From: Methanolinea sp.
GTDB taxonomy: Archaea; Halobacteriota; Methanomicrobia; Methanomicrobiales; Methanospirillaceae
Direction: 5' to 3'
DNA length: 64,000 bases
NCBI GenBank assembly: GCA_024518585.1
Contig: JANIHI010000010.1
Span: forward strand, 1-64,000
Below the pieces are notes generated by a model, which searched no databases, was not told the origin of the DNA, and worked only from the letters and a program-made list of their open reading frames with translations. Shown here piece after piece: positions 1 to 64,000 of the stretch. Position 1 is the first letter of the stretch. Each line of letters begins with the position of its first letter. The position numbers and the translations under genes were made by a program.

Positions 1-101
1 TAAGGGCATTCAGCGTATGTTTTGAGAATCCCTTGTTCCCTGAGATATACCTCTGCTCTCTCCTCGTCATTTGTGTATCGTGTAAGTTCAACCAGGTTCA
101 T
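1..101 (-). CDS. IS1595-like transposase, N-terminal fragment cut by window start
   Basis: The minus-strand reading frame from the ATG at 101 runs off the window edge after 33 codons. It begins MNLVELTRYTNDEERAEVYL and reaches a Cys-Pro that looks like the first half of a zinc-ribbon CPxC. This acidic helix followed by a Cys pair is typical of the N-terminus of IS1595/ISXO2-like DDE transposases. The catalytic domain lies outside the window, so neither completeness nor activity can be judged. A short inverted repeat (GGCCAC at 108-113 with GTGGCC at 133-138) lies just upstream. The assignment rests only on N-terminal resemblance. Confidence 0.5.
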   Translation of the reverse strand, partial: MNLVELTRYTNDEERAEVYLREQGILKTYAECP

Positions 102-137
102 TCATCTGGCCACCTTTGTTTAGTATAGAGTTGTGGC

Positions 138-311
138 CTATATTAAGGAATTACCATACTCTTTCAGGGTCTCTGCCATCTCCCTTTGGCGCTTGTCAAC
201 CAGGTAATTGACAGTGCCTTCCTCAAAGGTCCCATCCGGCTGTCTTTTCCCTGCTCGCACGCCGGTGAGCACTTCGATTCCTTCATCGATGGAACTGACC
301 GGGAGATACCC
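138..311 (-). pseudogene. C-terminal remnant of a Lon-family (S16) ATP-dependent protease
   Basis: About 57 codons on the minus strand end at the TAG at 138-140. The translation includes SSIDEGIEVLTGV, then EEGTVNYLVDKRQREMAETL, which matches the extreme C-terminus of the archaeal/bacterial AAA_32-type Lon proteases, downstream of the Ser-Lys dyad. The AAA domain and most of the protease domain are absent. Similarity starts essentially where the upstream permease gene stops (313), and the only ATG in this frame (422) lies inside the permease in another frame. It therefore looks like the end of a deleted lon gene left between the permease and the insertion sequence, not a functional protein. 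Confidence 0.65.
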
Positions 312-312
312 T

Positions 313-1482
313 TTAAACCCGCTCGTGCAACAGGAAAAACAGGACCAGGATGATGACTGACACCAGGGCACCCGACCCGGAAACAATTCTTCGGCTTCTT
401 TCCCGATAAAGGGTACATGCACCGATGCAAAAGAAAATGTAGGGTACCAATGTCGTAATCACCGATAATACCGCCAATCTACTGAACTCATTTGAGAAAA
501 ACAGCATTCCCATGGTGATACCGCAGCAGAGGACTAGGGCGAACCCTGGTGTTCCCTGCCTGTTCAGGTGATCAATACCTTTAATGTGGTATTCGGCTGC
601 CACGGTGTGCACGACCCGTGATGATGCAACGATGTATGCATTCATTGCCGAAAGCATGGCAAATATCCCGATCAGTGCGACCACGTACCCACTGTACGGG
701 AACAGGCGGGACGTGGCAGTTACGAGGGGAGCGGATGATGCGGCGAGGGTGGCGCTCCCCGCGCTCCCGATGAGAGCAAGGTTCAGAAGGAGATAGATTG
801 CGGTCACCGTGACCATGACAATGCCAAGCGACCGGGCGACCTCCCGGCAGTCTCTCATCTCACTCACCGGTATGGCACTGATCTCAAAGCCGGTAAACGG
901 CCAGTATACGATGATAATCGTGGAGAAAAGTCCCAGGAACGAGAACGGGACATCCTGCACCAGGTTTTCCATTTTCATGAACGGAAGGAGTGCCGCGGTG
1001 ATAACGACCAGGGGCAGGATCTTGAGGAGAGTGAGGATATTTTCCGTCATGCCCGACAGGGATATGCCAGCGATGTTTATGGCACAGAACACGGAAATGA
1101 CCAGGATTTCTATCGCCAGGATATGTCGTATCCCAAAAAACGAGAGGTACTGGCCTATCCCTGCAGCGATGGTCGCGACGCCAAGAACCGATGAGACGGT
1201 ATAGAGAGAGACGAGGACCACGGCCACTTTTCTTCCAAACAGCGTCCTGAATATCGTGAAAAAAGTTCCATTCCTCCCGAACCTCGCAAAGACCCACGCG
1301 AGGGAGACCATGACGAGAGTGGCAGATACCGCAACGATGCCCCATGCAACCAGCGATGCCGGGCCAAGGATCCCTGCCGCGATCCCTGGCACGACGAAGA
1401 TGCCAGAGCCAATGGTCCCCCCTATGCCAAGGCTCACGAGTTCAAGCTGCCCGAGTGACCGCCGGTAGGTCCCTTCTTTCAT
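313..1482 (-). CDS. APC-family amino acid permease
   Basis: A 389-aa membrane protein of the amino acid-polyamine-organocation superfamily, expected to move amino acids across the cytoplasmic membrane. The N-terminal signature LVSLGIGGTIGSGIFVVPG (TM1, glycine-rich unwound segment) is diagnostic. About 12 hydrophobic segments follow, and the last, VSVIILVLFFLL, runs to within four residues of the end. The ATG at 1482 is chosen because GAGGAG precedes it; the frame is open to 1569 but the extra 29 residues are charged and unlike the family. The stop abuts the Lon remnant, so the last residues could have been altered by the deletion. The substrate cannot be read from sequence. Confidence 0.8.
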   Translation of the reverse strand: MKEGTYRRSLGQLELVSLGIGGTIGSGIFVVPGIAAGILGPASLVAWGIVAVSATLVMVSLAWVFARFGRNGTFFTIFRTLFGRKVAVVLVSLYTVSSVLGVATIAAGIGQYLSFFGIRHILAIEILVISVFCAINIAGISLSGMTENILTLLKILPLVVITAALLPFMKMENLVQDVPFSFLGLFSTIIIVYWPFTGFEISAIPVSEMRDCREVARSLGIVMVTVTAIYLLLNLALIGSAGSATLAASSAPLVTATSRLFPYSGYVVALIGIFAMLSAMNAYIVASSRVVHTVAAEYHIKGIDHLNRQGTPGFALVLCCGITMGMLFFSNEFSRLAVLSVITTLVPYIFFCIGACTLYRERSRRIVSGSGALVSVIILVLFFLLHERV

Positions 1483-1569
1483 GATCTCCTCTGCCTGTAT
1501 TATCCGCCTATTTTCTTCGGCAGCAATGAGGGTTTTCCTGGCCGGTTTTTTGGAATTTCCCCCCCCCAT

Positions 1570-1939
1570 CGAACCGGCTTGCCAACTGGCACAAGGTTAA
1601 AATAAAGAAATCAGCCCGTGGCAGGGGGAAGTGACGCCGGCCCCATGGTCTCCCTAGTAAGGGATTTTCCCGGAAATCATAAGATTCACGTGAAGGACCC
1701 CCACTCTGCACGAAAAGAATCCCTCATTCCTGTCTCTGGAATGGGGGGAGCGTGTGGAGGTACACCTGGGCACCCGGCGTTGACGGGGAAGAGACCTGCC
1801 CTGGCCGGGTTGGTGTAATTTTTCATCACCACGAGGATTTCGGTGAATACAAGAGTGGATGAACCCCGTCCAAAGTGTGAGAATTAAAGAGTCCTCTTAA
1901 ATACCAGGCCTGTCTACATTCCAGTAACAGACAGGGGGG
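1570..1939. other. Intergenic region between divergent permease and sensor kinase
   Basis: This 370-base spacer separates the minus-strand permease from the plus-strand kinase. No convincing coding frame is seen; open frames here are short and lack protein-like composition. An AT-rich stretch CTTAAATACC at about 1897-1906 is a plausible TATA box for the kinase, roughly 35-40 nt before its ATG, and CAGGGGGG at 1930-1938 is a plausible ribosome binding site. No repeat was recognised. Confidence 0.5.
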
Positions 1940-4222
1940 ATGATGGGGGAAAAAGACAGAGGGGTGCGGGGAGTCGGGACGAGGCTGCCATTCTCTTACC
2001 TGCTGATGGGCATTCTTTTTGGTATCATCGTCATTGTCGTCATCGCCGGGATCTGGGTCAACTACGAAAACTCGAAGAATAACCTGCAGGGGAATGCCGA
2101 GCGCCTCCGCGCCATGACAGAATCCCACCTCGATAAATCCTTCAGGATGGTTGACACCGGGCTGAAGCTGTACGACAGCACCTATAACGAGGACATGAAG
2201 GAGGCATTCAGGCTCGTGATGGCAGAATATGCCCGGGCCGGGGGGGACCCGTCCCGGATGGACCTGCCCGCACTTAAAAAGGCAATTGGGGGGAAGGACA
2301 TCCATATCATCAATTCCCAGTGCGTCATTGAATATGCCTCCTCCCCCTCTGACGTCGGGCTCGACTTCTCGGTCATTTACCCTGATTTCTGCGCATATCT
2401 CCACAAGATCTGGAACACTCCGGGATATTACCCGGACAGGGTCGTGATGGAATGGCAAACCGGCGCACTCACAAAATATGCCTACATGCCAACACCGGAC
2501 CACCGGTACATCATAGAACTCGGGTTGCGTTCAGAGTCGTTTGCCCGGGAGAGGATGGAACTCAAGTACAGTGACGTCACCGACGAGGTCAAATCATTCA
2601 ACCCCTACCTGGAAGAGGTTCTCCTCTTCCAGAAACAAAAGAGGCTCTTTTACAATACCAGCTACGTCCCCACCCCCGAGGAATCAGCCATGCTCGATTA
2701 CATCCTCTGGGAGAACCGGTCGACACAGGTGGTGAAGGGTGATCCGGGAAAAACCGTCGTCTGGCAGGTAATCGACCTCCGTGACCCTGACTATGCTGCT
2801 GATATGAGCGTCTTTGCAAAACTCACGTTCAACGACGCCCTGCTCGCACAAGAACTGAACAATCTCGCTCTCCTTCACGGCTTCGCGGCAGTGCTCGTGA
2901 TATTTTCAGGGGCGCTTATTGCCGTCATTGTCTCGCGTAAGATCTCCAAGCCGATCGAGAGGCTCGTTGAGGATGTCAATGCCATCGCCGGGGGAGACCT
3001 CGATCATCCCATCAGGCCTGTCGGGGGTTTTGAGTTCTCCACAGTCGCACGGAGCACCCAGGTCATGGTTGACCGGCTGAAAGCCCAGATCCGGCAGTGC
3101 AGGCTGAGCGAGGAGCGGTTCATGAACCTCGTCACCCTCCTCCCCCTGGGGGTGTTTGAGACCGATCTGTCGGGGAACGTGACGTTTGCAAACCCTGTCG
3201 CACTGGAGGTTTTCGGCTACACTCCCGACGACCTCCGGCAAGGAATCAATATTTTCACGATACTGGCTCCCGAAGACCGCCCAAGGGCAAGAGAAAAATT
3301 TGGAGAGATCCTGGAGGGCAAAAGGACCGACGGGTCCGAGTATACTGGCATCAGAAAGGATGGCAGCACCTTCCCCATCATGGTCTATACCTCTGCACGC
3401 ATGGAGGAATGGGCCGTTACAGGCGTACAGGGGACAATTATCGATATGAGCCGGATAAAACGAGCCGAGGAAGAGATACGGCAATTGAACGCAGACCTGG
3501 AACGGCGGGTTTCCGAGCGGACCGCAGACCTCGAGCTCGCTACAAGTGAGATGGAGGCATTTTCTTACTCCGTTTCGCACGACCTGCGGGCCCCGCTCCG
3601 GGCCATTGACGGGTTCTCTCATCTCCTCTCCCGCACTCCCGGGATGGAGTTAGAGGGAAAGGGACAACACTGCCTCGATGTCATCAGGCAGAACGTTGCA
3701 CTGATGGACGACCTGATTGAGGGGCTCCTGGCACTCTCCCGCATGGGCCGCCAGGAACTGAACCGTGAATGGATATCCCCCGGACCGATCGTCCAGGAAG
3801 TTGTTGCAAAAGTCCTTGAACAGGAAACCGGTCGCGAGATCGCTGTCACTGTCGGGACGCTGCCGGACTGTTATGCCGACCGCGTGATGCTCCGCCAGGT
3901 ATTTTCAAACCTCATCGGAAATGCGGTGAAATTCACCCGGCATACTCCGGGGGCCCGGATTGAGATAGGGTCTTTTGAGCAGGATTCGCAGGTGGTATAT
4001 TTCGTCCGGGACAATGGTGCAGGGTTTGAGATGAAGTACAGTACACAACTCTTCAAGCCATTCCAGCGTCTCCACTCGCCTGGCGAGTATGAGGGGTCAG
4101 GTATCGGTCTTGCAATTGTTGAACATATTATCAGGAGGCACGGGGGAAAGATCTGGGCCGAGAGTGAAACCGGCCGTGGTGCAACATTCTTTTTCACAAT
4201 CGGCGGACCTTCTGGCAGGTAG
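1940..4222 (+). CDS. Membrane PAS sensor histidine kinase
   Basis: 760 aa. TM1 spans about residues 17-40 and TM2 about 313-333. The intervening 270-residue extracytoplasmic region resembles a dCache-type ligand sensor. A HAMP linker follows (starting SKPIERLVEDV), then a PAS domain (about 393-510), a coiled coil, a HisKA domain with the phosphoacceptor in SYSVSHDLRAPLRAI (His about 547) and a HATPase_c domain with N-box NLIGNAVKF, G1 box DNGAGF and G2 box GSGIGLAI. It should autophosphorylate in response to an extracellular ligand. No response regulator is adjacent, so it is an orphan kinase and its partner is unknown. Confidence 0.88.
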   Translation: MMGEKDRGVRGVGTRLPFSYLLMGILFGIIVIVVIAGIWVNYENSKNNLQGNAERLRAMTESHLDKSFRMVDTGLKLYDSTYNEDMKEAFRLVMAEYARAGGDPSRMDLPALKKAIGGKDIHIINSQCVIEYASSPSDVGLDFSVIYPDFCAYLHKIWNTPGYYPDRVVMEWQTGALTKYAYMPTPDHRYIIELGLRSESFARERMELKYSDVTDEVKSFNPYLEEVLLFQKQKRLFYNTSYVPTPEESAMLDYILWENRSTQVVKGDPGKTVVWQVIDLRDPDYAADMSVFAKLTFNDALLAQELNNLALLHGFAAVLVIFSGALIAVIVSRKISKPIERLVEDVNAIAGGDLDHPIRPVGGFEFSTVARSTQVMVDRLKAQIRQCRLSEERFMNLVTLLPLGVFETDLSGNVTFANPVALEVFGYTPDDLRQGINIFTILAPEDRPRAREKFGEILEGKRTDGSEYTGIRKDGSTFPIMVYTSARMEEWAVTGVQGTIIDMSRIKRAEEEIRQLNADLERRVSERTADLELATSEMEAFSYSVSHDLRAPLRAIDGFSHLLSRTPGMELEGKGQHCLDVIRQNVALMDDLIEGLLALSRMGRQELNREWISPGPIVQEVVAKVLEQETGREIAVTVGTLPDCYADRVMLRQVFSNLIGNAVKFTRHTPGARIEIGSFEQDSQVVYFVRDNGAGFEMKYSTQLFKPFQRLHSPGEYEGSGIGLAIVEHIIRRHGGKIWAESETGRGATFFFTIGGPSGR

Positions 4223-4715
4223 TACCAGGAAAGTCCTGTAAATGCCGGGACCTCGTATGGTAAGGCATCAAAACATGGAGAACGGGGTCATGGATCGCTT
4301 TGGCATTGTACAACGATATGGCAGCAATCAGGGTGATGGATGGAAGGGAGTGTGCAGAGGAGCTCTGAAAATTGAAGATTGCCTGTATCCACCGTGAGTT
4401 GTGAAACGGAGGCATCCAGGGCAATGGCGAGTAAAATCTGGTATCACAGTGCCTTATCGATAAAAAGGGGAAATGGGGAATCTCATTACCTGGTTTTCAA
4501 ACGAATTGATGCAGAGATGTGCCAGATATTGCACAAGAACCCCATGGAGAGGGTACAGAAATCCTTTCACGCCCTATTCAATCAAATATCGCCTGCCTTT
4601 TCGCGGAAGCCGCCTGTTTCAGAGTCAGGGATGGAGTCAAATCACTCACTTTTCTTCTCCCGTTACAAAGGGTATACTACCTTTCCTTTTCCACTGAGTA
4701 AAAGGAGTGTGTATA
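4223..4715. other. Intergenic region before methyltransferase gene, no gene recognised
   Basis: About 490 bases of lower coding character separate the kinase and the methyltransferase. Several short open frames exist on both strands, but their translations are rich in Ser/Arg/Pro without domain features and I do not call them genes. AAAAGGAG at 4699-4706 is the ribosome binding site of the next gene. No tRNA, inverted-repeat element or CRISPR structure was seen. Confidence 0.45.
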
Positions 4716-5462
4716 GTGGACATCCCACGTATCTTTACCATTTCCGAAAGTGCTCACCGTATCCATAACCCCTTTACACCCGAAAAGCTCGCCACTCTCG
4801 GCAGAGCGTTGCGCCTGGATGCGGGGGCCCGTGTGCTCGACCTCGGCAGTGGTTCGGGCGAGATGCTGTGCACCTGGGCACGCGATTATGGAATCACCGG
4901 TATCGGTATCGATTTGAGCCTGTTGTTTTGCGGGCAGGCGAAACTCCGAGCTGAAGAACTCGGGGTCGCCGACCGGGTCACGTTCATCCACGGCGATGCT
5001 GCGGGCTTCATCGCCGACGAAAAGGTCGATGTGGCAGCCTGTCTTGGTGCTACGTGGATTGGCGGGGGAGTTGCCGGCACCATCGGGCTCCTTCGCAAGA
5101 GTCTCCTCCCCGGGGGAATCATCCTGATCGGCGAGCCCTACTGGCGGCGGTTACCTCCAGCAGAAAACGTTGCCAGGGGATGCGGGGCCAATGCCACCTC
5201 TGACTTTCTCATGCTTCCCGAACTTCTCGCCTCGTTTGGTGACCTTTGCTATGACGTTGTGGAAATGGTCCTGGCCGACCAGGACAGCTGGGACAGGTAC
5301 GAAGCGGCCAAGTGGCTGACCATGCGCCGATGGCTCGATGCGAATCCCGACGACGAGTATGCAAAAGAGGTCCGGGCCACACTGACCCGGGAACCAGTAC
5401 GATACGCTGCATACACGCGCAAATACCTTGGATGGGGGGTGTTCGCGCTGATGGCACGTTGA
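4716..5462 (+). CDS. Class I SAM-dependent methyltransferase
   Basis: 248 aa from the GTG at 4716. The glycine-rich motif I VLDLGSGSGEML near residues 38-49 binds S-adenosylmethionine, and an acidic residue follows at the end of strand 2 (GIGIDLS), as in Rossmann-fold methyltransferases of the Methyltransf_11/25 type. The C-terminus YTRKYLGWGVFALMAR is common in bacterial/archaeal homologues acting on small molecules. An in-frame GTG at 4707 directly abuts the AAGGAG, whereas the GTG at 4716 has a 9-nt spacing, so the latter is chosen. It stands alone between long spacers. The substrate is unknown. Confidence 0.75.
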   Translation: MDIPRIFTISESAHRIHNPFTPEKLATLGRALRLDAGARVLDLGSGSGEMLCTWARDYGITGIGIDLSLLFCGQAKLRAEELGVADRVTFIHGDAAGFIADEKVDVAACLGATWIGGGVAGTIGLLRKSLLPGGIILIGEPYWRRLPPAENVARGCGANATSDFLMLPELLASFGDLCYDVVEMVLADQDSWDRYEAAKWLTMRRWLDANPDDEYAKEVRATLTREPVRYAAYTRKYLGWGVFALMAR

Positions 5463-5570
5463 GGAAAGGCAGAAGCGGTATCCGGTGGATTGGCAACAAC
5501 GGGGAAGAATGAGCTCCACCCGGTGGCGGGTCCTTACCTGCCAGGATCATCCCTGCCATCCTGCACGGTT

Positions 5571-5775
5571 GTCATCCCCACTCCCCCCACAGGAGGATAG
5601 ACCAGCCACCCCCGAAGGGCGCCCCGGCGGCGGTTTCACCATTCATTTGGTATAATGTCGACATTTTTTGGTTTGCCCAGATCAATCCAGCGAAAGGCTA
5701 TAACACATTCATACATCGTACCCACTAAAAATGACAAAGAGGGAATTTAACTTACCCACTTGAAATGACGAAGAG
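5571..5775 (+). repeat. Dispersed TIR element, copy R1 (left-truncated)
   Basis: Internal and right parts of the roughly 217-bp element described at 41051-41267. It begins inside the GC-rich hairpin block, includes the conserved core GGCGGTTTCACCATTCATTT, and ends with two tandem right-terminal repeats: a diverged one at 5720-5741 and a good one at 5754-5775 (ACCCACTTGAAATGACGAAG). A 62-base stretch beginning CCCCACTCCCCCCACAGG is identical with copy R2. The left terminal repeat is missing. The decayed integrase reading frame resumes immediately after the right end. Confidence 0.8.
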
Positions 5776-5777
5776 GG

Positions 5778-6660
5778 GGATTACTTCATAAAGCGACGGG
5801 CTCTGGTCGGCCCTTTCACCCTCCAGGGAGACATCCTTGAGCTCAAACTCTTCTTCTGGTTACTTTTACCGAAGAAAGAGAAACGGCTCTTCCAGAATAT
5901 CACGATCAAACGACCAAGGCGCCACCTCCCTGTCGATCAGCTCATAACTCGGGAAGACATCTCGAAAATTATCGATGCCTGTGAAAAACCATGGGACCGG
6001 CCCCTCTTTATGCTCATGTGGGATTCGGGAGGACGGATCAATGAACTTCTTTTCCTCATCATAAGGCACGTTCAGTTCGACCGGTACGGGGCAGTTGTCA
6101 TCGTTCACCGAAAAGACGGGCATGCGCCGGCTCCGCTTGATAAGCTCGGTCCCAGACCTTCAGACATGGATCAGCATGCACCCACTGCGGGCCGATGCCC
6201 AAGCCCCGCTCTTTGTGACGACCCGCAGCTATAGTGGCCACCCACGCCGCCTCGATATGTGTACCGTAGAGAACAAACTCACTCATGTTGCAAGGGCTGC
6301 ACGTATCACGAAGCTTGTTCATCCTCATGCAGTCCGGCATGCCCGACTCACAGATCTTGCTAGGGGAAACGGGAGCAAGCCTGGGCTCAACGAGATGGAG
6401 CTCCGCCTTGTTGCCGGATGGGAACGGAACAGTGCCATGCCCGAGGTCCATATTCATCTTTAAGGAGCAGATGTAGAACGCAAAGGTACTGGCAAATGCT
6501 GGAATCATCAAGATTGAAACACCACCATCCGAGATAAAACTCGAACCTGCACGATGCCTACGGTGCAAGACAATGAACACCCATTACGCAACCTACTGTT
6601 CCCAGTGCTCGCAGGTCTTCATGCCCAGGTCCGATTTCAGTCGGTTCAACAAGTCCTGAT
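5778..6660 (+). pseudogene. Decayed tyrosine recombinase / archaeal integrase with C-terminal zinc ribbon
   Basis: Joined frames resemble an archaeal XerC/D-like integrase. Frame 1 gives LPVDQLITREDISKIIDAC and the first catalytic Arg region WDSGGRINELL. A one-base shift near 6108 moves to frame 2, which gives KTGMRRLRLISSVPDLQTW and the HxxR box HAVRHARLTDLA, then GWERN and PEVHIHL. In intact relatives that last motif reads VYIHL, so the nucleophilic Tyr is replaced by His. An in-frame TAA follows (6461-6463), then a further shift near 6484 and a terminal zinc ribbon (CLRCK, CSQCSQVF). The N-terminal domain is missing at the R1 element. Two frameshifts, a stop and the lost Tyr make it a clear pseudogene. 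Confidence 0.75.
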
Positions 6661-6756
6661 AATCGCTGCTTGCCTTTGCGACCTCAACTGATTCATTAAT
6701 GCTCAACGCAGTCTTCTCCATGAAGTCATGATATGTGGACCCCGTACTTATGTCAT

Positions 6757-6835
6757 GTTATAACCTTACAAAAAATAATTTTTTGACAGGTTATAACCCT
6801 ACAAAAAATGGGTTTATAAAGGAGTATCACCCTAC
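6757..6835 (+). promoter_or_regulatory. Phased direct repeats and TATA box upstream of the AAA ATPase
   Basis: GTTATAACCTTACAAAAAAT at 6757-6776 recurs with one change at 6790-6809, and a degenerate third copy (GTATCACCCTACAC) starts at 6824. The spacing is 33-34 nt, about three helical turns. The second copy contains the palindrome GGTTATAACC. A TATA-like TTTATAAA sits at 6813-6820, about 24-31 nt before the GTG at 6844, so the transcript may be leaderless. The arrangement suggests a cooperative operator; the regulator is unknown. Confidence 0.55.
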
Positions 6836-6843
6836 ACTCTCTT

Positions 6844-8133
6844 GTGACATCGCTCTTTGAACTCCTCACCATGCTGAATCCCTGGTGGACCGGCCAGGAA
6901 TTTGAGACGGGGAAACCCCGGCTCTCCTACTTCTCGAAAATCCAGCGATACCTTGAGACCGATGAGATCATGGTACTCAGCGGGGTCAGGCGTTCAGGGA
7001 AGACAACGCTCCTTTTCCAGACCATCAAATATCTGATCGATAGTCAGCACGTTCCTCCCCGGAATATTCTCTTCGTGAACTGCGATGAGCCCGAGATCTC
7101 CAGCTTGGACAATCCACTCTCGAAAGTGGTCGACACTTATCGGAAGGAGATCCCCGCGAAGGGAACACTGTACCTGGTCTTTGATGAGATACAGGGGATA
7201 CCGGGGTGGGAGCGGATCATAAAATCCCTCTACGATAGGAAGAAATACAAAATAATCATCTCGGGTTCATCCTCGTATTTCCTGGATTCGCAGCTATCGT
7301 CACTCCTCTCCGGGCGTTTTTTTATCATCCCGGTATTTCCCCTGGATTTCAGGGAGTATCTTGCTTTCCAGGGTATAGAGATACCCGGCGATCCGGTCGA
7401 CCTCGCCGTCAGGAAATACGAGATACTGAACCAATTGAAACGGTATCTGCGAGAGGGCGGATTCCCCATCGTCGTGCTGCAAGAGGATGACCGCACGAAG
7501 GACGATTACCTCAAAGCCTACTACGACAGCATCGTGTACCGTGATATCATCAGGGTCAACGAGATCAGGAACCAGAAGGCACTTTCCGGGCTGCTCCATT
7601 ATCTCTTCACCAACGTTACGGCCCCCTATTCCTATCGCCGGCTTAAGGACCTCCTCGGAATAGACCTCGATGCGGTCCAGGACTATATTCATTTTGCCGA
7701 GATGGCCAAAGTCCTCTTTGAAGTACCGCACTTTGCCTATTCCCTGCAGGCACAGAAGAGACCGAACCGGAAGATCTACTGCATCGACAATGGTCTTCGG
7801 AACGCCGTGTCCTTCCGCTTCTCTGAAGACGAAGGAAAGCTTGCCGAGAACCTGGTATTTGTCGAATTGCTCCGGTCCGGAGCCACTCCCTTCTACTGGA
7901 AGAAGAAGAAAGAGGTCGACTTTGTCGTGAAAGGCCCTGACAATCTCCTCACGGCAATCAACGTGTCTTATACCGATACCATTCCTGCAAGAGAGAAGGA
8001 GGGGCTGCAGGAGTTTGCGGGAGAGTTTGGTGGAAAGGTGAAAGAGATGTTCATTCTCACAAAGGACACCGAGCAGGTCAGCGATGGTACCAGTCTCATC
8101 CCGCTGTGGAAATGGCTCTTAAGGGAGAGATAG
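6844..8133 (+). CDS. AAA_14/DUF4143-type ATPase
   Basis: 429 aa starting at a GTG. Walker A is GVRRSGKTT (residues 47-55) and Walker B lies in YLVFDEI (about 113-119), the AAA_14 pattern. The C-terminal half carries a DUF4143 domain, including ENLVFVELLRSG and KKEVDFVV near residues 335-360, a PD-(D/E)XK-like core seen in this family. The biochemical role of the family is not settled; members are abundant in archaea and often sit in accessory regions. Here the gene follows a decayed integrase, is bracketed by two truncated TIR elements and has repeats ahead of it, which fits an acquired cassette. A TTATAAA box close to the start supports the GTG. Confidence 0.8.
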   Translation: MTSLFELLTMLNPWWTGQEFETGKPRLSYFSKIQRYLETDEIMVLSGVRRSGKTTLLFQTIKYLIDSQHVPPRNILFVNCDEPEISSLDNPLSKVVDTYRKEIPAKGTLYLVFDEIQGIPGWERIIKSLYDRKKYKIIISGSSSYFLDSQLSSLLSGRFFIIPVFPLDFREYLAFQGIEIPGDPVDLAVRKYEILNQLKRYLREGGFPIVVLQEDDRTKDDYLKAYYDSIVYRDIIRVNEIRNQKALSGLLHYLFTNVTAPYSYRRLKDLLGIDLDAVQDYIHFAEMAKVLFEVPHFAYSLQAQKRPNRKIYCIDNGLRNAVSFRFSEDEGKLAENLVFVELLRSGATPFYWKKKKEVDFVVKGPDNLLTAINVSYTDTIPAREKEGLQEFAGEFGGKVKEMFILTKDTEQVSDGTSLIPLWKWLLRER

Positions 8134-8145
8134 CAACTATTTTGG

Positions 8146-8258
8146 CTCGTCGCTATTTTGAGTGGGTGGACGGGAACTGAAGTGGGGGCTGGTCGCCCCC
8201 ACTCCCCCCACAGGAGGATAGACCAGCCACCCCCGAAGGGCGCCCCGGCGGCGGTTTC
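8146..8258 (+). repeat. Dispersed TIR element, copy R2 (right-truncated)
   Basis: Left terminal repeat CTCGTCGCTATTTTGAGTGG begins at 8146, followed by the hairpin GGGGGCTGGTCGCCCCC and the block shared with R1. Homology stops in the core GGCGGTTTC at about 8258, so the right half is lost. It begins 12 nt after the ATPase stop codon. With R1 it brackets the integrase remnant and ATPase in direct orientation. Confidence 0.8.
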
Positions 8259-8446
8259 GTGACTGTACGCAGTGACTGCGTAAGATCTTGTTTTGAGGGA
8301 TTAGTGTTTGAAAGTTCCACTAAAAATAGTGCTTAAGCTGATGGATATAATTCGGTTGGTTTTTCCTATTGGGAGTGTACAGTGACTGTGTAGGATTGGA
8401 GTATCGTTTTTACAATAAGATCTCTACACTACCGATTTGAGACAAT
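8259..8446. repeat. Short direct repeat in the spacer before tRNA-Leu
   Basis: After the end of R2, a sequence of the form AGTGACTGYGTARGAT occurs at about 8268-8287 and again at about 8382-8397. The stretch is AT-rich with no coding frame. These copies are short and may be chance or remnants of another element. Confidence 0.3.
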
Positions 8447-8530
8447 GCGAGGGGTGGGATTCGAACCCACGGACTCCTTCGAGAACGGATCTTAAGTCCG
8501 CCGGTTTTGGCCAGGCTTGCCTACCCTCGC
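8447..8530 (-). tRNA. tRNA-Leu (anticodon UAA)
   Basis: An 84-nt class II tRNA. The acceptor arms GCGAGGG and CCCTCGC pair perfectly; the T arm is GTGGGTTCGAATCCCAC. The anticodon loop CTTAAGA presents UAA, and a long variable arm (TTCTCGAAGGA) follows, as expected for leucine. No intron is present and the CCA is not encoded. Its 3' end faces the accessory region that holds an integrase remnant and ATPase, a common arrangement for integration sites, although no duplicated 3' segment was found. Confidence 0.95.
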
Positions 8531-8666
8531 AAGGACTGTTTTCTCAATAGTGTGGTCTTTCCGGACAATAAGGCCGTCGGTGCGCGTGAGGCTCCTAACC
8601 GCTGCAATCGTTACCCCCTTCCCCCGAACCGGGGGAGGAAAATGGAGCGGGATTTTCCGTATCCCC

Positions 8667-9254
8667 TCACCGGACGGTCACATCCACCCAGTCCGGGGGA
8701 GACCGCCGGTCTTTCAGCCATCCAAGCACTGCCACGGCCAGGAGGACACCGCCGAGTGCGAGGATGAAGATGCCGATGACCCGGACGATCAGGGTGACGG
8801 CCAGGCCCGAGCGGAAGACGAGCAGGAGACCGATGGCAAGGAGGCCTCCCCCCCCGGTGACCTGTGCAAATTTTCGGGCAGGTGGGTGGAGGGAGAAGGC
8901 ACCGGTTATTGCGACCCCCAGGCCGCCGACGATGAGGATGGCCCCGGCCAGTGTGGCCAGGATGCCGCCGAGGAGATCGGGGTTTGAGAACGCGATGAAT
9001 GCGACGAAAAGCATCAGGATGCCAAAGACGAGCGTGACCCCAAATGGCCACCCGCCCCCCCGGGAGAGGAACGCGGCAGCAGCAAGGGAGATGACCGCGA
9101 CGATCACCGCAAGGGCCCCGATGGAATAGAGCACCAGCCGGAGGGAGAGGGCAGGCTCGAGGAAGAGCAGGAGCCCGAGGAAAACGGCGAGGATTCCGAC
9201 CGCGAAAAGGGATGGCCACGAACGGGGCGGGCAGGTAAACGATGAGACCTCCAT
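8667..9254 (-). CDS. DUF308/HdeD-like membrane protein
   Basis: 195 aa with about six transmembrane helices arranged as repeated hairpins (for example WPSLFAVGILAVFLGLLLFL and GVTLVFGILMLFVAFIAF), the layout of the DUF308 family that includes enterobacterial HdeD. HdeD is linked to acid resistance in E. coli, but archaeal members have no established role. The gene stands alone on the minus strand between the tRNA and the plus-strand gene that follows. The last residues are hydrophilic and probably cytoplasmic. Confidence 0.7.
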   Translation of the reverse strand: MEVSSFTCPPRSWPSLFAVGILAVFLGLLLFLEPALSLRLVLYSIGALAVIVAVISLAAAAFLSRGGGWPFGVTLVFGILMLFVAFIAFSNPDLLGGILATLAGAILIVGGLGVAITGAFSLHPPARKFAQVTGGGGLLAIGLLLVFRSGLAVTLIVRVIGIFILALGGVLLAVAVLGWLKDRRSPPDWVDVTVR

Positions 9255-9452
9255 GACTGATCATAGGATGCCGGTGGTAAAAAATTCCAATGATTCCGAC
9301 CGGGATACCACCCCTGGCAGAGTTCGCAACCCAATTCGTACATAGACGGCAATCTCACCGGGACTGACCAACGGAAAACTGCAACCCCTCCCAAAAAAGC
9401 TTAATTGTCTTGCCCCGACTACACTCCCCCTACAGGAGAGGGAACATTTCCT

Positions 9453-10517
9453 ATGTATGCAATCCGTTTCTATCGTATCTTTGACATCGGGGAGGAGATC
9501 GACCTCGGGAAACTGGAACAGAACCTTGCGGCCAGCATGGCGACGTCCCGGTTCCGGTTCCAGCGGGTCCGGCCAACCTCGATCATCGTTGACCAGCCCC
9601 CCCTCCTGATCCGCCTCCAGGGCATGACCATCGATTCGGTGAGGGGCCCCCTCCCCCTCGCGGCAATGGCCCGCATCTACGAGTTTGGTGCGTTCTCCAT
9701 CTGCCTCAGCCTCGAGGAGATGGAGGCACCGGCCATCGTGCTCGCGGAGGTAGCCCTCTCCCTTGCCGGCCACGAGGGGCTCTCGCGGTACTTCGACCAG
9801 GCCCTCGCCGAGCTCCGGTCTATCCTTGCTGTCCACCTCGGGACCCGCCCCCTGGATCCGGACTTCTACGATGACTACACCATCTACCTTGCCGACCGGA
9901 AGGACCCCGGTATCGATCCGGTGGCGGTCCTCCTCGGGGAGAAGACAGAGTTCTCCCCTGAGATCCGGAAGGAGACGCTCCAGTATTCCTTCTCGTATTA
10001 CCCCGACGAGACGGCGATCATCTCGTGGGGAGGTGCGATCATCTTTTCGCCCAGGCCCCCCGTCGACCTCCTCGAACTGATCGAGTTTGCGGCAGTCCAG
10101 GTCCTCGAGCTCCGTTTCTACGACCGGGAACTGACCCGCCAGATGGACAGGATGTACGACGATATCGAGAATGCCGACCGCCAGTGGTGGATCTACCGGT
10201 CGATCCACTACCGCAAGCTGATGAAGCAGCTCATGGGCGAACAGGCAGAGGTCTCGGAGATCGTCGAGGATATCAACAACCTCATCAAGGTCACGGACGA
10301 CATCTACTACGCCCGGGTCTACGCCGCGGCCCTCCAGGCCCTCCGGAGCGAGTCATGGAGCCAGAGCGTCAACCACAAGCTTTCGACCATCCGCGAGACC
10401 TACCGGATGCTCTCCGAGGAGGTCAACGTCCAGCACGCCCATTTCCTCGAGTGGATCGTCATCATCCTCATTGCGCTCGAGATCATCCTCTTCACGCTCC
10501 CCCTCGTCTCTCACTGA
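9453..10517 (+). CDS. RMD1/DUF155-family protein with C-terminal membrane anchor
   Basis: 354 aa from the ATG at 9453, preceded by ACAGGAGAGGG; an upstream in-frame start at 9405 would add 16 unlikely residues. The C-terminal segment FLEWIVIILIALEIILF is the characteristic single helix of the Rmd1/YagE family, preceded by a long helical region with ESWSQSVNHKLSTIRETYRM. In yeast, Rmd1 relatives are mitochondrial or meiosis-related; archaeal function is unknown. I infer a cytoplasmic domain tethered to the membrane by the C-terminus. Confidence 0.65.
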   Translation: MYAIRFYRIFDIGEEIDLGKLEQNLAASMATSRFRFQRVRPTSIIVDQPPLLIRLQGMTIDSVRGPLPLAAMARIYEFGAFSICLSLEEMEAPAIVLAEVALSLAGHEGLSRYFDQALAELRSILAVHLGTRPLDPDFYDDYTIYLADRKDPGIDPVAVLLGEKTEFSPEIRKETLQYSFSYYPDETAIISWGGAIIFSPRPPVDLLELIEFAAVQVLELRFYDRELTRQMDRMYDDIENADRQWWIYRSIHYRKLMKQLMGEQAEVSEIVEDINNLIKVTDDIYYARVYAAALQALRSESWSQSVNHKLSTIRETYRMLSEEVNVQHAHFLEWIVIILIALEIILFTLPLVSH

Positions 10518-10950
10518 GCTGCCCGGCACTGTCACATGCCAGGCACCAGGCACTCTCCCAACCCAAAGGAGGTACCGAACGCCCTTTTCCCCTTTTATAT
10601 TCTGCCAACACCGCGAACTTCACACAAAAACCGGTGTCTCCACGGGTCGAAAAGACCCCATAATCCCCAATGGAACACCGGTATACCGAAGGGTAACCGC
10701 ATATAGTCGATTCAGATATGCTCTATGGCTACCGGGCGGTCGGCGACAGAGTCTGAACTGCCTATCGTGTCAAGGGTGAGGTGTGATAATCATGGATTTT
10801 TAGGGGTGTGAAAACCTTGTCCGCGGTTTGAACCCGAGGGGCAAGTGACCCCCGGAGTCCGCCGTTTGGTTCATTCTCAAAAAAAAGAGTTTAAACCGAC
10901 TTTCCCGGGAACTCAACCCTTAAAGAGGATGTGCGTCAATTGTATCCTGC
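10518..10950. other. Intergenic region with two small hairpins upstream of the DUF1894-like gene
   Basis: A 430-base stretch with no convincing gene. TTTTATATTC at about 10593 is TATA-like. Near 10812-10855 two adjacent hairpins can be drawn: AAACC/GGTTT around an 8-nt loop (10812-10829), and CCG-A-GGGG paired with CCCC-CGG around CAAGTGA (10834-10855). They could be part of a leader or a small RNA, or chance in GC-rich DNA. Confidence 0.3.
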
Positions 10951-11268
10951 ATGGTTCCGCAGCCACGCTGCATCAACCGGATCCGGGGAAAGATAATCCT
11001 CAAGGACACGACAAAGGACGCTGTCGCCTCTTTCGTGAAGGAGAACTGCCCGGAATACTATTATGTCCCACCCAACTTTTCATTCCGGGGCGTCACCCTC
11101 CTCCTCGGCGAACCCATGCCGCTTGGGTTCAAGAGGAAGAAGAGGAAAATCCTCGTCCCGTTCGTCAAGCCCTGTTTTGGCCCCATCCTGGTCGAGGTCG
11201 ATGCCCGGGAAGGGGATTTCGAATACCTCGCAGAGACCCTCGGGGGAGGGGGAGGAAAGGAAACCTGA
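10951..11268 (+). CDS. DUF1894-like small methanogen protein
   Basis: 105 aa. The order of motifs CINRIRGKIILKDTT, EYYYVPPNF, GEPMPLG and LVPFVKPCFGPILVEVD resembles DUF1894 proteins, a small family of methanogens (Tyr-Tyr-Val-Pro-Pro, Pro-x-Pro-x-Gly, then Lys-Pro-Cys). Biochemical function is not established. The start is uncertain: the ATG at 10951 gives a conventional N-terminus, and the nearby ATG at 10929 is in another frame. The glycine-rich tail is low complexity. It stands alone after a long untranslated spacer. Confidence 0.55.
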   Translation: MVPQPRCINRIRGKIILKDTTKDAVASFVKENCPEYYYVPPNFSFRGVTLLLGEPMPLGFKRKKRKILVPFVKPCFGPILVEVDAREGDFEYLAETLGGGGGKET

Positions 11269-11369
11269 CTCCTTTTTACCGTGCCATTCCGGGGAGGTTG
11301 CCTGCCCCCTCGACCCAAAAGGAGAAGGGGGACCTGCCCCGTTCCCGCAGGGGATCTCCCCGTTCCGAT

Positions 11370-11945
11370 TTAGGCCATGATCTTTTTGATGATCCAGGCC
11401 ATGTTCCTGCCGAGAGCCTCCATGGTCTTGATCCCCTCCTCGTCCCGGTCCACGTCGCCGGGGTTGAGCCCGACCCCGATGTTCCAGTAGATCGAGCCGA
11501 CCGTGTACATATTGCTGATGCCAAAGAAGTGGTTGATGGTGTCAAACGCGTGGATCCCCCCGGCCCGCCGGACGGCAACCACAGCGGCCCCCACCTTCCG
11601 GGAAAACATCCTCCCGTTCGCCATCGCGACGAACCCGGCCCGGTCGATGAGTGCCTTTGTCTCCGGTGAGACGTCTGCAAAGTACGTCGGTGACCCGATC
11701 ACGATCCCGTCAGCGGCAGCCATCTGTGCAATGCACTCGTTGATGATGTCGTCGTCAAAGACGCACCGCCCGTCCTGGTTTGCAAAGCACTTCCCGCAGG
11801 CAGTGCACCCGTGGACTTTCTCCCCGCCGACCTGGACCAGTTCGGTCCGCAGCCCCTCCCCGTCAAGGACTGATAGCACGCGTTTCAACAGCCTTTCCGT
11901 GTTCCCGCCTTTCCGCGGGCTTCCGTTGAATGCAACGACTCGCAT
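11370..11945 (-). CDS. Iron-sulfur flavoprotein / NADPH-dependent FMN reductase family
   Basis: 191 aa with a flavodoxin-like fold. The N-terminal FNGSPRKGGNTERLL binds the FMN phosphate. GCTACGKCF followed by GRCVFDDD gives a compact cysteine cluster as in the archaeal iron-sulfur flavoprotein (Isf) family, which moves electrons from ferredoxin to acceptors such as oxygen or peroxide. GSPTYFADVSPETKALIDR is the second flavin-contact loop. It is monocistronic on the minus strand. The electron donor and acceptor cannot be decided from sequence. Confidence 0.8.
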   Translation of the reverse strand: MRVVAFNGSPRKGGNTERLLKRVLSVLDGEGLRTELVQVGGEKVHGCTACGKCFANQDGRCVFDDDIINECIAQMAAADGIVIGSPTYFADVSPETKALIDRAGFVAMANGRMFSRKVGAAVVAVRRAGGIHAFDTINHFFGISNMYTVGSIYWNIGVGLNPGDVDRDEEGIKTMEALGRNMAWIIKKIMA

Positions 11946-12009
11946 GATCAGAGTGGTTGAACCGGCATATGATAAAAGCCCCTCCGACGAAGGGGGAGAG
12001 AGGGGGATG

Positions 12010-12549
12010 TTAGCGTTTCATCCAGACATACAGGGATATGGCACTGATGACGGCGGCATTGGCAAGACCGTAGACGAGGAGGTCACCACTGCCGTTTGGC
12101 CACACGAGCGACTCGCCGAGGAAGAGGACGGCGAGCGCGATCACAACGAGGCCGAGGAGTTTCTCTTTTAATTCATCGAGGTTGCAGATCTTGAGCCAGC
12201 CGGGGAGGGGGGCCTTGGCGATGAAGAGCTCGTAGAGCCCAAGCGCGATGATATAGAAGACCGTTGCGACCAGGAAGAGGTCCACGAGCTCGACAGCAAC
12301 CGCCATTGCTGCCTTCATGCCCTCGATATCGAGGGAGAAATGGCTGAAGGCAAAGAAAAGGCTGGAGAGGGTGATGGTAAAGCCGTACACGAAGAGGGAA
12401 ACGGCAAGGAGAGCCGAGCCGAGTACGGCAAGGAGGAAAATGACCCGGCTTACAGGCCCGACCAGGAACATCCCTTTCCCGGGACTCTGCCCACACCGGT
12501 CATTTCCCTCCTGCCGGGGCAGGGCTCTCCCTTCTGGCTCTGGTCCCAT
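12010..12549 (-). CDS. UPF0114/YqhA-family membrane protein
   Basis: About 179 aa with four predicted helices. The stretch APLPGWLKICNLDELKEKLL followed by a long hydrophobic helix is the family hallmark (YqhA of E. coli). Function is unknown. The ATG at 12549 is chosen because AAGGAGAG lies 6 nt upstream; the frame extends to a GTG at 12585, and a shorter ATG exists at 12471. The first 30-40 residues are polar and probably cytoplasmic. Confidence 0.7.
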   Translation of the reverse strand: MGPEPEGRALPRQEGNDRCGQSPGKGMFLVGPVSRVIFLLAVLGSALLAVSLFVYGFTITLSSLFFAFSHFSLDIEGMKAAMAVAVELVDLFLVATVFYIIALGLYELFIAKAPLPGWLKICNLDELKEKLLGLVVIALAVLFLGESLVWPNGSGDLLVYGLANAAVISAISLYVWMKR

Positions 12550-12711
12550 TCCGATCTCTCCTTCCCCTTTTCCTAAAGATCGCACCTTTTCCTACATAAA
12601 GCGGCAGGTGACAGCCCGGGCCATTGGAAAATCGGCTGGTAACCTTGAAAAGGCGGTGTCGCCACCGGATCGTGCAAAAAAGATTCCCCCGGGGGATCTT
12701 TTGGTCCCGGC

Positions 12712-13194
12712 TCACCGGAAAACAGTATACCCCCTCTCCCGGAAGAACCGGGCGACGGCACCCTCCCATTCGTCGTCAGGGAGAGAGTCTATCCCGTCCC
12801 GGAACTCTTCCCAGGCCCGTTCAAGCGACGGCCCCTCGAGGTGGAGGTATCGCCTCTCCATGACGCGGGCAACCCTTTGCCCGGATGTATCCAGGACAAG
12901 CACCCTCCAGCACCCGTAGTCCCGGCAGGTGCCGGGCCGCGTCCCGTGGACGGTGCACACGGCCTTCCCGCTCGCAGGATCCTGGCGGAGGAAGGGGCAG
13001 GGGTCCTGCCAGTGGGCCAGTCTCTCCCCGGAAGAAAAGAGCTTGCGCCAAGGGATAGAGACCTCGACCTCGGTCTCCTCGCCCGTGTAAAGGTTCTCGA
13101 AGATGTACCGGAAGGTCCCCCTCTTTTCCCGGACGGCAAAGACCTGCCCCATCACGCTGCAGCATTCCCCGCACTGCTGGCAGAAAAATGGCAT
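12712..13194 (-). CDS. YkgJ-family cysteine-cluster protein
   Basis: 160 aa. The N-terminal CQQCGECC, the middle CPFL and the later CTVHGTRPGTCRDYGCW form the eight-cysteine pattern of the YkgJ (CxxCxxCC) family, predicted to bind zinc or an iron-sulfur cluster; no reaction is established. A second family member is at 38479-38871. It is divergent from the PspC gene, with an 80-nt shared spacer. The frame closes cleanly without sign of decay. Confidence 0.75.
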   Translation of the reverse strand: MPFFCQQCGECCSVMGQVFAVREKRGTFRYIFENLYTGEETEVEVSIPWRKLFSSGERLAHWQDPCPFLRQDPASGKAVCTVHGTRPGTCRDYGCWRVLVLDTSGQRVARVMERRYLHLEGPSLERAWEEFRDGIDSLPDDEWEGAVARFFRERGYTVFR

Positions 13195-13273
13195 CAGCAG
13201 GTATTTCTCTCCTCTTCCGATATGGGCATTTGGTTTCTTTGGCCGGGAAGATATTTACCGTCCGGCGGACGAG

Positions 13274-13498
13274 ATGTATGCCATGAAAAAGCTGGAAAGG
13301 CCACGGAGGGGCCGGCTTCTCGGCGGTGTCTGCGCGGGAATCGGGAACTCTTTTGATCTCGACCCCGTTCTCGTCCGTATCCTCTGGGTCGCACTCACGG
13401 TCGTCTCCATCGGCATCGGCATCATCGTCTACATCGCGGCATGGATCCTGATGCCTGAGGAGGAAGATAAAAGCCCGGACGCCCCCGCTGCCCCGTAA
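13274..13498 (+). CDS. PspC-domain small membrane protein
   Basis: 74 aa. RPRRGRLLGGVCAGIGNSF and DPVLVRILWVAL followed by a hydrophobic helix (VVSIGIGIIVYIAAWILMP) is a complete PspC domain. Bacterial PspC senses membrane stress in the phage-shock system; no PspA or PspB homologue is seen nearby. Two ATGs are possible (13274 and 13283). The acidic tail after the helix is short. Confidence 0.8.
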   Translation: MYAMKKLERPRRGRLLGGVCAGIGNSFDLDPVLVRILWVALTVVSIGIGIIVYIAAWILMPEEEDKSPDAPAAP

Positions 13499-13636
13499 AA
13501 GGAGGGGAAGACCAGGATTGCTGCAGGTCACCTCCCCATCGATGCTACCGGACCGGTGCCGGGGTCACGGGAGGTTGCTGCCCCTCCCTAAAAGGGCGGA
13601 GGGGAGAGACCCCCGTCTCCCGCGGGGTCTCACGTT

Positions 13637-14053
13637 CTATTCCCGGGGTTTGTCGACATCTTCGGCGTAGGGCTTGATGTCGATGACCGGAGTCCCGTCC
13701 AGGGCATCAAGGCCCCGGACAGTGAGAACGCTGCCGTCGACAGAAACGAGGTCGACGAGGGAGAGGGAGATCGGGTTTGGCCGGTCCGGCGACCGGGTCG
13801 CAAACACGCCACGTTCCACCGGGTCGTGGGGAGGGATGGCACGCAGCCTTGTCCGATTGGCCCGGTCGAACCAGCACAGGACAAAGAGGTGCTTCTTTTC
13901 CCCGATCCGGTAGAGCCCGTCCTGGAACTCCGGCCGGACCACAATCTCGGAGATGGCAGGTGCAAGCCTCCCCTGCCGGGGTGCGTCCTTCCTCTCGTGG
14001 TAGGGTGAACGGACGTGCCCGATGGGCACCAGTTCCAGGGGTTCCGGGTTCAT
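13637..14053 (-). CDS. trmO: TrmO-like tRNA (N6-threonylcarbamoyladenosine37-N6)-methyltransferase
   Basis: 138 aa of the TsaA/TrmO (UPF0066) family. The N-terminus LVPIGHVRSPYHERKDAPRQ and the motif ATRSPDRPNPISLSLV are family hallmarks. In E. coli the enzyme uses SAM to methylate t6A37 in tRNA-Thr; archaeal members are assumed but not proven to act likewise. Its start overlaps the stop of the FmdE-like gene by 4 nt, so it is translationally coupled to that gene and the ABC transporter upstream. Some archaeal TsaA relatives cluster with metal-related genes. Confidence 0.75.
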   Translation of the reverse strand: MNPEPLELVPIGHVRSPYHERKDAPRQGRLAPAISEIVVRPEFQDGLYRIGEKKHLFVLCWFDRANRTRLRAIPPHDPVERGVFATRSPDRPNPISLSLVDLVSVDGSVLTVRGLDALDGTPVIDIKPYAEDVDKPRE

Positions 14054-14691
14054 GCTCTACCGGACTTCTCCTGTGCAAGGGAGCAGGGGATGCAGACCCG
14101 TCTGCCGCCTATGACCCTTGTCCGTGCATCGGCTACCGGCTCACCGCACTCCTCGCACACGACGGACGCAAAGATCCGTGCGTTTTCTGGTGGATTTTCC
14201 GATACGTCGCGGATCTCGAGCAGGTCGCCCTCGGGTACCGAGAGCAGTGACCGCGTCGTTTCCGTCATCATCTCCCGGAACCGGGCAGCCTCGTCCGGGG
14301 TCGCAGTCCCGGAAAAGACCTTCCGGCGGAGGTCGTCCATCGCGGATCTCCCCGGCATGCCGGAGTTCCTGACAAGGACCCTGACAGCCCTCCCGGTCTC
14401 ACGGGAAAAGAAGGTAAACGCGTGTTTGCCATAGTCCCGGATGATGAGGTTTCCCTTCCCTGCCGTGCATCCCGTGACCAGCTGGACTGCGTCCACGCCG
14501 CAGGCATCGGTCTCGGCGATGCAGACGAGTTCCTCGTCGTAGGGGCGCATCACCCCGAGAGTCCTCATCGCAGCAGTTGCAACGCGGTACCCGGTCGCAA
14601 GGCCAGGACAGGAGTGCCCGTGGAACCGGACACACTCGTCGAAGGTAGTATACGCGGGCCCGTGGCGGGCCCCTTCATGGTTCTCGCACAT
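14050..14691 (-). CDS. FmdE-family protein with C-terminal zinc ribbon
   Basis: 213 aa. The N-terminal FmdE domain shows FHGHSCPGLATGYR and then DACGVDAVQLVTGCTAGKGN, with conserved His and Cys expected to bind metal. The C-terminal part has CEECGEPV and CIPC, a zinc ribbon. FmdE was named from the formylmethanofuran dehydrogenase operon, but the family is mostly found away from it. Here it lies between the ABC transporter ATPase (30 nt upstream) and trmO (4-nt overlap), suggesting it handles a metal or metal-cofactor imported by that transporter. This role is inference. Confidence 0.8.
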   Translation of the reverse strand: MCENHEGARHGPAYTTFDECVRFHGHSCPGLATGYRVATAAMRTLGVMRPYDEELVCIAETDACGVDAVQLVTGCTAGKGNLIIRDYGKHAFTFFSRETGRAVRVLVRNSGMPGRSAMDDLRRKVFSGTATPDEAARFREMMTETTRSLLSVPEGDLLEIRDVSENPPENARIFASVVCEECGEPVADARTRVIGGRRVCIPCSLAQEKSGRA

Positions 14692-14721
14692 GTAACTTTT
14701 TCCTCCTGGTGATGCTCCTGG

Positions 14722-15498
14722 TCATGCACCGGTTGGGACCGGGCAGCTCTCCGGGACGACACAGGTCACCCCGCCGAGTTTGCCGATAATGACCGGCAGG
14801 CCATAGACCTCCTCGATTGTCTTTGAGGAGATGGTCTCCGGGCCCCCGTGCGCATAGATACGTCCGTTTTTCAGGAAGATGAACCGGTCGGCATACCGGA
14901 TTGCATGGTTGATATCATGCATCGTCATGACGGCAGAAATGCCGTGTTCGCGCACGACCCGGGCGATCGTCGAGAGGATGGCGACCTGGTTCTTCAGGTC
15001 GAGGTTGCTCGTCGGTTCGTCGAGGAGGAGTATCCTGGGTTCCTGCACGAGCGCCCGGGCGATTGCCACCTTCTGGAGTTCGCCCCCGCTCATCTCGTCG
15101 ATGTATGCGAGGCGCAGGTGGTCCATTGCGAGCCTCCGGAAGACAGCGTCCACCATTTTGAGGTCTTTATCCGTTAAGTCCCACCCGATGTGGGGCTTCC
15201 TGCCGAGGAGAACGGCATCAAACGCGGTGAGCCGCCCGGTCTCGATCCGCTGGGGGACATACCCGATATTCCGGGCGATCTCGGCCCCATCCAGCCGGAA
15301 GAGTTCCTGCCCGTCAAGGTAGACGACGCCATCCCTTGGCCGCAGTATCCTGTTTAAGCATTTCAAGAGCGTGGTCTTTCCCACGCCGTTTGGACCGAGG
15401 ATGGCAACGATCTCGCATTTGCCGATCGAGAACGCGATCTCGTGGAGCACTTCCTGGTTGCGGTAGAAGAACGTGAGGTCCTGAATCGAGAGAGTCAT
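14722..15498 (-). CDS. Iron/cobalamin-type ABC transporter ATP-binding protein
   Basis: 258 aa. Walker A is GPNGVGKTT, the signature is MSGGELQKVAIARAL and Walker B is ILLLDEPTSNLD. The overall pattern, FecE/BtuD-like, fits energising uptake of iron chelates, haem or cobamides. The ATG at 15498 overlaps the permease stop by 4 nt; an open frame upstream to 15642 is within the permease gene and is not used. Confidence 0.85.
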   Translation of the reverse strand: MTLSIQDLTFFYRNQEVLHEIAFSIGKCEIVAILGPNGVGKTTLLKCLNRILRPRDGVVYLDGQELFRLDGAEIARNIGYVPQRIETGRLTAFDAVLLGRKPHIGWDLTDKDLKMVDAVFRRLAMDHLRLAYIDEMSGGELQKVAIARALVQEPRILLLDEPTSNLDLKNQVAILSTIARVVREHGISAVMTMHDINHAIRYADRFIFLKNGRIYAHGGPETISSKTIEEVYGLPVIIGKLGGVTCVVPESCPVPTGA

Positions 15499-16565
15499 CT
15501 TCTGTACCCCCTGAGGAGAAGGTAGATGAATACCGGCGCTCCCATGAACGCCGTCAGGACGGCGACCGGAAGGACGTAGGGAGCGACGATGACCCGGGCG
15601 ACGGTGTCGGAGGCGAGCAGGAGGATTCCGCCCATGAGGCACGAGCCGGGGATGAGATATCTTTGGTCGTCCCCGATGACCCGTCGCACCATGTGGGGGC
15701 AGACGAGCCCGACGAACCCGATCACGCCCAGGAAAGCAACAATCACGGCAGATACAAGGGCTGCTGCTACCATCCCGACCAGGCGGACACGCTCGACGTT
15801 CACGCCGAGGCCCTTTGCCGTCTCGTCACCGGCATCGATGGCATTGTAATTCCACCGGTTGGCCACGAAGAAGACGGTCGCAGCAGCGACGATGAGGGAC
15901 ATGAACGTAAGTTCCGGCCAGTTCGCCCGCCCGACGTCGCCGAACGTCCAGAAGACGACTGCGGCAAGCTGCGCATCGCTCGAGAAGTACTGGAGGAACA
16001 TCGTCCCGGCCGTAAAGAGCGACGAGAGGGCGACACCCGAAAGTACCATGACCTCGGGGGAAGCCCCGCGGACCCGCGAGATGAGGAGGATGACAGCAGT
16101 CGCAAGGAGGGAGAAGAGGAACGCCATGACCGTGGTGATGTACGGGTTGTTGATGGTGATGGCATCCGCGACCCGGGATTGCATCGTCCCGGTCCCGAGC
16201 ACGATGACCGAGAACGCTGCCCCAAACGCCCCGGCGTTCGATAACCCGAGAGTGAAGGGGGACCCGAGCGGGTTCCGGAGGATGGACTGCATGGCGACGC
16301 CAGCGACGGCAAGGCCACACCCGGCCGCCACCGCCGTGAGGGCCTGGGGGAGGCGGATGTTCCAGATGATCGCGTCCCACCGGTGCGAGACGTTCTGCCC
16401 GATCAGGGTCAGGAAGACGTCGGAGAGGGGGATTGCCACTGCCCCGATCGAGACAGAGTAGACGAGGAGGATGAGGAGGATGACGAGGCCCCCGGTCAGC
16501 CAGAGTACCTTTCTATGGATGTAGTCCAGGTAGTCTCCCGGGGCTTGTCCATCGGCAAAGTGCAT
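15495..16565 (-). CDS. FecCD-family ABC transporter permease
   Basis: 356 aa with about 9-10 membrane helices. The motifs GVAMQSILRNPLGSPFTLG and GLVCPHMVRRVIGDDQRYLIP are typical of FecCD/BtuC permeases; the latter lies in the loop that contacts the ATPase. The start at 16565 has GAGGTC upstream; a longer frame to 16631 adds a basic stretch. It is the membrane component for the neighbouring ATPase and binding protein. Confidence 0.88.
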   Translation of the reverse strand: MHFADGQAPGDYLDYIHRKVLWLTGGLVILLILLVYSVSIGAVAIPLSDVFLTLIGQNVSHRWDAIIWNIRLPQALTAVAAGCGLAVAGVAMQSILRNPLGSPFTLGLSNAGAFGAAFSVIVLGTGTMQSRVADAITINNPYITTVMAFLFSLLATAVILLISRVRGASPEVMVLSGVALSSLFTAGTMFLQYFSSDAQLAAVVFWTFGDVGRANWPELTFMSLIVAAATVFFVANRWNYNAIDAGDETAKGLGVNVERVRLVGMVAAALVSAVIVAFLGVIGFVGLVCPHMVRRVIGDDQRYLIPGSCLMGGILLLASDTVARVIVAPYVLPVAVLTAFMGAPVFIYLLLRGYRR

Positions 16566-16605
16566 GCGTCGCGACCTCTTCCCACACCGTTTTTTCCTGT
16601 CTGTA

Positions 16606-17775
16606 TCACCCAAAAAGCGGGATTTGTGCAAATCCCTGGTTCTTGTACTGGCTGTTCAACTGGGAGAAAACCGGTTTCCCGATGAAGAAGGTGTATATCT
16701 CGTCGGCTTTCCTGGCCGGGTCGATGTCCGCGAACCGCTCGGGGTAGAGCACTTTCCCGACGAAGTAGGCATTGGCAAGCACGGTCTCGTAATTCGTGTT
16801 GTAGAAATTGTAGGGGAGCACCCCGTAGACCCTGCCCCCTTTGACGGCAGAGAGCCCCTGGAGGGCGGGATCGGTCTTCAGCTCACCTACTGCCCCCTCG
16901 TTGTCCAGTTGCAGCGTGCCCACGTCGATGAAGATGAATTCAGGGTCCCATGCGACGAGGGCCTCCTTGGCAATATCCGCGTGGGCCGTCCCCATTCCCC
17001 CGGCTACGTTCTTTGCGTGGACCCAGAGGAACGGCGGGTAGGCCGGTTCCGTGGAGATGATCCCGTGAGCTCCGGCAGAACTCACTCCGCCGACGTAGAC
17101 CCTTTTCTGGTCAGGTTCGGGGATGCCTGCCGTCCGGTTCTCGAGGTCTGCCATGGTTGCCTTGATGTAGGCGATGACCTCCTCGGCCCTTGCCTCTTTC
17201 CCGGTGGCTTTCCCCATGACCCGGAGTGCCCCAAACATCTCGGCCTTCTCGGCGTCGTTCCGGAGAGAGCCGTACGGGAATGCGACGACCGGGATGCCGG
17301 TCTTCTCCTGGAGCTTGTCGGCATCTGCTGCACTTGTCGCGTAGGCTGTCCCGCTTGACCCGGTCTTGAAGATGACGTCCGGTGCGATCGCGATGATCTT
17401 CTCGGGATCGTCCTTGCCCCGGAACTCGCCGATCAGGGGAAGGCCTTTGAACTGTGACCCGTACGCAAGGGCATAGGGCCTCCCCTCGATTGCCTGGTCT
17501 TTCTTCTCGATATCATCGACACCGGCGACAAGGTCCAAGCCCCCGAGGTACACGAGGTAGCGCAGGCAGCCGGAGCCGGAACAGACGACCTTTTGCGGCG
17601 GGAAGGGGATCGTAACCTCCCGCGAAAAACCGTCCGCGAGGGTGAGGGTCTTTGCCGCAGCGGAACTCTCTGTGGCTTTTTTTGACTCCTGTCCCGTGGT
17701 GCCCGTGCACCCGGCGAAAAATGCAAGCCCGGCAACCAGGAAAATGCAGAAGATGAATACGGCTGGTCTTTTCAT
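16606..17775 (-). CDS. Iron-siderophore/cobalamin-type substrate-binding lipoprotein
   Basis: 389 aa. A signal peptide ends in LAFFAGC, a lipobox placing the lipid-anchored Cys near residue 22. The body has the two-lobe helical-backbone fold of FepB/BtuF: VVCSGSGCLRYLVYLGGLD, then IIAIAPDVIFKTG and later PEFIFIDVG. The ligand (ferric chelate, haem, cobamide or another metal complex) cannot be told. It is the first gene of a five-gene unit ending with FmdE and trmO. An AT-rich inverted repeat lies 65-84 nt upstream. Confidence 0.85.
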   Translation of the reverse strand: MKRPAVFIFCIFLVAGLAFFAGCTGTTGQESKKATESSAAAKTLTLADGFSREVTIPFPPQKVVCSGSGCLRYLVYLGGLDLVAGVDDIEKKDQAIEGRPYALAYGSQFKGLPLIGEFRGKDDPEKIIAIAPDVIFKTGSSGTAYATSAADADKLQEKTGIPVVAFPYGSLRNDAEKAEMFGALRVMGKATGKEARAEEVIAYIKATMADLENRTAGIPEPDQKRVYVGGVSSAGAHGIISTEPAYPPFLWVHAKNVAGGMGTAHADIAKEALVAWDPEFIFIDVGTLQLDNEGAVGELKTDPALQGLSAVKGGRVYGVLPYNFYNTNYETVLANAYFVGKVLYPERFADIDPARKADEIYTFFIGKPVFSQLNSQYKNQGFAQIPLFG

Positions 17776-17839
17776 ATTATTTGATTCAATCATTTTACTA
17801 TTTCAATATAACGAATAAAAATAGATAACAAAGATGTGA

Positions 17840-17859
17840 TTTTAATATGGTAATTAAAA
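17840..17859 (-). promoter_or_regulatory. Candidate operator upstream of the metal-type ABC operon
   Basis: A perfect 7-bp inverted repeat TTTTAAT (17840-17846) and ATTAAAA (17853-17859) separated by ATGGTA. It sits in a 160-base AT-rich block ahead of the binding-protein gene. The size and composition would suit a DtxR/Fur-like archaeal regulator, but AT-rich DNA makes such repeats by chance more often. Confidence 0.35.
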
Positions 17860-17994
17860 TATTATAGTGAAATACAACATTAAGGTATTAATAATTCTCA
17901 TGATATTGCAAAAAATTTAGCCAATGGGTTAAAAATTTCTGACTTGCTTCGGAATACAGTCAGACACATTCATGAAAACACACAAAATTCACCC

Positions 17995-18211
17995 CTCGTC
18001 ATTTCAAGTGTGCACGTTGTATGAATGCAGAGAGAGCCTCTCGCGGTATTGAGCTGGTGAATCCAAAAAAATGTCAATTTTATACGAAATGAATGGTGAA
18101 ACCGCCGCAGGTATGCCCCTTTAGGGCGGTGGGACTATCCCCCCTGCGGGGATGTGGGGGGCGAGGCAGCCCCCACTTTTGGTTCCCATTTACCCGCACA
18201 CAATAGCGAAG
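17995..18211 (-). repeat. Dispersed TIR element, full-length copy R3 (reverse orientation)
   Basis: In reverse orientation this 217-base copy carries the right terminal repeat at 17995-18010 (CTCGTCATTTCAAGTG), the core AAATGAATGGTGAAACCGCC, the GC-rich hairpin region, and the left terminal repeat at 18192-18211 (ACCCGCACACAATAGCGAAG). Length equals that of the full copy at 41051-41267, while internal sequence has diverged, so it is an older copy. It sits in the intergenic region between the transporter operon and the large kinase. Confidence 0.8.
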
Positions 18212-18270
18212 TTTCCATAAATCATTTTGAACCAAGTCCAACGGATGAAAAAATCCTGGGACATTTTCCC

Positions 18271-18340
18271 AGGAACCTCCCATGACCGCCCAGCGGTTGA
18301 ACCCAACAGCAGAGAATTAGCGCAGCGAATTTTAAGGGAA
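18271..18340. repeat. Second small repeat class, copy 1
   Basis: AACCTCCCATGACCGCCCAG continuing to GCGGTTGA is shared, with few changes, with 55702-55730. Both are followed by a purine-rich CACAGAG/CAGCAGAGA segment and a short dyad. Two copies only were found in the window, so its nature is uncertain. Confidence 0.4.
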
Positions 18341-18430
18341 CTGCCCTTGATCACGAATCCTGGACCTGACCTTGGGCGGGTTTAATCCCTGTCTATTCCC
18401 GGAAAATAAGAAGACCCGGTCGATATCTCC

Positions 18431-21121
18431 CTACACGTACTCCCGCCACATCCCTCTCGGGACCGTGATCTCGAATCGGGCCCCGGAGCCTTCTGTTCCT
18501 GTCTCCCGGATAGACATCCCCGTGATGGAGAGGACCTCCCGGGCCAGGAAGAGACCAAGGCCCGTTCCCTTCCCGTACCCCCTCTCGAAGATATTCTCCT
18601 TGTCCTCGGCTGAGATCCCGATGCCATCGTCCTCGATGATGATGACCAATTCTCCCTCCTTCTCTTCGCACCGGACCTGGATCTTCGAGATAGTCCTGCC
18701 ATACCGGAGCGCGTTATCAATAATCGTATAGAATACCTTCTCGACGAGGGGGTCAGCAAAAATTTCTTTTTTGCACTCCTGGATCTCAAGCGTAACACTA
18801 CCGAAGAGGAACTGCTTCCCGACCCGGGCAAGGATCCTGGAAACATCATGCCACCGCGGACCCAGGACGCCGAGGTCCTGGTAGTCCTGGGTAAAGTCCA
18901 GGATCTGCTGGATAGTCTGAACTGAATTTTCAAGGGTCGTGGCACATTTAACGATGCTGGTATCAGGAGAATGCTCCTTGAGCAGGCTGATGTGGCCGGC
19001 GAGGACCGCGACCTTGTTCCGTATATCGTGGCGCGTGATGGCGTTGAGGATGTTTATCTTCCGGTTTGCCTGGATGAGCGCTTCCTGGAGGCGCCTGCGT
19101 TCGGTGATATCGCGGAATATGACGAGGAACTTCTTCTTTCCTTCCTCCTCCACGGCGGTCGCCACGACCTCGACATCGATGGGAGTGCCATCGAGGCCGA
19201 TAAACCTCTCTTCCAGGGGGGGCATGACGGGCATTGGCCCCTCTTTCATCCGGGTGACGCGTGCGATGACATCCTCCCGAAGGTCGGGGTAAACAAAGTC
19301 AAGGACCCTCTTTCCGATGAGGGCCGATGGGTCGGATCCTCCCATGAGCGCGATTGCCCGTTCATTCGCATACACGATTTTCTCCCCGTCGTGCATGACC
19401 ATCGCGTCGAAGATGCTTGAAACCAGGCGCCTGTAGCGTTCCTCGCTCTCCCTGAGACGTTGCTGGTATTCGTTGAGTTCACTGATCATCTGCCTCAATT
19501 CTTCTTCCGTGGCCGCTATCTGTTCGAAGGCAGCTGTCAGCTCCGTGTGCTCTTTCTGGAACTTGTCCTCGAGTTGCCTTTTCTCCGTGATATCGATCAG
19601 CATCGCAAAGGATCCCCGGAATCTCCCCTTCTCGTCAAGGAGGGGGGTCGCAGAGACGTGCATGATCCGGGTCGACCCGTCCCGGTGGATAAACTTCCGC
19701 TCGTATTCGCCGGGCACACCAGTCATCCGCTCCCGGAGATTGCTCCAGGTATCAGAGAGTTCTTCCCTGGCCATGAACGCGTAGATCGGTCGCCCCTGCA
19801 TCTCCACGGGCGTGTACCCGAGGAGCTCGGCCATCCGGGGGTTGACGTAGGTAGTCCGGAAATTTTCATCCATGGCCCATATCCCCTCGTGCGACGTCTC
19901 GACGATCCGGCGGAACTTCTCCTCGCTCTCCTGGAGTGCCCTCTCCTTTTTGAGGTGCTCTGTGAGGTCCGTTGCAATCGAGAGCACCACGGGCTGGTTC
20001 ATGAAACGGGTCAGTTTCACATAGACGTGCAGGGGGATGGTGCTCCCGTCTTTGCGGAAATGAGAGACGGTGAATGATGCCTCTCCCGTCTCCCTGAGAT
20101 CCTGCATGCGCTGATCGATGAGGGCTGCACTCTCCGGGGTGTCAACGTCACGCATAGTCCGTGCCATGAACTCCTCGCGTGTAAACCCATGGAGGTCAAA
20201 CGTCTTCTGGTTGGCATACAGGAACTTTCCTTCAAGGTCGTGAATGATTACGGAAACCGGGGCATTGTCGAGGACCTGTGCCATCACCTGTGCCTGTTCC
20301 TCGGCCTTGACCCTCTCGGTGATATCGCGGATCGATTCAATCGCGCCAACGACCTCGCCTGATTCATCGATGAGGCGGCTGGCCTTGCCCCAGTAATGGT
20401 GAACATGCCCGTTCTTTCCTACCGTGACGATTTCCCCGGTGAGGGCTGTCCCGTCCCGGTTCGTGTAGAGGTACTTCTCCCTCTCGAACTCTTCATCGGG
20501 GGAGATGACGAGGTCAACCAGCATAGGCCGGGGTTCTCCGTAAAAAGCAAGGCCGTGGCTGAAATTTCCCTTCCCCAGGACCTGTAATGCACTGGTACCG
20601 GTCATCTCCTCCATTCCCCTGTTCCAGGTTATCACTCTTCCATCCCGGTCGATGGCAAACGTGGCGTCCGGAAGAAAGTCTATAATGTCAGAGAGCCTTT
20701 TCCGGGACTCGATAACGGCCTGTTCTGCCCTTCTCCGCGTGATTGCCTGGCGGACCTTGTGGGCGAGCTCAACGAACTGGCTCCTTGGGTCTCCCCCTTT
20801 CTGGATGTAGAAGTCCGCGCCGGCGTTCAGGGCTTCGATGACGACCTCTTCCCTCCCCTTCCCGGTAAAGATGACAAAAGGGATTTTGTCTCCTCTCGAC
20901 CGCAGGGCATTGAGGAGGTCAAGACCAGTCATGGACGGCATCTGGTAGTCCGAGATGACGGCATCGAATGTTTTTCTGTCAAGGAGACCAAGGCCTTCCC
21001 TTGCCGAATCGGCGACCTCCACGGAAAAATCACCCATCCGTTCGAGGAACGTCTTTCCCAGGAAGAGGAGGTCCCGGTCATCGTCCACATAGAGGATAGA
21101 ATACGGTTTGGGGTGAGACAT
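18431..21121 (-). CDS. Hybrid REC-PAS4-histidine kinase
   Basis: 896 aa with no membrane segment. A receiver domain comes first (YSILYVDDDRDLL, phosphoacceptor Asp in ISDYQMPSMTG). Four PAS domains follow, starting near residues 140, 280, 395 and 565, the last three introduced by typical ESEEKFRRIVETS or ESEERYRRLVSS linkers. A kinase core ends the protein: the phosphoacceptor His is in TRHDIRNKVAVLAGH, the N-box is TIIDNALRYG, and the G boxes are EDDGIGI and GKGTGLGLFLA. This layout is very common in Methanomicrobiales. The ATG at 21121 is preferred to 21139. No dedicated partner is adjacent, and the inputs are unknown. Confidence 0.85.
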   Translation of the reverse strand: MSHPKPYSILYVDDDRDLLFLGKTFLERMGDFSVEVADSAREGLGLLDRKTFDAVISDYQMPSMTGLDLLNALRSRGDKIPFVIFTGKGREEVVIEALNAGADFYIQKGGDPRSQFVELAHKVRQAITRRRAEQAVIESRKRLSDIIDFLPDATFAIDRDGRVITWNRGMEEMTGTSALQVLGKGNFSHGLAFYGEPRPMLVDLVISPDEEFEREKYLYTNRDGTALTGEIVTVGKNGHVHHYWGKASRLIDESGEVVGAIESIRDITERVKAEEQAQVMAQVLDNAPVSVIIHDLEGKFLYANQKTFDLHGFTREEFMARTMRDVDTPESAALIDQRMQDLRETGEASFTVSHFRKDGSTIPLHVYVKLTRFMNQPVVLSIATDLTEHLKKERALQESEEKFRRIVETSHEGIWAMDENFRTTYVNPRMAELLGYTPVEMQGRPIYAFMAREELSDTWSNLRERMTGVPGEYERKFIHRDGSTRIMHVSATPLLDEKGRFRGSFAMLIDITEKRQLEDKFQKEHTELTAAFEQIAATEEELRQMISELNEYQQRLRESEERYRRLVSSIFDAMVMHDGEKIVYANERAIALMGGSDPSALIGKRVLDFVYPDLREDVIARVTRMKEGPMPVMPPLEERFIGLDGTPIDVEVVATAVEEEGKKKFLVIFRDITERRRLQEALIQANRKINILNAITRHDIRNKVAVLAGHISLLKEHSPDTSIVKCATTLENSVQTIQQILDFTQDYQDLGVLGPRWHDVSRILARVGKQFLFGSVTLEIQECKKEIFADPLVEKVFYTIIDNALRYGRTISKIQVRCEEKEGELVIIIEDDGIGISAEDKENIFERGYGKGTGLGLFLAREVLSITGMSIRETGTEGSGARFEITVPRGMWREYV

Positions 21122-21254
21122 CTCTGGTGAAAAATACACACTGGGGGATTATTAAACGTTCACTGTGAACCCATATCATCCCACCGGGCAGGATTATTGC
21201 CCTTATTTTCCCCAAAAGCCAGGTTTATCAGGAAGGGTGACCGAACTAGGACCC

Positions 21255-21569
21255 ATGCCGGATGCATCGTACATCATCAAGGCGGCGGGGCTGATGGACT
21301 GGGTGCTTCCCGGGAGGAAGTACCCCGGCGTCCTGCCAGAAGGGGTCCGCGACTACTACTGTTACACGCGGGACGGGGGGCACTCGCTCCTCGTCGTGCT
21401 CGAAAACGAGTACCGGCACGGTGCTCCCCCCGAGAGGTTCGTTGTTCCTGCCCCCGTGAAGATGGTGCTGCGGGAGGGATACCGGTTGCAGGACGGTTAC
21501 CTCTGGGCAAACCTTCCCTATACGAAGGACGTCGGGCTCGCCGTCAAAGACGAGGACATCGAGTACTAG
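21255..21569 (+). CDS. Uncharacterised 104-aa protein
   Basis: From the ATG at 21255, preceded by CTAGGACC. The translation is protein-like: MPDASYIIKAAGLMDWVLPG, LENEYRHGAPPERFVVPAPV, LREGYRLQDGYLWANLPYTK. No signal peptide, membrane helix or known motif was recognised. The frame continues upstream to 21165 but without a better site. It lies in a divergent position relative to the large kinase and is followed by a T10 run (21661-21670). Confidence 0.55.
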   Translation: MPDASYIIKAAGLMDWVLPGRKYPGVLPEGVRDYYCYTRDGGHSLLVVLENEYRHGAPPERFVVPAPVKMVLREGYRLQDGYLWANLPYTKDVGLAVKDEDIEY

Positions 21570-21711
21570 GGGAGTGGCAGGGCATTTCCAGGGAACAGGT
21601 CGACACCTTGGGGATGGTTCTGCCGGGCCAAGATGACTGGATCCCGACGAAATGACAACCTTTTTTTTTTCCTGGAGCAGAAAAAAAACAGGTAAAGGAC
21701 TGATCGAAAGC

Positions 21712-23199
21712 ATGAGATTCTTGTGCGGCCTCGCCATTTCCCTGGTTGCCTGCGCGTTGCTCTTCATTTTCGTGCTTGCGCCGGGGTGCATGGAACAGCA
21801 GCCTTCCGGGCAGAAGGTGGTATCCGGATGCCCCGAGGGAGACCTCCTCCTCCTGACCGAAGAGGTATACCCGTATGCCTATATGGACAGTGCCGGGACG
21901 CTCACGGGGACATCCGTGGGAGTCGTCCGGGAAATGGTGCAGCGCAGCGGGTGCAGTGCCCGGATTGAGGCCCATCCCTGGAACACGTCGCTTGGGATGG
22001 CCCTTGCGACACCGGGGGCCGCGCTCTTTCCCACCGCCCGGACGCCGGAGAGGGAACAGCTCTTCCTCTGGGTCGGCCCCATCGGGACGTTCGAATACGT
22101 CCTGTATGCCAGGAACGACTCTGGTATCCGCCTGGAGAGCCTCGAAGCCGCCCGGGCTGCAGGCACGATTGCCGTCGTCGAGGGAGATGCCCGGCACACG
22201 TTCCTTACCGCGAACCGTTTTTCTGATATCAGGACGTTTCCAACCGATGCCGAGGCACTGGCAGCACTGGAGAACCGGTCGGTTGCCCTATGGCTCGGCT
22301 CTTCCGCGGCAGCACCCGGAATCCTCTCGCAGGCGGGAGTTGCGGACGGAACGATCGTTCCCGTCTACACTCTCCACGCGGTAGACCTGTACCTGGCGTT
22401 CCAGAACAAAACGAGCCCCGGTACCGCAAAGAGGTTCCAGGAGATCCTCGATGGCATGAAGGCAGACGGGACATACGCCCGTCTCACCACCCCGCCTGGT
22501 GCAACCGTTACGGCAGCGCCCTCGCCTGGAACAGGAGGAAAAATCCCTGCAACGAGCCTCCTTTCTGCCCTCTCGTCGCTTCTGGGAACCCGCATGCACG
22601 GGATCTCTGCTGCCCTGGAATCGCTTGCCCTCACGTCTGACCTCCGGTCAGGGGACTGGGAAAGGGTCCGGCCAATCCTGGTGCGCCTCGAGTCCGGCCA
22701 CCCGGAAGCCCGGTTCTGGTATGCCCGGCCCGACGGCTCGTACTACACGACCGTGGACAACCTCACCAGCACAAACATCCGCGACCGGCCCTACTTCCCG
22801 ACCGTCCTTGCAGGAAAGACCTCGATCGGGACGGTCGTTTTGAGCAAAACGACCGGGAAATACACGGCGATCATCGCCGTGCCCGTGATGTCGGGTGGAA
22901 ATGTCACGCAGGTCCTCGGGGCATCGGTGTACTGCGACAGCCTTGAAAAGGCGCTCGTCAGTTCGCTGCCCCTCCCGGACGGTTACTCCTTCTTTGTCCT
23001 CGACAGCGAGGGAAACACGGTGCTCGATTCGCTTCCCGACAGGACTTTTTCGCTGGCCGGTGACCGGGCAGCCATCGCGGCACTCATGGCCCGTGATGAG
23101 GGCGAGATCTCCTACCGCTTCGAGGGCTCACCGTACAGGGCAGCTTTCACAACCGATGGGGTGACCGGCTGGAAAGTCGCGGTCGCCTGGAGGGAATAA
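21712..23199 (+). CDS. Solute-binding (SBP_bac_3) and Cache fusion lipoprotein
   Basis: 495 aa from the ATG at 21712. A signal peptide ends in LAPGC (lipid anchor Cys 26). Residues about 40-265 resemble a family 3 periplasmic binding protein, with the start DLLLLTEEVYPYAYMDSAG and ARTPEREQLFLWVGPIG. After a Thr/Ala/Pro-rich linker, residues about 290-490 resemble a Cache sensor domain, with RFWYARPDGSYYTTVDN and RDRPYFPTVLAGKTSIG. No transmembrane or output domain follows, so both ligand domains are outside the cell. It may present ligands to a kinase or transporter elsewhere. Upstream in-frame codons to 21652 encode a T-run artefact (FFF) and are not used. Confidence 0.75.
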   Translation: MRFLCGLAISLVACALLFIFVLAPGCMEQQPSGQKVVSGCPEGDLLLLTEEVYPYAYMDSAGTLTGTSVGVVREMVQRSGCSARIEAHPWNTSLGMALATPGAALFPTARTPEREQLFLWVGPIGTFEYVLYARNDSGIRLESLEAARAAGTIAVVEGDARHTFLTANRFSDIRTFPTDAEALAALENRSVALWLGSSAAAPGILSQAGVADGTIVPVYTLHAVDLYLAFQNKTSPGTAKRFQEILDGMKADGTYARLTTPPGATVTAAPSPGTGGKIPATSLLSALSSLLGTRMHGISAALESLALTSDLRSGDWERVRPILVRLESGHPEARFWYARPDGSYYTTVDNLTSTNIRDRPYFPTVLAGKTSIGTVVLSKTTGKYTAIIAVPVMSGGNVTQVLGASVYCDSLEKALVSSLPLPDGYSFFVLDSEGNTVLDSLPDRTFSLAGDRAAIAALMARDEGEISYRFEGSPYRAAFTTDGVTGWKVAVAWRE

Positions 23200-23203
23200 A
23201 AAA

Positions 23204-23280
23204 CTCTTCACTATTTTGAGTGCGTAGATAGGAATCAAAAGGGGGGTGTTTGTCGCCCCCACACTTCCCCATGGGGATTT
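23204..23280 (+). repeat. Dispersed TIR element, copy R4 (right-truncated)
   Basis: Left terminal repeat CTCTTCACTATTTTGAGTGC starts at 23204, 5 nt after the stop codon of the preceding gene. It is followed by the GTCGCCCCCAC and CCCCATGGGG hairpin remnants and stops at the 3' end of the dCMP deaminase gene. Confidence 0.7.
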
Positions 23281-23769
23281 TTACGCCGGTCCCCCGTCCC
23301 CGAGTGCCTCCCTGCTCCGCATCTGGTAGAGGACCATCGGGTCCATCTCCTGGAATGTCTCGGGACCGGTCCGCATGATGACCGTTTTTATCCCGCTGTT
23401 CACGATCATCTTGGAACAGAGGAAACAGGGCCAGATCCGTGTCATTTCCCCGGTCTCGACCTCGAAACCGGCGAGGTACAGGGTACAGTTGCGGGCGAGC
23501 TTTCCCGCCTGCAAGAGGGCGTTCATCTCGGCATGGACGCTCCGGCACCGCTCGTAGTTGGACCCGGACGGGATGTTGTGGTCCTTTCTCCAGCACCGGC
23601 CGAGTTCTGTACAGTCCATTTGTTTCCGCGGAGCCCCCGTGTACCCCGTGGAGACGATGGTGTGGAACTCGTCGACAATGATCGCCCCGAAGTTACGGCG
23701 AAGGCACGTCCCCTGGTGTGCGCACCGGAGGGCAAGGTCAAGGAAGTACTGGTGACGGTTGGTCCGCAT
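23281..23769 (-). CDS. dCMP deaminase (ComEB-like)
   Basis: 162 aa of the cytidine/deoxycytidylate deaminase superfamily. The zinc site is SVHAEMNAL (His ligand and catalytic Glu) with PCFLC supplying two Cys ligands. The overall pattern, RNFGAIIVDEFHTIVSTGYTGAPR, fits deoxycytidylate deaminase (dCMP to dUMP plus ammonia). With the dCTP deaminase at 35825 it gives a second route to dUMP. Its stop lies at the end of the truncated R4 element. It appears intact and monocistronic. Confidence 0.8.
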   Translation of the reverse strand: MRTNRHQYFLDLALRCAHQGTCLRRNFGAIIVDEFHTIVSTGYTGAPRKQMDCTELGRCWRKDHNIPSGSNYERCRSVHAEMNALLQAGKLARNCTLYLAGFEVETGEMTRIWPCFLCSKMIVNSGIKTVIMRTGPETFQEMDPMVLYQMRSREALGDGGPA

Positions 23770-23798
23770 GCTGGATCAGTATATCGGGGATACGGCTC

Positions 23799-24183
23799 TT
23801 AAACCCCGTGGAAGCGAGGGCCCCGGGTGGGCTGCCCGATGGTCTCCAGGGCCTCCTGGATTTTCTTAACTCTCCCCTGCAACCGCGGAGAGAAACTCTG
23901 GCGTGACCCGACCCTTCTTCCCGACGACCGATTTCCGGGCGACCCATGCTGCATGTGCCGGGAGGAGGAAGCTCTCCCGTATGATATCAAGGCCCCCCTC
24001 GGAAAAGTCAAGGGGCGTGAGGGGGACTGACGGGGTGTCGCGCGAAGGAGTGCACGAGACGGGAATGACCCGGAGCCTATCCCCCTCCTCTCCGACGACC
24101 AGTGCCGGCCGCACCTTCTCCTGGCCGGAATCCGCAATCCGGAGTGACACGAGAACAACGTCTCCCTTCATGAACCGGGACAT
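23799..24183 (-). pseudogene. PemK/MazF-like toxin gene with an apparent frameshift
   Basis: From the ATG at 24183 (GGAG upstream) the first frame encodes MKGDVVLVSL, EKVRPALVVG, VIPVSCTPSRDTPSVPL and GRVTPEFLS, typical of PemK/MazF endoribonucleases. It then meets a TAA after only AVAGES. The overlapping frame continues in the expected way as LQGRVKKIQEALETIG. The switch lies at about 23884-23890 in TTTCTCTCCGCGG, consistent with a one-base indel. No antitoxin gene is adjacent. It may be a decayed toxin, a sequencing error or a short but active form. Confidence 0.6.
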
Positions 24184-24287
24184 CCCACTCCCCGGGGGAA
24201 AAGATCAAACGGAAAGGGAATAATACCTGCCGGCAGATCAGAAACCGGTGGAAAAATGCTGCCGGAAAATGGGGGAAGGGGGTCGGT

Positions 24288-25557
24288 TCAGGCACTGTAT
24301 GTCTGGTAGTTCTCCTGGATCTCTGCTTCCGTCAGGCCGCGGTTATAGAGGGCAAAGGAGCCGATCGAGCCCTTGTAGTAGAACGGGTATGCGGTTGAGG
24401 CCTGCTTCCCCATGGTCAGGGGATGGGAGTTATTCTTCAACCGAACCTCGGGGATCTGGGCGGGGTTCGTAATTTTACTTTGGCCTGGCACGTTCGACTG
24501 GTAGTAACTAAACGACCGCGGGACACCGTTCACGTATATCTTGGGTTTCCCCCCGTCCACGACGAGGTCCACGTAACTCCACGAGCCGGCGGTGATGGCA
24601 GTCGCGTCTGTCATGATATGGTAGTGCTTTGCCGGATCTTCCCTGTCATCCCACTCGAAGTATATCCTGTCGCCGATGAGGTAGAGGTCGTAATTCTTGT
24701 CTTCCCTGCTCGAACTGATCTGGAGTCCCTTGCCGATCACCTGCTTCCAGTAACCGGAGCTGAGGTAATTTTGTGGTGCGGGAATATCTGTCGGGTTTAA
24801 CCATAACGAGATTGTGAGGTCGCCAGTGAAGGTGAGGGTGGGGTCATCGGCAAATTCGACCCAGTCGTCAGTCCCATCAAAGGAGAGGTAGCTCATGTTC
24901 ATCGGGGCGCCCGTATTTCCCTGGATGGGGTTTCCGTTGATGCTGTAGTCAAGGGGGGTACAGTCCGTCCGAAAGACCCCGGCACCCGGTGTCCCTCCCG
25001 CAGTGGCATACGCAGTCGTCCCTTTCGTGATCCGTGCCCGGTCATCGCTCGAGATGAGGAGGTTTGCTTCCGGGTCGATGAGCTGGATCACCCACGCCCC
25101 GGTCGCAAACGGCTTGAGCCGTCCCGTGGGTGCCCTGTCAGAGACGATGTAGTCGCAGAACGATGAATAGCCGCTCGAGTTCGGGTAGATGTAGAGGGTT
25201 TTTCCCTCGAGGTTTCCCCCCGCGATGAAGGGCGTCGGGTACAGGGTCCTCCCGTCCGGCGTGACCACCTTGATCAACACTTCCTTGCCCGAGACAGGGG
25301 GGATTCTGCCCCGCGAAATGGAAGGGTTCGGCCTCCCTGATGGTGAGGGCCACGATCTCCATCGGGAGCCCGCCGGGCTGGATGATCTCCTCTGCTTTTG
25401 CCTCGCTCGCGATGTACACGGTATGGTGAAGGATGGACAGGTACCCCATGAAAACCGACCAGAGGACAAGGGCAATCCCGATGACGAGGATGACCATGAG
25501 GATGACGCTGACTGTTGAGCTGATCCCGCTCTCCGGCTCCTGAATCCTGCCGTTCAC
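24288..25557 (-). pseudogene. Type IV pilin-like protein with LamG domain, frameshifted at a C6 tract
   Basis: The first frame (25557 downwards) starts with EPESGISSTVSVILMVILVI, an archaeal type IV pilin N-terminus (class III signal followed by a hydrophobic helix). At the G6 run 25297-25302 (C6 on the coding strand) the frame breaks. The second frame continues with GKEVLIKVVTPDGRTLYPT and a C-terminal concanavalin/LamG-like domain, with LSFDGTDDWVEFADDPTLTF and LYNRGLTEAEIQENYQTYSA. The joined span is 1270 nt, one base more than a multiple of three; a C5 tract would restore a 422-aa protein. It could be a phase-variable surface adhesin, a pseudogene or a homopolymer error. Confidence 0.7.
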
Positions 25558-25639
25558 TTTTTCACCCGGTTGACATCATTTTAAACTTCGGGATAAATAA
25601 AAATACGTGAATCACATGAAAGTTCGAGGTATTCGTCTG

Positions 25640-25963
25640 ATGCAGGTTCAAAACGGAAAGGGACTGCAGAGGGTCATTTCCGTCCTTTCCCTGGCAGTCC
25701 TTGCTCCCTGCTGGCTTGCAACCGCCGCATCTGCCCTCGCTCCCCCGGATGCGGCGTCAAACCCGGAGACGATAGCCATTGGTGACACTCTGGCGACAAG
25801 CACCCCGGTACCATCCCTGGCCGGACCGGGTCAGATGCCAGGCATCCCGTTCCCGGTGTGGACCGCACTCGGGATCGTCATGATCGTGGGCGCGGTCGTG
25901 GCGTTCCTCATCCTCCGGCAGCAGAAGACCTACGAGCCCCGGGCAAAACGGCTCCGGAAATGA
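25640..25963 (+). CDS. Small secreted or membrane protein with signal peptide and C-terminal helix
   Basis: 107 aa from the ATG at 25640, chosen because GAGGT lies about 8 nt upstream; in-frame GTG 25607 and ATG 25616 are alternatives. A signal peptide (VISVLSLAVLAPCWLATAASA) is followed by a Pro/Ser/Thr-rich segment and a C-terminal helix VWTALGIVMIVGAVVAFLIL with a basic tail RAKRLRK. No family was recognised. Its stop overlaps the start of the asparagine-synthetase-like gene (ATGA), so the two are coupled. Confidence 0.55.
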   Translation: MQVQNGKGLQRVISVLSLAVLAPCWLATAASALAPPDAASNPETIAIGDTLATSTPVPSLAGPGQMPGIPFPVWTALGIVMIVGAVVAFLILRQQKTYEPRAKRLRK

Positions 25964-26952
25964 CAAAAAAGGTGTCAATTGAACTGGCGGGGTGGGTCGA
26001 GAGGGACGGGGTGGTCCTCTCGCCCGGCGAGCTCGGTGCCCTCCTCCCGGAAGACCCCCTCGCCGCCTCGTCGTTTGGTGGCGAGTTCTCCCTCGCGTGG
26101 GACGGCTACCGTGCAAGGGACGCCCTCGGCATCGTCCCGGGACCGGCCCCCCCCGGGACAATCCTTGCGGGGGACCGCGTCATCGGGAAGGTTGCCCCCT
26201 GTTTCAGGGAGACCGGCCTTTTGGAGGCAATCGTGACGGCAGTCCGGCTCCGGAGCGACAGGGGTATCGTCGCGCTGTCCGGCGGTGTCGACTCTGCCCT
26301 CGTTGCCGCGATCGCCCGCCTGCCCTGCATCGTTGCAGGGTTCGAGGGGAGTTCTGACCTTGCAGGGGGCACGGAGGTTGCCCGGCTGCTCGGCCTTGAC
26401 TGCACGCAGGTCATCGTGACACCGTCCGACCTGGAAGACGCAGTTGCCAGGGTGCTTTGCCTCATCCCGGAGAAAAATCCCCTCGACCTCTCGATTGCGC
26501 TCTGCTGGCACTTCATCGCACGCTCCGCCCGGGAAGCAGGGTATGACCGCGTCCTCTCCGGCCAGGGAGCAGACGAGCTCTTCGGGGGATACAGCCGGTA
26601 CCTCGGGGGCGGCGACACCGATGCGCTCCTTGCGGCTGACTTTGCACGCCTGCCGGGGCAGGTCGCCCGGGACCAGGCCGTTACCGGAGCGGAAGGGCTG
26701 CTCCTCTCCTACCCGTACCTGGATGCACGGGTCATTGCAGCGGCAGCCGCCATTCCCGCCGGGGAGAAAGTCTCGGGCGGTGTCCGGAAACGTGCCCTCC
26801 GGGAAGTTGCAGGGAAATTTCTTCCTCCCGGTATTGCCGGGAGGGAGAAAAAGGCCATGCAGTACGGGAGCGGGATCTGGCGTGAGCTCCAGAAGTTTGC
26901 GAGGAGGAAGGGGTGCCGCACGGTAGGAGAATTCCTCGCGCGGGTAGCGTGA
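25960..26952 (+). CDS. Asparagine-synthetase-like ATP-pyrophosphatase lacking a glutaminase Cys
   Basis: 330 aa. The pyrophosphatase P-loop IVALSGGVDSALVAAI lies near residues 105-120, and GQGADELFGGYSRYLGG is the second AsnB-type motif. The N-terminal 100 residues are a shortened glutaminase-like domain without the required Cys2 (it begins MTKKVSIE), so glutamine cannot be the nitrogen donor through the usual route. The likely reaction is adenylation of a carboxylate for amide formation, possibly with ammonia; the substrate is unknown. The gene lies about 200 nt upstream of gatCAB, in an organism that appears to make Asn-tRNA by amidation. Confidence 0.65.
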   Translation: MTKKVSIELAGWVERDGVVLSPGELGALLPEDPLAASSFGGEFSLAWDGYRARDALGIVPGPAPPGTILAGDRVIGKVAPCFRETGLLEAIVTAVRLRSDRGIVALSGGVDSALVAAIARLPCIVAGFEGSSDLAGGTEVARLLGLDCTQVIVTPSDLEDAVARVLCLIPEKNPLDLSIALCWHFIARSAREAGYDRVLSGQGADELFGGYSRYLGGGDTDALLAADFARLPGQVARDQAVTGAEGLLLSYPYLDARVIAAAAAIPAGEKVSGGVRKRALREVAGKFLPPGIAGREKKAMQYGSGIWRELQKFARRKGCRTVGEFLARVA

Positions 26953-27157
26953 TGACGCACCCGGTGAGGGTAAGGCCAGGAAGGTCCCTTTTTTGAAAAA
27001 TACGTGCGGGATGAAAAATTTTCATCAACATCGGGATACCTCCCCGGGCTGATCACGTCCCCCGTGGGCCCGGCACACTACCACAATGGTTTTAAAAGGA
27101 AGGGGGGAGGGTACTTATTCTCATACGGGTGGACATTCCCGGGAAGAGTGAGAAGGG

Positions 27158-27427
27158 ATGATCACAGAAAGAGACGTGGAACATATCGGGACGCTTGCCG
27201 ACATCGCGATACTCCGGGAGGAACTCGAGGAATTTACCACAAGTTTCAATAAAATTCTCGAATACTTCGATATCCTCGACCAGGTCCGGGGGGAGGGCAC
27301 GGGAGAGGAGGGGGCTGCCAACGTCTTCCGCGAGGACGAGGTCATCACCTCTCTCTCCCAGGACGAGGTCCTCTCCAATGCGGGGGAGACAGAAGACGGG
27401 TTTTTCCGGGCACCGCGGGTGATGTGA
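27158..27427 (+). CDS. gatC: Asp-tRNA(Asn)/Glu-tRNA(Gln) amidotransferase subunit C
   Basis: 89 aa. A small helical protein with ITERDVEHIGTLADIAI at the N-terminus and FNKILEYFDILDQV, typical of GatC, which stabilises GatA and threads between GatA and GatB. The C-terminal DGFFRAPRVM is the usual short end. It is the first gene of gatCAB; its TGA shares bases with the gatA ATG. Confidence 0.85.
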   Translation: MITERDVEHIGTLADIAILREELEEFTTSFNKILEYFDILDQVRGEGTGEEGAANVFREDEVITSLSQDEVLSNAGETEDGFFRAPRVM

Positions 27428-28731
27428 TGGCCGGACGGACACTCTCGTTCCATCCCGATGACAGGTTCCATGCCTTCCTGCGCACTGTCCCCGACCCTGC
27501 CTTCGGGGAGGGGAGACTCTCAGGCATGCCCGTTGCCGTCAAGGACAATATCTCGACAGCCGGCATCGAGACGACCTGCGCTTCCCGCATCCTTACGGGC
27601 TACGTTCCCCCCTTTGATGCAACGGTCGTCTCCCTCCTCAAGAAGGAAGGGGCGGCCATCGTCGGCAAGACCAACATGGACGAGTTCGGCATGGGGAGCA
27701 CGACAGAGAACTCGGCGTTCGGCCCGACGAAGAACCCGCGGGACGAGACCCGGGTCCCCGGCGGGTCGTCCGGCGGGAGCGCCGCGGCAGTTGCCGCAGG
27801 ACTCGTCCCGCTCGCGCTTGGGACAGACACCGGCGGGTCCATCCGCTGCCCCGCAGCCTTCTGCGGCATCGTCGGGCTCAAGCCCACCTACGGGCGGGTC
27901 TCCCGGTACGGGCTTGTCGCCTATGCAAACTCCCTCGAGCAGATCGGGCCGATGGCAGCTGACGTCCCGCACGTTAACCTCCTCATGAGCGTGATTGCAG
28001 GATACGACCCAAAAGACTCCATGTCTCTTGACGCCCCCTATTTCCACACCCCGTCCATGGATGTCAGGGGGACGCGGATCGGGGTCCCCGAGGAGTTCTT
28101 TGGGGAGGGCGTCGACCCCCGGGTCGCATCCGTCGTCTGGGACGCGATCTCCCTCCTCGAGCGGAAAGGTGCAGAGATCGTCACGTGCCGGATGCCGTCC
28201 ATGGCGTATGCGCTGGCCGCGTACTACGTCACGTGCATGAGCGAGGCGAGTTCCAACCTTGCCCGGTACGACGGGATCCGGTACGGTCCCCCGGTCGACG
28301 TCAAAAAACCCTGGCACGAGGCGTTCCAGGAACGGCGGCGCGAGGGCTTCGGCATCGAGGTCAGGCGCCGGATAATGCTCGGGACGTTTGCCCTCTCGTC
28401 CGGGTACTACGGGAAGTACTATGCCAAGGCCCAGGCAGCACGCCAGAACGTCCGGAAGGACTTCCAGCGCCTCTTTACAGAGGTCGACGTCCTTGCCGGG
28501 CCGACGATGCCGACCGTTGCGTTCCGGTTCGGGGAGAAGAGCGACCCCCTCTCGATGTACCTCTCTGACATCCTCACCGTCCCGGCAAACCTTGCCGGCA
28601 TCCCGGCGATCTCTGTCCCGTGCGGAAAGGTCGAGGGGCTCCCCGTCGGACTGCAGATCATGGGCCGGTGGATGGAGGACGAGCGTGTCATCGACGTCGC
28701 CTACGCCTACGAGCAGGGGGGAGGCCCATGA
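27427..28731 (+). CDS. gatA: Asp-tRNA(Asn)/Glu-tRNA(Gln) amidotransferase subunit A
   Basis: 434 aa amidase-signature protein. The Ser-cisSer-Lys triad is visible: Lys in PVAVKDNISTAG, cis-Ser in PGGSSGGSAAAVAAG, nucleophile Ser in GTDTGGSIRCPA. It releases ammonia from glutamine and passes it to GatB. With GatDE also encoded (61381 onward), the GatCAB complex in this archaeon probably serves Asn-tRNA(Asn). The start is coupled to gatC by the TGATG overlap and the stop overlaps gatB by 4 nt. Confidence 0.92.
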   Translation: MAGRTLSFHPDDRFHAFLRTVPDPAFGEGRLSGMPVAVKDNISTAGIETTCASRILTGYVPPFDATVVSLLKKEGAAIVGKTNMDEFGMGSTTENSAFGPTKNPRDETRVPGGSSGGSAAAVAAGLVPLALGTDTGGSIRCPAAFCGIVGLKPTYGRVSRYGLVAYANSLEQIGPMAADVPHVNLLMSVIAGYDPKDSMSLDAPYFHTPSMDVRGTRIGVPEEFFGEGVDPRVASVVWDAISLLERKGAEIVTCRMPSMAYALAAYYVTCMSEASSNLARYDGIRYGPPVDVKKPWHEAFQERRREGFGIEVRRRIMLGTFALSSGYYGKYYAKAQAARQNVRKDFQRLFTEVDVLAGPTMPTVAFRFGEKSDPLSMYLSDILTVPANLAGIPAISVPCGKVEGLPVGLQIMGRWMEDERVIDVAYAYEQGGGP

Positions 28732-30164
28732 ACGTGATCGTCGGTCTTGAGATCCACTGCCAGCTCGATACGAAGACCAAGCTCTTCTGCGGCTGCTCGA
28801 CAGACTACCGCGACGACGAGCCAAACACCCACGTCTGCCCCGTCTGCCTGGGACTGCCCGGCTCCCTCCCGGTGATCAACAGGAAGGCGGTCGAATACGC
28901 ACTCCGGGTCGCAAAGGCCCTCCACTGCACCGTGCCGGAAGAGTCGGTCTTTGCCCGGAAGAATTACTTCTACCCCGACCTCGACAAGGGGTTCCAGATC
29001 ACCCAGTATGACAGACCCCTGGCCGTGTCAGGATACCTGGACATCGAGGGGGACGAGGGGGAAAAGAGGGTCCGCATCACACGGGTCCACATGGAAGAAG
29101 ACCCGGGAAGGCTCGTCCACAAGGGCGGGATGGACAGGCCACGCTACTCCCTTGTGGACTACAACCGGGCGGGCATCCCGCTGATCGAGATCGTGACCGA
29201 GCCGGACCTCCGGTCCCCGAAGGAAGCCCGCAGGTTCCTCAACAAGCTCCGGGCAACCCTCGAATACCTGGGTGTCTTTGACAGCGAGAAGGAAGGGTCC
29301 CTCCGCGTGGATGCCAACGTGTCCCTGGAGGGGAGCGAACGCGTGGAGATCAAGAACATCACGTCGTACAAGGGCGTGGAAAAGGCCCTCACGTTCGAGG
29401 TCACCCGCCAGAAGAACGCACTCCGCCGGGGCCAGAAGATCGTGCGCGAGACCCGCCACTTCGTCGAGGCGCGGGGGGTCACCACATCGGCCCGGAGCAA
29501 GGAGATGGAACAGGACTACCGGTACTTCCCCGAGCCCGATCTCCCGCCGGTAAGAGTCGCCGGCTGGGTCGACGGGATCGTTCTGCCCGAGCTCCCGGAC
29601 GCCCGGCGCCAGCGGTTTATGGCCCAGTACGGCTGCTCCCTCATCCATGCACGGACACTGACCGGTGACCTGCGACTCGCGGATTTCTACGAGAAGGTCG
29701 CAGCGGGCACCGATCCCGTCCTTGCGGCAACGTGGGTCGCCGACACGCTCCTTGGCGAGCTCAATTACCGCGACATGCCGGTCGCGGCGGTCCCGAGCGA
29801 CACTTTTGCCGAACTCGTCGCCCTCGTCCAGGAAAAGAGCGTCACCGACCGGAACGCGGTCGAAGTCCTGCGTATCCTCCTTGACCAGATCAAAGAGAAA
29901 GGCAGCTGCGAGGGTCCGCGGGCATGCGTCGAGAGGCTGGGGCTGCGCATCATCGGAACCGGGGCCCGGGAGGGAGACGATCCCCTGGCCAGCGCCGCAC
30001 GCGAGGCCATTGCGGAAAACCCCCGGGCAGTCGAGGACTACCGGGCCGGCCGCAAGGAGGCCCTCAACTTCCTGGTCGGGCAGGTCATGAAGAAGACGAG
30101 GGGATGTGCAAAGCCCTCTGACGTCAACGCCGTCCTCATCCGGCTCCTGTCCGGGGAGGAATGA
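28728..30164 (+). CDS. gatB: Asp-tRNA(Asn)/Glu-tRNA(Gln) amidotransferase subunit B
   Basis: 478 aa. The N-terminus MNVIVGLEIHCQLDTKTKLF, the CGCSTDYRDDEPNTHVCPVC zinc-ligand region and LGLPGSLPVINRKAVEYAL are strongly conserved GatB features. The C-terminal YqeY-like helical tail ends with LVGQVMKKTRG. GatB activates the misacylated tRNA carboxylate with ATP and uses ammonia from GatA. Length is normal. topA follows after 7 nt. Confidence 0.93.
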   Translation: MNVIVGLEIHCQLDTKTKLFCGCSTDYRDDEPNTHVCPVCLGLPGSLPVINRKAVEYALRVAKALHCTVPEESVFARKNYFYPDLDKGFQITQYDRPLAVSGYLDIEGDEGEKRVRITRVHMEEDPGRLVHKGGMDRPRYSLVDYNRAGIPLIEIVTEPDLRSPKEARRFLNKLRATLEYLGVFDSEKEGSLRVDANVSLEGSERVEIKNITSYKGVEKALTFEVTRQKNALRRGQKIVRETRHFVEARGVTTSARSKEMEQDYRYFPEPDLPPVRVAGWVDGIVLPELPDARRQRFMAQYGCSLIHARTLTGDLRLADFYEKVAAGTDPVLAATWVADTLLGELNYRDMPVAAVPSDTFAELVALVQEKSVTDRNAVEVLRILLDQIKEKGSCEGPRACVERLGLRIIGTGAREGDDPLASAAREAIAENPRAVEDYRAGRKEALNFLVGQVMKKTRGCAKPSDVNAVLIRLLSGEE

Positions 30165-30171
30165 GGCACCT

Positions 30172-33012
30172 ATGCACCTCGTCGTCGCGGAAAAGAACAT
30201 CTCGGCACGGAGGATTGCCTCGATCCTCGCGGGCAAACAGAAAGTCACGGAAAGCAGGGACGGCGGGATTGCACGGTACACATTCGACGGGACGGTCGTC
30301 GTCGGCCTCAAGGGGCATGTCGTCGAGGTTGACTTCGTGGAAGGGTACTCGAACTGGCGGAGCGAGTCCCGGACCCCCCGGAGCCTCATCGATGCCCCGA
30401 CCACGAAAGTCCCCACCGAGAAGAAGATCGTTGCCCTTCTCCAGAAACTTGCAAGAAACGCCACGAGGGTGACGATCGCGACAGATTTCGACACGGAGGG
30501 GGAACTCATCGGGAAGGAGGCCTACGAACTCGTCCGGGCCGTAAACCCGTCCGTCCCGGTCGACAGGGTGCGGTTCTCGGCGATCACGCCGGAGGAGATC
30601 CGCAATGCCTTTGCCCACCCGACCACGATCGACTTTGCCCTTGCATCGGCCGGCGAGGCACGCCAGGTCATCGACCTCATGTGGGGGGCCTCCCTGACAC
30701 GCTTCCTCTCGCTCGCGGCAAAGAGGGGGGGATCAAACATCCTCTCCGTCGGGAGGGTGCAAAGCCCCACGCTCGCGATGATCGTCGACCGCGAACGCGA
30801 GATCGAGGCATTCCGGCCCGAGAAGTACTGGCAGCTCCACCTCCTGACGGAAAAGGCGGGAGAACAGATCGAGGCCCGGCACACCACGTCCCGTTTCCAC
30901 GAGTACCAGGAGGCAGTGGCTGCACGGGACCGGACGGTCCCCCCCCTCACCGTCACGGAAGTCCGGGAGGGGACGAAAGTCGACCGGGCACCCTCTCCCT
31001 TTGATACGACCTCGTTCATCGTCGCCGCGGCCCGGCTCGGTTTTTCTGCCGCCAACGCCATGCGGGTTGCCGAAGACCTCTACATGAACGGGTACATCTC
31101 CTATCCCCGCACCGACAACACGGTCTACCCGGCAACCCTTGACCTCTCCCATGTGCTGGCCTCCCTCCTTCCGACGGTCTTTCATCCCGACGTGGAATGG
31201 GTGATGGCCAACAGGAGACCGGTCCCGACGAGGGGCCAAAAAACGAGTACCGACCACCCCCCGATCCACCCGACCGGGCCGGCACGCCGGGAAGAACTCG
31301 GTGAGGAGAGGTGGAAACTGTACGAACTGGTCGTCAGGCGGTTCCTTGCAACACTCTCGCCCGATGCCCGCTGGAAGACGATGAAGGTCATGCTCTCGGC
31401 AGGGGGCGAGCCCTATACCATCACGGGAGGCCAGATCCTCGAGCCGGGGTGGCGGAAAGTCTACCCCTACAGTGCGGCAACCGAGTCTCTCCTGCCGGGT
31501 TTCAGGCAAGGTGAAGTCCTCCCGATCCGCGAGGTCAGGATGGAGGAGAAGGAGACCCAGCCCCCGCCGCGGTATACCCAGAGCCGGCTTATCCAGAGGA
31601 TGGAGGAACTGGGCCTTGGAACCAAGAGCACGCGGCACGAGGTCATCCAGAAGCTGGTCTCCCGCAAGTACGTGGAAGGGAACCCCCTGCGGCCCACCCT
31701 GGTCGGGAGGGCCGTGATCGAGAGCCTCGAGAACCATGCCGATACTATCACGCGGCCCGAGATGACCCAGACCCTTGAGAGCCACATGCAGCAGATAAAG
31801 GAGAGGGCGAGGAAGAGCGACGAGGTCGTCCAGGAGTCGCGGGGGATGCTCCACCAGGTCTTTGACCAGCTCGAGGCCCACGAGCAGGAGATCGGGGAAG
31901 ATATCAGGGACCAGACCGCCGAGGAACTCAAAGTGGGTCCCTGCCCGGTCTGCGGGCATGACCTGCGGATCCGGCACATGAGGGGCCAGAACCAGTTCAT
32001 CGGGTGTACCCACTACCCGGAGTGCACATTTAACATCGGCCTGCCGTCGGCAACGTGGGGGTATGCCGTCCGGACAGAGACCGTCTGCCCGGAACACGGC
32101 CTCTCCCACGTCCGGCTCGTCCGGAAAGGTTCCCGTCCCTGGGACCTGGGGTGTCCCCTCTGCTCCCAGCTCCGCTCCCTTGGCGAGAACATCGCAATGA
32201 TCCCCTCGGCAGGACCCGATCTTGTGGAGAAGATGGCCCATGCGCACCTCTACTCCGTCCAGGACCTCCTCCAGACACCTGCCGACCAATTGGCCGACCT
32301 CCTTGGGATCCCGCGGGAAAAGGCCGCTGCTATCCAGAATGAGGCCAAAGACCTCCTGCAGCTGCTCCGTGCCCGGTCCGACTGCAGGAAGTTCGTCCGG
32401 TCCCTCATCGTGCCCCGCCGGGGCAGGAGTCCCGGGGGTATCCTCAAGAAACTTGCCGCGGCCGGGATCAACAGCATCGGTGACCTCGTCCGGGCAAACC
32501 CAACCCTCCTCGGCGAGGCCGGGCTCTCCGAAAAAGAGATCGCTGACCTCCAGGGGGAGGCACGAAAAGAGAGTGGTATGCGACAGATGAAGGAGGCGGG
32601 GATTCCCGCGGCGAGCATGAAAAAATACATTGAAGCAGGTTTCTGCACGCCGGAATCGCTCCTTTCCGTCCATCCCCTCTTCATTGCCCAAAAAACAGGG
32701 ATCTCCCCCGACACGGTCTTCCGGCACGTGGAACTGGCCGCCCGCCACCTCGGCAGAAAAGCCCCGCCGCGGGTCAGCCGGGCGAAATACGCGAAGGGAA
32801 GGGCAGAGCTCCTTGCCATCCCCGGCCTGACGCCTCCTATTTACGACTCCCTCCTCGCCTGCGGGGTCTACGACCTTGAAACACTCCACGAAGCGGACGC
32901 GTCCCGGCTCGCGGCCGGGTGCGGGCTCTCCCCCGACACGGTATCTGCCCTCCGGAAAGCGGCACCCCGCACAAAGAAGAAGAAGTCCAAGGATGATATC
33001 ATAGTCATCTGA
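30172..33012 (+). CDS. topA: DNA topoisomerase I (type IA)
   Basis: 946 aa. TOPRIM starts with VVAEKNISARRIASIL and includes the acidic DFDTEGELIG. The catalytic Tyr is in NGYISYPRTDNTVYP. A C-terminal zinc finger is CPVCGHDLRIRH plus CTHYPECTF. Beyond it are roughly 300 residues of helix-hairpin-helix repeats (such as LLGIPREKAAAIQ and GLSEKEIADLQ), an extension common in euryarchaeal topoisomerases. It relaxes negatively supercoiled DNA. The gene follows gatB by 7 nt and precedes GGGP synthase by 14 nt, so they are likely co-transcribed. Confidence 0.92.
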   Translation: MHLVVAEKNISARRIASILAGKQKVTESRDGGIARYTFDGTVVVGLKGHVVEVDFVEGYSNWRSESRTPRSLIDAPTTKVPTEKKIVALLQKLARNATRVTIATDFDTEGELIGKEAYELVRAVNPSVPVDRVRFSAITPEEIRNAFAHPTTIDFALASAGEARQVIDLMWGASLTRFLSLAAKRGGSNILSVGRVQSPTLAMIVDREREIEAFRPEKYWQLHLLTEKAGEQIEARHTTSRFHEYQEAVAARDRTVPPLTVTEVREGTKVDRAPSPFDTTSFIVAAARLGFSAANAMRVAEDLYMNGYISYPRTDNTVYPATLDLSHVLASLLPTVFHPDVEWVMANRRPVPTRGQKTSTDHPPIHPTGPARREELGEERWKLYELVVRRFLATLSPDARWKTMKVMLSAGGEPYTITGGQILEPGWRKVYPYSAATESLLPGFRQGEVLPIREVRMEEKETQPPPRYTQSRLIQRMEELGLGTKSTRHEVIQKLVSRKYVEGNPLRPTLVGRAVIESLENHADTITRPEMTQTLESHMQQIKERARKSDEVVQESRGMLHQVFDQLEAHEQEIGEDIRDQTAEELKVGPCPVCGHDLRIRHMRGQNQFIGCTHYPECTFNIGLPSATWGYAVRTETVCPEHGLSHVRLVRKGSRPWDLGCPLCSQLRSLGENIAMIPSAGPDLVEKMAHAHLYSVQDLLQTPADQLADLLGIPREKAAAIQNEAKDLLQLLRARSDCRKFVRSLIVPRRGRSPGGILKKLAAAGINSIGDLVRANPTLLGEAGLSEKEIADLQGEARKESGMRQMKEAGIPAASMKKYIEAGFCTPESLLSVHPLFIAQKTGISPDTVFRHVELAARHLGRKAPPRVSRAKYAKGRAELLAIPGLTPPIYDSLLACGVYDLETLHEADASRLAAGCGLSPDTVSALRKAAPRTKKKKSKDDIIVI

Positions 33013-33026
33013 GAGGGAGACTGCCG

Positions 33027-33713
33027 ATGCACATCAACTGGAAGAGCTGGACCCACGTGACCAAACTTGATCCCGAAAAACACCTCTCCCCCGAGCAGAT
33101 CCGGGGGGTCGTGACGAGCGGGACAGATGCCCTGATGCTCTCCGGGACGCTGAACGTCACCCGGGAGAACACAAAAGAACTCCTGCACCAGGTCGCAGAA
33201 TACGGCCTCCCCCTCGTCCTTGAGCCAGCCGGCCCGGAAGTTGTCATCAGGGACGGTATTGACCTCCTCTTTGTCCCGAGTGTCCTCAACACAAGAAACG
33301 TCGAATGGATCGTGGGAAAGCATACCCAGTGGGTGCTGCAGCAGGAGATCGAGTGGGACCGCGTTGTCCCGGAGGCGTACATCGTCCTCAACCCCAATTC
33401 CTCTGTCGGTAAGGTCACGGCAGCCCAGTGCACCCTCTCGCCAAAAGAGGCCGCTGCATTCGCAACGGTCGCCGACCGCTACTTCCACTTCCCCATTGTC
33501 TACATCGAGTACTCGGGGATGTACGGCGACCCGGCGATCGTCAGGGCGGTGTGCGAGGCCCTCGACACCTCGGTCCTCTACTATGGCGGGGGGATCGACT
33601 CGCCCGAGAAGGCCGCGGAGATGGCACGGTTCGCCGATACCATTGTGGTCGGGAACGCCGTCTACGAGAAGGGGATCGACGTCCTGCGGGCAACCGTCAG
33701 GGCCGTTATCTAA
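33027..33713 (+). CDS. Geranylgeranylglyceryl phosphate synthase
   Basis: 228 aa TIM-barrel enzyme that joins geranylgeranyl diphosphate and sn-glycerol-1-phosphate to begin archaeal ether-lipid synthesis. Conserved pieces are KLDPEK near the N-terminus, SGTDALMLSGTLNVT, YIEYSGMYG and the phosphate-binding YYGGGIDSPEKA with VVGNAVYEKG. The start ATG has GAGAGGGAG upstream. Its presence marks the host as an archaeon. Confidence 0.9.
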   Translation: MHINWKSWTHVTKLDPEKHLSPEQIRGVVTSGTDALMLSGTLNVTRENTKELLHQVAEYGLPLVLEPAGPEVVIRDGIDLLFVPSVLNTRNVEWIVGKHTQWVLQQEIEWDRVVPEAYIVLNPNSSVGKVTAAQCTLSPKEAAAFATVADRYFHFPIVYIEYSGMYGDPAIVRAVCEALDTSVLYYGGGIDSPEKAAEMARFADTIVVGNAVYEKGIDVLRATVRAVI

Positions 33714-33792
33714 AAAGGGGCGGGGTGGCCACTCCCTTCGGGACAGGGAACGATGAAAGCGCCGGTAGACTATCGCGGAGATAACGAGCCGG

Positions 33793-34533
33793 ATGCCTGA
33801 TATCAGTTTTGTCCTCGTCCAGCCGCTCTACGAGGGGAACGTCGGTTTTTCCGCACGGGTAATCAAGAACTTCGGGTTCTCCCGTCTCGTCCTGGTTGAC
33901 CCCTGTCCCCTGGGCGACGACGCCCTTGCCCGGGCCGCACACGCATCCGACGTCCTGAAATCGGCCCGGGTCTGCTCCCTCGAGGATATGTTTTTGGAAA
34001 GTGACATCACGGTGGCGACCACCGGCGAGGTTGGAAAGACTATCTGCCACCCGATGAGGATGCCCTACTGTTCCCCGAAAGAGCTCCGGGAGATGATCGG
34101 GGACGTCGCAGGGACCGTCTCTATCCTCTTTGGGCGTGAGAACTGGGGTCTGAACAACGAGGAGATACGGCGGTCTGACATCGTGTGCACGATCCCGACG
34201 TCGCCGGACTACCCCATCCTCAACCTCTCGCACGCCGTTGCCATCATCGCGTACGAACTTGCCGGCCTCCCCCGCGGCGAGTACCTGCTCGCCGGCAGGG
34301 AACAGATGGAGCACCTCTACCGGCACATCGATCAGTACCTGACCCTCATCAACCACCCGGCCTTCAAGCGGGAGGGGACCATGCTCATGATGAGGAGGAT
34401 CTTCGGGCGGGCCCGGCTCACCGCCCGAGAGGCATCGACCCTCCACGGCCTCATGCGGCGGTCCGAGTGGCACATCAGGCATGACCCGAGAGCCGGGAGT
34501 CCTCCCGGGGAAGACGACATGGAGGATTCCTAA
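33793..34533 (+). CDS. trmJ: SPOUT RNA 2'-O-methyltransferase (TrmJ-like)
   Basis: 246 aa. SPOUT knot motifs: the N-terminal VLVQPLYEGNVGFSARVIKN, the middle LFGRENWGLNNEEIRRSD and the C-terminal PILNLSHAVAIIAYEL. Archaeal TrmJ methylates C32 of tRNAs; other SpoU relatives modify rRNA, so the target is inferred. An overlapping frame in the first 40 bases does not affect the start. A single gene downstream of GGGP synthase. Confidence 0.8.
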   Translation: MPDISFVLVQPLYEGNVGFSARVIKNFGFSRLVLVDPCPLGDDALARAAHASDVLKSARVCSLEDMFLESDITVATTGEVGKTICHPMRMPYCSPKELREMIGDVAGTVSILFGRENWGLNNEEIRRSDIVCTIPTSPDYPILNLSHAVAIIAYELAGLPRGEYLLAGREQMEHLYRHIDQYLTLINHPAFKREGTMLMMRRIFGRARLTAREASTLHGLMRRSEWHIRHDPRAGSPPGEDDMEDS

Positions 34534-34730
34534 TAGGGAGCTGCAAGGTCCGGATAGCAGGGGGACAGGCCTCCCGGCGCTCCGAAAAAAAACGTGTTGG
34601 ATACGCGGAAGATAGAGCAGAACGAGGAGCAGGGACCGGGACAAAGAGAGAAAAAGCATCTCCACGGGGAGATTTTTTGGGGAGGGACAAACCGGATAAT
34701 TATTGGGGCGGCAAGCCCGACAGAGTTACC

Positions 34731-35699
34731 ATGAAAGGTGCGCTTGGTGTGGGCCTTGCCTGCCTTGTACTGGTTGTTGCCCTCTCTTCCTCGGGGTGCA
34801 GCACGCCCGGGCCCGCCGGTGCGGTGCCAGAGGTCACCACGCCGGCTGAACTGGCAGGGTTCGTCACACATGCCGCAGAATACGCCCGGTCTGTTGGGAG
34901 AGAGGCGGCCATTGCCACATTTTCCCAAAGGACCGGGCCGTTCTCCCGGGGAGACCTCTATATTTATGCGTACGACAATAACGGGACGCTCCTTGCACAC
35001 CCCTACCAGGAGGAGGCCGTCGGGACGAACAGGCTCAACTGGACCGATAGCCGGGGCCTGCCCGTCATCCGCATCGGTGCCCACGTGGCAGCCCACGGGG
35101 GCGGGTTTATCGCATATCTCTACCCGGCACCGAATTTGGGCCCGATAAACGAGTCGCACCGGGAAACGTACGTCCCGAAGATCGGGTACGTCTGCCCGGC
35201 AGGCGGGGACCTGTGGGTCGGGTCGGGCCTGTACTTCTCTGACCTCGCGGGCATGGGGCCACGGGGGATGCCGCCTGCCGTCGAAAAAATGACGGACCTT
35301 GTCAGACAGGGGGCAGAATTTGGCCGGTCCCACGAGGACGGGGAGGCCTTTGCCGCGATATCGAATGCCTCGGGGATGTTCGTGGACGGGGAGGGACACT
35401 ACCTGTACGCGTACGACTATAACGGGACACTCCGTGCGCATCCCCATCTCCGGGAAGCGATCGGGACGAACCTGATGGCGCGGAAGGACCCCTTCGGCAT
35501 GGAAAACATCCGTGCGCTCGTGGAGACGGCCACATCGGGCGGAGGGTTCATCGTCTTCGTCTGGCCCAACCCCGCACGGGGGAACAGGGATGAGTTGAAG
35601 ATCGGGTACGTCCTCCCGGTCAACGACCGCTGGTGGGTTGGCTCCGGGGTGTACTTGAGTGAAATCACGGGCGTGGACACCTCTTTTCCCCCTCCCTGA
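34731..35699 (+). CDS. Tandem Cache-domain lipoprotein
   Basis: 322 aa. The signal peptide ends with LSSSGC (lipid anchor). Two similar extracellular modules follow, each with a YAYDNNGTLLAHP or YAYDYNGTLRAHP motif, a GTN(R/L) turn, GGGFI(A/V) and a K(I)GYV..(W)WVGSG strand, as in sCache_2/Cache_3 small-ligand sensors. There is no kinase, chemotaxis or membrane domain. It may bind a small molecule and act with a partner, or work as a solute binder. The internal duplication is clear by eye. Confidence 0.75.
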   Translation: MKGALGVGLACLVLVVALSSSGCSTPGPAGAVPEVTTPAELAGFVTHAAEYARSVGREAAIATFSQRTGPFSRGDLYIYAYDNNGTLLAHPYQEEAVGTNRLNWTDSRGLPVIRIGAHVAAHGGGFIAYLYPAPNLGPINESHRETYVPKIGYVCPAGGDLWVGSGLYFSDLAGMGPRGMPPAVEKMTDLVRQGAEFGRSHEDGEAFAAISNASGMFVDGEGHYLYAYDYNGTLRAHPHLREAIGTNLMARKDPFGMENIRALVETATSGGGFIVFVWPNPARGNRDELKIGYVLPVNDRWWVGSGVYLSEITGVDTSFPPP

Positions 35700-35824
35700 A
35701 ACGGGGTGCCGGGTTTTTCCCGGCGGAGGTCTTCTCCCGGCAAAAGACACGTCCCGGGGGAGACACGGGGACCGGAGGGAAGGGAGGGAAGCCCTAATAC
35801 CCTTCCCCGTTCCATTTTTCTCCC

Positions 35825-36382
35825 ATGATCCTCGTTGACTGGCAGATCATGGACAGGGTCAGGAGAGGTTTTATCACCGTCGAGCCCTTTGACCCTGGCC
35901 TGGTCCAGCCGAATTCTCTCGATATCCGGCTTGGAAATCACTTCGTATGGTACGAGGGGGGCGACGCGGTCATTGACCCCTACGTGGCAGAGACAGTCTG
36001 CCGGGGCACCCGCGAAACCGTCGCGGACTCGATCGTCCTTTCCCCCGGCCAGTTCATGCTCGCCGAGACCCTGGAGGTCATCGGCCTCCCGGACAACATC
36101 GTCGCGAGCATCGAAGGCAAGAGCAGTATCGCCCGGCTCGGGGTCGAACTGCACCAGACCGGGGGGTGGATCGATGCCGGGTTCCGGGGCTCGATCACGC
36201 TCGAGATGTGCAACGTGAACGCACGACCCGTGCGGGTATACGCCGGGATGCCGATCGGTCAACTGGTGTTCTACCCGACCGAAAAGGCTCTCTCCCCCTA
36301 CAACGTCAAGAAGGATGCCAAGTACATGGACCAGAGGCAGGCAACGCTCTCGCGGTACCACCAGAATATCAGGGATATCTGA
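35825..36382 (+). CDS. dcd: dCTP deaminase
   Basis: 185 aa. The family signature [20 protein letters not shown] and [13 protein letters not shown] are present, with the catalytic Glu in the latter stretch. The enzyme converts dCTP to dUTP (bacterial type) or to dUMP in the bifunctional archaeal form; the distinction cannot be made with confidence by eye. It is followed after 64 nt by thrS. Confidence 0.9.
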
Positions 36383-36383
36383 A

Positions 36384-36396
36384 TGGGTATATACCG
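36384..36396 (+). promoter_or_regulatory. TATA-like element upstream of thrS
   Basis: GGGTATATACC occurs a few bases after the dcd stop and about 50-60 nt upstream of the thrS start at 36447. The spacing would leave a leader of roughly 25-30 nt. GAGAGGGATGGAGCG precedes the ATG and contains a plausible ribosome binding site. Confidence 0.4.
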
Positions 36397-36446
36397 GATG
36401 AAATCAGATAAGGTAGGGATGAATCCGAGAGGGATGGAGCGAAAGT

Positions 36447-38276
36447 ATGCGACTTCTCCTGTTACATTCTGATTTTATTGAGTTTGAAGCAAAACAGAAG
36501 ACCGGCATGGCCGAAGAGGACCAGCCGCTCAAGGGGTTCGTCGAGGAGGCCCTCGTCGTCTTCTGTGCCGTGGAGTCTGTCGACGAGGACGATATCCCGG
36601 GCGTCGTCGAGCAGGCCGGGGAAGAGATATCAAAGACCGCTGACCAGCTCTCCGTCGAAAATATCGTTCTCTACCCGTACGCGCACCTCTCAAGCGACCT
36701 CGCCCGGCCCGACGCGGCAGTCGGGGCGTTGAGGATGCTCGAGCACCTCCTCGTCGATATCGGGTTCGAGGTGAAGCGGGCGCCGTTTGGGTGGTACAAG
36801 TCGTTCCGCATCTCCTGCAAGGGCCACCCCCTCTCGGAGCTCTCGCGCACGATCCTGCCCACCGGGGAAGGGGCAAAGAAGGAGAAGAAGGAGGTGACCC
36901 ACGAGTTCTTTGTCCTGACACCCGACGGGAAGCGCCACGATGCAAAGGACTTCATGGACAACTCCCCCTTCGGCTGCCTCGTCCGGAAGGAACTGGGCGA
37001 GCCGTCGGAAGGCGGCGGCGAACCTGCCCACGTCGAGCTGATGCGGGGGAAGGAACTCGTCGATTACGAGCCGGTATCGGACGTGGGACACCTCCGGTGG
37101 CTGCCGAAGGGAAAGCTCATCCGCGACCTGCTTGCCGACTACGTCCTCTCGCGGCTTCTTCCGTACGGGGCCTCCCCGGTCGAGACCCCGGTGATGTATG
37201 ACCTCGCCGACCGGGCGATCTTTGAACACGCCGACAAGTTCGGGGAACGCCAGTACCGGTTCAAGAGCGGGACGAGGAACATGATGCTCCGGTTCGCAGC
37301 CTGTTTTGGGATGTTCTCGATCATGCGGGACATGCACATCTCCCCAAACACCCTCCCCATAAAGATGTACGAGCTGTCCACGTACTCGTTCCGGCACGAG
37401 CAGAAGGGGGAGGTCATCGGCTTGAAGAGACTGCGTGCGTTCACGATGCCCGACATGCACACGCTCTGCCTCGACATGCCGCAGGCGCTCCAGTGCTTCG
37501 AAGAGCAGCTCGTGATGGGCTGGGAGACGGGGAGGGACTTTGGGACAGGACTCGTGGGTGTTATCCGGTGCACGCGGGACTTCTACGACCAGTACAGCGA
37601 CTGGGTCGCAAAGATGGTCCAGGTATCCGGGTGCCCCCTGTTGATCGAGATCCTCTCTGAGAGGGTCCACTACTGGGCGGCAAAGGTGGACCTCGCCGCC
37701 ATCGATGGCCAGGGACGGCCCATTGAGAACCCGACGGTCCAGATCGACGTGGAGAGCTCCCTCCGGTTCGACATCAAGTACCACCTCGACGGAAAGGAAG
37801 TCCACCCCCCGATCCTCCACTGTTCACCAACGGGATCGGTCGAGCGGGTCATCTGTGCTATCCTCGAGAGCTGTGCCAGGCAGGATGTGCCTCGCCTGCC
37901 GACCTGGCTCTCCCCGACCCAGGTCAGGGTCATCCCCGTCGCCGAGCGGCACCTTGCGTATGCAACAGGGGTTGCATCCGAACTCAACGGCAGCCGCATC
38001 CGGGCGGACCTCGACGACCGGGACGAGAGTGTCTCAAAGAAGGTTAGGGAAGCAGCCGTCGACTGGGTCCCGTTCGTGGTCGTGGTCGGGGACTCCGAGG
38101 TCGAAAGCGGCAGGCTGACGGTGACGATCCGGTCCCGGTCGGAACCAAAGAAGCCCTTCAAGGAGACATTCACCCTCCCCGAACTCGTTGCTGCCGTCCG
38201 GGCAGAGGCCGGCGAAAAACCCTTCCGTCCCCTCTATACCCCGATGCACCTCTCAAAGAAGCCACGGTACATCTGA
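36447..38276 (+). CDS. thrS: Threonyl-tRNA synthetase, archaeal type
   Basis: 609 aa. The N-terminal [16 protein letters not shown] and [15 protein letters not shown] belong to the archaeal ThrRS editing domain (D-aminoacyl-tRNA deacylase fold), distinct from the bacterial TGS/N2 pair. The class II catalytic core follows: GDV-type GHLRWLPKG, motif 2 in [16 protein letters not shown] and motif 3-like residues further on, ending with an anticodon-binding domain. It charges tRNA(Thr) and edits Ser. A T9 run lies 23 nt after the stop. Confidence 0.92.
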
Positions 38277-38298
38277 GGTCTTTCCCAGCCGGCTCCTC

Positions 38299-38307
38299 TT
38301 TTTTTTT
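38299..38307 (+). terminator. T-run transcription terminator after thrS
   Basis: Nine consecutive T bases 23 nt after the thrS stop codon, preceded by CCGGCTCCTC. Archaeal RNA polymerases terminate at such U-runs without need of a strong hairpin. Confidence 0.5.
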
Positions 38308-38478
38308 CTCCCGGTCCCACAGAGACCCCTTCCAGTGAAATCTATCTTCGTAGTACGAGACTGAATTCCTCCCGGAATCTGCCGGCAGATCCATTTTGGG
38401 GAGGGGCGCTGGTCTGTCCTTTTCCGGGTCGCCGGCACGCACTCTTTATGACGGTTCTCCACCATACCGGAAAAGCAG

Positions 38479-38871
38479 ATGGAACAGGTCTGCCGCCAGT
38501 GCGGGCGCTGCTGCGAGCGGTGGGGATGGGGGCAGGCGGGGTCAGCCGGGGACCTCGTCCCCTGGGTCCGGGCCGGGAGAGAGGATATCCTCCGGCACGT
38601 CTCGGTCCGGCTTTCCGGCGGCGGCTGGGTTGCAGGCACCACCATCACGGAAGACGATCTCTCCTCCGTGGTTGCCGTCCGGTACTGGCAGGACGAAAAT
38701 GGCCGTCCCCTCCGGCACTGCCCGTTCCTTGCGAGGCGGGAGGATGGGCTTGCCTGGTGCCGTATCCATGACGTCCGGCCTTCTGTCTGCCGGGAGTACG
38801 CTCCCTGGAACTGCACCGACGGAGACTACCTCCAGGTGAAGTGCCCGGCGTGCCGGGACCAGTTGCCCTGA
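38479..38871 (+). CDS. YkgJ-family cysteine-cluster protein
   Basis: 130 aa. CRQCGRCC at the start, CPFL in the middle, CRIHDVRPSVCREYAPWNC and CPAC near the end give the usual YkgJ cysteine pattern. The likely ligand is zinc or an iron-sulfur cluster; no activity is established. A 160-aa paralogue lies at 12712-13194. Short, monocistronic, in a 700-base stretch with otherwise non-coding DNA on both sides. Confidence 0.75.
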   Translation: MEQVCRQCGRCCERWGWGQAGSAGDLVPWVRAGREDILRHVSVRLSGGGWVAGTTITEDDLSSVVAVRYWQDENGRPLRHCPFLARREDGLAWCRIHDVRPSVCREYAPWNCTDGDYLQVKCPACRDQLP

Positions 38872-39007
38872 GACGTCCCGTGACTAACCACGGCGACGGG
38901 GACCCGTTGTAACGGTAAAGTCACGGGTGTGGCCGGAGGGCGCTGCGGAGGGTGACGGAGAGAAAAATTCCCGGAAAAAGGATGATACTCCAACCTTTTT
39001 TCCGGCA

Positions 39008-39976
39008 TTACCTGACGTGGGGAAACACGTCTTTCCAGAAGTTGAGGCTCTCTACCTCGCTCAGAGTGGGGCGGTGTTCTTTTGGCAGTGCCATCCTCTG
39101 GTCAGCGACCGCAAGGTGCGTGTATCCCATCCGCTCCATCTCCTCGATCTTTTTGATGCAATCTTCTGCCGAATGGAAAACAGTGATAATCTGACTTGCA
39201 AAGGCCTTTGACATTGCACCGCCCTGGATAGTCCCGGCTTCCTGCTGGATGAGATCGGGGTTGACCGCCCCGTCCGGGTCGTAGATGTACGAGAAATGAC
39301 CGACGCGTTCCATTGTCCGGGGGTCTTTGCCTGCTGCCCTGGCACTTGATTCGAACGCCGGCCAGAGTTCGTCCTTAATGTAGCGGGGATTGTTCGCAAT
39401 GCTGATGACATGATCTCCCAGGCGTCCTGCCAGCTCCGCTGCCCGGGGCCCGATGGCACTGACGTACACGGGGATCTTGACTTTTGGCTTTGTCAGCAGG
39501 ACCGCTTTATTGAGCGTGTAATACTTCCCTGCGTAGCTGACGGGGGTGTCGCTCGTCCAGAGCCTGTGTATGAGAGTGAGGGCCTCTTCGAGCATCTCGA
39601 GCCGGGTGGCATTGGAGGGCCACTCTCCGCGATACACTGCCATCTCGTTCGGCGGCTCTCCCGTCCCGACTCCGAGCCCCACGCGGCCGGGGTACATCGC
39701 CCCCATCGTGGCAAAGGCCTGTGCAACGATGGCCGGGTGGTACCGCATGATGGGAGCGGTGACACCGGTGATGAAGGGAACCCGCCGGGTTGCCTGGAGC
39801 GATGAACTCATGACCGTCCAGGCGAAGTTGCATTCGGTCCCGCCCGGCATGGCAATCAGGTGGTCTTCGACCCAGAGCGTGTCAAAACCAGTTTTTTCGG
39901 CAGCTATTGACAGTTCAAGGCTCCCGGAAGGTGACAAGGCATCACCAATGGAAAAATACCCAATCTTGATCCCCAT
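39008..39976 (-). CDS. LLM-class F420-dependent oxidoreductase (Adf/Fgd-like)
   Basis: 322 aa luciferase-like TIM barrel. Motifs TLWVEDHLIAMP, APIMRYHPAIVAQAFATMG, PGRVGLGVGTGEPPNE, GEWPSNATRLEMLEEAL and YVSAIGPRAAELAGRLGDH resemble the F420-dependent secondary alcohol dehydrogenase (Adf) and glucose-6-phosphate dehydrogenase (Fgd) branch. The substrate is not determined. It starts 150 nt from the divergent acetoacetate-decarboxylase-like gene, so the pair may be coregulated. Confidence 0.8.
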   Translation of the reverse strand: MGIKIGYFSIGDALSPSGSLELSIAAEKTGFDTLWVEDHLIAMPGGTECNFAWTVMSSSLQATRRVPFITGVTAPIMRYHPAIVAQAFATMGAMYPGRVGLGVGTGEPPNEMAVYRGEWPSNATRLEMLEEALTLIHRLWTSDTPVSYAGKYYTLNKAVLLTKPKVKIPVYVSAIGPRAAELAGRLGDHVISIANNPRYIKDELWPAFESSARAAGKDPRTMERVGHFSYIYDPDGAVNPDLIQQEAGTIQGGAMSKAFASQIITVFHSAEDCIKKIEEMERMGYTHLAVADQRMALPKEHRPTLSEVESLNFWKDVFPHVR

Positions 39977-40128
39977 CTCGTGTCCTCTTTATAATTTTTT
40001 ACCATTTTTGATAATTTACTAATCAGTATGGCATAAAATTATAAAAATGTCTACCCTTTGTGATAACCATGAGACCTTCCCGGAGATAAAAATAGTCAGT
40101 CTTTTATTTTTTGACCGGGCATAGTGGG

Positions 40129-40935
40129 ATGGGTAAAAAAATGTTCCGATTGGACAAGAACTCAACGTACATGATGCCGGCCCATTTCGGTGGCAATGCA
40201 TTCGATCCGTCCTACAAGGCCGTCATGCGTTCAACAATGCTGAGCATGACCTTTGAGACCGACCGGCAGGCACTCGAACAGTATATCCCCGAGGAACTTG
40301 AACTCCGGTCACCGGAGGTGCAGGTAGCCCTAAGTCAGTTGTACGAGATCAACTGGCTTGCGGGCGGCTATTACAACCTCATCAATGTTTCTTCTCCCGT
40401 CAGGTTCAACGGGTCAAAGGACCACGTCGAAGCAACATATCCTCTCGTCCTCTGGGAGAACAGGACAGCTCCCATCCTCACCGGGAGGGAACAGACAGGT
40501 GTACCAAAGATATTTGCCGATATCGAAGACCTGCACGTTTCAAAGCCGTACTACGCAACATCCGTATCTTATGAGGGGAACACCTTTCTCACGATGAATT
40601 TTGAAGCAAAAAAAGAGGTCACCGGGAATGACTTTGACGCCTTAAAATCGCAGATGAAGTCACTTGATGTGATCGGCTGGCGGTATATTCCAAAGGTCGG
40701 CGCCCCGGGTGCAGACCTCTCGCAGTTCATTTACTTCCCGCAATGGATGGGGCTTGAGAAAGCGTGGACGGGAACCGGGACGTTCCGCTGGACGGAACTG
40801 ACGCCGATGCAGAATCCACGGCAGCACCATATCATCAGGGCGCTTGCCTCGCTCCCGGTAAAAAGGATGAAGCAGTCCGTACTGGCGGAAGGAGAAACCA
40901 TCCTCGACACTCCCAACTCCCGGTTACTGGTATAA
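40129..40935 (+). CDS. Acetoacetate decarboxylase-like protein
   Basis: 268 aa of the ADC superfamily. LVLWENRTAPILTGREQTGV followed by PKIFADIEDL contains the Glu and Lys region corresponding to the Schiff-base loop (GRE...PK) of acetoacetate decarboxylase. The spacing between the glutamate and lysine is shorter than in clostridial ADC, so the reaction could differ; other ADC-like proteins are aldolase-dehydratases. The ATG at 40129 is preferred; TTG 40111 and ATG 40141 are alternatives. Divergent from the F420-type oxidoreductase. Confidence 0.65.
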   Translation: MGKKMFRLDKNSTYMMPAHFGGNAFDPSYKAVMRSTMLSMTFETDRQALEQYIPEELELRSPEVQVALSQLYEINWLAGGYYNLINVSSPVRFNGSKDHVEATYPLVLWENRTAPILTGREQTGVPKIFADIEDLHVSKPYYATSVSYEGNTFLTMNFEAKKEVTGNDFDALKSQMKSLDVIGWRYIPKVGAPGADLSQFIYFPQWMGLEKAWTGTGTFRWTELTPMQNPRQHHIIRALASLPVKRMKQSVLAEGETILDTPNSRLLV

Positions 40936-40942
40936 ATACCCA

Positions 40943-41007
40943 CTTCGTCATTTCGAGGGGGGAGTCGGGGGCGACCAGCCCCCCCTTTTGGTTCTTATCC
41001 ACCCCCC
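40943..41007 (-). repeat. Dispersed TIR element, deleted copy R5a (reverse)
   Basis: Begins with a right terminal-repeat-like CTTCGTCATTTCGAG (40943-40957) then passes directly to the hairpin GGGGGCGACCAGCCCCC and GGTTCTTATCCACCC of the left part, so the middle is deleted. It lies 8 nt after the acetoacetate-decarboxylase-like stop and faces the full copy that starts at 41051, forming a long inverted repeat. Confidence 0.6.
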
Positions 41008-41026
41008 TAAAAAAGGCAAAAGGCCA

Positions 41027-41034
41027 TTTTTTTT
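41027..41034 (+). terminator. T8 run downstream of the ADC-like gene
   Basis: Eight T bases between the deleted and full copies of the TIR element. Could act as an archaeal terminator for the ADC-like gene, 92 nt upstream. Confidence 0.35.
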
Positions 41035-41050
41035 ATCACCTTTATTTTGG

Positions 41051-41267
41051 CTCTTCGCTATTTTGAGTGGGTGGACGGGAACTGAAGTGGGGGCTGGTCG
41101 CCCCCACACCCCCACATGGGGATAGACCCGCCGCCCCCGAAGGGCGCCCCGGCGGCGGTTTCACCATTCATTTCGCATTAAGTCGATATTTTTTTGGATT
41201 AACCAGTTCAATCCAGCGAGAGGCTATAACCCATTCATACAACTTACCCACTTGAAATGACGAAGAG
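41051..41267 (+). repeat. Dispersed TIR element, full-length copy R5 (217 bp)
   Basis: The reference copy. The left end CTCTTCGCTATTTTGAGTGG (to 41072) and the right end 41246-41267 (ACCCACTTGAAATGACGAAG then AG) are inverted repeats matching at 18 of 22 positions. Inside are the hairpins GGGGGCTGGTCGCCCCC and CCCCACATGGGG, a GC-rich block and the core GCGGCGGTTTCACCATTCAT. TTTATTTT occurs 2 nt outside each end (41041-41048 and 41270-41277), a possible 8-bp target duplication. A 62-codon open frame crosses it but the frame is not kept in other copies. It resembles a MITE; no transposase is inside. Confidence 0.85.
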
Positions 41268-41352
41268 GGTTTATTTTTCGATAACTGCGATATTATTCGC
41301 AGTTTACGCCAGGTTGATATCGTCATCTCCCCATACTGCCTCACGATAAACA

Positions 41353-43467
41353 ATGGTTCACCGTCACCACCTCGCCGTCCTCTGGTGCTGCATCCTCCTC
41401 GCCGGCGTGCTTGCCGGGGGGTGCATGAACATCCCTGCGACAACGAGTCCTGCAAACCCGGAGATCAGGAAGTTCAACTCCACTGCCGAGATCGAAGAGT
41501 ATCTCCGCAATTCGATGGCATATGCTTCGCAGGACGCAATGTATCGCACGGTAGTCCCGACCACCGCCTGGACAGGCTCCCTTTCGAAGGCGGAAGCCCG
41601 GACAGACCAGGCCTCCGGGACCGGCATCCCGGCACCAGCGATCCCGGGCATGGCCGACTACTCGCGGACCAATGTCCAGGTTGTGGGAGTCGACGAGCCT
41701 GACATCGTCAAGAATGACGACCGGTACATCTACACCATCTCGGGGCAAAACCTCGTGATCATCGATGCATACCCGGCAGAACGTGCCTCGGTCGTGTCTG
41801 TCACGGAGATTTCCGATACGCCCCGGGACATATTCGTCTACGGGGACCGCCTCGTCCTCTTCAGCACGGGAACGCACGAGGTGGATCCGAGAACCATCGG
41901 TGAAGATATTGATGGAAAGAGCATGCCGGTGCCGCCCTATTATCGCTTCTCCCCACCCGTCACGCATGCCACCATCTACAATATCCGGGAACGGGCAAAG
42001 CCACAAGTCATCAGGGACTACTCGATCGAGGGGGATTACCTCGATGCACGGATGATCGGGTCGCTTTTGTACCTCGTCACCCAGGAGTATGTTTACCCGT
42101 ACTGCGATGCCCCGGTGACCGTCCCGCTCCTCCGCGAGGGGACAAAGACTGTCGTCCGGCCGGACGTCTGGTACTTCGATAACCCCGAGTCCCAGTACAC
42201 CTTCACCACGATCACAGCGCTCGATGTCGCGACCGGGAATGAACGGGACGCCCAGACCTACCTGCTCGGCAGCGAGAACACCCTCTATGTCTCAAAAGAT
42301 GCGATATACGTGAGCTACCCGCGGTACCGCCCGGCTATCTACCGGGTGCAGGAAGACCTCCCGCTCCGGTCGGTTGCCGCCGGTGGTTCGATCGGACCCT
42401 CGTCCGTTATCACGGCAGACTTCAACACGCTTCCGGCAGAGGAACGCGAGTCCATCCTTGAGAGTCTCCGGAGGGGCGAAGAGGACGCCGTGCGCCGGCA
42501 GGAAGCAGACCAGACGACCACCGTCATCCATAAGATCGGAATCAAGGACGGGGCCATCACGTACCGGGCGAAGGGCGAGGTGCCCGGGACCCTCCACAAC
42601 CAGTTCTCGATGGACGAATACGGCGGAAACCTCCGGGTCGCAACAACCTCGAGTGTGTACAGCCGGCGTTTCGGCCAGTATACCTACAACAACGTCTTTG
42701 TCCTGGACAGCAACATGAAAACGATCGGCGGACTGACCCACATCGCCGAACAGGAGACGATCTACGCGACCCGGTTCATCGGGGACAAGCTCTACATGGT
42801 CACGTTCAGGCGGATCGACCCCCTCTTCGTGATCGACCTCTCGGACCCAGAGAGACCAAAGGTCCTTGGAAAACTGAAGATCCCGGGATATTCCGATTAC
42901 CTCCATCCCTACGACGCGACCCACATCATCGGGATCGGCAAGGAGACCGCGACAAACGACTGGGGAGGTGTCTCCACGAGCGGTGTCAAGCTCGCTCTCT
43001 TCGATATCTCGGATCTCGAAAACCCCCGTCTTATTGATAAGGTGCAGATCGGGGATGCCGGTTCAGACTCGGCTGCCCTTTCGGACCACCATGCATTCCT
43101 CTTTGACAAGGCAAAGAACCTGCTCGTGATACCCATCCGTGCCGTCACGGCTGAACCGGTCGTCAAAGGGGACTCTTTCTCCCCGTATCCGAGGGTATGG
43201 TATGGCGCATACGTGTTTGGTCTTTTCCCGGAGACCGGGTTTTGCCTCCGAGGCACGGTCCAGCACGGCAGCGGTGAGGGTGGTTACTACTCCACCGTGA
43301 TGACCCCCTCGTCCGAGGTAAAAAGGTCGCTCACTATCGATAACGTGCTCTATACCATCTCTGGAAAACAGGTCAAGGCAAACCCGCTCGACAACCTCTC
43401 CACAACACTGGCAAAGATACCCCTTCCCCCGGCAGGAGACATCCACTACCCCACGGTGGTCAAGTAA
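41353..43467 (+). CDS. Beta-propeller domain lipoprotein
   Basis: 704 aa. The signal peptide ends LLAGVLAGGC (lipid anchor). The body matches the secreted beta-propeller family (Beta_propel, distantly WD40-like): VVGVDEPDIVKNDDRYIYTI, IVSGQ-type NLVIIDAYPAE, VYGDRLVLFS, IYVSYPRYRPAIYR and KLYMVTFRRIDPLFVIDLSD are successive blades. Members in archaea and bacteria are surface proteins; proteolysis or adhesion roles have been suggested but not proven. It starts 85 nt after the TIR element. Confidence 0.8.
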   Translation: MVHRHHLAVLWCCILLAGVLAGGCMNIPATTSPANPEIRKFNSTAEIEEYLRNSMAYASQDAMYRTVVPTTAWTGSLSKAEARTDQASGTGIPAPAIPGMADYSRTNVQVVGVDEPDIVKNDDRYIYTISGQNLVIIDAYPAERASVVSVTEISDTPRDIFVYGDRLVLFSTGTHEVDPRTIGEDIDGKSMPVPPYYRFSPPVTHATIYNIRERAKPQVIRDYSIEGDYLDARMIGSLLYLVTQEYVYPYCDAPVTVPLLREGTKTVVRPDVWYFDNPESQYTFTTITALDVATGNERDAQTYLLGSENTLYVSKDAIYVSYPRYRPAIYRVQEDLPLRSVAAGGSIGPSSVITADFNTLPAEERESILESLRRGEEDAVRRQEADQTTTVIHKIGIKDGAITYRAKGEVPGTLHNQFSMDEYGGNLRVATTSSVYSRRFGQYTYNNVFVLDSNMKTIGGLTHIAEQETIYATRFIGDKLYMVTFRRIDPLFVIDLSDPERPKVLGKLKIPGYSDYLHPYDATHIIGIGKETATNDWGGVSTSGVKLALFDISDLENPRLIDKVQIGDAGSDSAALSDHHAFLFDKAKNLLVIPIRAVTAEPVVKGDSFSPYPRVWYGAYVFGLFPETGFCLRGTVQHGSGEGGYYSTVMTPSSEVKRSLTIDNVLYTISGKQVKANPLDNLSTTLAKIPLPPAGDIHYPTVVK

Positions 43468-43626
43468 GGAGGGGGGGAGAGATTTATTATTTTTGAGAAT
43501 GAGGTGCAATGGTCATTTTCAATAAAAAAGTTTTGAATCTGGGTTATTGAGCATTGGGGGAACACCTGGTACACGCATTTCAGCAGGGTTAACTAGGTTG
43601 AGAGAGAAGTCTGGGAACTGATCGTA

Positions 43627-44133
43627 ATGCACAAGTCTGTTTTTGTTCTCCTGGGATGCATCGTTTGCGTCATGGTGATCGCGTCCGGCTGCACGAGTCC
43701 TTCCCCTTCCACTACGGCACCACCTGCTGCCACGACCGGAACTCCCGTGGTCTCACCCCCGCACGGGACCACGACCCCGGTTCCGGCTCACGGGACCCCC
43801 TCCTGGGCTGGGACCTGGAACATGACCTGGCGTGAGACGAATGGCAACCAGACTCCCTCGGTTGCAACATTCACAGAGGCAGGAAATACCGTGTACGGGA
43901 ATTACAGTTACACCTATCCCGGTGAGGGCACCTTTACCGGATATTTGAACGCCACTGTAAGGGAAAACACTCTTACCGGGACGTATTATGAAAGTGACGA
44001 TGATGTGGGGTATTTCATCTTCGTCTTGTCCGCGGATGGAAACTCGTTTACAGGCCGCTGGGTTCACGCCACGAACCAGAGCGAGCTCAACACCACCGTG
44101 AACTTCTGGAACGGCGTCCGGATGGTCCCGTAA
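43627..44133 (+). CDS. Small secreted lipoprotein, function unknown
   Basis: 168 aa. The signal peptide ends with IASGC (lipobox), followed by a Ser/Thr/Pro/Ala-rich linker of about 40 residues. The C-terminal 110 residues have a beta-rich pattern: AGTWNMTWRETNGNQTP, YTYPGEGTFTGYLNATVREN, LTGTYYESDD, FTGRWVHATNQSE. This repeated 'GTW...GTY...GRW' pattern looks like a small beta-barrel, but I do not recognise a named family. Several NxT/S sites could be glycosylated. The gene stands alone. Confidence 0.6.
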   Translation: MHKSVFVLLGCIVCVMVIASGCTSPSPSTTAPPAATTGTPVVSPPHGTTTPVPAHGTPSWAGTWNMTWRETNGNQTPSVATFTEAGNTVYGNYSYTYPGEGTFTGYLNATVRENTLTGTYYESDDDVGYFIFVLSADGNSFTGRWVHATNQSELNTTVNFWNGVRMVP

Positions 44134-44146
44134 CGAATACCCTCAC

Positions 44147-44158
44147 TTTTTTTCTTTT
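44147..44158 (+). terminator. T-rich terminator after the small lipoprotein gene
   Basis: TTTTTTTCTTTT begins 14 nt after the stop at 44133. The position and composition fit an archaeal U-run terminator. Confidence 0.5.
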
Positions 44159-44427
44159 AGCAGGAACATTTGACGGTGTAAATGAACCTGGTTCGTTTTG
44201 ATCTGACCCCTGCTGGTGGATGAGCACCACGGGCCACCCCTGGTAATGGAAGGCAACGGATCCGCACCTCCCGGCATTACCCGGTCTCTCTGGCACTTCG
44301 GGGATGGAGGTATCCCGGGATACCAGGACTATCCGGGAGGGCAGGAGAAATTCACCCAGCAGAGAGCGCATACTGCGGCCCGGGCTGGGATATACGGCAG
44401 AAGAGAGGGACTTCCCCGGGGAAAATT

Positions 44428-44718
44428 TCACGTTCCCTTTGCCATCCGGTACATCTGTTCGGGCAGGAGCGCAGTCATCGTTTCCGTGCTGACAGTCCCG
44501 TATTTTCCAACGTCGATGAGCACTTTTGCGAGTATCTCCTCGTTGGGCAGATTGATAACCATCACGACATCGTAGCGGCCGATGGTGTAGTAGTGGGAGA
44601 CCAGTGTCCCCCCTGAATCCTCGATGACCTTTTTTACCTGGTTGTCCCGCTCCTTTGCCTCCTTCATTCTCCCGAGGGCCTTTTCACTCAATTTTCCAAG
44701 GATGATAAAGCATGGCAT
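44428..44718 (-). CDS. GYD-domain protein
   Basis: 96 aa. The sequence has the small ferredoxin-like GYD fold: FIILGKLSEKALGRMKEAKE, GGTLVSHYYTIGRYDVVMVI (the IGRYD is the eponymous GYD-type motif), and a final EQMYRMAKGT. These are widespread in bacteria and archaea; no reaction is known. It follows hisB on the same strand after 185 nt and has a Shine-Dalgarno-like GAGG upstream. Confidence 0.7.
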   Translation of the reverse strand: MPCFIILGKLSEKALGRMKEAKERDNQVKKVIEDSGGTLVSHYYTIGRYDVVMVINLPNEEILAKVLIDVGKYGTVSTETMTALLPEQMYRMAKGT

Positions 44719-44903
44719 GATGAGGGGAATGGTGATGGGAGGGGATAAAAGTGATCCTGTCTCCAGGGATACCGCGGATTTGCCGCTGCCATGTGCACAA
44801 AAGAGGGGGCCATGGGAAGGTCCAACTGCGGAATCTCACCAGATAACTGGTTCCTGGTCCCCCTGGACCTCCCAATCGGATTCCGGGTGGTATTTTCTCA
44901 CTT

Positions 44904-45485
44904 TTACAGCGAGCCCTTCGTGCTCGGGACCGTTGCAGGCCAGGGACCTGTCCGCGTCGCCTGCCCAAGGGCGATGCCGAACGCCTTGAAGAGGGCCTCG
45001 CACTTGTGGTGGTCATTTTTCCCCTCCATGGAGAGGTTCGCGGTAATCCCGCCGCGGATGCAGACGCTGTAGAAGAAATGCTCAAATATCTCCCTTTCCA
45101 CGCCCCCGACCTTCGGGTGGGAAAACTCTCCCTTAAAAACGAGGTACCCCCTCCCGCCGCAGTCCAGGGCTGCACATGCGAGCGCCTCGTCCATGGGGAT
45201 GAGGGCGTGGGCGAACCTGACCATCCCCTTCCCGTCACCGATTGCCTGCCGGAGTGCCTGCCCAAACACGATGCCGGTGTCCTCGATCGTGTGGTGGGTG
45301 TCAACATCTAGGTCCCCCTCGGCCCTGCAAGAAAAAAAGAAGTGCCCGTGCCGGGCCATCGAGGCCAGCATGTGGTCAAAAAATGCAATCCCGGTCGAAA
45401 TCTCCCCGCTCCCGGGGTTGTCGAGATCCAGTTCGAGCGCAATCCGCGTCTCGTTCGTCTCCCGCATCACCTGTGCCCTCCTCAT
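44904..45485 (-). CDS. hisB: Imidazoleglycerol-phosphate dehydratase
   Basis: 193 aa. Two diagnostic His-rich motifs, [13 protein letters not shown] with [11 protein letters not shown], and the later AFFKSV-type [31 protein letters not shown], provide manganese ligands. It performs the sixth step of histidine synthesis. Start ATG 45485 overlaps the hisA stop by 4 nt; the open frame upstream lies within hisA and is not used. Confidence 0.93.
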
Positions 45486-46192
45486 CGTGCAGCCTCCATT
45501 GCCTCCCCAAGGTCCAGCTTCCCGCTGTACAGGGCCGACCCAAGGACGACGGCGTGCGCCCCGAGGTCCCTGAGAAGACGTATATCGCTGATCGTTGTTA
45601 TACCTCCCGCCACGGTGACGGGGAGGCGGGTCCTCTCCAGGAGGGCCTCGACCGGACGGGGGTCGATACCCCCCTGGAGACCTTCCACGTCGACGTTCGT
45701 GAAGAGGAGGGACCCTGCACCGCATTCCTCGAAACGATCCGCCCAGTCAAGGTAATCCCCGGCACTCGTCTGCCACCCCTCGATCGCGACCTGCCCCTGC
45801 CGGGCGTCGAGGCCTGCCATCACCCGGTCCCTGCCATACTCCCCGGAAAGCCTCCCAAGGATCGGCGGGTCCCGGATCGCGAGGGTGCCAAGGATGACAC
45901 GGAAGACGCCGAGGTCGAGCCACGAGGCCGCGTCTTCGAACGAGCGTATCCCGCCGCCGAGCTGGATCTCGACACCGGTCTCCCTGATGATCTCCCTGAT
46001 GTGGTGGACGTTCTCCTTCGACTGTCCAAACGCCCCGTCGAGGTTCACGACGTGGAGGCAGTCGGCACCAAGGGAAAGCCACTTGTGTGCACAGGAGAGG
46101 GGATCCCCAAAGACGGTTGCAGAATCACGCCTGCCCTGGACGAGCTGGACGCAGTTGCCGCCGAGGATATCGACCGCAGGAAAGACGCGCAT
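45482..46192 (-). CDS. hisA: ProFAR isomerase
   Basis: 236 aa TIM barrel that isomerises 5'-ProFAR to PRFAR. The N-terminal [17 protein letters not shown] with the catalytic Asp, the phosphate-binding [13 protein letters not shown] and [14 protein letters not shown] with [10 protein letters not shown], are typical. Placed between hisG and hisB with almost no gap. Confidence 0.92.
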
Positions 46193-46193
46193 A

Positions 46194-47111
46194 TCAGGGG
46201 ATCATCCTCTCGATGGACATCACGAGGATGTCCCGGGCACCCGCCCTCTTGAGGAGGTGAATCAGCTGGTATACCCTCTCTTCCTCGACGACCGCGTGGA
46301 TGGCCACCATGTCCTGCCGGGACGCGACTTCCATCACGGTCGGTCCCGAGAGGCCGGGGAGGATCGATGAGATCTCGGCGACACGGGACCTCGGGGCGTT
46401 CATCATGAGGTAGCACTGGCCCCTCGCCCGTATCACGCTCTCGAGCGCGACACCGACTTCCTCGATCTTGGTCTTCTTTGTCTCCAGGGAGCGGTGGTTT
46501 GCGATCAGCACGGTGCTCGTCCCGAGAACGTTATCAATGACCCTGAGCCGGTTGGAACGCAGCGTGTTTCCGGAGCTCGAGAGGTCGATGATTGCATCCG
46601 CAATCCCGAGGTAGGGCGTTGCCTCACAGGCCCCGCCGACGGGGACGAGGGTGACGGGGATATCCATCTTCTCAAAGTAGTCGCCGGCGATGACCGGGAA
46701 CTCTGTTGCAACGCGGGCGCCTGCAAGGTCACGGGGAGTTTTATACGGCGCCTCCTCCCGCACCGCGAGGACGAGCGTCGCCTTCCCGAACCCCAAATCA
46801 AGGATTTCGGCAACATCGGCACGACGCTCGACGACCATGTCGTGCCCGGTGATCCCAAGGTCGGCAGCCCCGAGGTGCACGTATTCAGGGATGTCCACAG
46901 GGCGTGCAAAGAGGACTTCGATCTGCGGGTCGGGAGTCCGTGCGACCAGCCGCCGTTCCGGTCCCTCGTCAAGGTGGAGCCCGCTTTTTTCGAGGAGCTC
47001 GAGGACGGGTACGGATATCCGTCCCTTGTTAGGGATGGCCAGGCGGACGACAGGCCCGCCCGCCGGGGCCAGAGAGTCCCTTCCGGGATCAGAACGTCTT
47101 GATCTCGCCAC
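46194..47111 (-). CDS. hisG: ATP phosphoribosyltransferase (long form with regulatory domain)
   Basis: About 305 aa. The catalytic domain begins [11 protein letters not shown] and includes [14 protein letters not shown] and [14 protein letters not shown]; a C-terminal regulatory domain ([13 protein letters not shown] at the end) indicates the long, feedback-inhibited form. The expected start at about 47048 shows no ATG, GTG or TTG; the first canonical codons are GTG 47111 and TTG 47147, giving a 20-30-residue N-extension and overlapping the mat stop. A non-canonical start is possible. It is the first step of histidine synthesis and is translationally linked to mat. Confidence 0.85.
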
Positions 47112-48291
47112 GGATGATCTTCTCTGTGATGCAGGTGACCTCGGCAAGGCCGTGGTCGATGATTGCCTCGATATCGGGCCGAATCGACTTCAGCTCGAAA
47201 TCAGGCTTCGGCAGGACCTGGACACTCGCGACGAGGGGCTGGTCGATCGGCTTTCCGATCTGGGAGAGGAGCCGGATGTAGATCTCTTCGATGCCGTCCA
47301 CGGACCGGACGCACTCCTGGGCGAGCTGGGTCGAGAGGATGTTGTAAATCTTGCCGATGTGGTTGATGGGGTTCTTGCCGCTCGTGGCCTCCATGCTCAT
47401 CGGCCGGTTGGGGGTAATGAGGCCGTTGCACCGGTTACCCCGTCCGACGGACCCGTCGTCCCCCATCTCGGCCGACGTCCCGGTTACAGTCAGGTAAACG
47501 CTGCCGCTGTCGATATCGTCGGCTGTGTTGACGGCAACGCGGACCTTGCGCGGCGTGTACTTCCTGGCAACCGAGAGCGCGTGCTCCTCGAGCATTTTCT
47601 TGAACTCGATGTACTCGGCAAGACCCGCACAGTACCGGTCGACCATTGCGCAGGCGAGGGTGAGAGTGATCGTATTGCCCTCGCGCAGGCCCATGATCTT
47701 GATGTCCTGGCCGATGACCGGGTATTTTGGCCGGAGTGTCTGGTCGATGTAGTCGCTGAGGGCAAGGATGATCGTCTCCGTCTCCGAGAACGGGGCATGC
47801 CCGACGCCAAAGGAGGTATCATTGGCGCGGGGAGGGGTGTTCTGGCACGGCTTGAAAACATCGCGGAGGTCGGTTGACCCTGTCCCGAGGCGGCAGTCGA
47901 CGATCACATCGCGTTCCAGGTTGAGGTTGGTCAGGGTCTTTCGCAGGTAGTCCCGGGCCGCCTCGATGGCAATCGCATCCGTGGGGATGTTGATCCCATT
48001 GAACTGCTTTGTTGCCCGCCCGTCGATGAGAATGTAGATGGGGCGGATGACCTTCCCGCCACCGTACCGGGGCTGCGACTCCCCTGCCACGATCTCTCCC
48101 TGGTCGGTGTTGTGGTGCAGGATTGCCCCGCATTCCTCGATGTAGGCAAGGGAGAGGGCCCGGCTGATAGATTCGGCAATGCCGTCGGCAAGGCTGTCGG
48201 GATGCCCGATGCACTTCCTTTCGACGAGTTCGATCTCCTGGCGTTCCAGCGGGATCTGGTGGAGTTCCTCGACCCTGATATTTCTCTTCAA
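47089..48291 (-). CDS. mat: Archaeal S-adenosylmethionine synthetase
   Basis: 400 aa from TTG 48291. The family (archaeal-type MAT) shows [52 protein letters not shown] and [19 protein letters not shown]-like signatures. It makes SAM from methionine and ATP. The TTG ([20 protein letters not shown] follows) is chosen because a TATAAAA element lies 32-39 nt upstream and because longer starts would add unlikely residues. Its end overlaps hisG. Confidence 0.92.
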
Positions 48292-48322
48292 GTGTATCCC
48301 TCGGTAACCGGATGGGTAATCA

Positions 48323-48331
48323 GTATAAAAA
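48323..48331 (-). promoter_or_regulatory. TATA box of mat-hisGAB
   Basis: On the minus strand TTTTTATACTG lies about 30 nt upstream of the TTG at 48291. The position favours the TTG start and a nearly leaderless transcript for mat and the his genes. Confidence 0.55.
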
Positions 48332-48434
48332 CGACGGGAAGGCACATAATCATTCCTTTATGGAAACGAAAGTTGAATTTACCGGTCAGGCAGCATCTGC
48401 CGTCCGGAAAACGGGAAGGGAGGTGAGGTAACAA

Positions 48435-49256
48435 TCATTTCCGCCGGAAGAATCTCCAGAAACCGCGCTTATTCTCCTTCTCCTGCTCTGGTTCCAGGCT
48501 TTTTGAAGGACGGGCAGGACTCCTTTCGACCGGCAGGGCGGCTCCTGCAGGGGCATGGACCATCCGGGTCCCGCAATAGGGGCAGAAATTGGCGGCAGGA
48601 GGTATCCGGTGCCCGCAGTGGTAGCAGAACTGGATCTGCGTGACGGACGTGCCCTTCTGGACCGGGGGGGCTGCCGGTGAGGGGACAGGGCTCTCCTCCC
48701 GGGCGGGTGCCCGCCGGGGCGGGGGTGACTCCTCCTCCCGCCGCGGGGGTGGGGAGGGAAATACCATCGTCTCTGATAGTGCCCGTGCCTCCGGGGAGAG
48801 GGGGGCGACAGGCTCCTTCCTGGCCGTTTCCTGGGATGATGCCTCGCGGGACGGCGCGGGCCGCCGGCTGTGGTGGATGAGGTGCATCCATTCTTCAGCC
48901 TCGGAGACCCGGTCTTTCCCGGTATGGACAAATGTCATCTTCATCGTCCGGATATCATCTTCGGAGGTCCGGATAGAGAGGACGAGGATGGGTTCCTGGA
49001 GCGATGAGTGTTCCAGGTACCCGTCGATGATGGATTCCCGGGGGATCTCCTTGGCAGTCACACCCGGGGACTTCTGGCCCGGGTCCGTGAGGAAGAGACG
49101 TGCGTCTGTCAGGTATGCGTCAAATGTGAACTTCTTAATCTGGATCTCCGGGGTGTATATGAGGAGTTCTTCCCCGGGCCGCAGGTACTGGTCCGGTCCC
49201 CGGAGGTCTTCATCAGTATCCGGAAAGTCACTGCCTGTGGTCTGCCGGTCTCTCAT
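48435..49256 (-). CDS. PH-like and zinc-ribbon domain protein
   Basis: 273 aa. The N-terminal 110 residues (LRPGEELLIYTPEIQIKKFT, AYLTDARLFLTDPGQK, EEPILVLSIRT-type strands) resemble a bacterial PH-like module. A long Pro/Glu/Ser-rich low-complexity linker follows, with a zinc ribbon CYHCGHRIPP and NFCPYCGTRM, and a basic tail GFWRFFRRK. Function is unknown; related archaeal proteins carry similar modular tails. Monocistronic on the minus strand. Confidence 0.6.
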   Translation of the reverse strand: MRDRQTTGSDFPDTDEDLRGPDQYLRPGEELLIYTPEIQIKKFTFDAYLTDARLFLTDPGQKSPGVTAKEIPRESIIDGYLEHSSLQEPILVLSIRTSEDDIRTMKMTFVHTGKDRVSEAEEWMHLIHHSRRPAPSREASSQETARKEPVAPLSPEARALSETMVFPSPPPRREEESPPPRRAPAREESPVPSPAAPPVQKGTSVTQIQFCYHCGHRIPPAANFCPYCGTRMVHAPAGAALPVERSPARPSKSLEPEQEKENKRGFWRFFRRK

Positions 49257-49355
49257 CTTTCCTCCCACCGTGATGGTACATAGAGTGGTATTTCAAGATG
49301 TTAAAGGGTTTTTCACGGTGTACACCGCGACCAGCCCCCTGCCGAACGTGCACGA

Positions 49356-50222
49356 TCAGAGCAGTTCCTTGATCAGGCGAGGGACTTCCGAGGGCCGCGA
49401 TGCGACCGGAACCCCGATTTTCTTGAGCCGTTCGATCTTTGACCGGGCATCACCCTCCCCTCCCTCGATGATGGCCCCGGCGTGCCCCATGCGCTTTTCC
49501 GGAGGGGCAGAGAGCCCCGCGATGTAGGCGGCAACAGGCAGGTCCGTCGCCCGTGCCCCCTCTTCCTCGAGGGAACCCCCGACCTCCCCGATGATAACAA
49601 CCGCGTCGGTCTGGTCATCCTCCTCGAACCGGTAAAGGACATCAATGAATGTCTGGCCGATCACGGGATCGCCCCCGATCCCCACGATCGTGCTCTGCCC
49701 GAGTCCCGCCCGCGTCAGTTGGTCGACGATCTCGTAGGTGAGGGTCCCGCTCCGCGAGATGACGCCGATGTTTCCCCGCGACGAGAGGTGGACCGGCATG
49801 ATGCCCATTTTGATCTCGCCGGGGGAGAGAAGGCCCGGGCAGTTGGGCCCAATGACGTCGCATCCATGGAGGCGGGCAAAGGCAATCGCCTTCATCGTGT
49901 CGTGGACGGGTATGTGCTCGGTGATCACGACGGCAAGTGAGAGACCGGCACTGGCTGACTCCATGATCGAGTCGGCCGCGGCGGCCGCAGGGACAAAGAT
50001 GACGCTTGCGGTCGCATCGTGCTCCCGGAGGGCATCGCGGATGCTGTTGTAGACCGGGACACCGCCGACCTCCTGGCCTGCCTTCCCGGGGGTTACCCCG
50101 GCAACCACACCCCTGCCACCGACCGTGCGGGCATACTCGTTCATGAGGGTGATGTGGAAGAGTCCCTGTTTCCCTGTCGCACCAGTCACGATGACGCCGG
50201 TATCCCTGTCAGCGTAGATCAT
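49356..50222 (-). CDS. sucD: Succinyl-CoA synthetase, alpha subunit
   Basis: 288 aa. The CoA-binding Rossmann domain starts IVTGATGKQGLFHITLMNEY; the phosphohistidine lies in GHAGAIIEG. With SucC it interconverts succinyl-CoA and succinate with nucleotide phosphorylation, in the methanogen probably making succinyl-CoA for 2-oxoglutarate synthesis. It overlaps sucC by 4 nt and is the last gene of the eight-gene run. Confidence 0.93.
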   Translation of the reverse strand: MIYADRDTGVIVTGATGKQGLFHITLMNEYARTVGGRGVVAGVTPGKAGQEVGGVPVYNSIRDALREHDATASVIFVPAAAAADSIMESASAGLSLAVVITEHIPVHDTMKAIAFARLHGCDVIGPNCPGLLSPGEIKMGIMPVHLSSRGNIGVISRSGTLTYEIVDQLTRAGLGQSTIVGIGGDPVIGQTFIDVLYRFEEDDQTDAVVIIGEVGGSLEEEGARATDLPVAAYIAGLSAPPEKRMGHAGAIIEGGEGDARSKIERLKKIGVPVASRPSEVPRLIKELL

Positions 50223-51304
50223 CGTGCCGCCTCCACTGCTGCTTTCACGGCGTGTTCCATGCTGTCGAGCATCCGGTAACCGGCCTGCCGGAGGATCTCC
50301 TGCCCTTCCTTCTCGTTTGTGCCGGCGAGCCGCACTATCACGGGCTGGCTGATCCCGGCCTGGATAATGCCCCGCGCCACCTCGTCACAGCGGGTAATCC
50401 CGCCGAGGAGGTTGACGACGATGACCTTCACGGTCGGGTCTCCCGCAACGAGTCGGACCGCGTGCATCACCCTTTCCTGGTCCGCACCGCCTCCGACGTC
50501 GAGGAAGTTTGCTGCCCTCCCGCCGTAGTACTCGATGAGGTCGAGGGTCGCCATGGTCAGTCCCGCGCCGTTCCCGATGACACCGATATCACCCGTGAGC
50601 TCGACATAGGAAAAACCGTGTCTCTCGGCCTCCCGTTCCCTCTCGGTGAGGTCCCGGTTCTGGGAGATCCCCTGCCGGCGGAGGGCATTGTCGTCGATGA
50701 CGAGCTTGGCATCGGCCGCAAAGATCCCCCGGGGAGTTGCCACGAGAGGGTTGATCTCTGCAAGAAGGGCGTCTTTCTCGCAGAAGACACGGTAGAGGCG
50801 GTTGATGATGCCCCCCAGTTCCTTTGGTGCACCGCCGAGCAGGTCACGGACCATGAAGGGGGGCACGTCGTGCATCAGGACGGGGATGGATGCCCGCCGG
50901 AGGGCCCCGGGGGAATCTCTCGCCAGGGTCTCGATATCGACCCCTCCCTGGTCGGAAAAGAGGATCAGGGCGTTTTTCGTTGACCGGTCGATCGCAATCG
51001 AGAGGTAATACTCCTCCTGGATCTCAAGGTATTCAACTGCCAGGACTTCCCGGACCGGGATGCCCCCAATCTCGCGCGAGAAAAGTTCTCCGGCGACTGC
51101 AGGACCATTCGACCTGTCTGCCACCAGGATCCCGCCCCGTTTCCCCCGGCCCCCGATCTCCACCTGGGCCTTGAGGACAAACCGGTCACCGAGGGTCTCC
51201 ATTGCGGGGCCCAGTTCTGCCGGCGAGTGGATCAGGACCCCCCGGGGGATGGGAATTCCATAGTCTTCCAAAACTTTCCGTGCCTCGTATTCCAGCAGCT
51301 TCAT
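50219..51304 (-). CDS. sucC: Succinyl-CoA synthetase, beta subunit
   Basis: 361 aa. ATP-grasp N-terminus MKLLEYEARKVLEDYGIPIP, KAQVEIGGRGKRGGI and DNALRRQ-type acidic residues for magnesium. The C-terminal domain contains NFLDVGGGADQERV and a VNLLGGITRCDEVA loop. Overlaps korC and sucD by 4 nt on either side. Confidence 0.93.
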   Translation of the reverse strand: MKLLEYEARKVLEDYGIPIPRGVLIHSPAELGPAMETLGDRFVLKAQVEIGGRGKRGGILVADRSNGPAVAGELFSREIGGIPVREVLAVEYLEIQEEYYLSIAIDRSTKNALILFSDQGGVDIETLARDSPGALRRASIPVLMHDVPPFMVRDLLGGAPKELGGIINRLYRVFCEKDALLAEINPLVATPRGIFAADAKLVIDDNALRRQGISQNRDLTEREREAERHGFSYVELTGDIGVIGNGAGLTMATLDLIEYYGGRAANFLDVGGGADQERVMHAVRLVAGDPTVKVIVVNLLGGITRCDEVARGIIQAGISQPVIVRLAGTNEKEGQEILRQAGYRMLDSMEHAVKAAVEAAR

Positions 51305-51840
51305 TGTACCCGTCCTTCTGTTGCAAGTTCGATTCCGCGTTTCATTGCCCTTATATTGAGGTCTTCTGTCCCCTTTGGGACGCTGTCAAGGATCGCCCTC
51401 TCCAGGGAACTCTCTTTGACGATACCGGTCGCCCGCACGAGTGCCCCGAGCATGATGATGTTGGCAACAATATCCCGCCCGAGTGTCATCTTCGCCTCCC
51501 GTGTAGCCGGGATTTCCAGGTACCGGCACCGGGGACGCGTGTGGACCAGGGATGAATCAAGGATCATCAGGGCATCATCCCTGACCTCGACACCGTATTT
51601 CTCAAAACCTTCCTGGGACATGATGACGAGAATATCGGGGTCGGTGACTTTCGGGTAGAGGATGGGGGAATCGTCGATGATCACTGCACTCATCGATGCT
51701 CCCCCCCGTGCCTCGGGCCCGTAAACCTGGGTCTGGACAGCATAGGTCCCGTCGTACATGACGGCAGCCCTTCCCAGGATCACGGCCGAAAGGATGATGC
51801 CCTGTCCCCCGAACCCCGAGAACCTGACCTCGTGCCTCAT
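51301..51840 (-). CDS. korC: 2-oxoglutarate:ferredoxin oxidoreductase, gamma subunit
   Basis: 179 aa. Gamma-subunit motifs MRHEVRFSGFGGQGIILSAV, TYAVQTQVYGPEARGG and MSVAIIDD-like. It closes the heteromeric KorDABC enzyme, which reductively carboxylates succinyl-CoA to 2-oxoglutarate using reduced ferredoxin. Overlaps korB and sucC by 4 nt. Confidence 0.9.
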   Translation of the reverse strand: MRHEVRFSGFGGQGIILSAVILGRAAVMYDGTYAVQTQVYGPEARGGASMSAVIIDDSPILYPKVTDPDILVIMSQEGFEKYGVEVRDDALMILDSSLVHTRPRCRYLEIPATREAKMTLGRDIVANIIMLGALVRATGIVKESSLERAILDSVPKGTEDLNIRAMKRGIELATEGRVQ

Positions 51841-52625
51841 CTCTTCACCCCCATCGCCGGCCGGTTCCTCCGGGCCAGCTCGCCGAGAACGATGGTGTCC
51901 GGCGGGATCTCACGGCCTTCTTCATGCAGCCTCCGTACCTTCTCGACCAGCATTCCGTGGGTTTTGAAGTACTCGACCTGGTCAAGGGGCTGGCGGAACT
52001 TGTTCCTCCTCCCGTAGTTCGTGGGGCACTGGACGAGGGCCTCGATGAAGGAGAAACCAGGGGTACGCAGGCCGGCCAGGACTGCATGGGTGAGTTCCTT
52101 GACGTGGTAAGACGTCCACCGGGCCGCGTAGTTTGCCCCGGCTGCCGCCGCAAGTTCGCACAGGTCAAAGGCGGGCTCTTCAGACCCGTAGGGGGTCGTC
52201 GTCGAGAGGGCCCCGGGGGGTGTCGTCGGGCTCCCCTGCCCTCCGGTCATCCCGTAGATCATATTGTTCATGCAGACCACGGTCAGGTCGATGTTTCTCC
52301 GGCAGGCATGGATGAAGTGGTTTCCCCCGATCGCTGCAAGGTCACCGTCCCCCGTGAAGACGACGATGTTGAGGGCGGGGTTTGCCATCTTGATTCCGGT
52401 TGCGAATGCAAGGGCCCTCCCGTGCGTCGTGTGGAGGGAATCGGTCACGATGTACCCCGGGGCCCGGGAGGAGCAGCCGATGCCCGAGACAAAGACGGTC
52501 TCCTCCTTCTTCCAGCCCATCTGGTCGACGGCATTCAGGGTGCAGTTGATCACGGTCCCGTTCCCACATCCTGCACAGTAGATGTGGGGGAGCCGGTCAG
52601 CCCGCAGCCAGTCGGTGAACGTCAC
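51837..52625 (-). CDS. korB: 2-oxoglutarate:ferredoxin oxidoreductase, beta subunit
   Basis: 262 aa from GTG 52625. TPP and Mg binding in HIYCAGCGNGTVINC and VVFTGDGDLAAIGGNHFIHA with NNMIYGMTGGQ. The reading frame extends upstream but those residues are from korA. Cluster ligands beyond the CxxC are not evident. Coupled to korA by a 4-nt overlap. Confidence 0.92.
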   Translation of the reverse strand: MTFTDWLRADRLPHIYCAGCGNGTVINCTLNAVDQMGWKKEETVFVSGIGCSSRAPGYIVTDSLHTTHGRALAFATGIKMANPALNIVVFTGDGDLAAIGGNHFIHACRRNIDLTVVCMNNMIYGMTGGQGSPTTPPGALSTTTPYGSEEPAFDLCELAAAAGANYAARWTSYHVKELTHAVLAGLRTPGFSFIEALVQCPTNYGRRNKFRQPLDQVEYFKTHGMLVEKVRRLHEEGREIPPDTIVLGELARRNRPAMGVKR

Positions 52626-53722
52626 TTCAACCCCTCCAGCGCGGCAACCAGTTCGCCGGGCGTGTGGAGGGCACCGCCAAACCGGGGCAGCCGGATGACC
52701 GGGACGGACGTGTGCCTCTCGATCTCGCGTGCCATCTGCCCGAGGTTCTGCTCCGGGACGAGGAAAGCCCGGGCGTTTGGAAACTCCCGGAGTGCATTCT
52801 CGGAAAAAGGCCACACTGTCCTGAAGCGGAGGTGCCCAATCTCTTTTCCCGGGTTGTCATGGACGACCTGCTCCACGGTACGTGCGGGAGACCCGTAGGT
52901 GATAAAGACCAGCTCGGCATCCGGGTTCGTGACCCTGTAGTCGGCGATCTCGTGCCGCTTCCCTTCCACCTTCTCGACGAGGCGCCTGACGAGTTGCTCG
53001 TGTACCCGGGGGTTGGTCGCGCAGGGGTACCCCCTCTCGTCGTGGGTCAAGCCGGTCACGTGGACGCCGTAACCTTTCCCGAACTGGGGAAACCCGGGGA
53101 CGAGGTCATCGTCGGGGTGGAAGGGCAAAACACCCTGTTTCAGGAGCTTCCTCTCCACTTTCGGGACGGAGTCCGGGATCTCGATCCTCTCGCGCATGTG
53201 CCCGATGATCTCGTCGGCCATGAGGAAGACAGGGACCCGGAACCGGTCGGCAAGGTTGAATGCCGCAGCCGTCAGTTCGTACATCTCCTGGACGCTTGCA
53301 GGGGAGAGGGCAATGATGCTGTAGTCCCCGTGGGACCCAAAGCGGCACTGCATCATGTCGGCCTGGGCCGACATCGTGGGCTGCCCGGTGGAGGGTCCTC
53401 CCCTCTGGATATTGACAATCACGCAGGGGGTCTCGGTCATCACGGCAAACCCGATGTTCTCCATCATGAGGGAGAAACCCGGTCCGCTCGTTGCCGTCAT
53501 TGCCCGGGCACCGGTCCAGGCGGCCCCTATCACTGCCGCGATGCTGGCTATCTCGTCCTCCATCTGGATGAAGGTGCCACCTTTCCTGGGGAGTCTCTGG
53601 GCCATGTGCTCGGCGACCTCGGTCGATGGCGTGATGGGGTAACCGCCAAAGAAACTGCACCCTGCTGCCAGTGCCCCTTCGGCACAGGCAACGTTTCCCT
53701 GCATGAACTCGATCCGCGTCAA
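52622..53722 (-). CDS. korA: 2-oxoglutarate:ferredoxin oxidoreductase, alpha subunit
   Basis: 366 aa. The motif GGYPITPSTEVAEHMA (pyruvate/ketoacid oxidoreductase alpha) follows the N-terminal FMQGNVACAEGALAAGC; later GHMRERIEIPD and FITYGSPARTVEQVV. The start is TTG 53722, four bases overlapping the korD TGA in the sequence TTGA, mirroring the ATGA overlaps of the neighbours. Confidence 0.92.
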   Translation of the reverse strand: MTRIEFMQGNVACAEGALAAGCSFFGGYPITPSTEVAEHMAQRLPRKGGTFIQMEDEIASIAAVIGAAWTGARAMTATSGPGFSLMMENIGFAVMTETPCVIVNIQRGGPSTGQPTMSAQADMMQCRFGSHGDYSIIALSPASVQEMYELTAAAFNLADRFRVPVFLMADEIIGHMRERIEIPDSVPKVERKLLKQGVLPFHPDDDLVPGFPQFGKGYGVHVTGLTHDERGYPCATNPRVHEQLVRRLVEKVEGKRHEIADYRVTNPDAELVFITYGSPARTVEQVVHDNPGKEIGHLRFRTVWPFSENALREFPNARAFLVPEQNLGQMAREIERHTSVPVIRLPRFGGALHTPGELVAALEGLK

Positions 53723-53991
53723 AACTCTATCGCCACCTTCTTCTTCTCGCCGGGTTTTTCCTCCACCCAGGAGATGGCCTGGTCCGGGCATATCATCTGG
53801 CACATGCCGCAGAGTGTCCTGCCGTACAGGGGCTGGAGCCGGGCGTTGGGACAGCGTTCGGGCCGGTCCAGGACGGGGATAACGATTCCCCTCTCGTTGG
53901 GAGTCTTCCCCGGCCGGAATATCCTGTAGGGGCAGACCATCGTGCAGAGGTTGCACCCCTTGCAGCGTTTCTCATCGATCGAAAGTTTCAC
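53719..53991 (-). CDS. korD: 2-oxoglutarate:ferredoxin oxidoreductase, delta (ferredoxin-like) subunit
   Basis: 90 aa with two 4Fe-4S motifs: CKGCNLCTMVCP near the N-terminus and CGMCQMICP near residue 65. It carries electrons between ferredoxin and the catalytic subunits. First of the four kor genes; its start overlaps the fumarase beta stop by 4 nt. Confidence 0.9.
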   Translation of the reverse strand: MKLSIDEKRCKGCNLCTMVCPYRIFRPGKTPNERGIVIPVLDRPERCPNARLQPLYGRTLCGMCQMICPDQAISWVEEKPGEKKKVAIEF

Positions 53992-54557
53992 GGGGAGACC
54001 TCCCGGGGGACTGAAAACCGCTTCCGGAACCGGGCCTGGGCATTCCTGCTGACCGCATCAAAGAGGTCGTTTCCCGATGCATCGATACCGACCACGAGCG
54101 GGAGGTGGTCAAGGTCGATGGCATAGACCGCTTCTGCCATGCCCAGGTCCTCGAAGTATACCCCCCGGAGTGACATCCGCGAGGCAGCGAGTGCAGCACA
54201 GCCCCCCGTGAAGGAGAGGTACACGGCCCGGCCCTTCATCTGTTCGACGACCTGCCGCCCCATCCCCCCTTTCCCGACGAGGGCCCGGACACCCCGGTCG
54301 AGGAGAAAACCCGAGAGGGCGTTCATGCGTGCCGAGGTCGTGGGACCTGCGGCAATGATCTTTCCCTGGTGGATAACCGGGCCACAGTGGTAAATGACCG
54401 CCCCGTGCGGATCGAAGGGGATCCCTTCCTCCTGCATTCTCAGGTGGGCCTCGTCCCGTGCCGTATAGACCGTCCCGGAAAGGGTCACGTGGTCCCCAGC
54501 CCGGAGCATGAGTACCTCGTGGGAGAGGGGTGTGCAGAGGTCTATCGTTGTCACCAT
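53988..54557 (-). CDS. Class I fumarate hydratase, beta subunit
   Basis: 189 aa. VTTIDLCTPLSHEVLMLRAG, VIYHCGPVIHQ and GPTTSARMNALSGFL belong to the C-terminal half of class I fumarases. With the alpha subunit it interconverts malate and fumarate; tartrate dehydratase or other substrates are conceivable. ATG 54557 is inside the alpha gene end, a 7-nt overlap. Confidence 0.85.
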   Translation of the reverse strand: MVTTIDLCTPLSHEVLMLRAGDHVTLSGTVYTARDEAHLRMQEEGIPFDPHGAVIYHCGPVIHQGKIIAAGPTTSARMNALSGFLLDRGVRALVGKGGMGRQVVEQMKGRAVYLSFTGGCAALAASRMSLRGVYFEDLGMAEAVYAIDLDHLPLVVGIDASGNDLFDAVSRNAQARFRKRFSVPREVSP

Positions 54558-55387
54558 TGCACCTCCACGGTCGCCCGCCGGCACGCCCAGCACTGGACAT
54601 TGACGGCAACAGGGAGGGAGGCCGTGTGGCACGCAGCCTCCCTGATCTTCACGGCAAGGGCCGTTGTCCTGCCCCCTAGCCCCATCGGGCCGATGCAGAG
54701 GTCATTGACGGCATCGAGGATCTCGTGCTCGGCGCTGGTCATTGTATCGAGGGGCTCAAGGAGAGCCTCCTTGGCTAGGGCAGCCGCCCCGTCAAAGGTC
54801 CCCCCGATCCCGATACCGAGGACGACGGGCGGGCATGGTTTTCCACCGGCAAGCAACACGGTCTCGGCCACAAATTTCGGGACCTTGTCCCTGTCCGTCG
54901 GGAGCATCATGGCAATGCGGGACATATTCTCTGCCCCGGCCCCCTTGGGCAGGACCGTGACAGTCACCTTCTCCCCGGTCCTGACGTGGACCGCAGGCAT
55001 GCCCGGCCCGGTATTGTCCCCGCTGTTCTTCCGGGTCAGCGGGTCGACGACGTTTGGACGAAGCGGGATTTTCCTGGTGGCAATCCGGACACCCTCTGCA
55101 ACTGCATCAAAAATCCGGGGATCAAGCGGGATCCCGGGGGGAAGGGTGAGGTAGATGACGGGTACACCTGTGTCCTGGCAGATGGGGACCCGGAGTGACT
55201 CTGCCATGGCAATGTTGGCAAGGATGGTGTCGATCTCCCTCTGTGCGATCCCGTTCGTCTCCCTGTCCCGTGCAGCTGTGAGTGCCCGGACCACGTCCGG
55301 GGGAAGAAAGATCTCTGCCTGCTCGAGTGCAGCACAGGTTGCCCGCGTGAGACCTTCATAGAGCGCGGGGTCCGGGGAAGGGATCAT
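54551..55387 (-). CDS. Class I fumarate hydratase, alpha subunit
   Basis: 278 aa. Iron-sulfur ligand motif PICQDTGVPVIYLTL, then GIGIGGTFDGAAALAKEALL and the third Cys region near CIGPMGLGG. It contributes the Fe-S catalytic domain. It is the first gene of the fumA-fumB-korDABC-sucCD run and has a TATA box 30 nt upstream. Confidence 0.85.
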   Translation of the reverse strand: MIPSPDPALYEGLTRATCAALEQAEIFLPPDVVRALTAARDRETNGIAQREIDTILANIAMAESLRVPICQDTGVPVIYLTLPPGIPLDPRIFDAVAEGVRIATRKIPLRPNVVDPLTRKNSGDNTGPGMPAVHVRTGEKVTVTVLPKGAGAENMSRIAMMLPTDRDKVPKFVAETVLLAGGKPCPPVVLGIGIGGTFDGAAALAKEALLEPLDTMTSAEHEILDAVNDLCIGPMGLGGRTTALAVKIREAACHTASLPVAVNVQCWACRRATVEVQW

Positions 55388-55411
55388 GGTGCATGTAATT
55401 TGTTGATGAAA

Positions 55412-55422
55412 ACGAATATACG
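55412..55422 (-). promoter_or_regulatory. TATA box of the fum-kor-suc run
   Basis: CGTATATTCG on the minus strand lies about 25-35 nt upstream of the ATG at 55387. The spacing suggests a leaderless or very short leader transcript covering all eight genes. Confidence 0.5.
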
Positions 55423-55701
55423 TTGTGATAGACCCTCTCTGCCGCGGGTCCTGTCGGGGAATCGGGAGGTTGCAGGAGGATTATTCTGATTTTAGAATTC
55501 ACGCGGTGCCCCACCCGGCATATTTCCTACGGGAAAAAGGTATCCCGCTTGTCGCGTCTCTAAAACCAATTGCCCATTTTCCCTTGCCGCAGCGTGAGGC
55601 AGAATGAGGAGAGCGTGGTCTTTACCATTGAAAAAAAAACCACATGATTCTCTCCAAGGTACCAGGATACAAAAAGAAAATCGCGGATGCGATCTTCGTA
55701 G

Positions 55702-55740
55702 TAACCGCCCATGACCGCCGGGCGGTCAAGCACACAGAGT
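55702..55740. repeat. Second small repeat class, copy 2
   Basis: AACCGCCCATGACCGCCGGG continuing to CGGTCAAG, similar to 18271-18300, includes the palindrome GACCGCCGGGCGGTC. Followed, like the other copy, by a CACAGAG purine stretch and a hairpin. Confidence 0.4.
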
Positions 55741-55761
55741 GAAAATGGCGAAGCCATTTTC
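55741..55761 (-). terminator. Hairpin downstream of L10e
   Basis: A perfect 9-bp stem GAAAATGGC/GCCATTTTC (55741-55749 and 55753-55761) with a GAA loop, 11 nt after the L10e stop. Symmetric, so it may act on either strand. It may be part of the repeat and not a dedicated terminator. Confidence 0.45.
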
Positions 55762-55772
55762 AATAGAAAAAG

Positions 55773-56309
55773 TTATGCCTGTTCCGGGACAGGAGCCGGT
55801 TGAACCCCGGTTTCCCTGATGGTCACATGCGTCGGGGACGGGAGCTTGTGACTTCCGGCCTTGAGGGCATTTTTTGCCTGGTCAAGGTACTGGGGCGTTG
55901 TATAGACCGAGAAGATCTCCTGGCCTGGTGTGACGCGGGCCGCCGTCCCGACGGGTTTTCCAAACGCCAGGCGCATCCCTTCCGAGACACGGTCAGCTCC
56001 CGCACCTGTTGCCTGCTTGTTCTCGCGCAGCACGTGGTGGGGAAAGACCCGCAGCTTGAGCCGGTAGTTCATCCTCCCGACATCCTTGATGAGGTGCCTG
56101 TTGATGCTGATACGGGCAGCCTCGAGGGCAGTATGGCGGATCTGGCATGCTTCATCAACGGCAAGGCTGACGACCAGCGGGAATTCGTCGGTCAGGTTTC
56201 CCATGTCAAACTGGACAACCTTGCTCCCCGGAATCCCGCCCATGTACTCCCTGCGGGTATAGGCCTTCTTTGCGAGGTTCCGGTACATCTTTCCTGGTTT
56301 TCGAACCAT
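55773..56309 (-). CDS. rpl10e: Ribosomal protein L10e (uL16)
   Basis: 178 aa. [46 protein letters not shown] and [20 protein letters not shown] are conserved landmarks of the archaeal/eukaryotic uL16 protein of the large subunit. It stands alone, with a strong TATA box close to the start. The short tail [10 protein letters not shown] is specific. Confidence 0.95.
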
Positions 56310-56338
56310 GACTCGTGACTCCTGGTCCCTGTCTGTTC

Positions 56339-56348
56339 TTTATAAAAT
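56339..56348 (-). promoter_or_regulatory. TATA box of rpl10e
   Basis: ATTTTATAAA on the minus strand about 30-39 nt ahead of the ATG at 56309. Strong match to the archaeal consensus. Confidence 0.6.
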
Positions 56349-56362
56349 GGAGATTGACGTTA

Positions 56363-57127
56363 TTAAACCTTACTGGAAACCGCCATATTTTCCATGTGGT
56401 CGAGGACGTACCGCCTGATCCGGGCAAATTCGACACTTGTCCGTTCCCGGGGTCGGGGGAGATCGATGGGAACCACTTCCTGTATCCTGCCGGGCCGGGG
56501 GGAGAGGACGACGATCCTGTCGGAGAGGAAAACAGCCTCGTCGACGCTGTGGGTAACAAAAAGGACTGTCTTCTTTGTCTTTTCCCAGATCTCGAGGAGT
56601 TCTTTCTGCAGCATGTTGCGCGTCTGGGCATCCAGGGCCCCGAAGGGCTCATCCATGAGGAGGATGGCAGGCTCGATCGCCAGTGCCCGGGCAACAGCGA
56701 CACGCTGCCGCATGCCGCCGGAGAGCTCGTACGGGTAGCGGCCGGCAAATTCCCGTAGGCCGACAAGGTCGAGGTAGGAGAGGGCCCGATCCCTCCTCTC
56801 CTCCCCCGCAAGTCCCTTGATCTCGAGGCCGAACTCGATGTTGGCAAGGACCGACCGCCAGGGGTAGAGGGAATACTCCTGGAAGATCATGGCCATCCGG
56901 GGGCTCGGGCCCTCTATCGTCTCTCCGTCAAGGACGATGGTCCCCACTGTCGCCCTCTCGAGTCCCGCCACGATCCGGAGCAGGGTCGTCTTGCCGCACC
57001 CCGAGGGACCGAGGACCGAGACGAACTCGCTGTCAGAGACTTCAAGCGTGATCCTGTCCAGGGCCCTGACTTCCGTGCCGTCCTCGAGAATGAACGATTT
57101 GGATATCCCGTCAAGTTTCAGTCCCAT
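56363..57127 (-). CDS. SsuB/TauB-type ABC transporter ATP-binding protein
   Basis: 254 aa. Walker A GPSGCGKTT, Q-loop MIFQEYSLYPW, signature LSGGMRQRVAVARAL, Walker B AILLMDEPFGALD. The order belongs to the nitrate/sulfonate/taurine/HMP group. ATG 57127 is used; frames upstream fall within the permease. It powers the permease and binding protein that follow in the operon order. Confidence 0.88.
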   Translation of the reverse strand: MGLKLDGISKSFILEDGTEVRALDRITLEVSDSEFVSVLGPSGCGKTTLLRIVAGLERATVGTIVLDGETIEGPSPRMAMIFQEYSLYPWRSVLANIEFGLEIKGLAGEERRDRALSYLDLVGLREFAGRYPYELSGGMRQRVAVARALAIEPAILLMDEPFGALDAQTRNMLQKELLEIWEKTKKTVLFVTHSVDEAVFLSDRIVVLSPRPGRIQEVVPIDLPRPRERTSVEFARIRRYVLDHMENMAVSSKV

Positions 57128-57155
57128 TCCATGCCCCTTCCCATGGTTTTTGCAG

Positions 57156-57920
57156 TCATCGTTCGAGCTCCCGCCAGGAGAACCACCTCCTCTCGACCCT
57201 CTTGAAGACCAGGTCAATGGCAAGCCCGATGAGGCCGATGACGACCATTCCCGCGATAATGAGGTTGGTCTGTCCAAAGTTGTAGGCATACAGGATGAGG
57301 TACCCGAGCCCCTGCGAGATCCCCGGCAGCCACTCCGCCGCAACGACACACATCCAGGCTATGCCAAAGCCGACGCGGAGACCGGTCCACACGGTGGGGG
57401 CCGCTCCCGGCAGAACGACCTTTGTGAGGATCTGCCTCTCGCTGGCTCCAAGCGTCGTTGCGACCTCGACCCAGGTCTTCTTGACGGCCCGGACACCATC
57501 GACCGTGTTGAGGAGGATCGGGAAAAAAGCCCCGATGAAGATGATGAAAACGATCGATGTCAGCCCGATCTTGAACCACGCAAGGGCCAGGGGAACCCAT
57601 GCGAGGGGCGGGATGGGCCGGAGCAACTCGATGGGGGAATCGAGGAGGTCGGTGAGGGCCACTGACCTCCCCATCAGGATACCGAGGGGGATGGCGATCG
57701 AGGCCGCGAGGAGGAAACCGAGCCCGACACGCTGGATGCTGGCAAACGCATTCTCAAGGAGGCTCCCCGTCCCAAGGGTGTACGTCATGCTCATCGGGTT
57801 GGCGAGGATGGGGACGACCGTGGTGAGGGAGGGCAGGATGAATGGGTTTGCGATGAAGTATGCCGCAAGCTCCCAGGCTGCCACGAGGAGGAGGGGGAGG
57901 AGGACCCTGTGATACCTCAT
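57156..57920 (-). CDS. SsuC/TauC-type ABC transporter permease
   Basis: 254 aa with six helices. The EAA-loop region GASERQILTKVVLPGAAPTVW contacts the ATPase, and GFGIAWMCVVAAEWLPG is conserved in this family. The gene begins 12 nt after the binding-protein stop and is followed, 28 nt on, by the ATPase. The substrate class (sulfonate, nitrate, thiamine precursor or similar) is not determined. Confidence 0.88.
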   Translation of the reverse strand: MRYHRVLLPLLLVAAWELAAYFIANPFILPSLTTVVPILANPMSMTYTLGTGSLLENAFASIQRVGLGFLLAASIAIPLGILMGRSVALTDLLDSPIELLRPIPPLAWVPLALAWFKIGLTSIVFIIFIGAFFPILLNTVDGVRAVKKTWVEVATTLGASERQILTKVVLPGAAPTVWTGLRVGFGIAWMCVVAAEWLPGISQGLGYLILYAYNFGQTNLIIAGMVVIGLIGLAIDLVFKRVERRWFSWRELER

Positions 57921-57932
57921 TGTCCCCTACTG

Positions 57933-59144
57933 TTAGCCTTCCCTGACAGATAAACCACTTGCTTCGAGGGAGTAGCGGAGCATGACGTCCTGGATGGACC
58001 CCTTGCCGGGTGCAGCTATCTTGAGGGGTTTTCCTGCCACTGACCGCTCTTTTGCCCAGGCAACGAAGCTTGCCCAGTCCGTTGCGGGTGAAGACTTCGA
58101 CACGACGACGCCTGAGCCTTCCTCGTTAACTGCCATGACAATCTTGACCGGTGTCCCCTTGTCAGCGGCAGCAATTGCCGGCGGGTTTCCGACCAGGGCA
58201 TACTGGATGTTCCCGGTGGACATGAGCTGCATGAGCTGGGGACCGGCATCACCCGAGACCAGTTTCAACTCGGCAACGGGCTGGCCGTTCACGATGAGGT
58301 CCGCGGTGTCAGGGCGGGAGGCTGCAAGGTCCCGGGGCCTGATCGCGATACCGTAGGTGTCATTGAAGTACTGCCACTTCTTGATTGCTACAAAGAGGGC
58401 CGCGTGGTGGTCGGACATCAGGTATCCCACACCGATGGGCCCCTTTGCCGGCCGGGGGGTGACAAAAGATCTCTTGTCCACCATCGCCTTTGCCGCGTCG
58501 TAGGGTGTGGAATCGAAGAGGATGGAGAGCGACTCCTGGTCGGTCGAGTTCTGGAGCGAGCCGGTGAGGACGCCAAGCTCCCGCTGGGCATAGACAAATT
58601 CGAGGTTTGATCTCTTCCACTCGTCTGTTGGTTCATTGACAAACTTCACGGTGGGGAATGCGCGGGCAAGCACCTCAACGGAAGAGACGGAGATGTTCCC
58701 GTAGGTGAAATTGCCCTTTCCGGCCAACCAGTCGGCAACGAGTTCGGCACTTTCATCCGGGTTCTTCTCCAGGTACTGCGTTGCGAGGATCAGGCTTGCT
58801 GTCAGTGCATTGGTGATATCCGGCGAGCCGGAGATGGCATCGGCCCTGGCGGTGAAGACACAGCAGGGGTGGTTCTTCCACCGCCCTGCCGGCGGCAGGT
58901 CACCGGAGTAGACCAGGACTTTCCCGATGTTTGCAAGGGGGGGCACCTCGACGAACGGCTGCCAGGCGATGTACCCGTCGATTTGGTCTGTTCCAAGGAG
59001 CGTCGGCATCGGGCCGGTGCCCTTCGTGTACGTGACGATGACAGTTTCACCGGAAGCAGCAGGTGGTTTTTCCGTGACACACCCCGACAGCAGGACCCCG
59101 CAGAGGAGCAGGCCCACGAAAAGGGGGAGGAGGATTCTTTTCAT
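57933..59144 (-). CDS. SsuA/NMT1-like substrate-binding lipoprotein with permuted lobes
   Basis: 403 aa. Signal peptide ends in LLSGC (Cys22). In normal SsuA/NMT1 proteins the N-lobe (GYLxxDHHAxL...GNPPAI...GKGSIQDVMLR) comes first and the C-lobe (QIDGYIAWQPF...NHPCCVFTAR...) second. Here the C-lobe segment is at residues 33-195, and the N-lobe segment, VGYLMSDHHAALFVAIKK to APGKGSIQDVMLRYSLEASG, is at residues 237-403. Nothing else follows before the permease start 12 nt later. The gene therefore looks circularly permuted. The substrate is unknown; the ABC partners fit this family. Confidence 0.8.
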   Translation of the reverse strand: MKRILLPLFVGLLLCGVLLSGCVTEKPPAASGETVIVTYTKGTGPMPTLLGTDQIDGYIAWQPFVEVPPLANIGKVLVYSGDLPPAGRWKNHPCCVFTARADAISGSPDITNALTASLILATQYLEKNPDESAELVADWLAGKGNFTYGNISVSSVEVLARAFPTVKFVNEPTDEWKRSNLEFVYAQRELGVLTGSLQNSTDQESLSILFDSTPYDAAKAMVDKRSFVTPRPAKGPIGVGYLMSDHHAALFVAIKKWQYFNDTYGIAIRPRDLAASRPDTADLIVNGQPVAELKLVSGDAGPQLMQLMSTGNIQYALVGNPPAIAAADKGTPVKIVMAVNEEGSGVVVSKSSPATDWASFVAWAKERSVAGKPLKIAAPGKGSIQDVMLRYSLEASGLSVREG

Positions 59145-59194
59145 GGGAAAAAATGTAAGGCTTGCACCACATAAATTCTCCGAAAAACGATCCT

Positions 59195-59218
59195 TTTTTG
59201 ACCTAATAAGGTTAAAAA
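59195..59218. promoter_or_regulatory. Candidate operator between the transporter and the HTH regulator
   Basis: TTTTTGACCT (59195-59204), AATA, AGGTTAAAAA (59209-59218): a 10-bp inverted repeat with one mismatch. It lies 51 nt upstream of the binding-protein start and about 110 nt upstream of the divergent regulator. It is a good candidate for the binding site of that regulator, by position. Confidence 0.5.
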
Positions 59219-59331
59219 CAGGAATATAACTATAATTTTGTATAATAATAATTGACAAATGTAAAAAAATGGCGGGAGAAACCAGACAAAATGACACCGA
59301 CTCCGGACAACGGGCATGGGGGGGCTGACGC

Positions 59332-59862
59332 ATGAAGGGAGATCCCCTCGATAAAGTGATCAAGGCGGCACTTGTCTCCGACGAGGAGTTTTCAACGACC
59401 CTCCGGGACGTCATGCGCCACGACCTGCGGATCAGCATCAGGGAGCTCTCGTCCATGAGTGGTATTGCCCAAAGTTCCCTCTACAAGATCGTGCACGGCC
59501 AGAGGTCCCCCAACCTCTCCACCCTCCGGGCAATTATTGGGGCGATGAAGAAGATCGTGCAATCCCCGCAGGGAGAGTTCATCGGTCTCATTGCGGCCCG
59601 CCCCGTCCTCGATGTCATCCAGGAGAGGAATGCCCTCGTCGACGGCAAGAAAGTCACCGTCAGGGAATACCCCGTCCATACCATGGAGGAGGCGATCATC
59701 GGTGCCCTGCGGGCAGAGAGGGAGGGGGCAATTGCCATCGTCTGCGCGCCGATCGTCAGCAGCGTCATCGAACAGATCGTCAGCGTCCCGGTTGCCACCA
59801 TCATCCCCCGGGAATCGGTCCAGAGGGCGATTGAACTGGCCGCCAGGAAAGCATGGATTTAA
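59332..59862 (+). CDS. XRE-type HTH transcriptional regulator
   Basis: 176 aa. Residues about 33-70 (ISIRELSSMSGIAQSSLYKI, VHGQRSPNLSTLRAIIGAMK) form an XRE helix-turn-helix. The C-terminal part (KKVTVREYPVHTMEEAIIGA, AIAIVCAPIVSSVIEQIVSV, VATIIPRESVQRAIELAARK) is a compact alpha/beta domain without a recognised ligand motif. It is divergent from the SsuABC-type operon; I infer it regulates that operon. It also sits 31 nt upstream of argH, on the same strand. Confidence 0.7.
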   Translation: MKGDPLDKVIKAALVSDEEFSTTLRDVMRHDLRISIRELSSMSGIAQSSLYKIVHGQRSPNLSTLRAIIGAMKKIVQSPQGEFIGLIAARPVLDVIQERNALVDGKKVTVREYPVHTMEEAIIGALRAEREGAIAIVCAPIVSSVIEQIVSVPVATIIPRESVQRAIELAARKAWI

Positions 59863-59893
59863 TCTCCCGCCTTTCCCATTGTTGAGCAAGGGA

Positions 59894-61384
59894 ATGGATA
59901 GGATGGCAGAGGACGTTGTGCGTCGGGGACGCCTCAGCGGGGAACGGAGCGGCGAGATGGTCCATTTCCTCTCGTCGATGGATGCAGACCGCTGTATCGC
60001 GGATGCAGATATCCTGGTGGACATCGCCCACGTGCTGATGCTCTCCCAAAAGAGGATCATCGAGAGGAAGACTGCACAGGACCTCCTGGCAGCACTCCTC
60101 GATCTCTACGATAACGGTATACCGGAAAGCGTGTTTGACGAGAGGTTCGAGGACGTGCATGCCGGGATAGAGTCCTACCTCATTGCAAAGATCGGCGAGG
60201 AGACGGGCGGCAGGCTTCACATCGGGCGCTCGCGCAACGACGAGGTCGCGACATGCCTCCGCATCCGGGTCCGCGAGGACGTCACGCGCCAGCTCTCGAT
60301 CCTCCTTGGTCTCCGGCAGGTGCTCCTTGCACGTGCAGAGGAGCATGGTACGACTGTCATGCCGGGGTTCACCCACCTCCAGTATGCCCAGCCCACCACG
60401 CTCGCTCACCACCTGCTCTCCCACGAGGCGGCATTTGCCCGTGACTGCGAGAGGCTCAGGGAGGCGTTCTCCCGCATCAACAGGTGCCCGCTGGGGTCAG
60501 CGGCATTTGCAACGACGTCCTATCCCATCGACCGGGAACTTTCCGCCTCGCTCCTGGGGTTTGATAGTATCCTCGAGAACACGATGGACGCCGTCTCCTC
60601 GCGCGACTTTATCCTGGAGCTCCTCGCTGACCTCTCGATCCTGATGGCCCATGCAAGCCGCCTCTGCGAGGAGCTCGTGGTCTGGAGCTCGTCCTTTGCC
60701 CGGTTCGTTGAACTCGGGGATGCCTTCTGCTCAACAAGTTCCATCATGCCCCAGAAGAAGAACCCGGACAGCGCCGAGGTAATGAGGGCTAAGGCAGGAT
60801 CAGTCCTGGGGGCGACAGTCTCTGCATTTACCATCCAGAAAGCACTCCCCCAGAGCTACAACCGGGACCTCCAGGAGATGACCCCCGCCCTCCTCCGGGG
60901 GATCCAGGACGCAAAACACAGCACCCGGATCCTCGCAGACATGCTCTCATCGGCATCTTTTCATTCTGATCAGATGGCCGCAGAGGCAGGCAAGGGCTAT
61001 TCAACGGCTACTGACCTTGCAGACATGCTCGTCCAGAAGCACGGCATGCCGTTCCGGACAGCCCACACGCTGGTCGGAAAGGCCATCCGGAAAGGATCAC
61101 TTACTCTTGCAACCCTTGATGCAGTGGCCACCGAGGAAGGGTTCGTGCGACCGTCAGACCTCGGGGTCACCCCTGACGAGATCACTTCTGCCCTCGATGT
61201 CTCCCAGAGTATCGATCGCCGGCGGGCCCCCGGGGGTCCCTCCCCCTTCGCGGTCAAAATATCCCTTGCCAACCGGTGGAAGGCCCTGGAGGATGAAAAA
61301 AAGATGCTCGAAGAGAGGAGGGCTGCCCTGTCAGGGGCGGTCGCCCGGTTGATCAGCGATGCCCGGAAAGAGGTGTCCCGGTGA
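59894..61384 (+). CDS. argH: Argininosuccinate lyase
   Basis: 496 aa of the fumarase/aspartase superfamily. RLHIGRSRNDEVATCLRIRV, TVMPGFTHLQYAQPTTLAHH, and the signature loop STSSIMPQKKNPDSAEVMRA with its catalytic Ser. It splits argininosuccinate to arginine and fumarate. The ATG at 59894 has AAGGG upstream. The stop overlaps the gatD GTG by 4 nt. Confidence 0.93.
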   Translation: MDRMAEDVVRRGRLSGERSGEMVHFLSSMDADRCIADADILVDIAHVLMLSQKRIIERKTAQDLLAALLDLYDNGIPESVFDERFEDVHAGIESYLIAKIGEETGGRLHIGRSRNDEVATCLRIRVREDVTRQLSILLGLRQVLLARAEEHGTTVMPGFTHLQYAQPTTLAHHLLSHEAAFARDCERLREAFSRINRCPLGSAAFATTSYPIDRELSASLLGFDSILENTMDAVSSRDFILELLADLSILMAHASRLCEELVVWSSSFARFVELGDAFCSTSSIMPQKKNPDSAEVMRAKAGSVLGATVSAFTIQKALPQSYNRDLQEMTPALLRGIQDAKHSTRILADMLSSASFHSDQMAAEAGKGYSTATDLADMLVQKHGMPFRTAHTLVGKAIRKGSLTLATLDAVATEEGFVRPSDLGVTPDEITSALDVSQSIDRRRAPGGPSPFAVKISLANRWKALEDEKKMLEERRAALSGAVARLISDARKEVSR

Positions 61385-62616
61385 AGGCGTTCTCCCCCGG
61401 CGACCTGGTCTTCTGCACCCTGGGCGGGCAGGAGAGGAGGGGCACGTATATCACCGAGAGGGACGGGATGCTCGTCGTCAAGCTGGACAGCGGGTACAAT
61501 ATCGGTGTCAGCCCGGGCGACTGCGTCCTCTTGGAGCACGTGCCGCCTTCCCCCCCGCAACCAAAGCAGATCGCACAGGACAGTTCCCTCCCCCGCCTCT
61601 CGATCCTCTCTACCGGCGGGACTATTGCCAGCCGGATCGACTACCGCACGGGAGCGGTCACGAGCCAGTTCGATGCCTCTGACATACTGAGGGCAATCCC
61701 CGGACTCCAGGACATCGCCCAGTACAGGACACGGAAGATTGCAACGATCCTCTCGGAGAACATGACGCCCTCCCTCTGGCAGGAACTGGCCCGCGCGGTG
61801 TGTCAGGAGATCCGGGACGGGGCAGAAGGCGTCATCGTGACACACGGAACGGACACGATGGGATATTCGGCCGCAGCCCTCAGCTTCATGCTTGATACTC
61901 CCGTCCCGGTCGTTTTCGTCGGTTCCCAGCGGTCGGCTGACCGCCCCAGTTCTGATAACCACATGAACGCCCTCTGCAGTGCCCGCACCGGTGTGAGCGA
62001 ACTTGCCGAGGTCGTCGTTGTCATGCACGAGACGACGAGTGATGACCGGTGTGCAATCCACCGGGGGACGCGTGTCAGGAAGATGCATACCTCCCGGCGG
62101 GACGCCTTCCGGAGCCTGGGGACAGCTCCGCTCGGGTACGTGGAATATCCCTCCCTTGAACTCACCCTCTCACCCCACGCCCGCCGTCGGCGGGAGGAAG
62201 AACCAAAGCTAAAGGAAAGACTGGAAGAACGCTGTGCCCTCCTCCACTTTTATCCCGGGATGCCCCCCGAAGTCATCGAGGCCTGTGGGGAGTGCAGGGG
62301 ACTCGTGATCGCGGGCACGGGTCTTGGTCACGTCAGTTCCCGCTTAATCCCCGCAATCAGGGACCTCGTGAGGGAAGGGACAATGGTCGTCATGGCATCC
62401 CAGTGCCTCCACGGGAGGGTCTGCGACCGGGTCTACGATACCGGGAGGGACCTCCTGAAAGCCGGGGTTATCGAGGGCGAGGACATGCTCCCCGAGACGG
62501 CGCTCGTCAAGGCAATGTGGGTGCTTGGAAACGCAGACAACGACGAAGAGGCACGTCAACTGATGCGCCAAAACATCAGGGGAGAATATAGCGGGAGGTC
62601 GATGCATGGCCAGTGA
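61381..62616 (+). CDS. gatD: Glu-tRNA(Gln) amidotransferase subunit D
   Basis: 411 aa. An N-terminal SH3-like domain of about 60 residues precedes the L-asparaginase-like core. The nucleophile Thr motif SILSTGGTIASRI and the second THGTDTMGYSAAAL are seen; a Lys/Asp pair follows. It supplies ammonia to GatE in the archaea-specific GatDE complex, making Gln-tRNA(Gln). GTG start overlaps argH; its stop overlaps gatE. Confidence 0.92.
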   Translation: MKAFSPGDLVFCTLGGQERRGTYITERDGMLVVKLDSGYNIGVSPGDCVLLEHVPPSPPQPKQIAQDSSLPRLSILSTGGTIASRIDYRTGAVTSQFDASDILRAIPGLQDIAQYRTRKIATILSENMTPSLWQELARAVCQEIRDGAEGVIVTHGTDTMGYSAAALSFMLDTPVPVVFVGSQRSADRPSSDNHMNALCSARTGVSELAEVVVVMHETTSDDRCAIHRGTRVRKMHTSRRDAFRSLGTAPLGYVEYPSLELTLSPHARRRREEEPKLKERLEERCALLHFYPGMPPEVIEACGECRGLVIAGTGLGHVSSRLIPAIRDLVREGTMVVMASQCLHGRVCDRVYDTGRDLLKAGVIEGEDMLPETALVKAMWVLGNADNDEEARQLMRQNIRGEYSGRSMHGQ

Positions 62617-64000
62617 AGAGCTGGAGCTGACAGCCGGGATCGAGATCCACCAGCAGCTGAACACGGGGGAGAAACTTTTCTGCCACTGCCCCCCCGTGCT
62701 TCGTCCCTTCGACCAGCACAACGGTGAATTTTTCCGGTATTTGCGGGCAACGGAGAGCGAACTCGGGGAGATAGACCAGGCTGCAGAAGAGGAGATGAAG
62801 AACCTCCGGCGGTTCTGCTACTATACCTATGACACGACCTGCCTCGTCGAGAGCGACGAGGAACCTCCCGCGCCCATGAACCAGGAAGCCCTCGCGGTAT
62901 GTCTCCAGATAGCAAAGATGTGCCGCATGACCCCTGTCCCCCAGGTCCATACCATGCGCAAACTCGTCATTGACGGGTCGAACACGAGCGGGTTCCAGAG
63001 GACTGCGCTCGTTGCCGTCAACGGGACTCTCCCGAATGGTGTCACGATCGAGACCCTCTGCCTCGAGGAGGAAGCGGCCCAGCGGGTGGAAGGCGATACG
63101 TTCTCGCTCGACCGCCTCGGTATCCCCCTCGTGGAGATCACCACCGCGCCCTGCATGCGGACGCCCGAGGAGGTCCAGGAGGTCGCCCGGTACCTTGGCA
63201 TGGTCTTGCGCTCGACAGGCAAAGTCAGGAGGGGCCTTGGCACGATTCGACAGGATATCAACATCTCGATTCCCGGCGGGGCACGGGTCGAGATCAAGGG
63301 AGTCCAGGAGCTTGACCTGATCGCCGAGGTCGTGAAAAGAGAGGTAAAACGGCAGAAGAGGCTCCTCGAGATACGGGACCGCCTGAAGGAAAGGGGTGCC
63401 CTTGTCGACGAACTGGTCCGGGACGTGACCGGGACCTTTTCGGGGACAAAGTCCCAGATCCTCGGCAAGGCCCCACTCATCCTCGCCATCGTGCTCCGGG
63501 GTTTTGCCGGCCTCGTTGGCGAGGAGATCCAGCCAGGCCGCCGCCTGGGGAGTGAACTCTCTGACTATGCCAGGAAGTGCGGTCTTGGGGGGATCTTTCA
63601 CACCGATGAATTGCCGGCGTATGGCATCTCGCCGGAGGAGGTGGATGCTCTCCGCCACGTGACAGGAGCCACGGCCGGCGACTGCGTCGTGCTTGTCGCG
63701 GGTCCGCGGAAAAAAGCCGAATGTGCATCCCGCCAGGTGATCCGGAGGGCACGAATGGCACTTGACGGTGTCCCGAAGGAGACCCGGCGCATGGAGGAAG
63801 GGGGGAATACCTCCTACATGCGTCCCCTCCCCGGCGCGGCACGCATGTACCCCGAGACCGATGTCCTGCCCGTGTCCATCACGGGGTCCCTGTGGGAAAC
63901 GGTCGAAATACCAGAACTCCTCGAGGACAAGGCGGCGCGGTTCTCCCGCGAGATGGGTCTTGACGCATCACTTGCAGACCAGATCGCCTTCTCCGAGCAC
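62606..64000 (+). CDS. gatE: Glu-tRNA(Gln) amidotransferase subunit E, C-terminus outside window
   Basis: 465 codons are seen before the window ends; intact GatE is about 620 aa. The GatB-like cradle starts ELTAGIEIHQQLNTGEKLFC, with zinc ligands (CHCPP near the start), then NTSGFQRTALVAVNG, DRLGIPLVEITTAPCMRTPE and a GatE-specific AspRS-insert-like region. It activates Glu-tRNA(Gln) and accepts ammonia from GatD. The ATG at 62606 overlaps the gatD stop by 11 nt. Confidence 0.9.
   Translation, partial: MASEELELTAGIEIHQQLNTGEKLFCHCPPVLRPFDQHNGEFFRYLRATESELGEIDQAAEEEMKNLRRFCYYTYDTTCLVESDEEPPAPMNQEALAVCLQIAKMCRMTPVPQVHTMRKLVIDGSNTSGFQRTALVAVNGTLPNGVTIETLCLEEEAAQRVEGDTFSLDRLGIPLVEITTAPCMRTPEEVQEVARYLGMVLRSTGKVRRGLGTIRQDINISIPGGARVEIKGVQELDLIAEVVKREVKRQKRLLEIRDRLKERGALVDELVRDVTGTFSGTKSQILGKAPLILAIVLRGFAGLVGEEIQPGRRLGSELSDYARKCGLGGIFHTDELPAYGISPEEVDALRHVTGATAGDCVVLVAGPRKKAECASRQVIRRARMALDGVPKETRRMEEGGNTSYMRPLPGAARMYPETDVLPVSITGSLWETVEIPELLEDKAARFSREMGLDASLADQIAFSEH

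Follow-up and report, generated by a model that had tools for sequence, protein, structure and literature searches.

The DNA analysed here (the window) is a stretch of 64,000 nucleotides from a Methanolinea sp. genome. It contains an ABC transporter operon in which one gene (57933..59144, minus strand; ORF, profile matches, alignments and an AlphaFold2 model) encodes a 403-residue SsuA/NMT1-type substrate-binding lipoprotein (SBP) with a permuted sequence. Residues 1-22 (59079..59144, minus strand) form a signal peptide with a lipobox (..LLSGC) that ends in Cys22. It was recognised in the sequence, in the AlphaFold2 model, which places a helix at residues 5-20 and a low-confidence linker at 23-28, and in the alignment of relatives, where the LSGC lipobox is kept in most rows. 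Twelve nucleotides (57921-57932) lie between the SBP stop and the start of an ABC permease gene (57156..57920, minus strand; BPD_transp_1, PF00528, 96.1 bits). An ABC ATPase gene (56363..57127, minus strand; profile match) comes next, for which we take the ATG at 57127 as the start and not the longer ORF. The ORF position, the lipobox and the 12-nt gap had been given correctly in an earlier, sequence-only reading of this DNA. The protein has the features expected of an SBP, namely an export signal with a lipobox and an adjacent ABC permease and ATPase. A divergent HTH regulator gene adjoins it (59332..59862, plus strand; PF01381). Because homologues of this regulator stand divergently beside many archaeal SBPs, permuted and ordinary-order alike, the transporter operon looks homologous throughout.

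In ordinary relatives three segments follow one another as X-Y-Z, whereas the window SBP reads Z-X-Y. Segment Z, residues 33-235 (58440..59048, minus strand), corresponds in profiles and alignments to the second half of ordinary SBPs and carries the motifs QIDGYIAWQPF and WKNHPCCV. Segment X, residues 236-350 (58095..58439, minus strand), corresponds by the same evidence to their start (GYLMSDHHAALF ... EGSGVVVS), and segment Y, residues 351-403 (57936..58094, minus strand), matches the start of their lobe II in the model and the segment profiles (GKPLKIAAPGKGSIQDVMLRYSLEASG). The new C-terminus falls in segment Y, and the former C- and N-termini are joined near residues 225-236.

Within segment Z, residues 92-95 (about 58860-58871) are an invariant His-Pro followed by a nearly invariant Cys-Cys (NHPCCV). 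This motif is common to the permuted relatives and is also seen in ordinary ones, and vicinal cysteines are unusual for an SBP. A contact between Cys94-Cys95 and a thiol ligand was considered; nothing was found in its support, and it is not claimed.

Profile searches recover the family in pieces. PF13379 matches the window SBP at 93.6 bits, well above its cut-off of 24.7, yet the match falls into two stretches. The best one pairs residues 45-140 with profile positions 163-251 (of 252), while the N-terminal region of the profile aligns with the C-terminal part of the protein. PF09084 pairs residues 293-357 with its positions 23-88. The match to TIGR01728 is likewise split in swapped order and scores 70.3 bits, under the subfamily cut-off of 163.5. 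When PDB chains were searched by profile, TauA (6ssy) and 3un6 were matched by the window SBP in two swapped stretches and by ordinary-order relatives in one. Rotating the protein back in silico, with residues 236-403 placed before 33-235, gave a single PF13379 stretch (residues 4-276 on profile 10-251) of 104.9 bits and brought TIGR01728 to 80.2 bits, still under its cut-off. The same operation on a distant relative, L044, turned two PF13379 stretches into one and raised the score from 119.5 to 132.0 bits.

We also aligned each half separately with the halves of seven ordinary-order relatives, using 200 shuffles each. Residues 33-235 gave z of 18-39 with the second half of these proteins and at most 1.3 with the first, so the N-terminal part does not align best to the first half of ordinary SBPs. 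For residues 236-403 the first half yielded z of 15-35 and the second no more than 3.0. Pairwise alignment thus favours the swapped pairing of halves (z 15-39 versus at most 3.0), as the sequence-only reading had proposed. The window SBP is a permutant descended from the PF13379 family and not an ordinary member of it, and we regard it as almost certainly a natural circular permutant of the SsuA/NMT1-type family.

AlphaFold2 predicts one compact fold for the window SBP and not two independent domains (mean pLDDT 93.1, pTM 0.87; 39 sequences); for the ordinary-order relative L140 the values were 89.3 and 0.83. The elements of the two models (E, strand; H, helix) were paired by eye from their secondary-structure lists, without superposition. 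The early elements of L140 (E55-59, H63-73, E84-88, H92-100, E106-110, H111-120, E124-131, E135-140, H148-151, E155-157, H164-175) have counterparts in the same order in the window SBP (E237-242, H245-255, E288-298, H301-309, E315-319, H320-328, E333-338, E344-349, H357-369, E374-378, H384-395), and its later ones, E185-187 to H341-344, correspond to E34-39 to H213-224. With Foldseek the L140 model found SsuA (2x26; E 1.8e-19, TMt 0.85) among 1279 hits at E<=0.001. The sequential search with the permuted model gave 2 hits at this threshold, none comparable to SsuA, as a rotation predicts. The top sequential fold hit of the window SBP, OpuAC, was rejected as a relative (TM 0.32/0.45, rmsd 12), being no real match.

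In the type II SBP topology the lobes do not simply equal the two sequence halves. It is the sequence halves that are swapped here, and not simply the lobes, as had been proposed. Nor does the gene end at the junction of the lobes, as first read: the coding sequence stops past the first helix of lobe II (helix 384-395; strand 399-402 follows). By the known type II topology the cut would lie inside lobe II, after this helix. Lobe I would then run in one piece and lobe II be divided, and the lipid anchor at the N-terminus would have shifted from lobe I to lobe II. The hinging of the lobes and the docking on the permease may have changed, as the sequence-only reading suggested.

The arrangement is widespread. 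Thirty-eight colinear relatives were aligned with the window SBP. Identity to it among colinear relatives is highest in Methanomicrobiales (50-82%), falls to 34-39% in Methanothermococcus and Methanothrix (labelled Methanosaeta) and is 25-30% for Archaeoglobales and for three MAGs, whose labels are Thermoplasmata, Euryarchaeota and Bacillota. The search for orthologues with the same order thus found dozens in archaea. Three segment profiles assigned Z-X-Y to 114, X-Y-Z to 62 and Y-Z-X to 2 of 178 loci. Because these loci were picked for their similarity and are in part redundant, the counts are not frequencies. Lobe order had been taken to be fixed in this family, but among these similarity-chosen loci 114 share the swapped order. 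The window's genome comes as 27 contigs, perhaps assembled from a metagenome, and each of the two Y-Z-X cases comes from a single genome, which could raise the suspicion of an assembly or gene-calling artefact. The window order, however, recurs in the 38 aligned relatives and on complete, single-contig chromosomes (CP121470, Methanoregula; G248; G154), and the protein is under strong purifying selection, with dN/dS of about 0.07-0.12 against four orthologues (synonymous sites are saturated for a fifth). For the window SBP the probability of an artefact is negligible.

Two observations concern the distribution of the operon. On the contig labelled Bacillota (L050) the Z-X-Y SBP is nested among archaeal ones, from either mis-binning or gene transfer. 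Beside argH (59864-61384 in the window), some Methanomicrobiales carry operons with permuted SBPs and others ordinary-order operons (loci compared: L158-L160 and L162-L164 versus L004, L009 and L032). The ordinary-order operons near argH belong to a different permease clade, and the pattern suggests whole-operon replacement or differential loss.

In a tree of the re-rotated sequences the Z-X-Y proteins split into two groups. The first comprises Methanomicrobiales, Methanothrix and Methanococcales and adjoins ordinary-order genes of family f14, which is probably Methanocella-like; the second comprises Archaeoglobales and others and adjoins ordinary-order Asgard genes. None of 200 bootstrap trees united the two groups. 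AU tests on quick trees, for a group set from the order label before the tree, rejected a single Z-X-Y clade with the full-length sequence (p 0.005) and with the X-Y part (p 0.006). The adjacent permease, which is not permuted, separates the groups too, its tree placing the second with ordinary-order Asgard operons (98%) and apart from the first (97%). The main counter-argument is that the cut sites of the two groups coincide to within a few residues, as would be expected if the order arose once and tree error split one lineage. Moreover, one clade was not rejected with the Z part alone (p 0.37) and was rejected weakly with the permease (p 0.083). We consider a single origin rather unlikely on this evidence, and two origins of the Z-X-Y order are favoured, although not proven.

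A second breakpoint, at the crossing from lobe I to lobe II, is found in two SBPs from the same kind of operon, L137 (locus positions 3746-4753, plus strand) and L139 (3936-5081, minus strand), each assigned the order Y-Z-X by segment profiles and each known from one genome. Gene order at L137 is conserved with the ordinary-order loci L138 and L140; compared with the gene at L140, the two pieces of the L137 SBP show 70% and 84% identity. In L139 the signal peptide and a PGF-CTERM-like tail have kept their places at the ends, and the domain between them is rotated. The joint is similar to the former C-terminal tail of the ordinary-order L146, and the other classified sequences of its family, f10, are of ordinary order. 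The trees favour four independent permutation events in one transporter family. We tentatively propose, as one possible reading, that the SBP was permuted at least four times. Two breakpoints would have been reused, and each event would have transferred the tether from lobe I to either lobe II or the hinge. Such a convergent change, which may be adaptive, would affect the way in which a tethered SBP works with its permease.

The conversion of an ordinary X-Y-Z protein into Z-X-Y would most simply have proceeded by a tandem gene duplication, after which the outer pieces were lost. The signal peptide and lipobox would have been retained in front of the rotated domain, and the rotated chain would still build one two-lobed fold. 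This route, already suggested in the sequence-only reading, receives indirect support from the joints of the younger cases. In both L137 and L139 the joint still holds stretches that resemble the former C-terminal tail and the N-terminal linker, and the signal peptide has been left at the end, as has the PGF-CTERM-like anchor in L139. Duplication intermediates were sought in two long ORFs of family f10, L232 (1170 aa) and L233 (819 aa), and none was found; each holds one ordinary-order SBP plus other sequence and was rejected as a tandem duplicate. In L232 (3318-6827, minus strand) the SBP domain follows a repeat-rich region of about 750 residues that looks NosD-like by eye, and in L233 (2142-4598, plus strand) it precedes long C-terminal extensions with a proline/threonine-rich linker.

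Complementary pieces joined by a short linker would also result if two truncated SBP genes had been fused, the C-terminal half coming from one and the N-terminal half from the other. When each half is given its own tree, however, the permuted proteins fall into two groups that are the same in both trees. The relatives matched by one half are also those matched by the other, and a single ordinary gene, the L137 orthologue of a congener, shares 70-84% identity with both parts of L137. Such a chimera is therefore very improbable, and because the trees of the two halves are similar we favour rotation of one gene over fusion of two. Alignments, back-rotation, predicted fold, orthologues and trees all agree with the proposed natural circular permutation that kept the ABC operon.

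The genes around some relatives bear on the ligand, which we propose to be coenzyme M (CoM, 2-mercaptoethanesulfonate) or a close sulfonate. At L139, genes for cysteate synthase (TIGR03844, 528 bits versus a cut-off of 325) and sulfopyruvate decarboxylase (ComDE; TIGR03845, above cut-off) lie between those for the permease and the ATPase, and at L144, L147 and L157 CoM genes stand upstream of the SBP. This association, found at no more than five loci from about three unrelated families, is suggestive and carries no statistic. With its HTH regulator, SBP, permease and ATPase, the window operon resembles the CoM importer reported in methanogens, but no CoM genes stand beside the SBP within the window. 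The window's genome (96.5% complete) contains a single PF13379 gene and encodes McrA (methyl-CoM reductase). Neither it nor any of five further genus members that were sampled yielded a ComD, no cysteate synthase scores above the family cut-off in the window's genome and genus (G000, G013, G086, G145, G277, G321), and ComE is above cut-off in 1 of 13 genus genomes, which is not the window's. From their sequences these methanogens look like CoM auxotrophs, and an unrecognised CoM pathway in the window's genome is possible. Because McrA is encoded and the late enzymes of CoM synthesis were not recognised, uptake of CoM or a close sulfonate appears probable. Binding would close the lobes and hand the ligand over to the neighbouring permease, in the manner of ordinary SBPs.

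The permutation could be real and the ligand another, such as taurine, another alkanesulfonate, nitrate or bicarbonate, as for SsuA/NrtA/CmpA-type SBPs. The sequence matches include TauA, NrtA, CmpA and SsuA, and the order also occurs in Archaeoglobales and a Bacillota-labelled MAG. In addition, compared with ordinary forms the proteins of the window's group carry insertions of some tens of residues, and for that reason their ligand may have drifted. Against this stand the CoM-biosynthesis genes in or near the operon in several lineages, none of which was recognised in the window's genome, and the response of M. acetivorans ssuA/ssuC, a 'CoM-specific ABC transporter', which is up with cs and comDE on CoM starvation (PMC12068725). 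The accessible part of a paper on inhibitor resistance in Methanococcus maripaludis contains nothing on a sulfonate transporter (PMC8479958). We think a ligand other than CoM unlikely, though not strongly so. The permutation itself is not tied to auxotrophy, because ordinary-order SBPs also occur in genomes without ComD (e.g. G049, G116, G183). As a whole, the explanation that the gene encodes the anchored SBP of an SsuABC-type importer, a natural permutant with CoM or a close sulfonate as its ligand, is in our judgement likely.

Natural circular permutants often come to light only when distant structures are compared, whereas here both orders occur in the same kind of operon. The apparently young L137 and its congener's ordinary orthologue, at 70-84% identity, allow direct tests of how a permutation proceeds and of what it costs or brings. 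Sequential profile and fold searches see such proteins piecewise or miss them. If the ligand is CoM, methanogens predicted to be CoM auxotrophs would depend on this protein for its uptake.

Over most of its length the window SBP is, after rotation, homologous to SBPs of the SsuA/TauA type (PF13379, PF09084, TIGR01728; PDB 2x26, 6ssy). Like them it is exported and accompanied by an ABC permease and ATPase; unlike them (X-Y-Z) it reads Z-X-Y, with new termini predicted inside lobe II. L153, presumably the M. acetivorans homologue, is of ordinary order, whereas the window SBP is permuted. The CoM importer SsuABC reported in methanogens (PMC12068725; PMC10658910) and the window transporter are both encoded in SsuABC-type methanogen operons; the link to cs and comDE is seen for the window's kind of operon in the relatives L139, L144, L147 and L157 and not in the window. 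TpMglB-2 (Tp0684) of Treponema pallidum, a naturally permuted 'Type Ic/Cluster Bc' SBP whose authors speculated on membrane anchoring (PMC4990184), is likewise a membrane-anchored natural circular permutant, but it is bacterial, has a Type I glucose-binding fold and is cut at another breakpoint; the PDB sequence relatives of the window SBP are of the TauA/SsuA/NrtA kind and not of the Type I (cluster B) sugar-binding fold. Circular permutation among SBPs was also found by structure comparison for the glycine-betaine binders OpuAC (2b4l) and ProX (1r9l, 1sw1) (CPSARST, PMC2395249), which belong to another ligand family and share under 24% identity. A literature search that covered few subscription papers found no report of permutation in the SsuA/NMT1 family. 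Permuted SBPs were already known, and it is the likely recurrence of permutation within one operon family that is the most unusual feature here.
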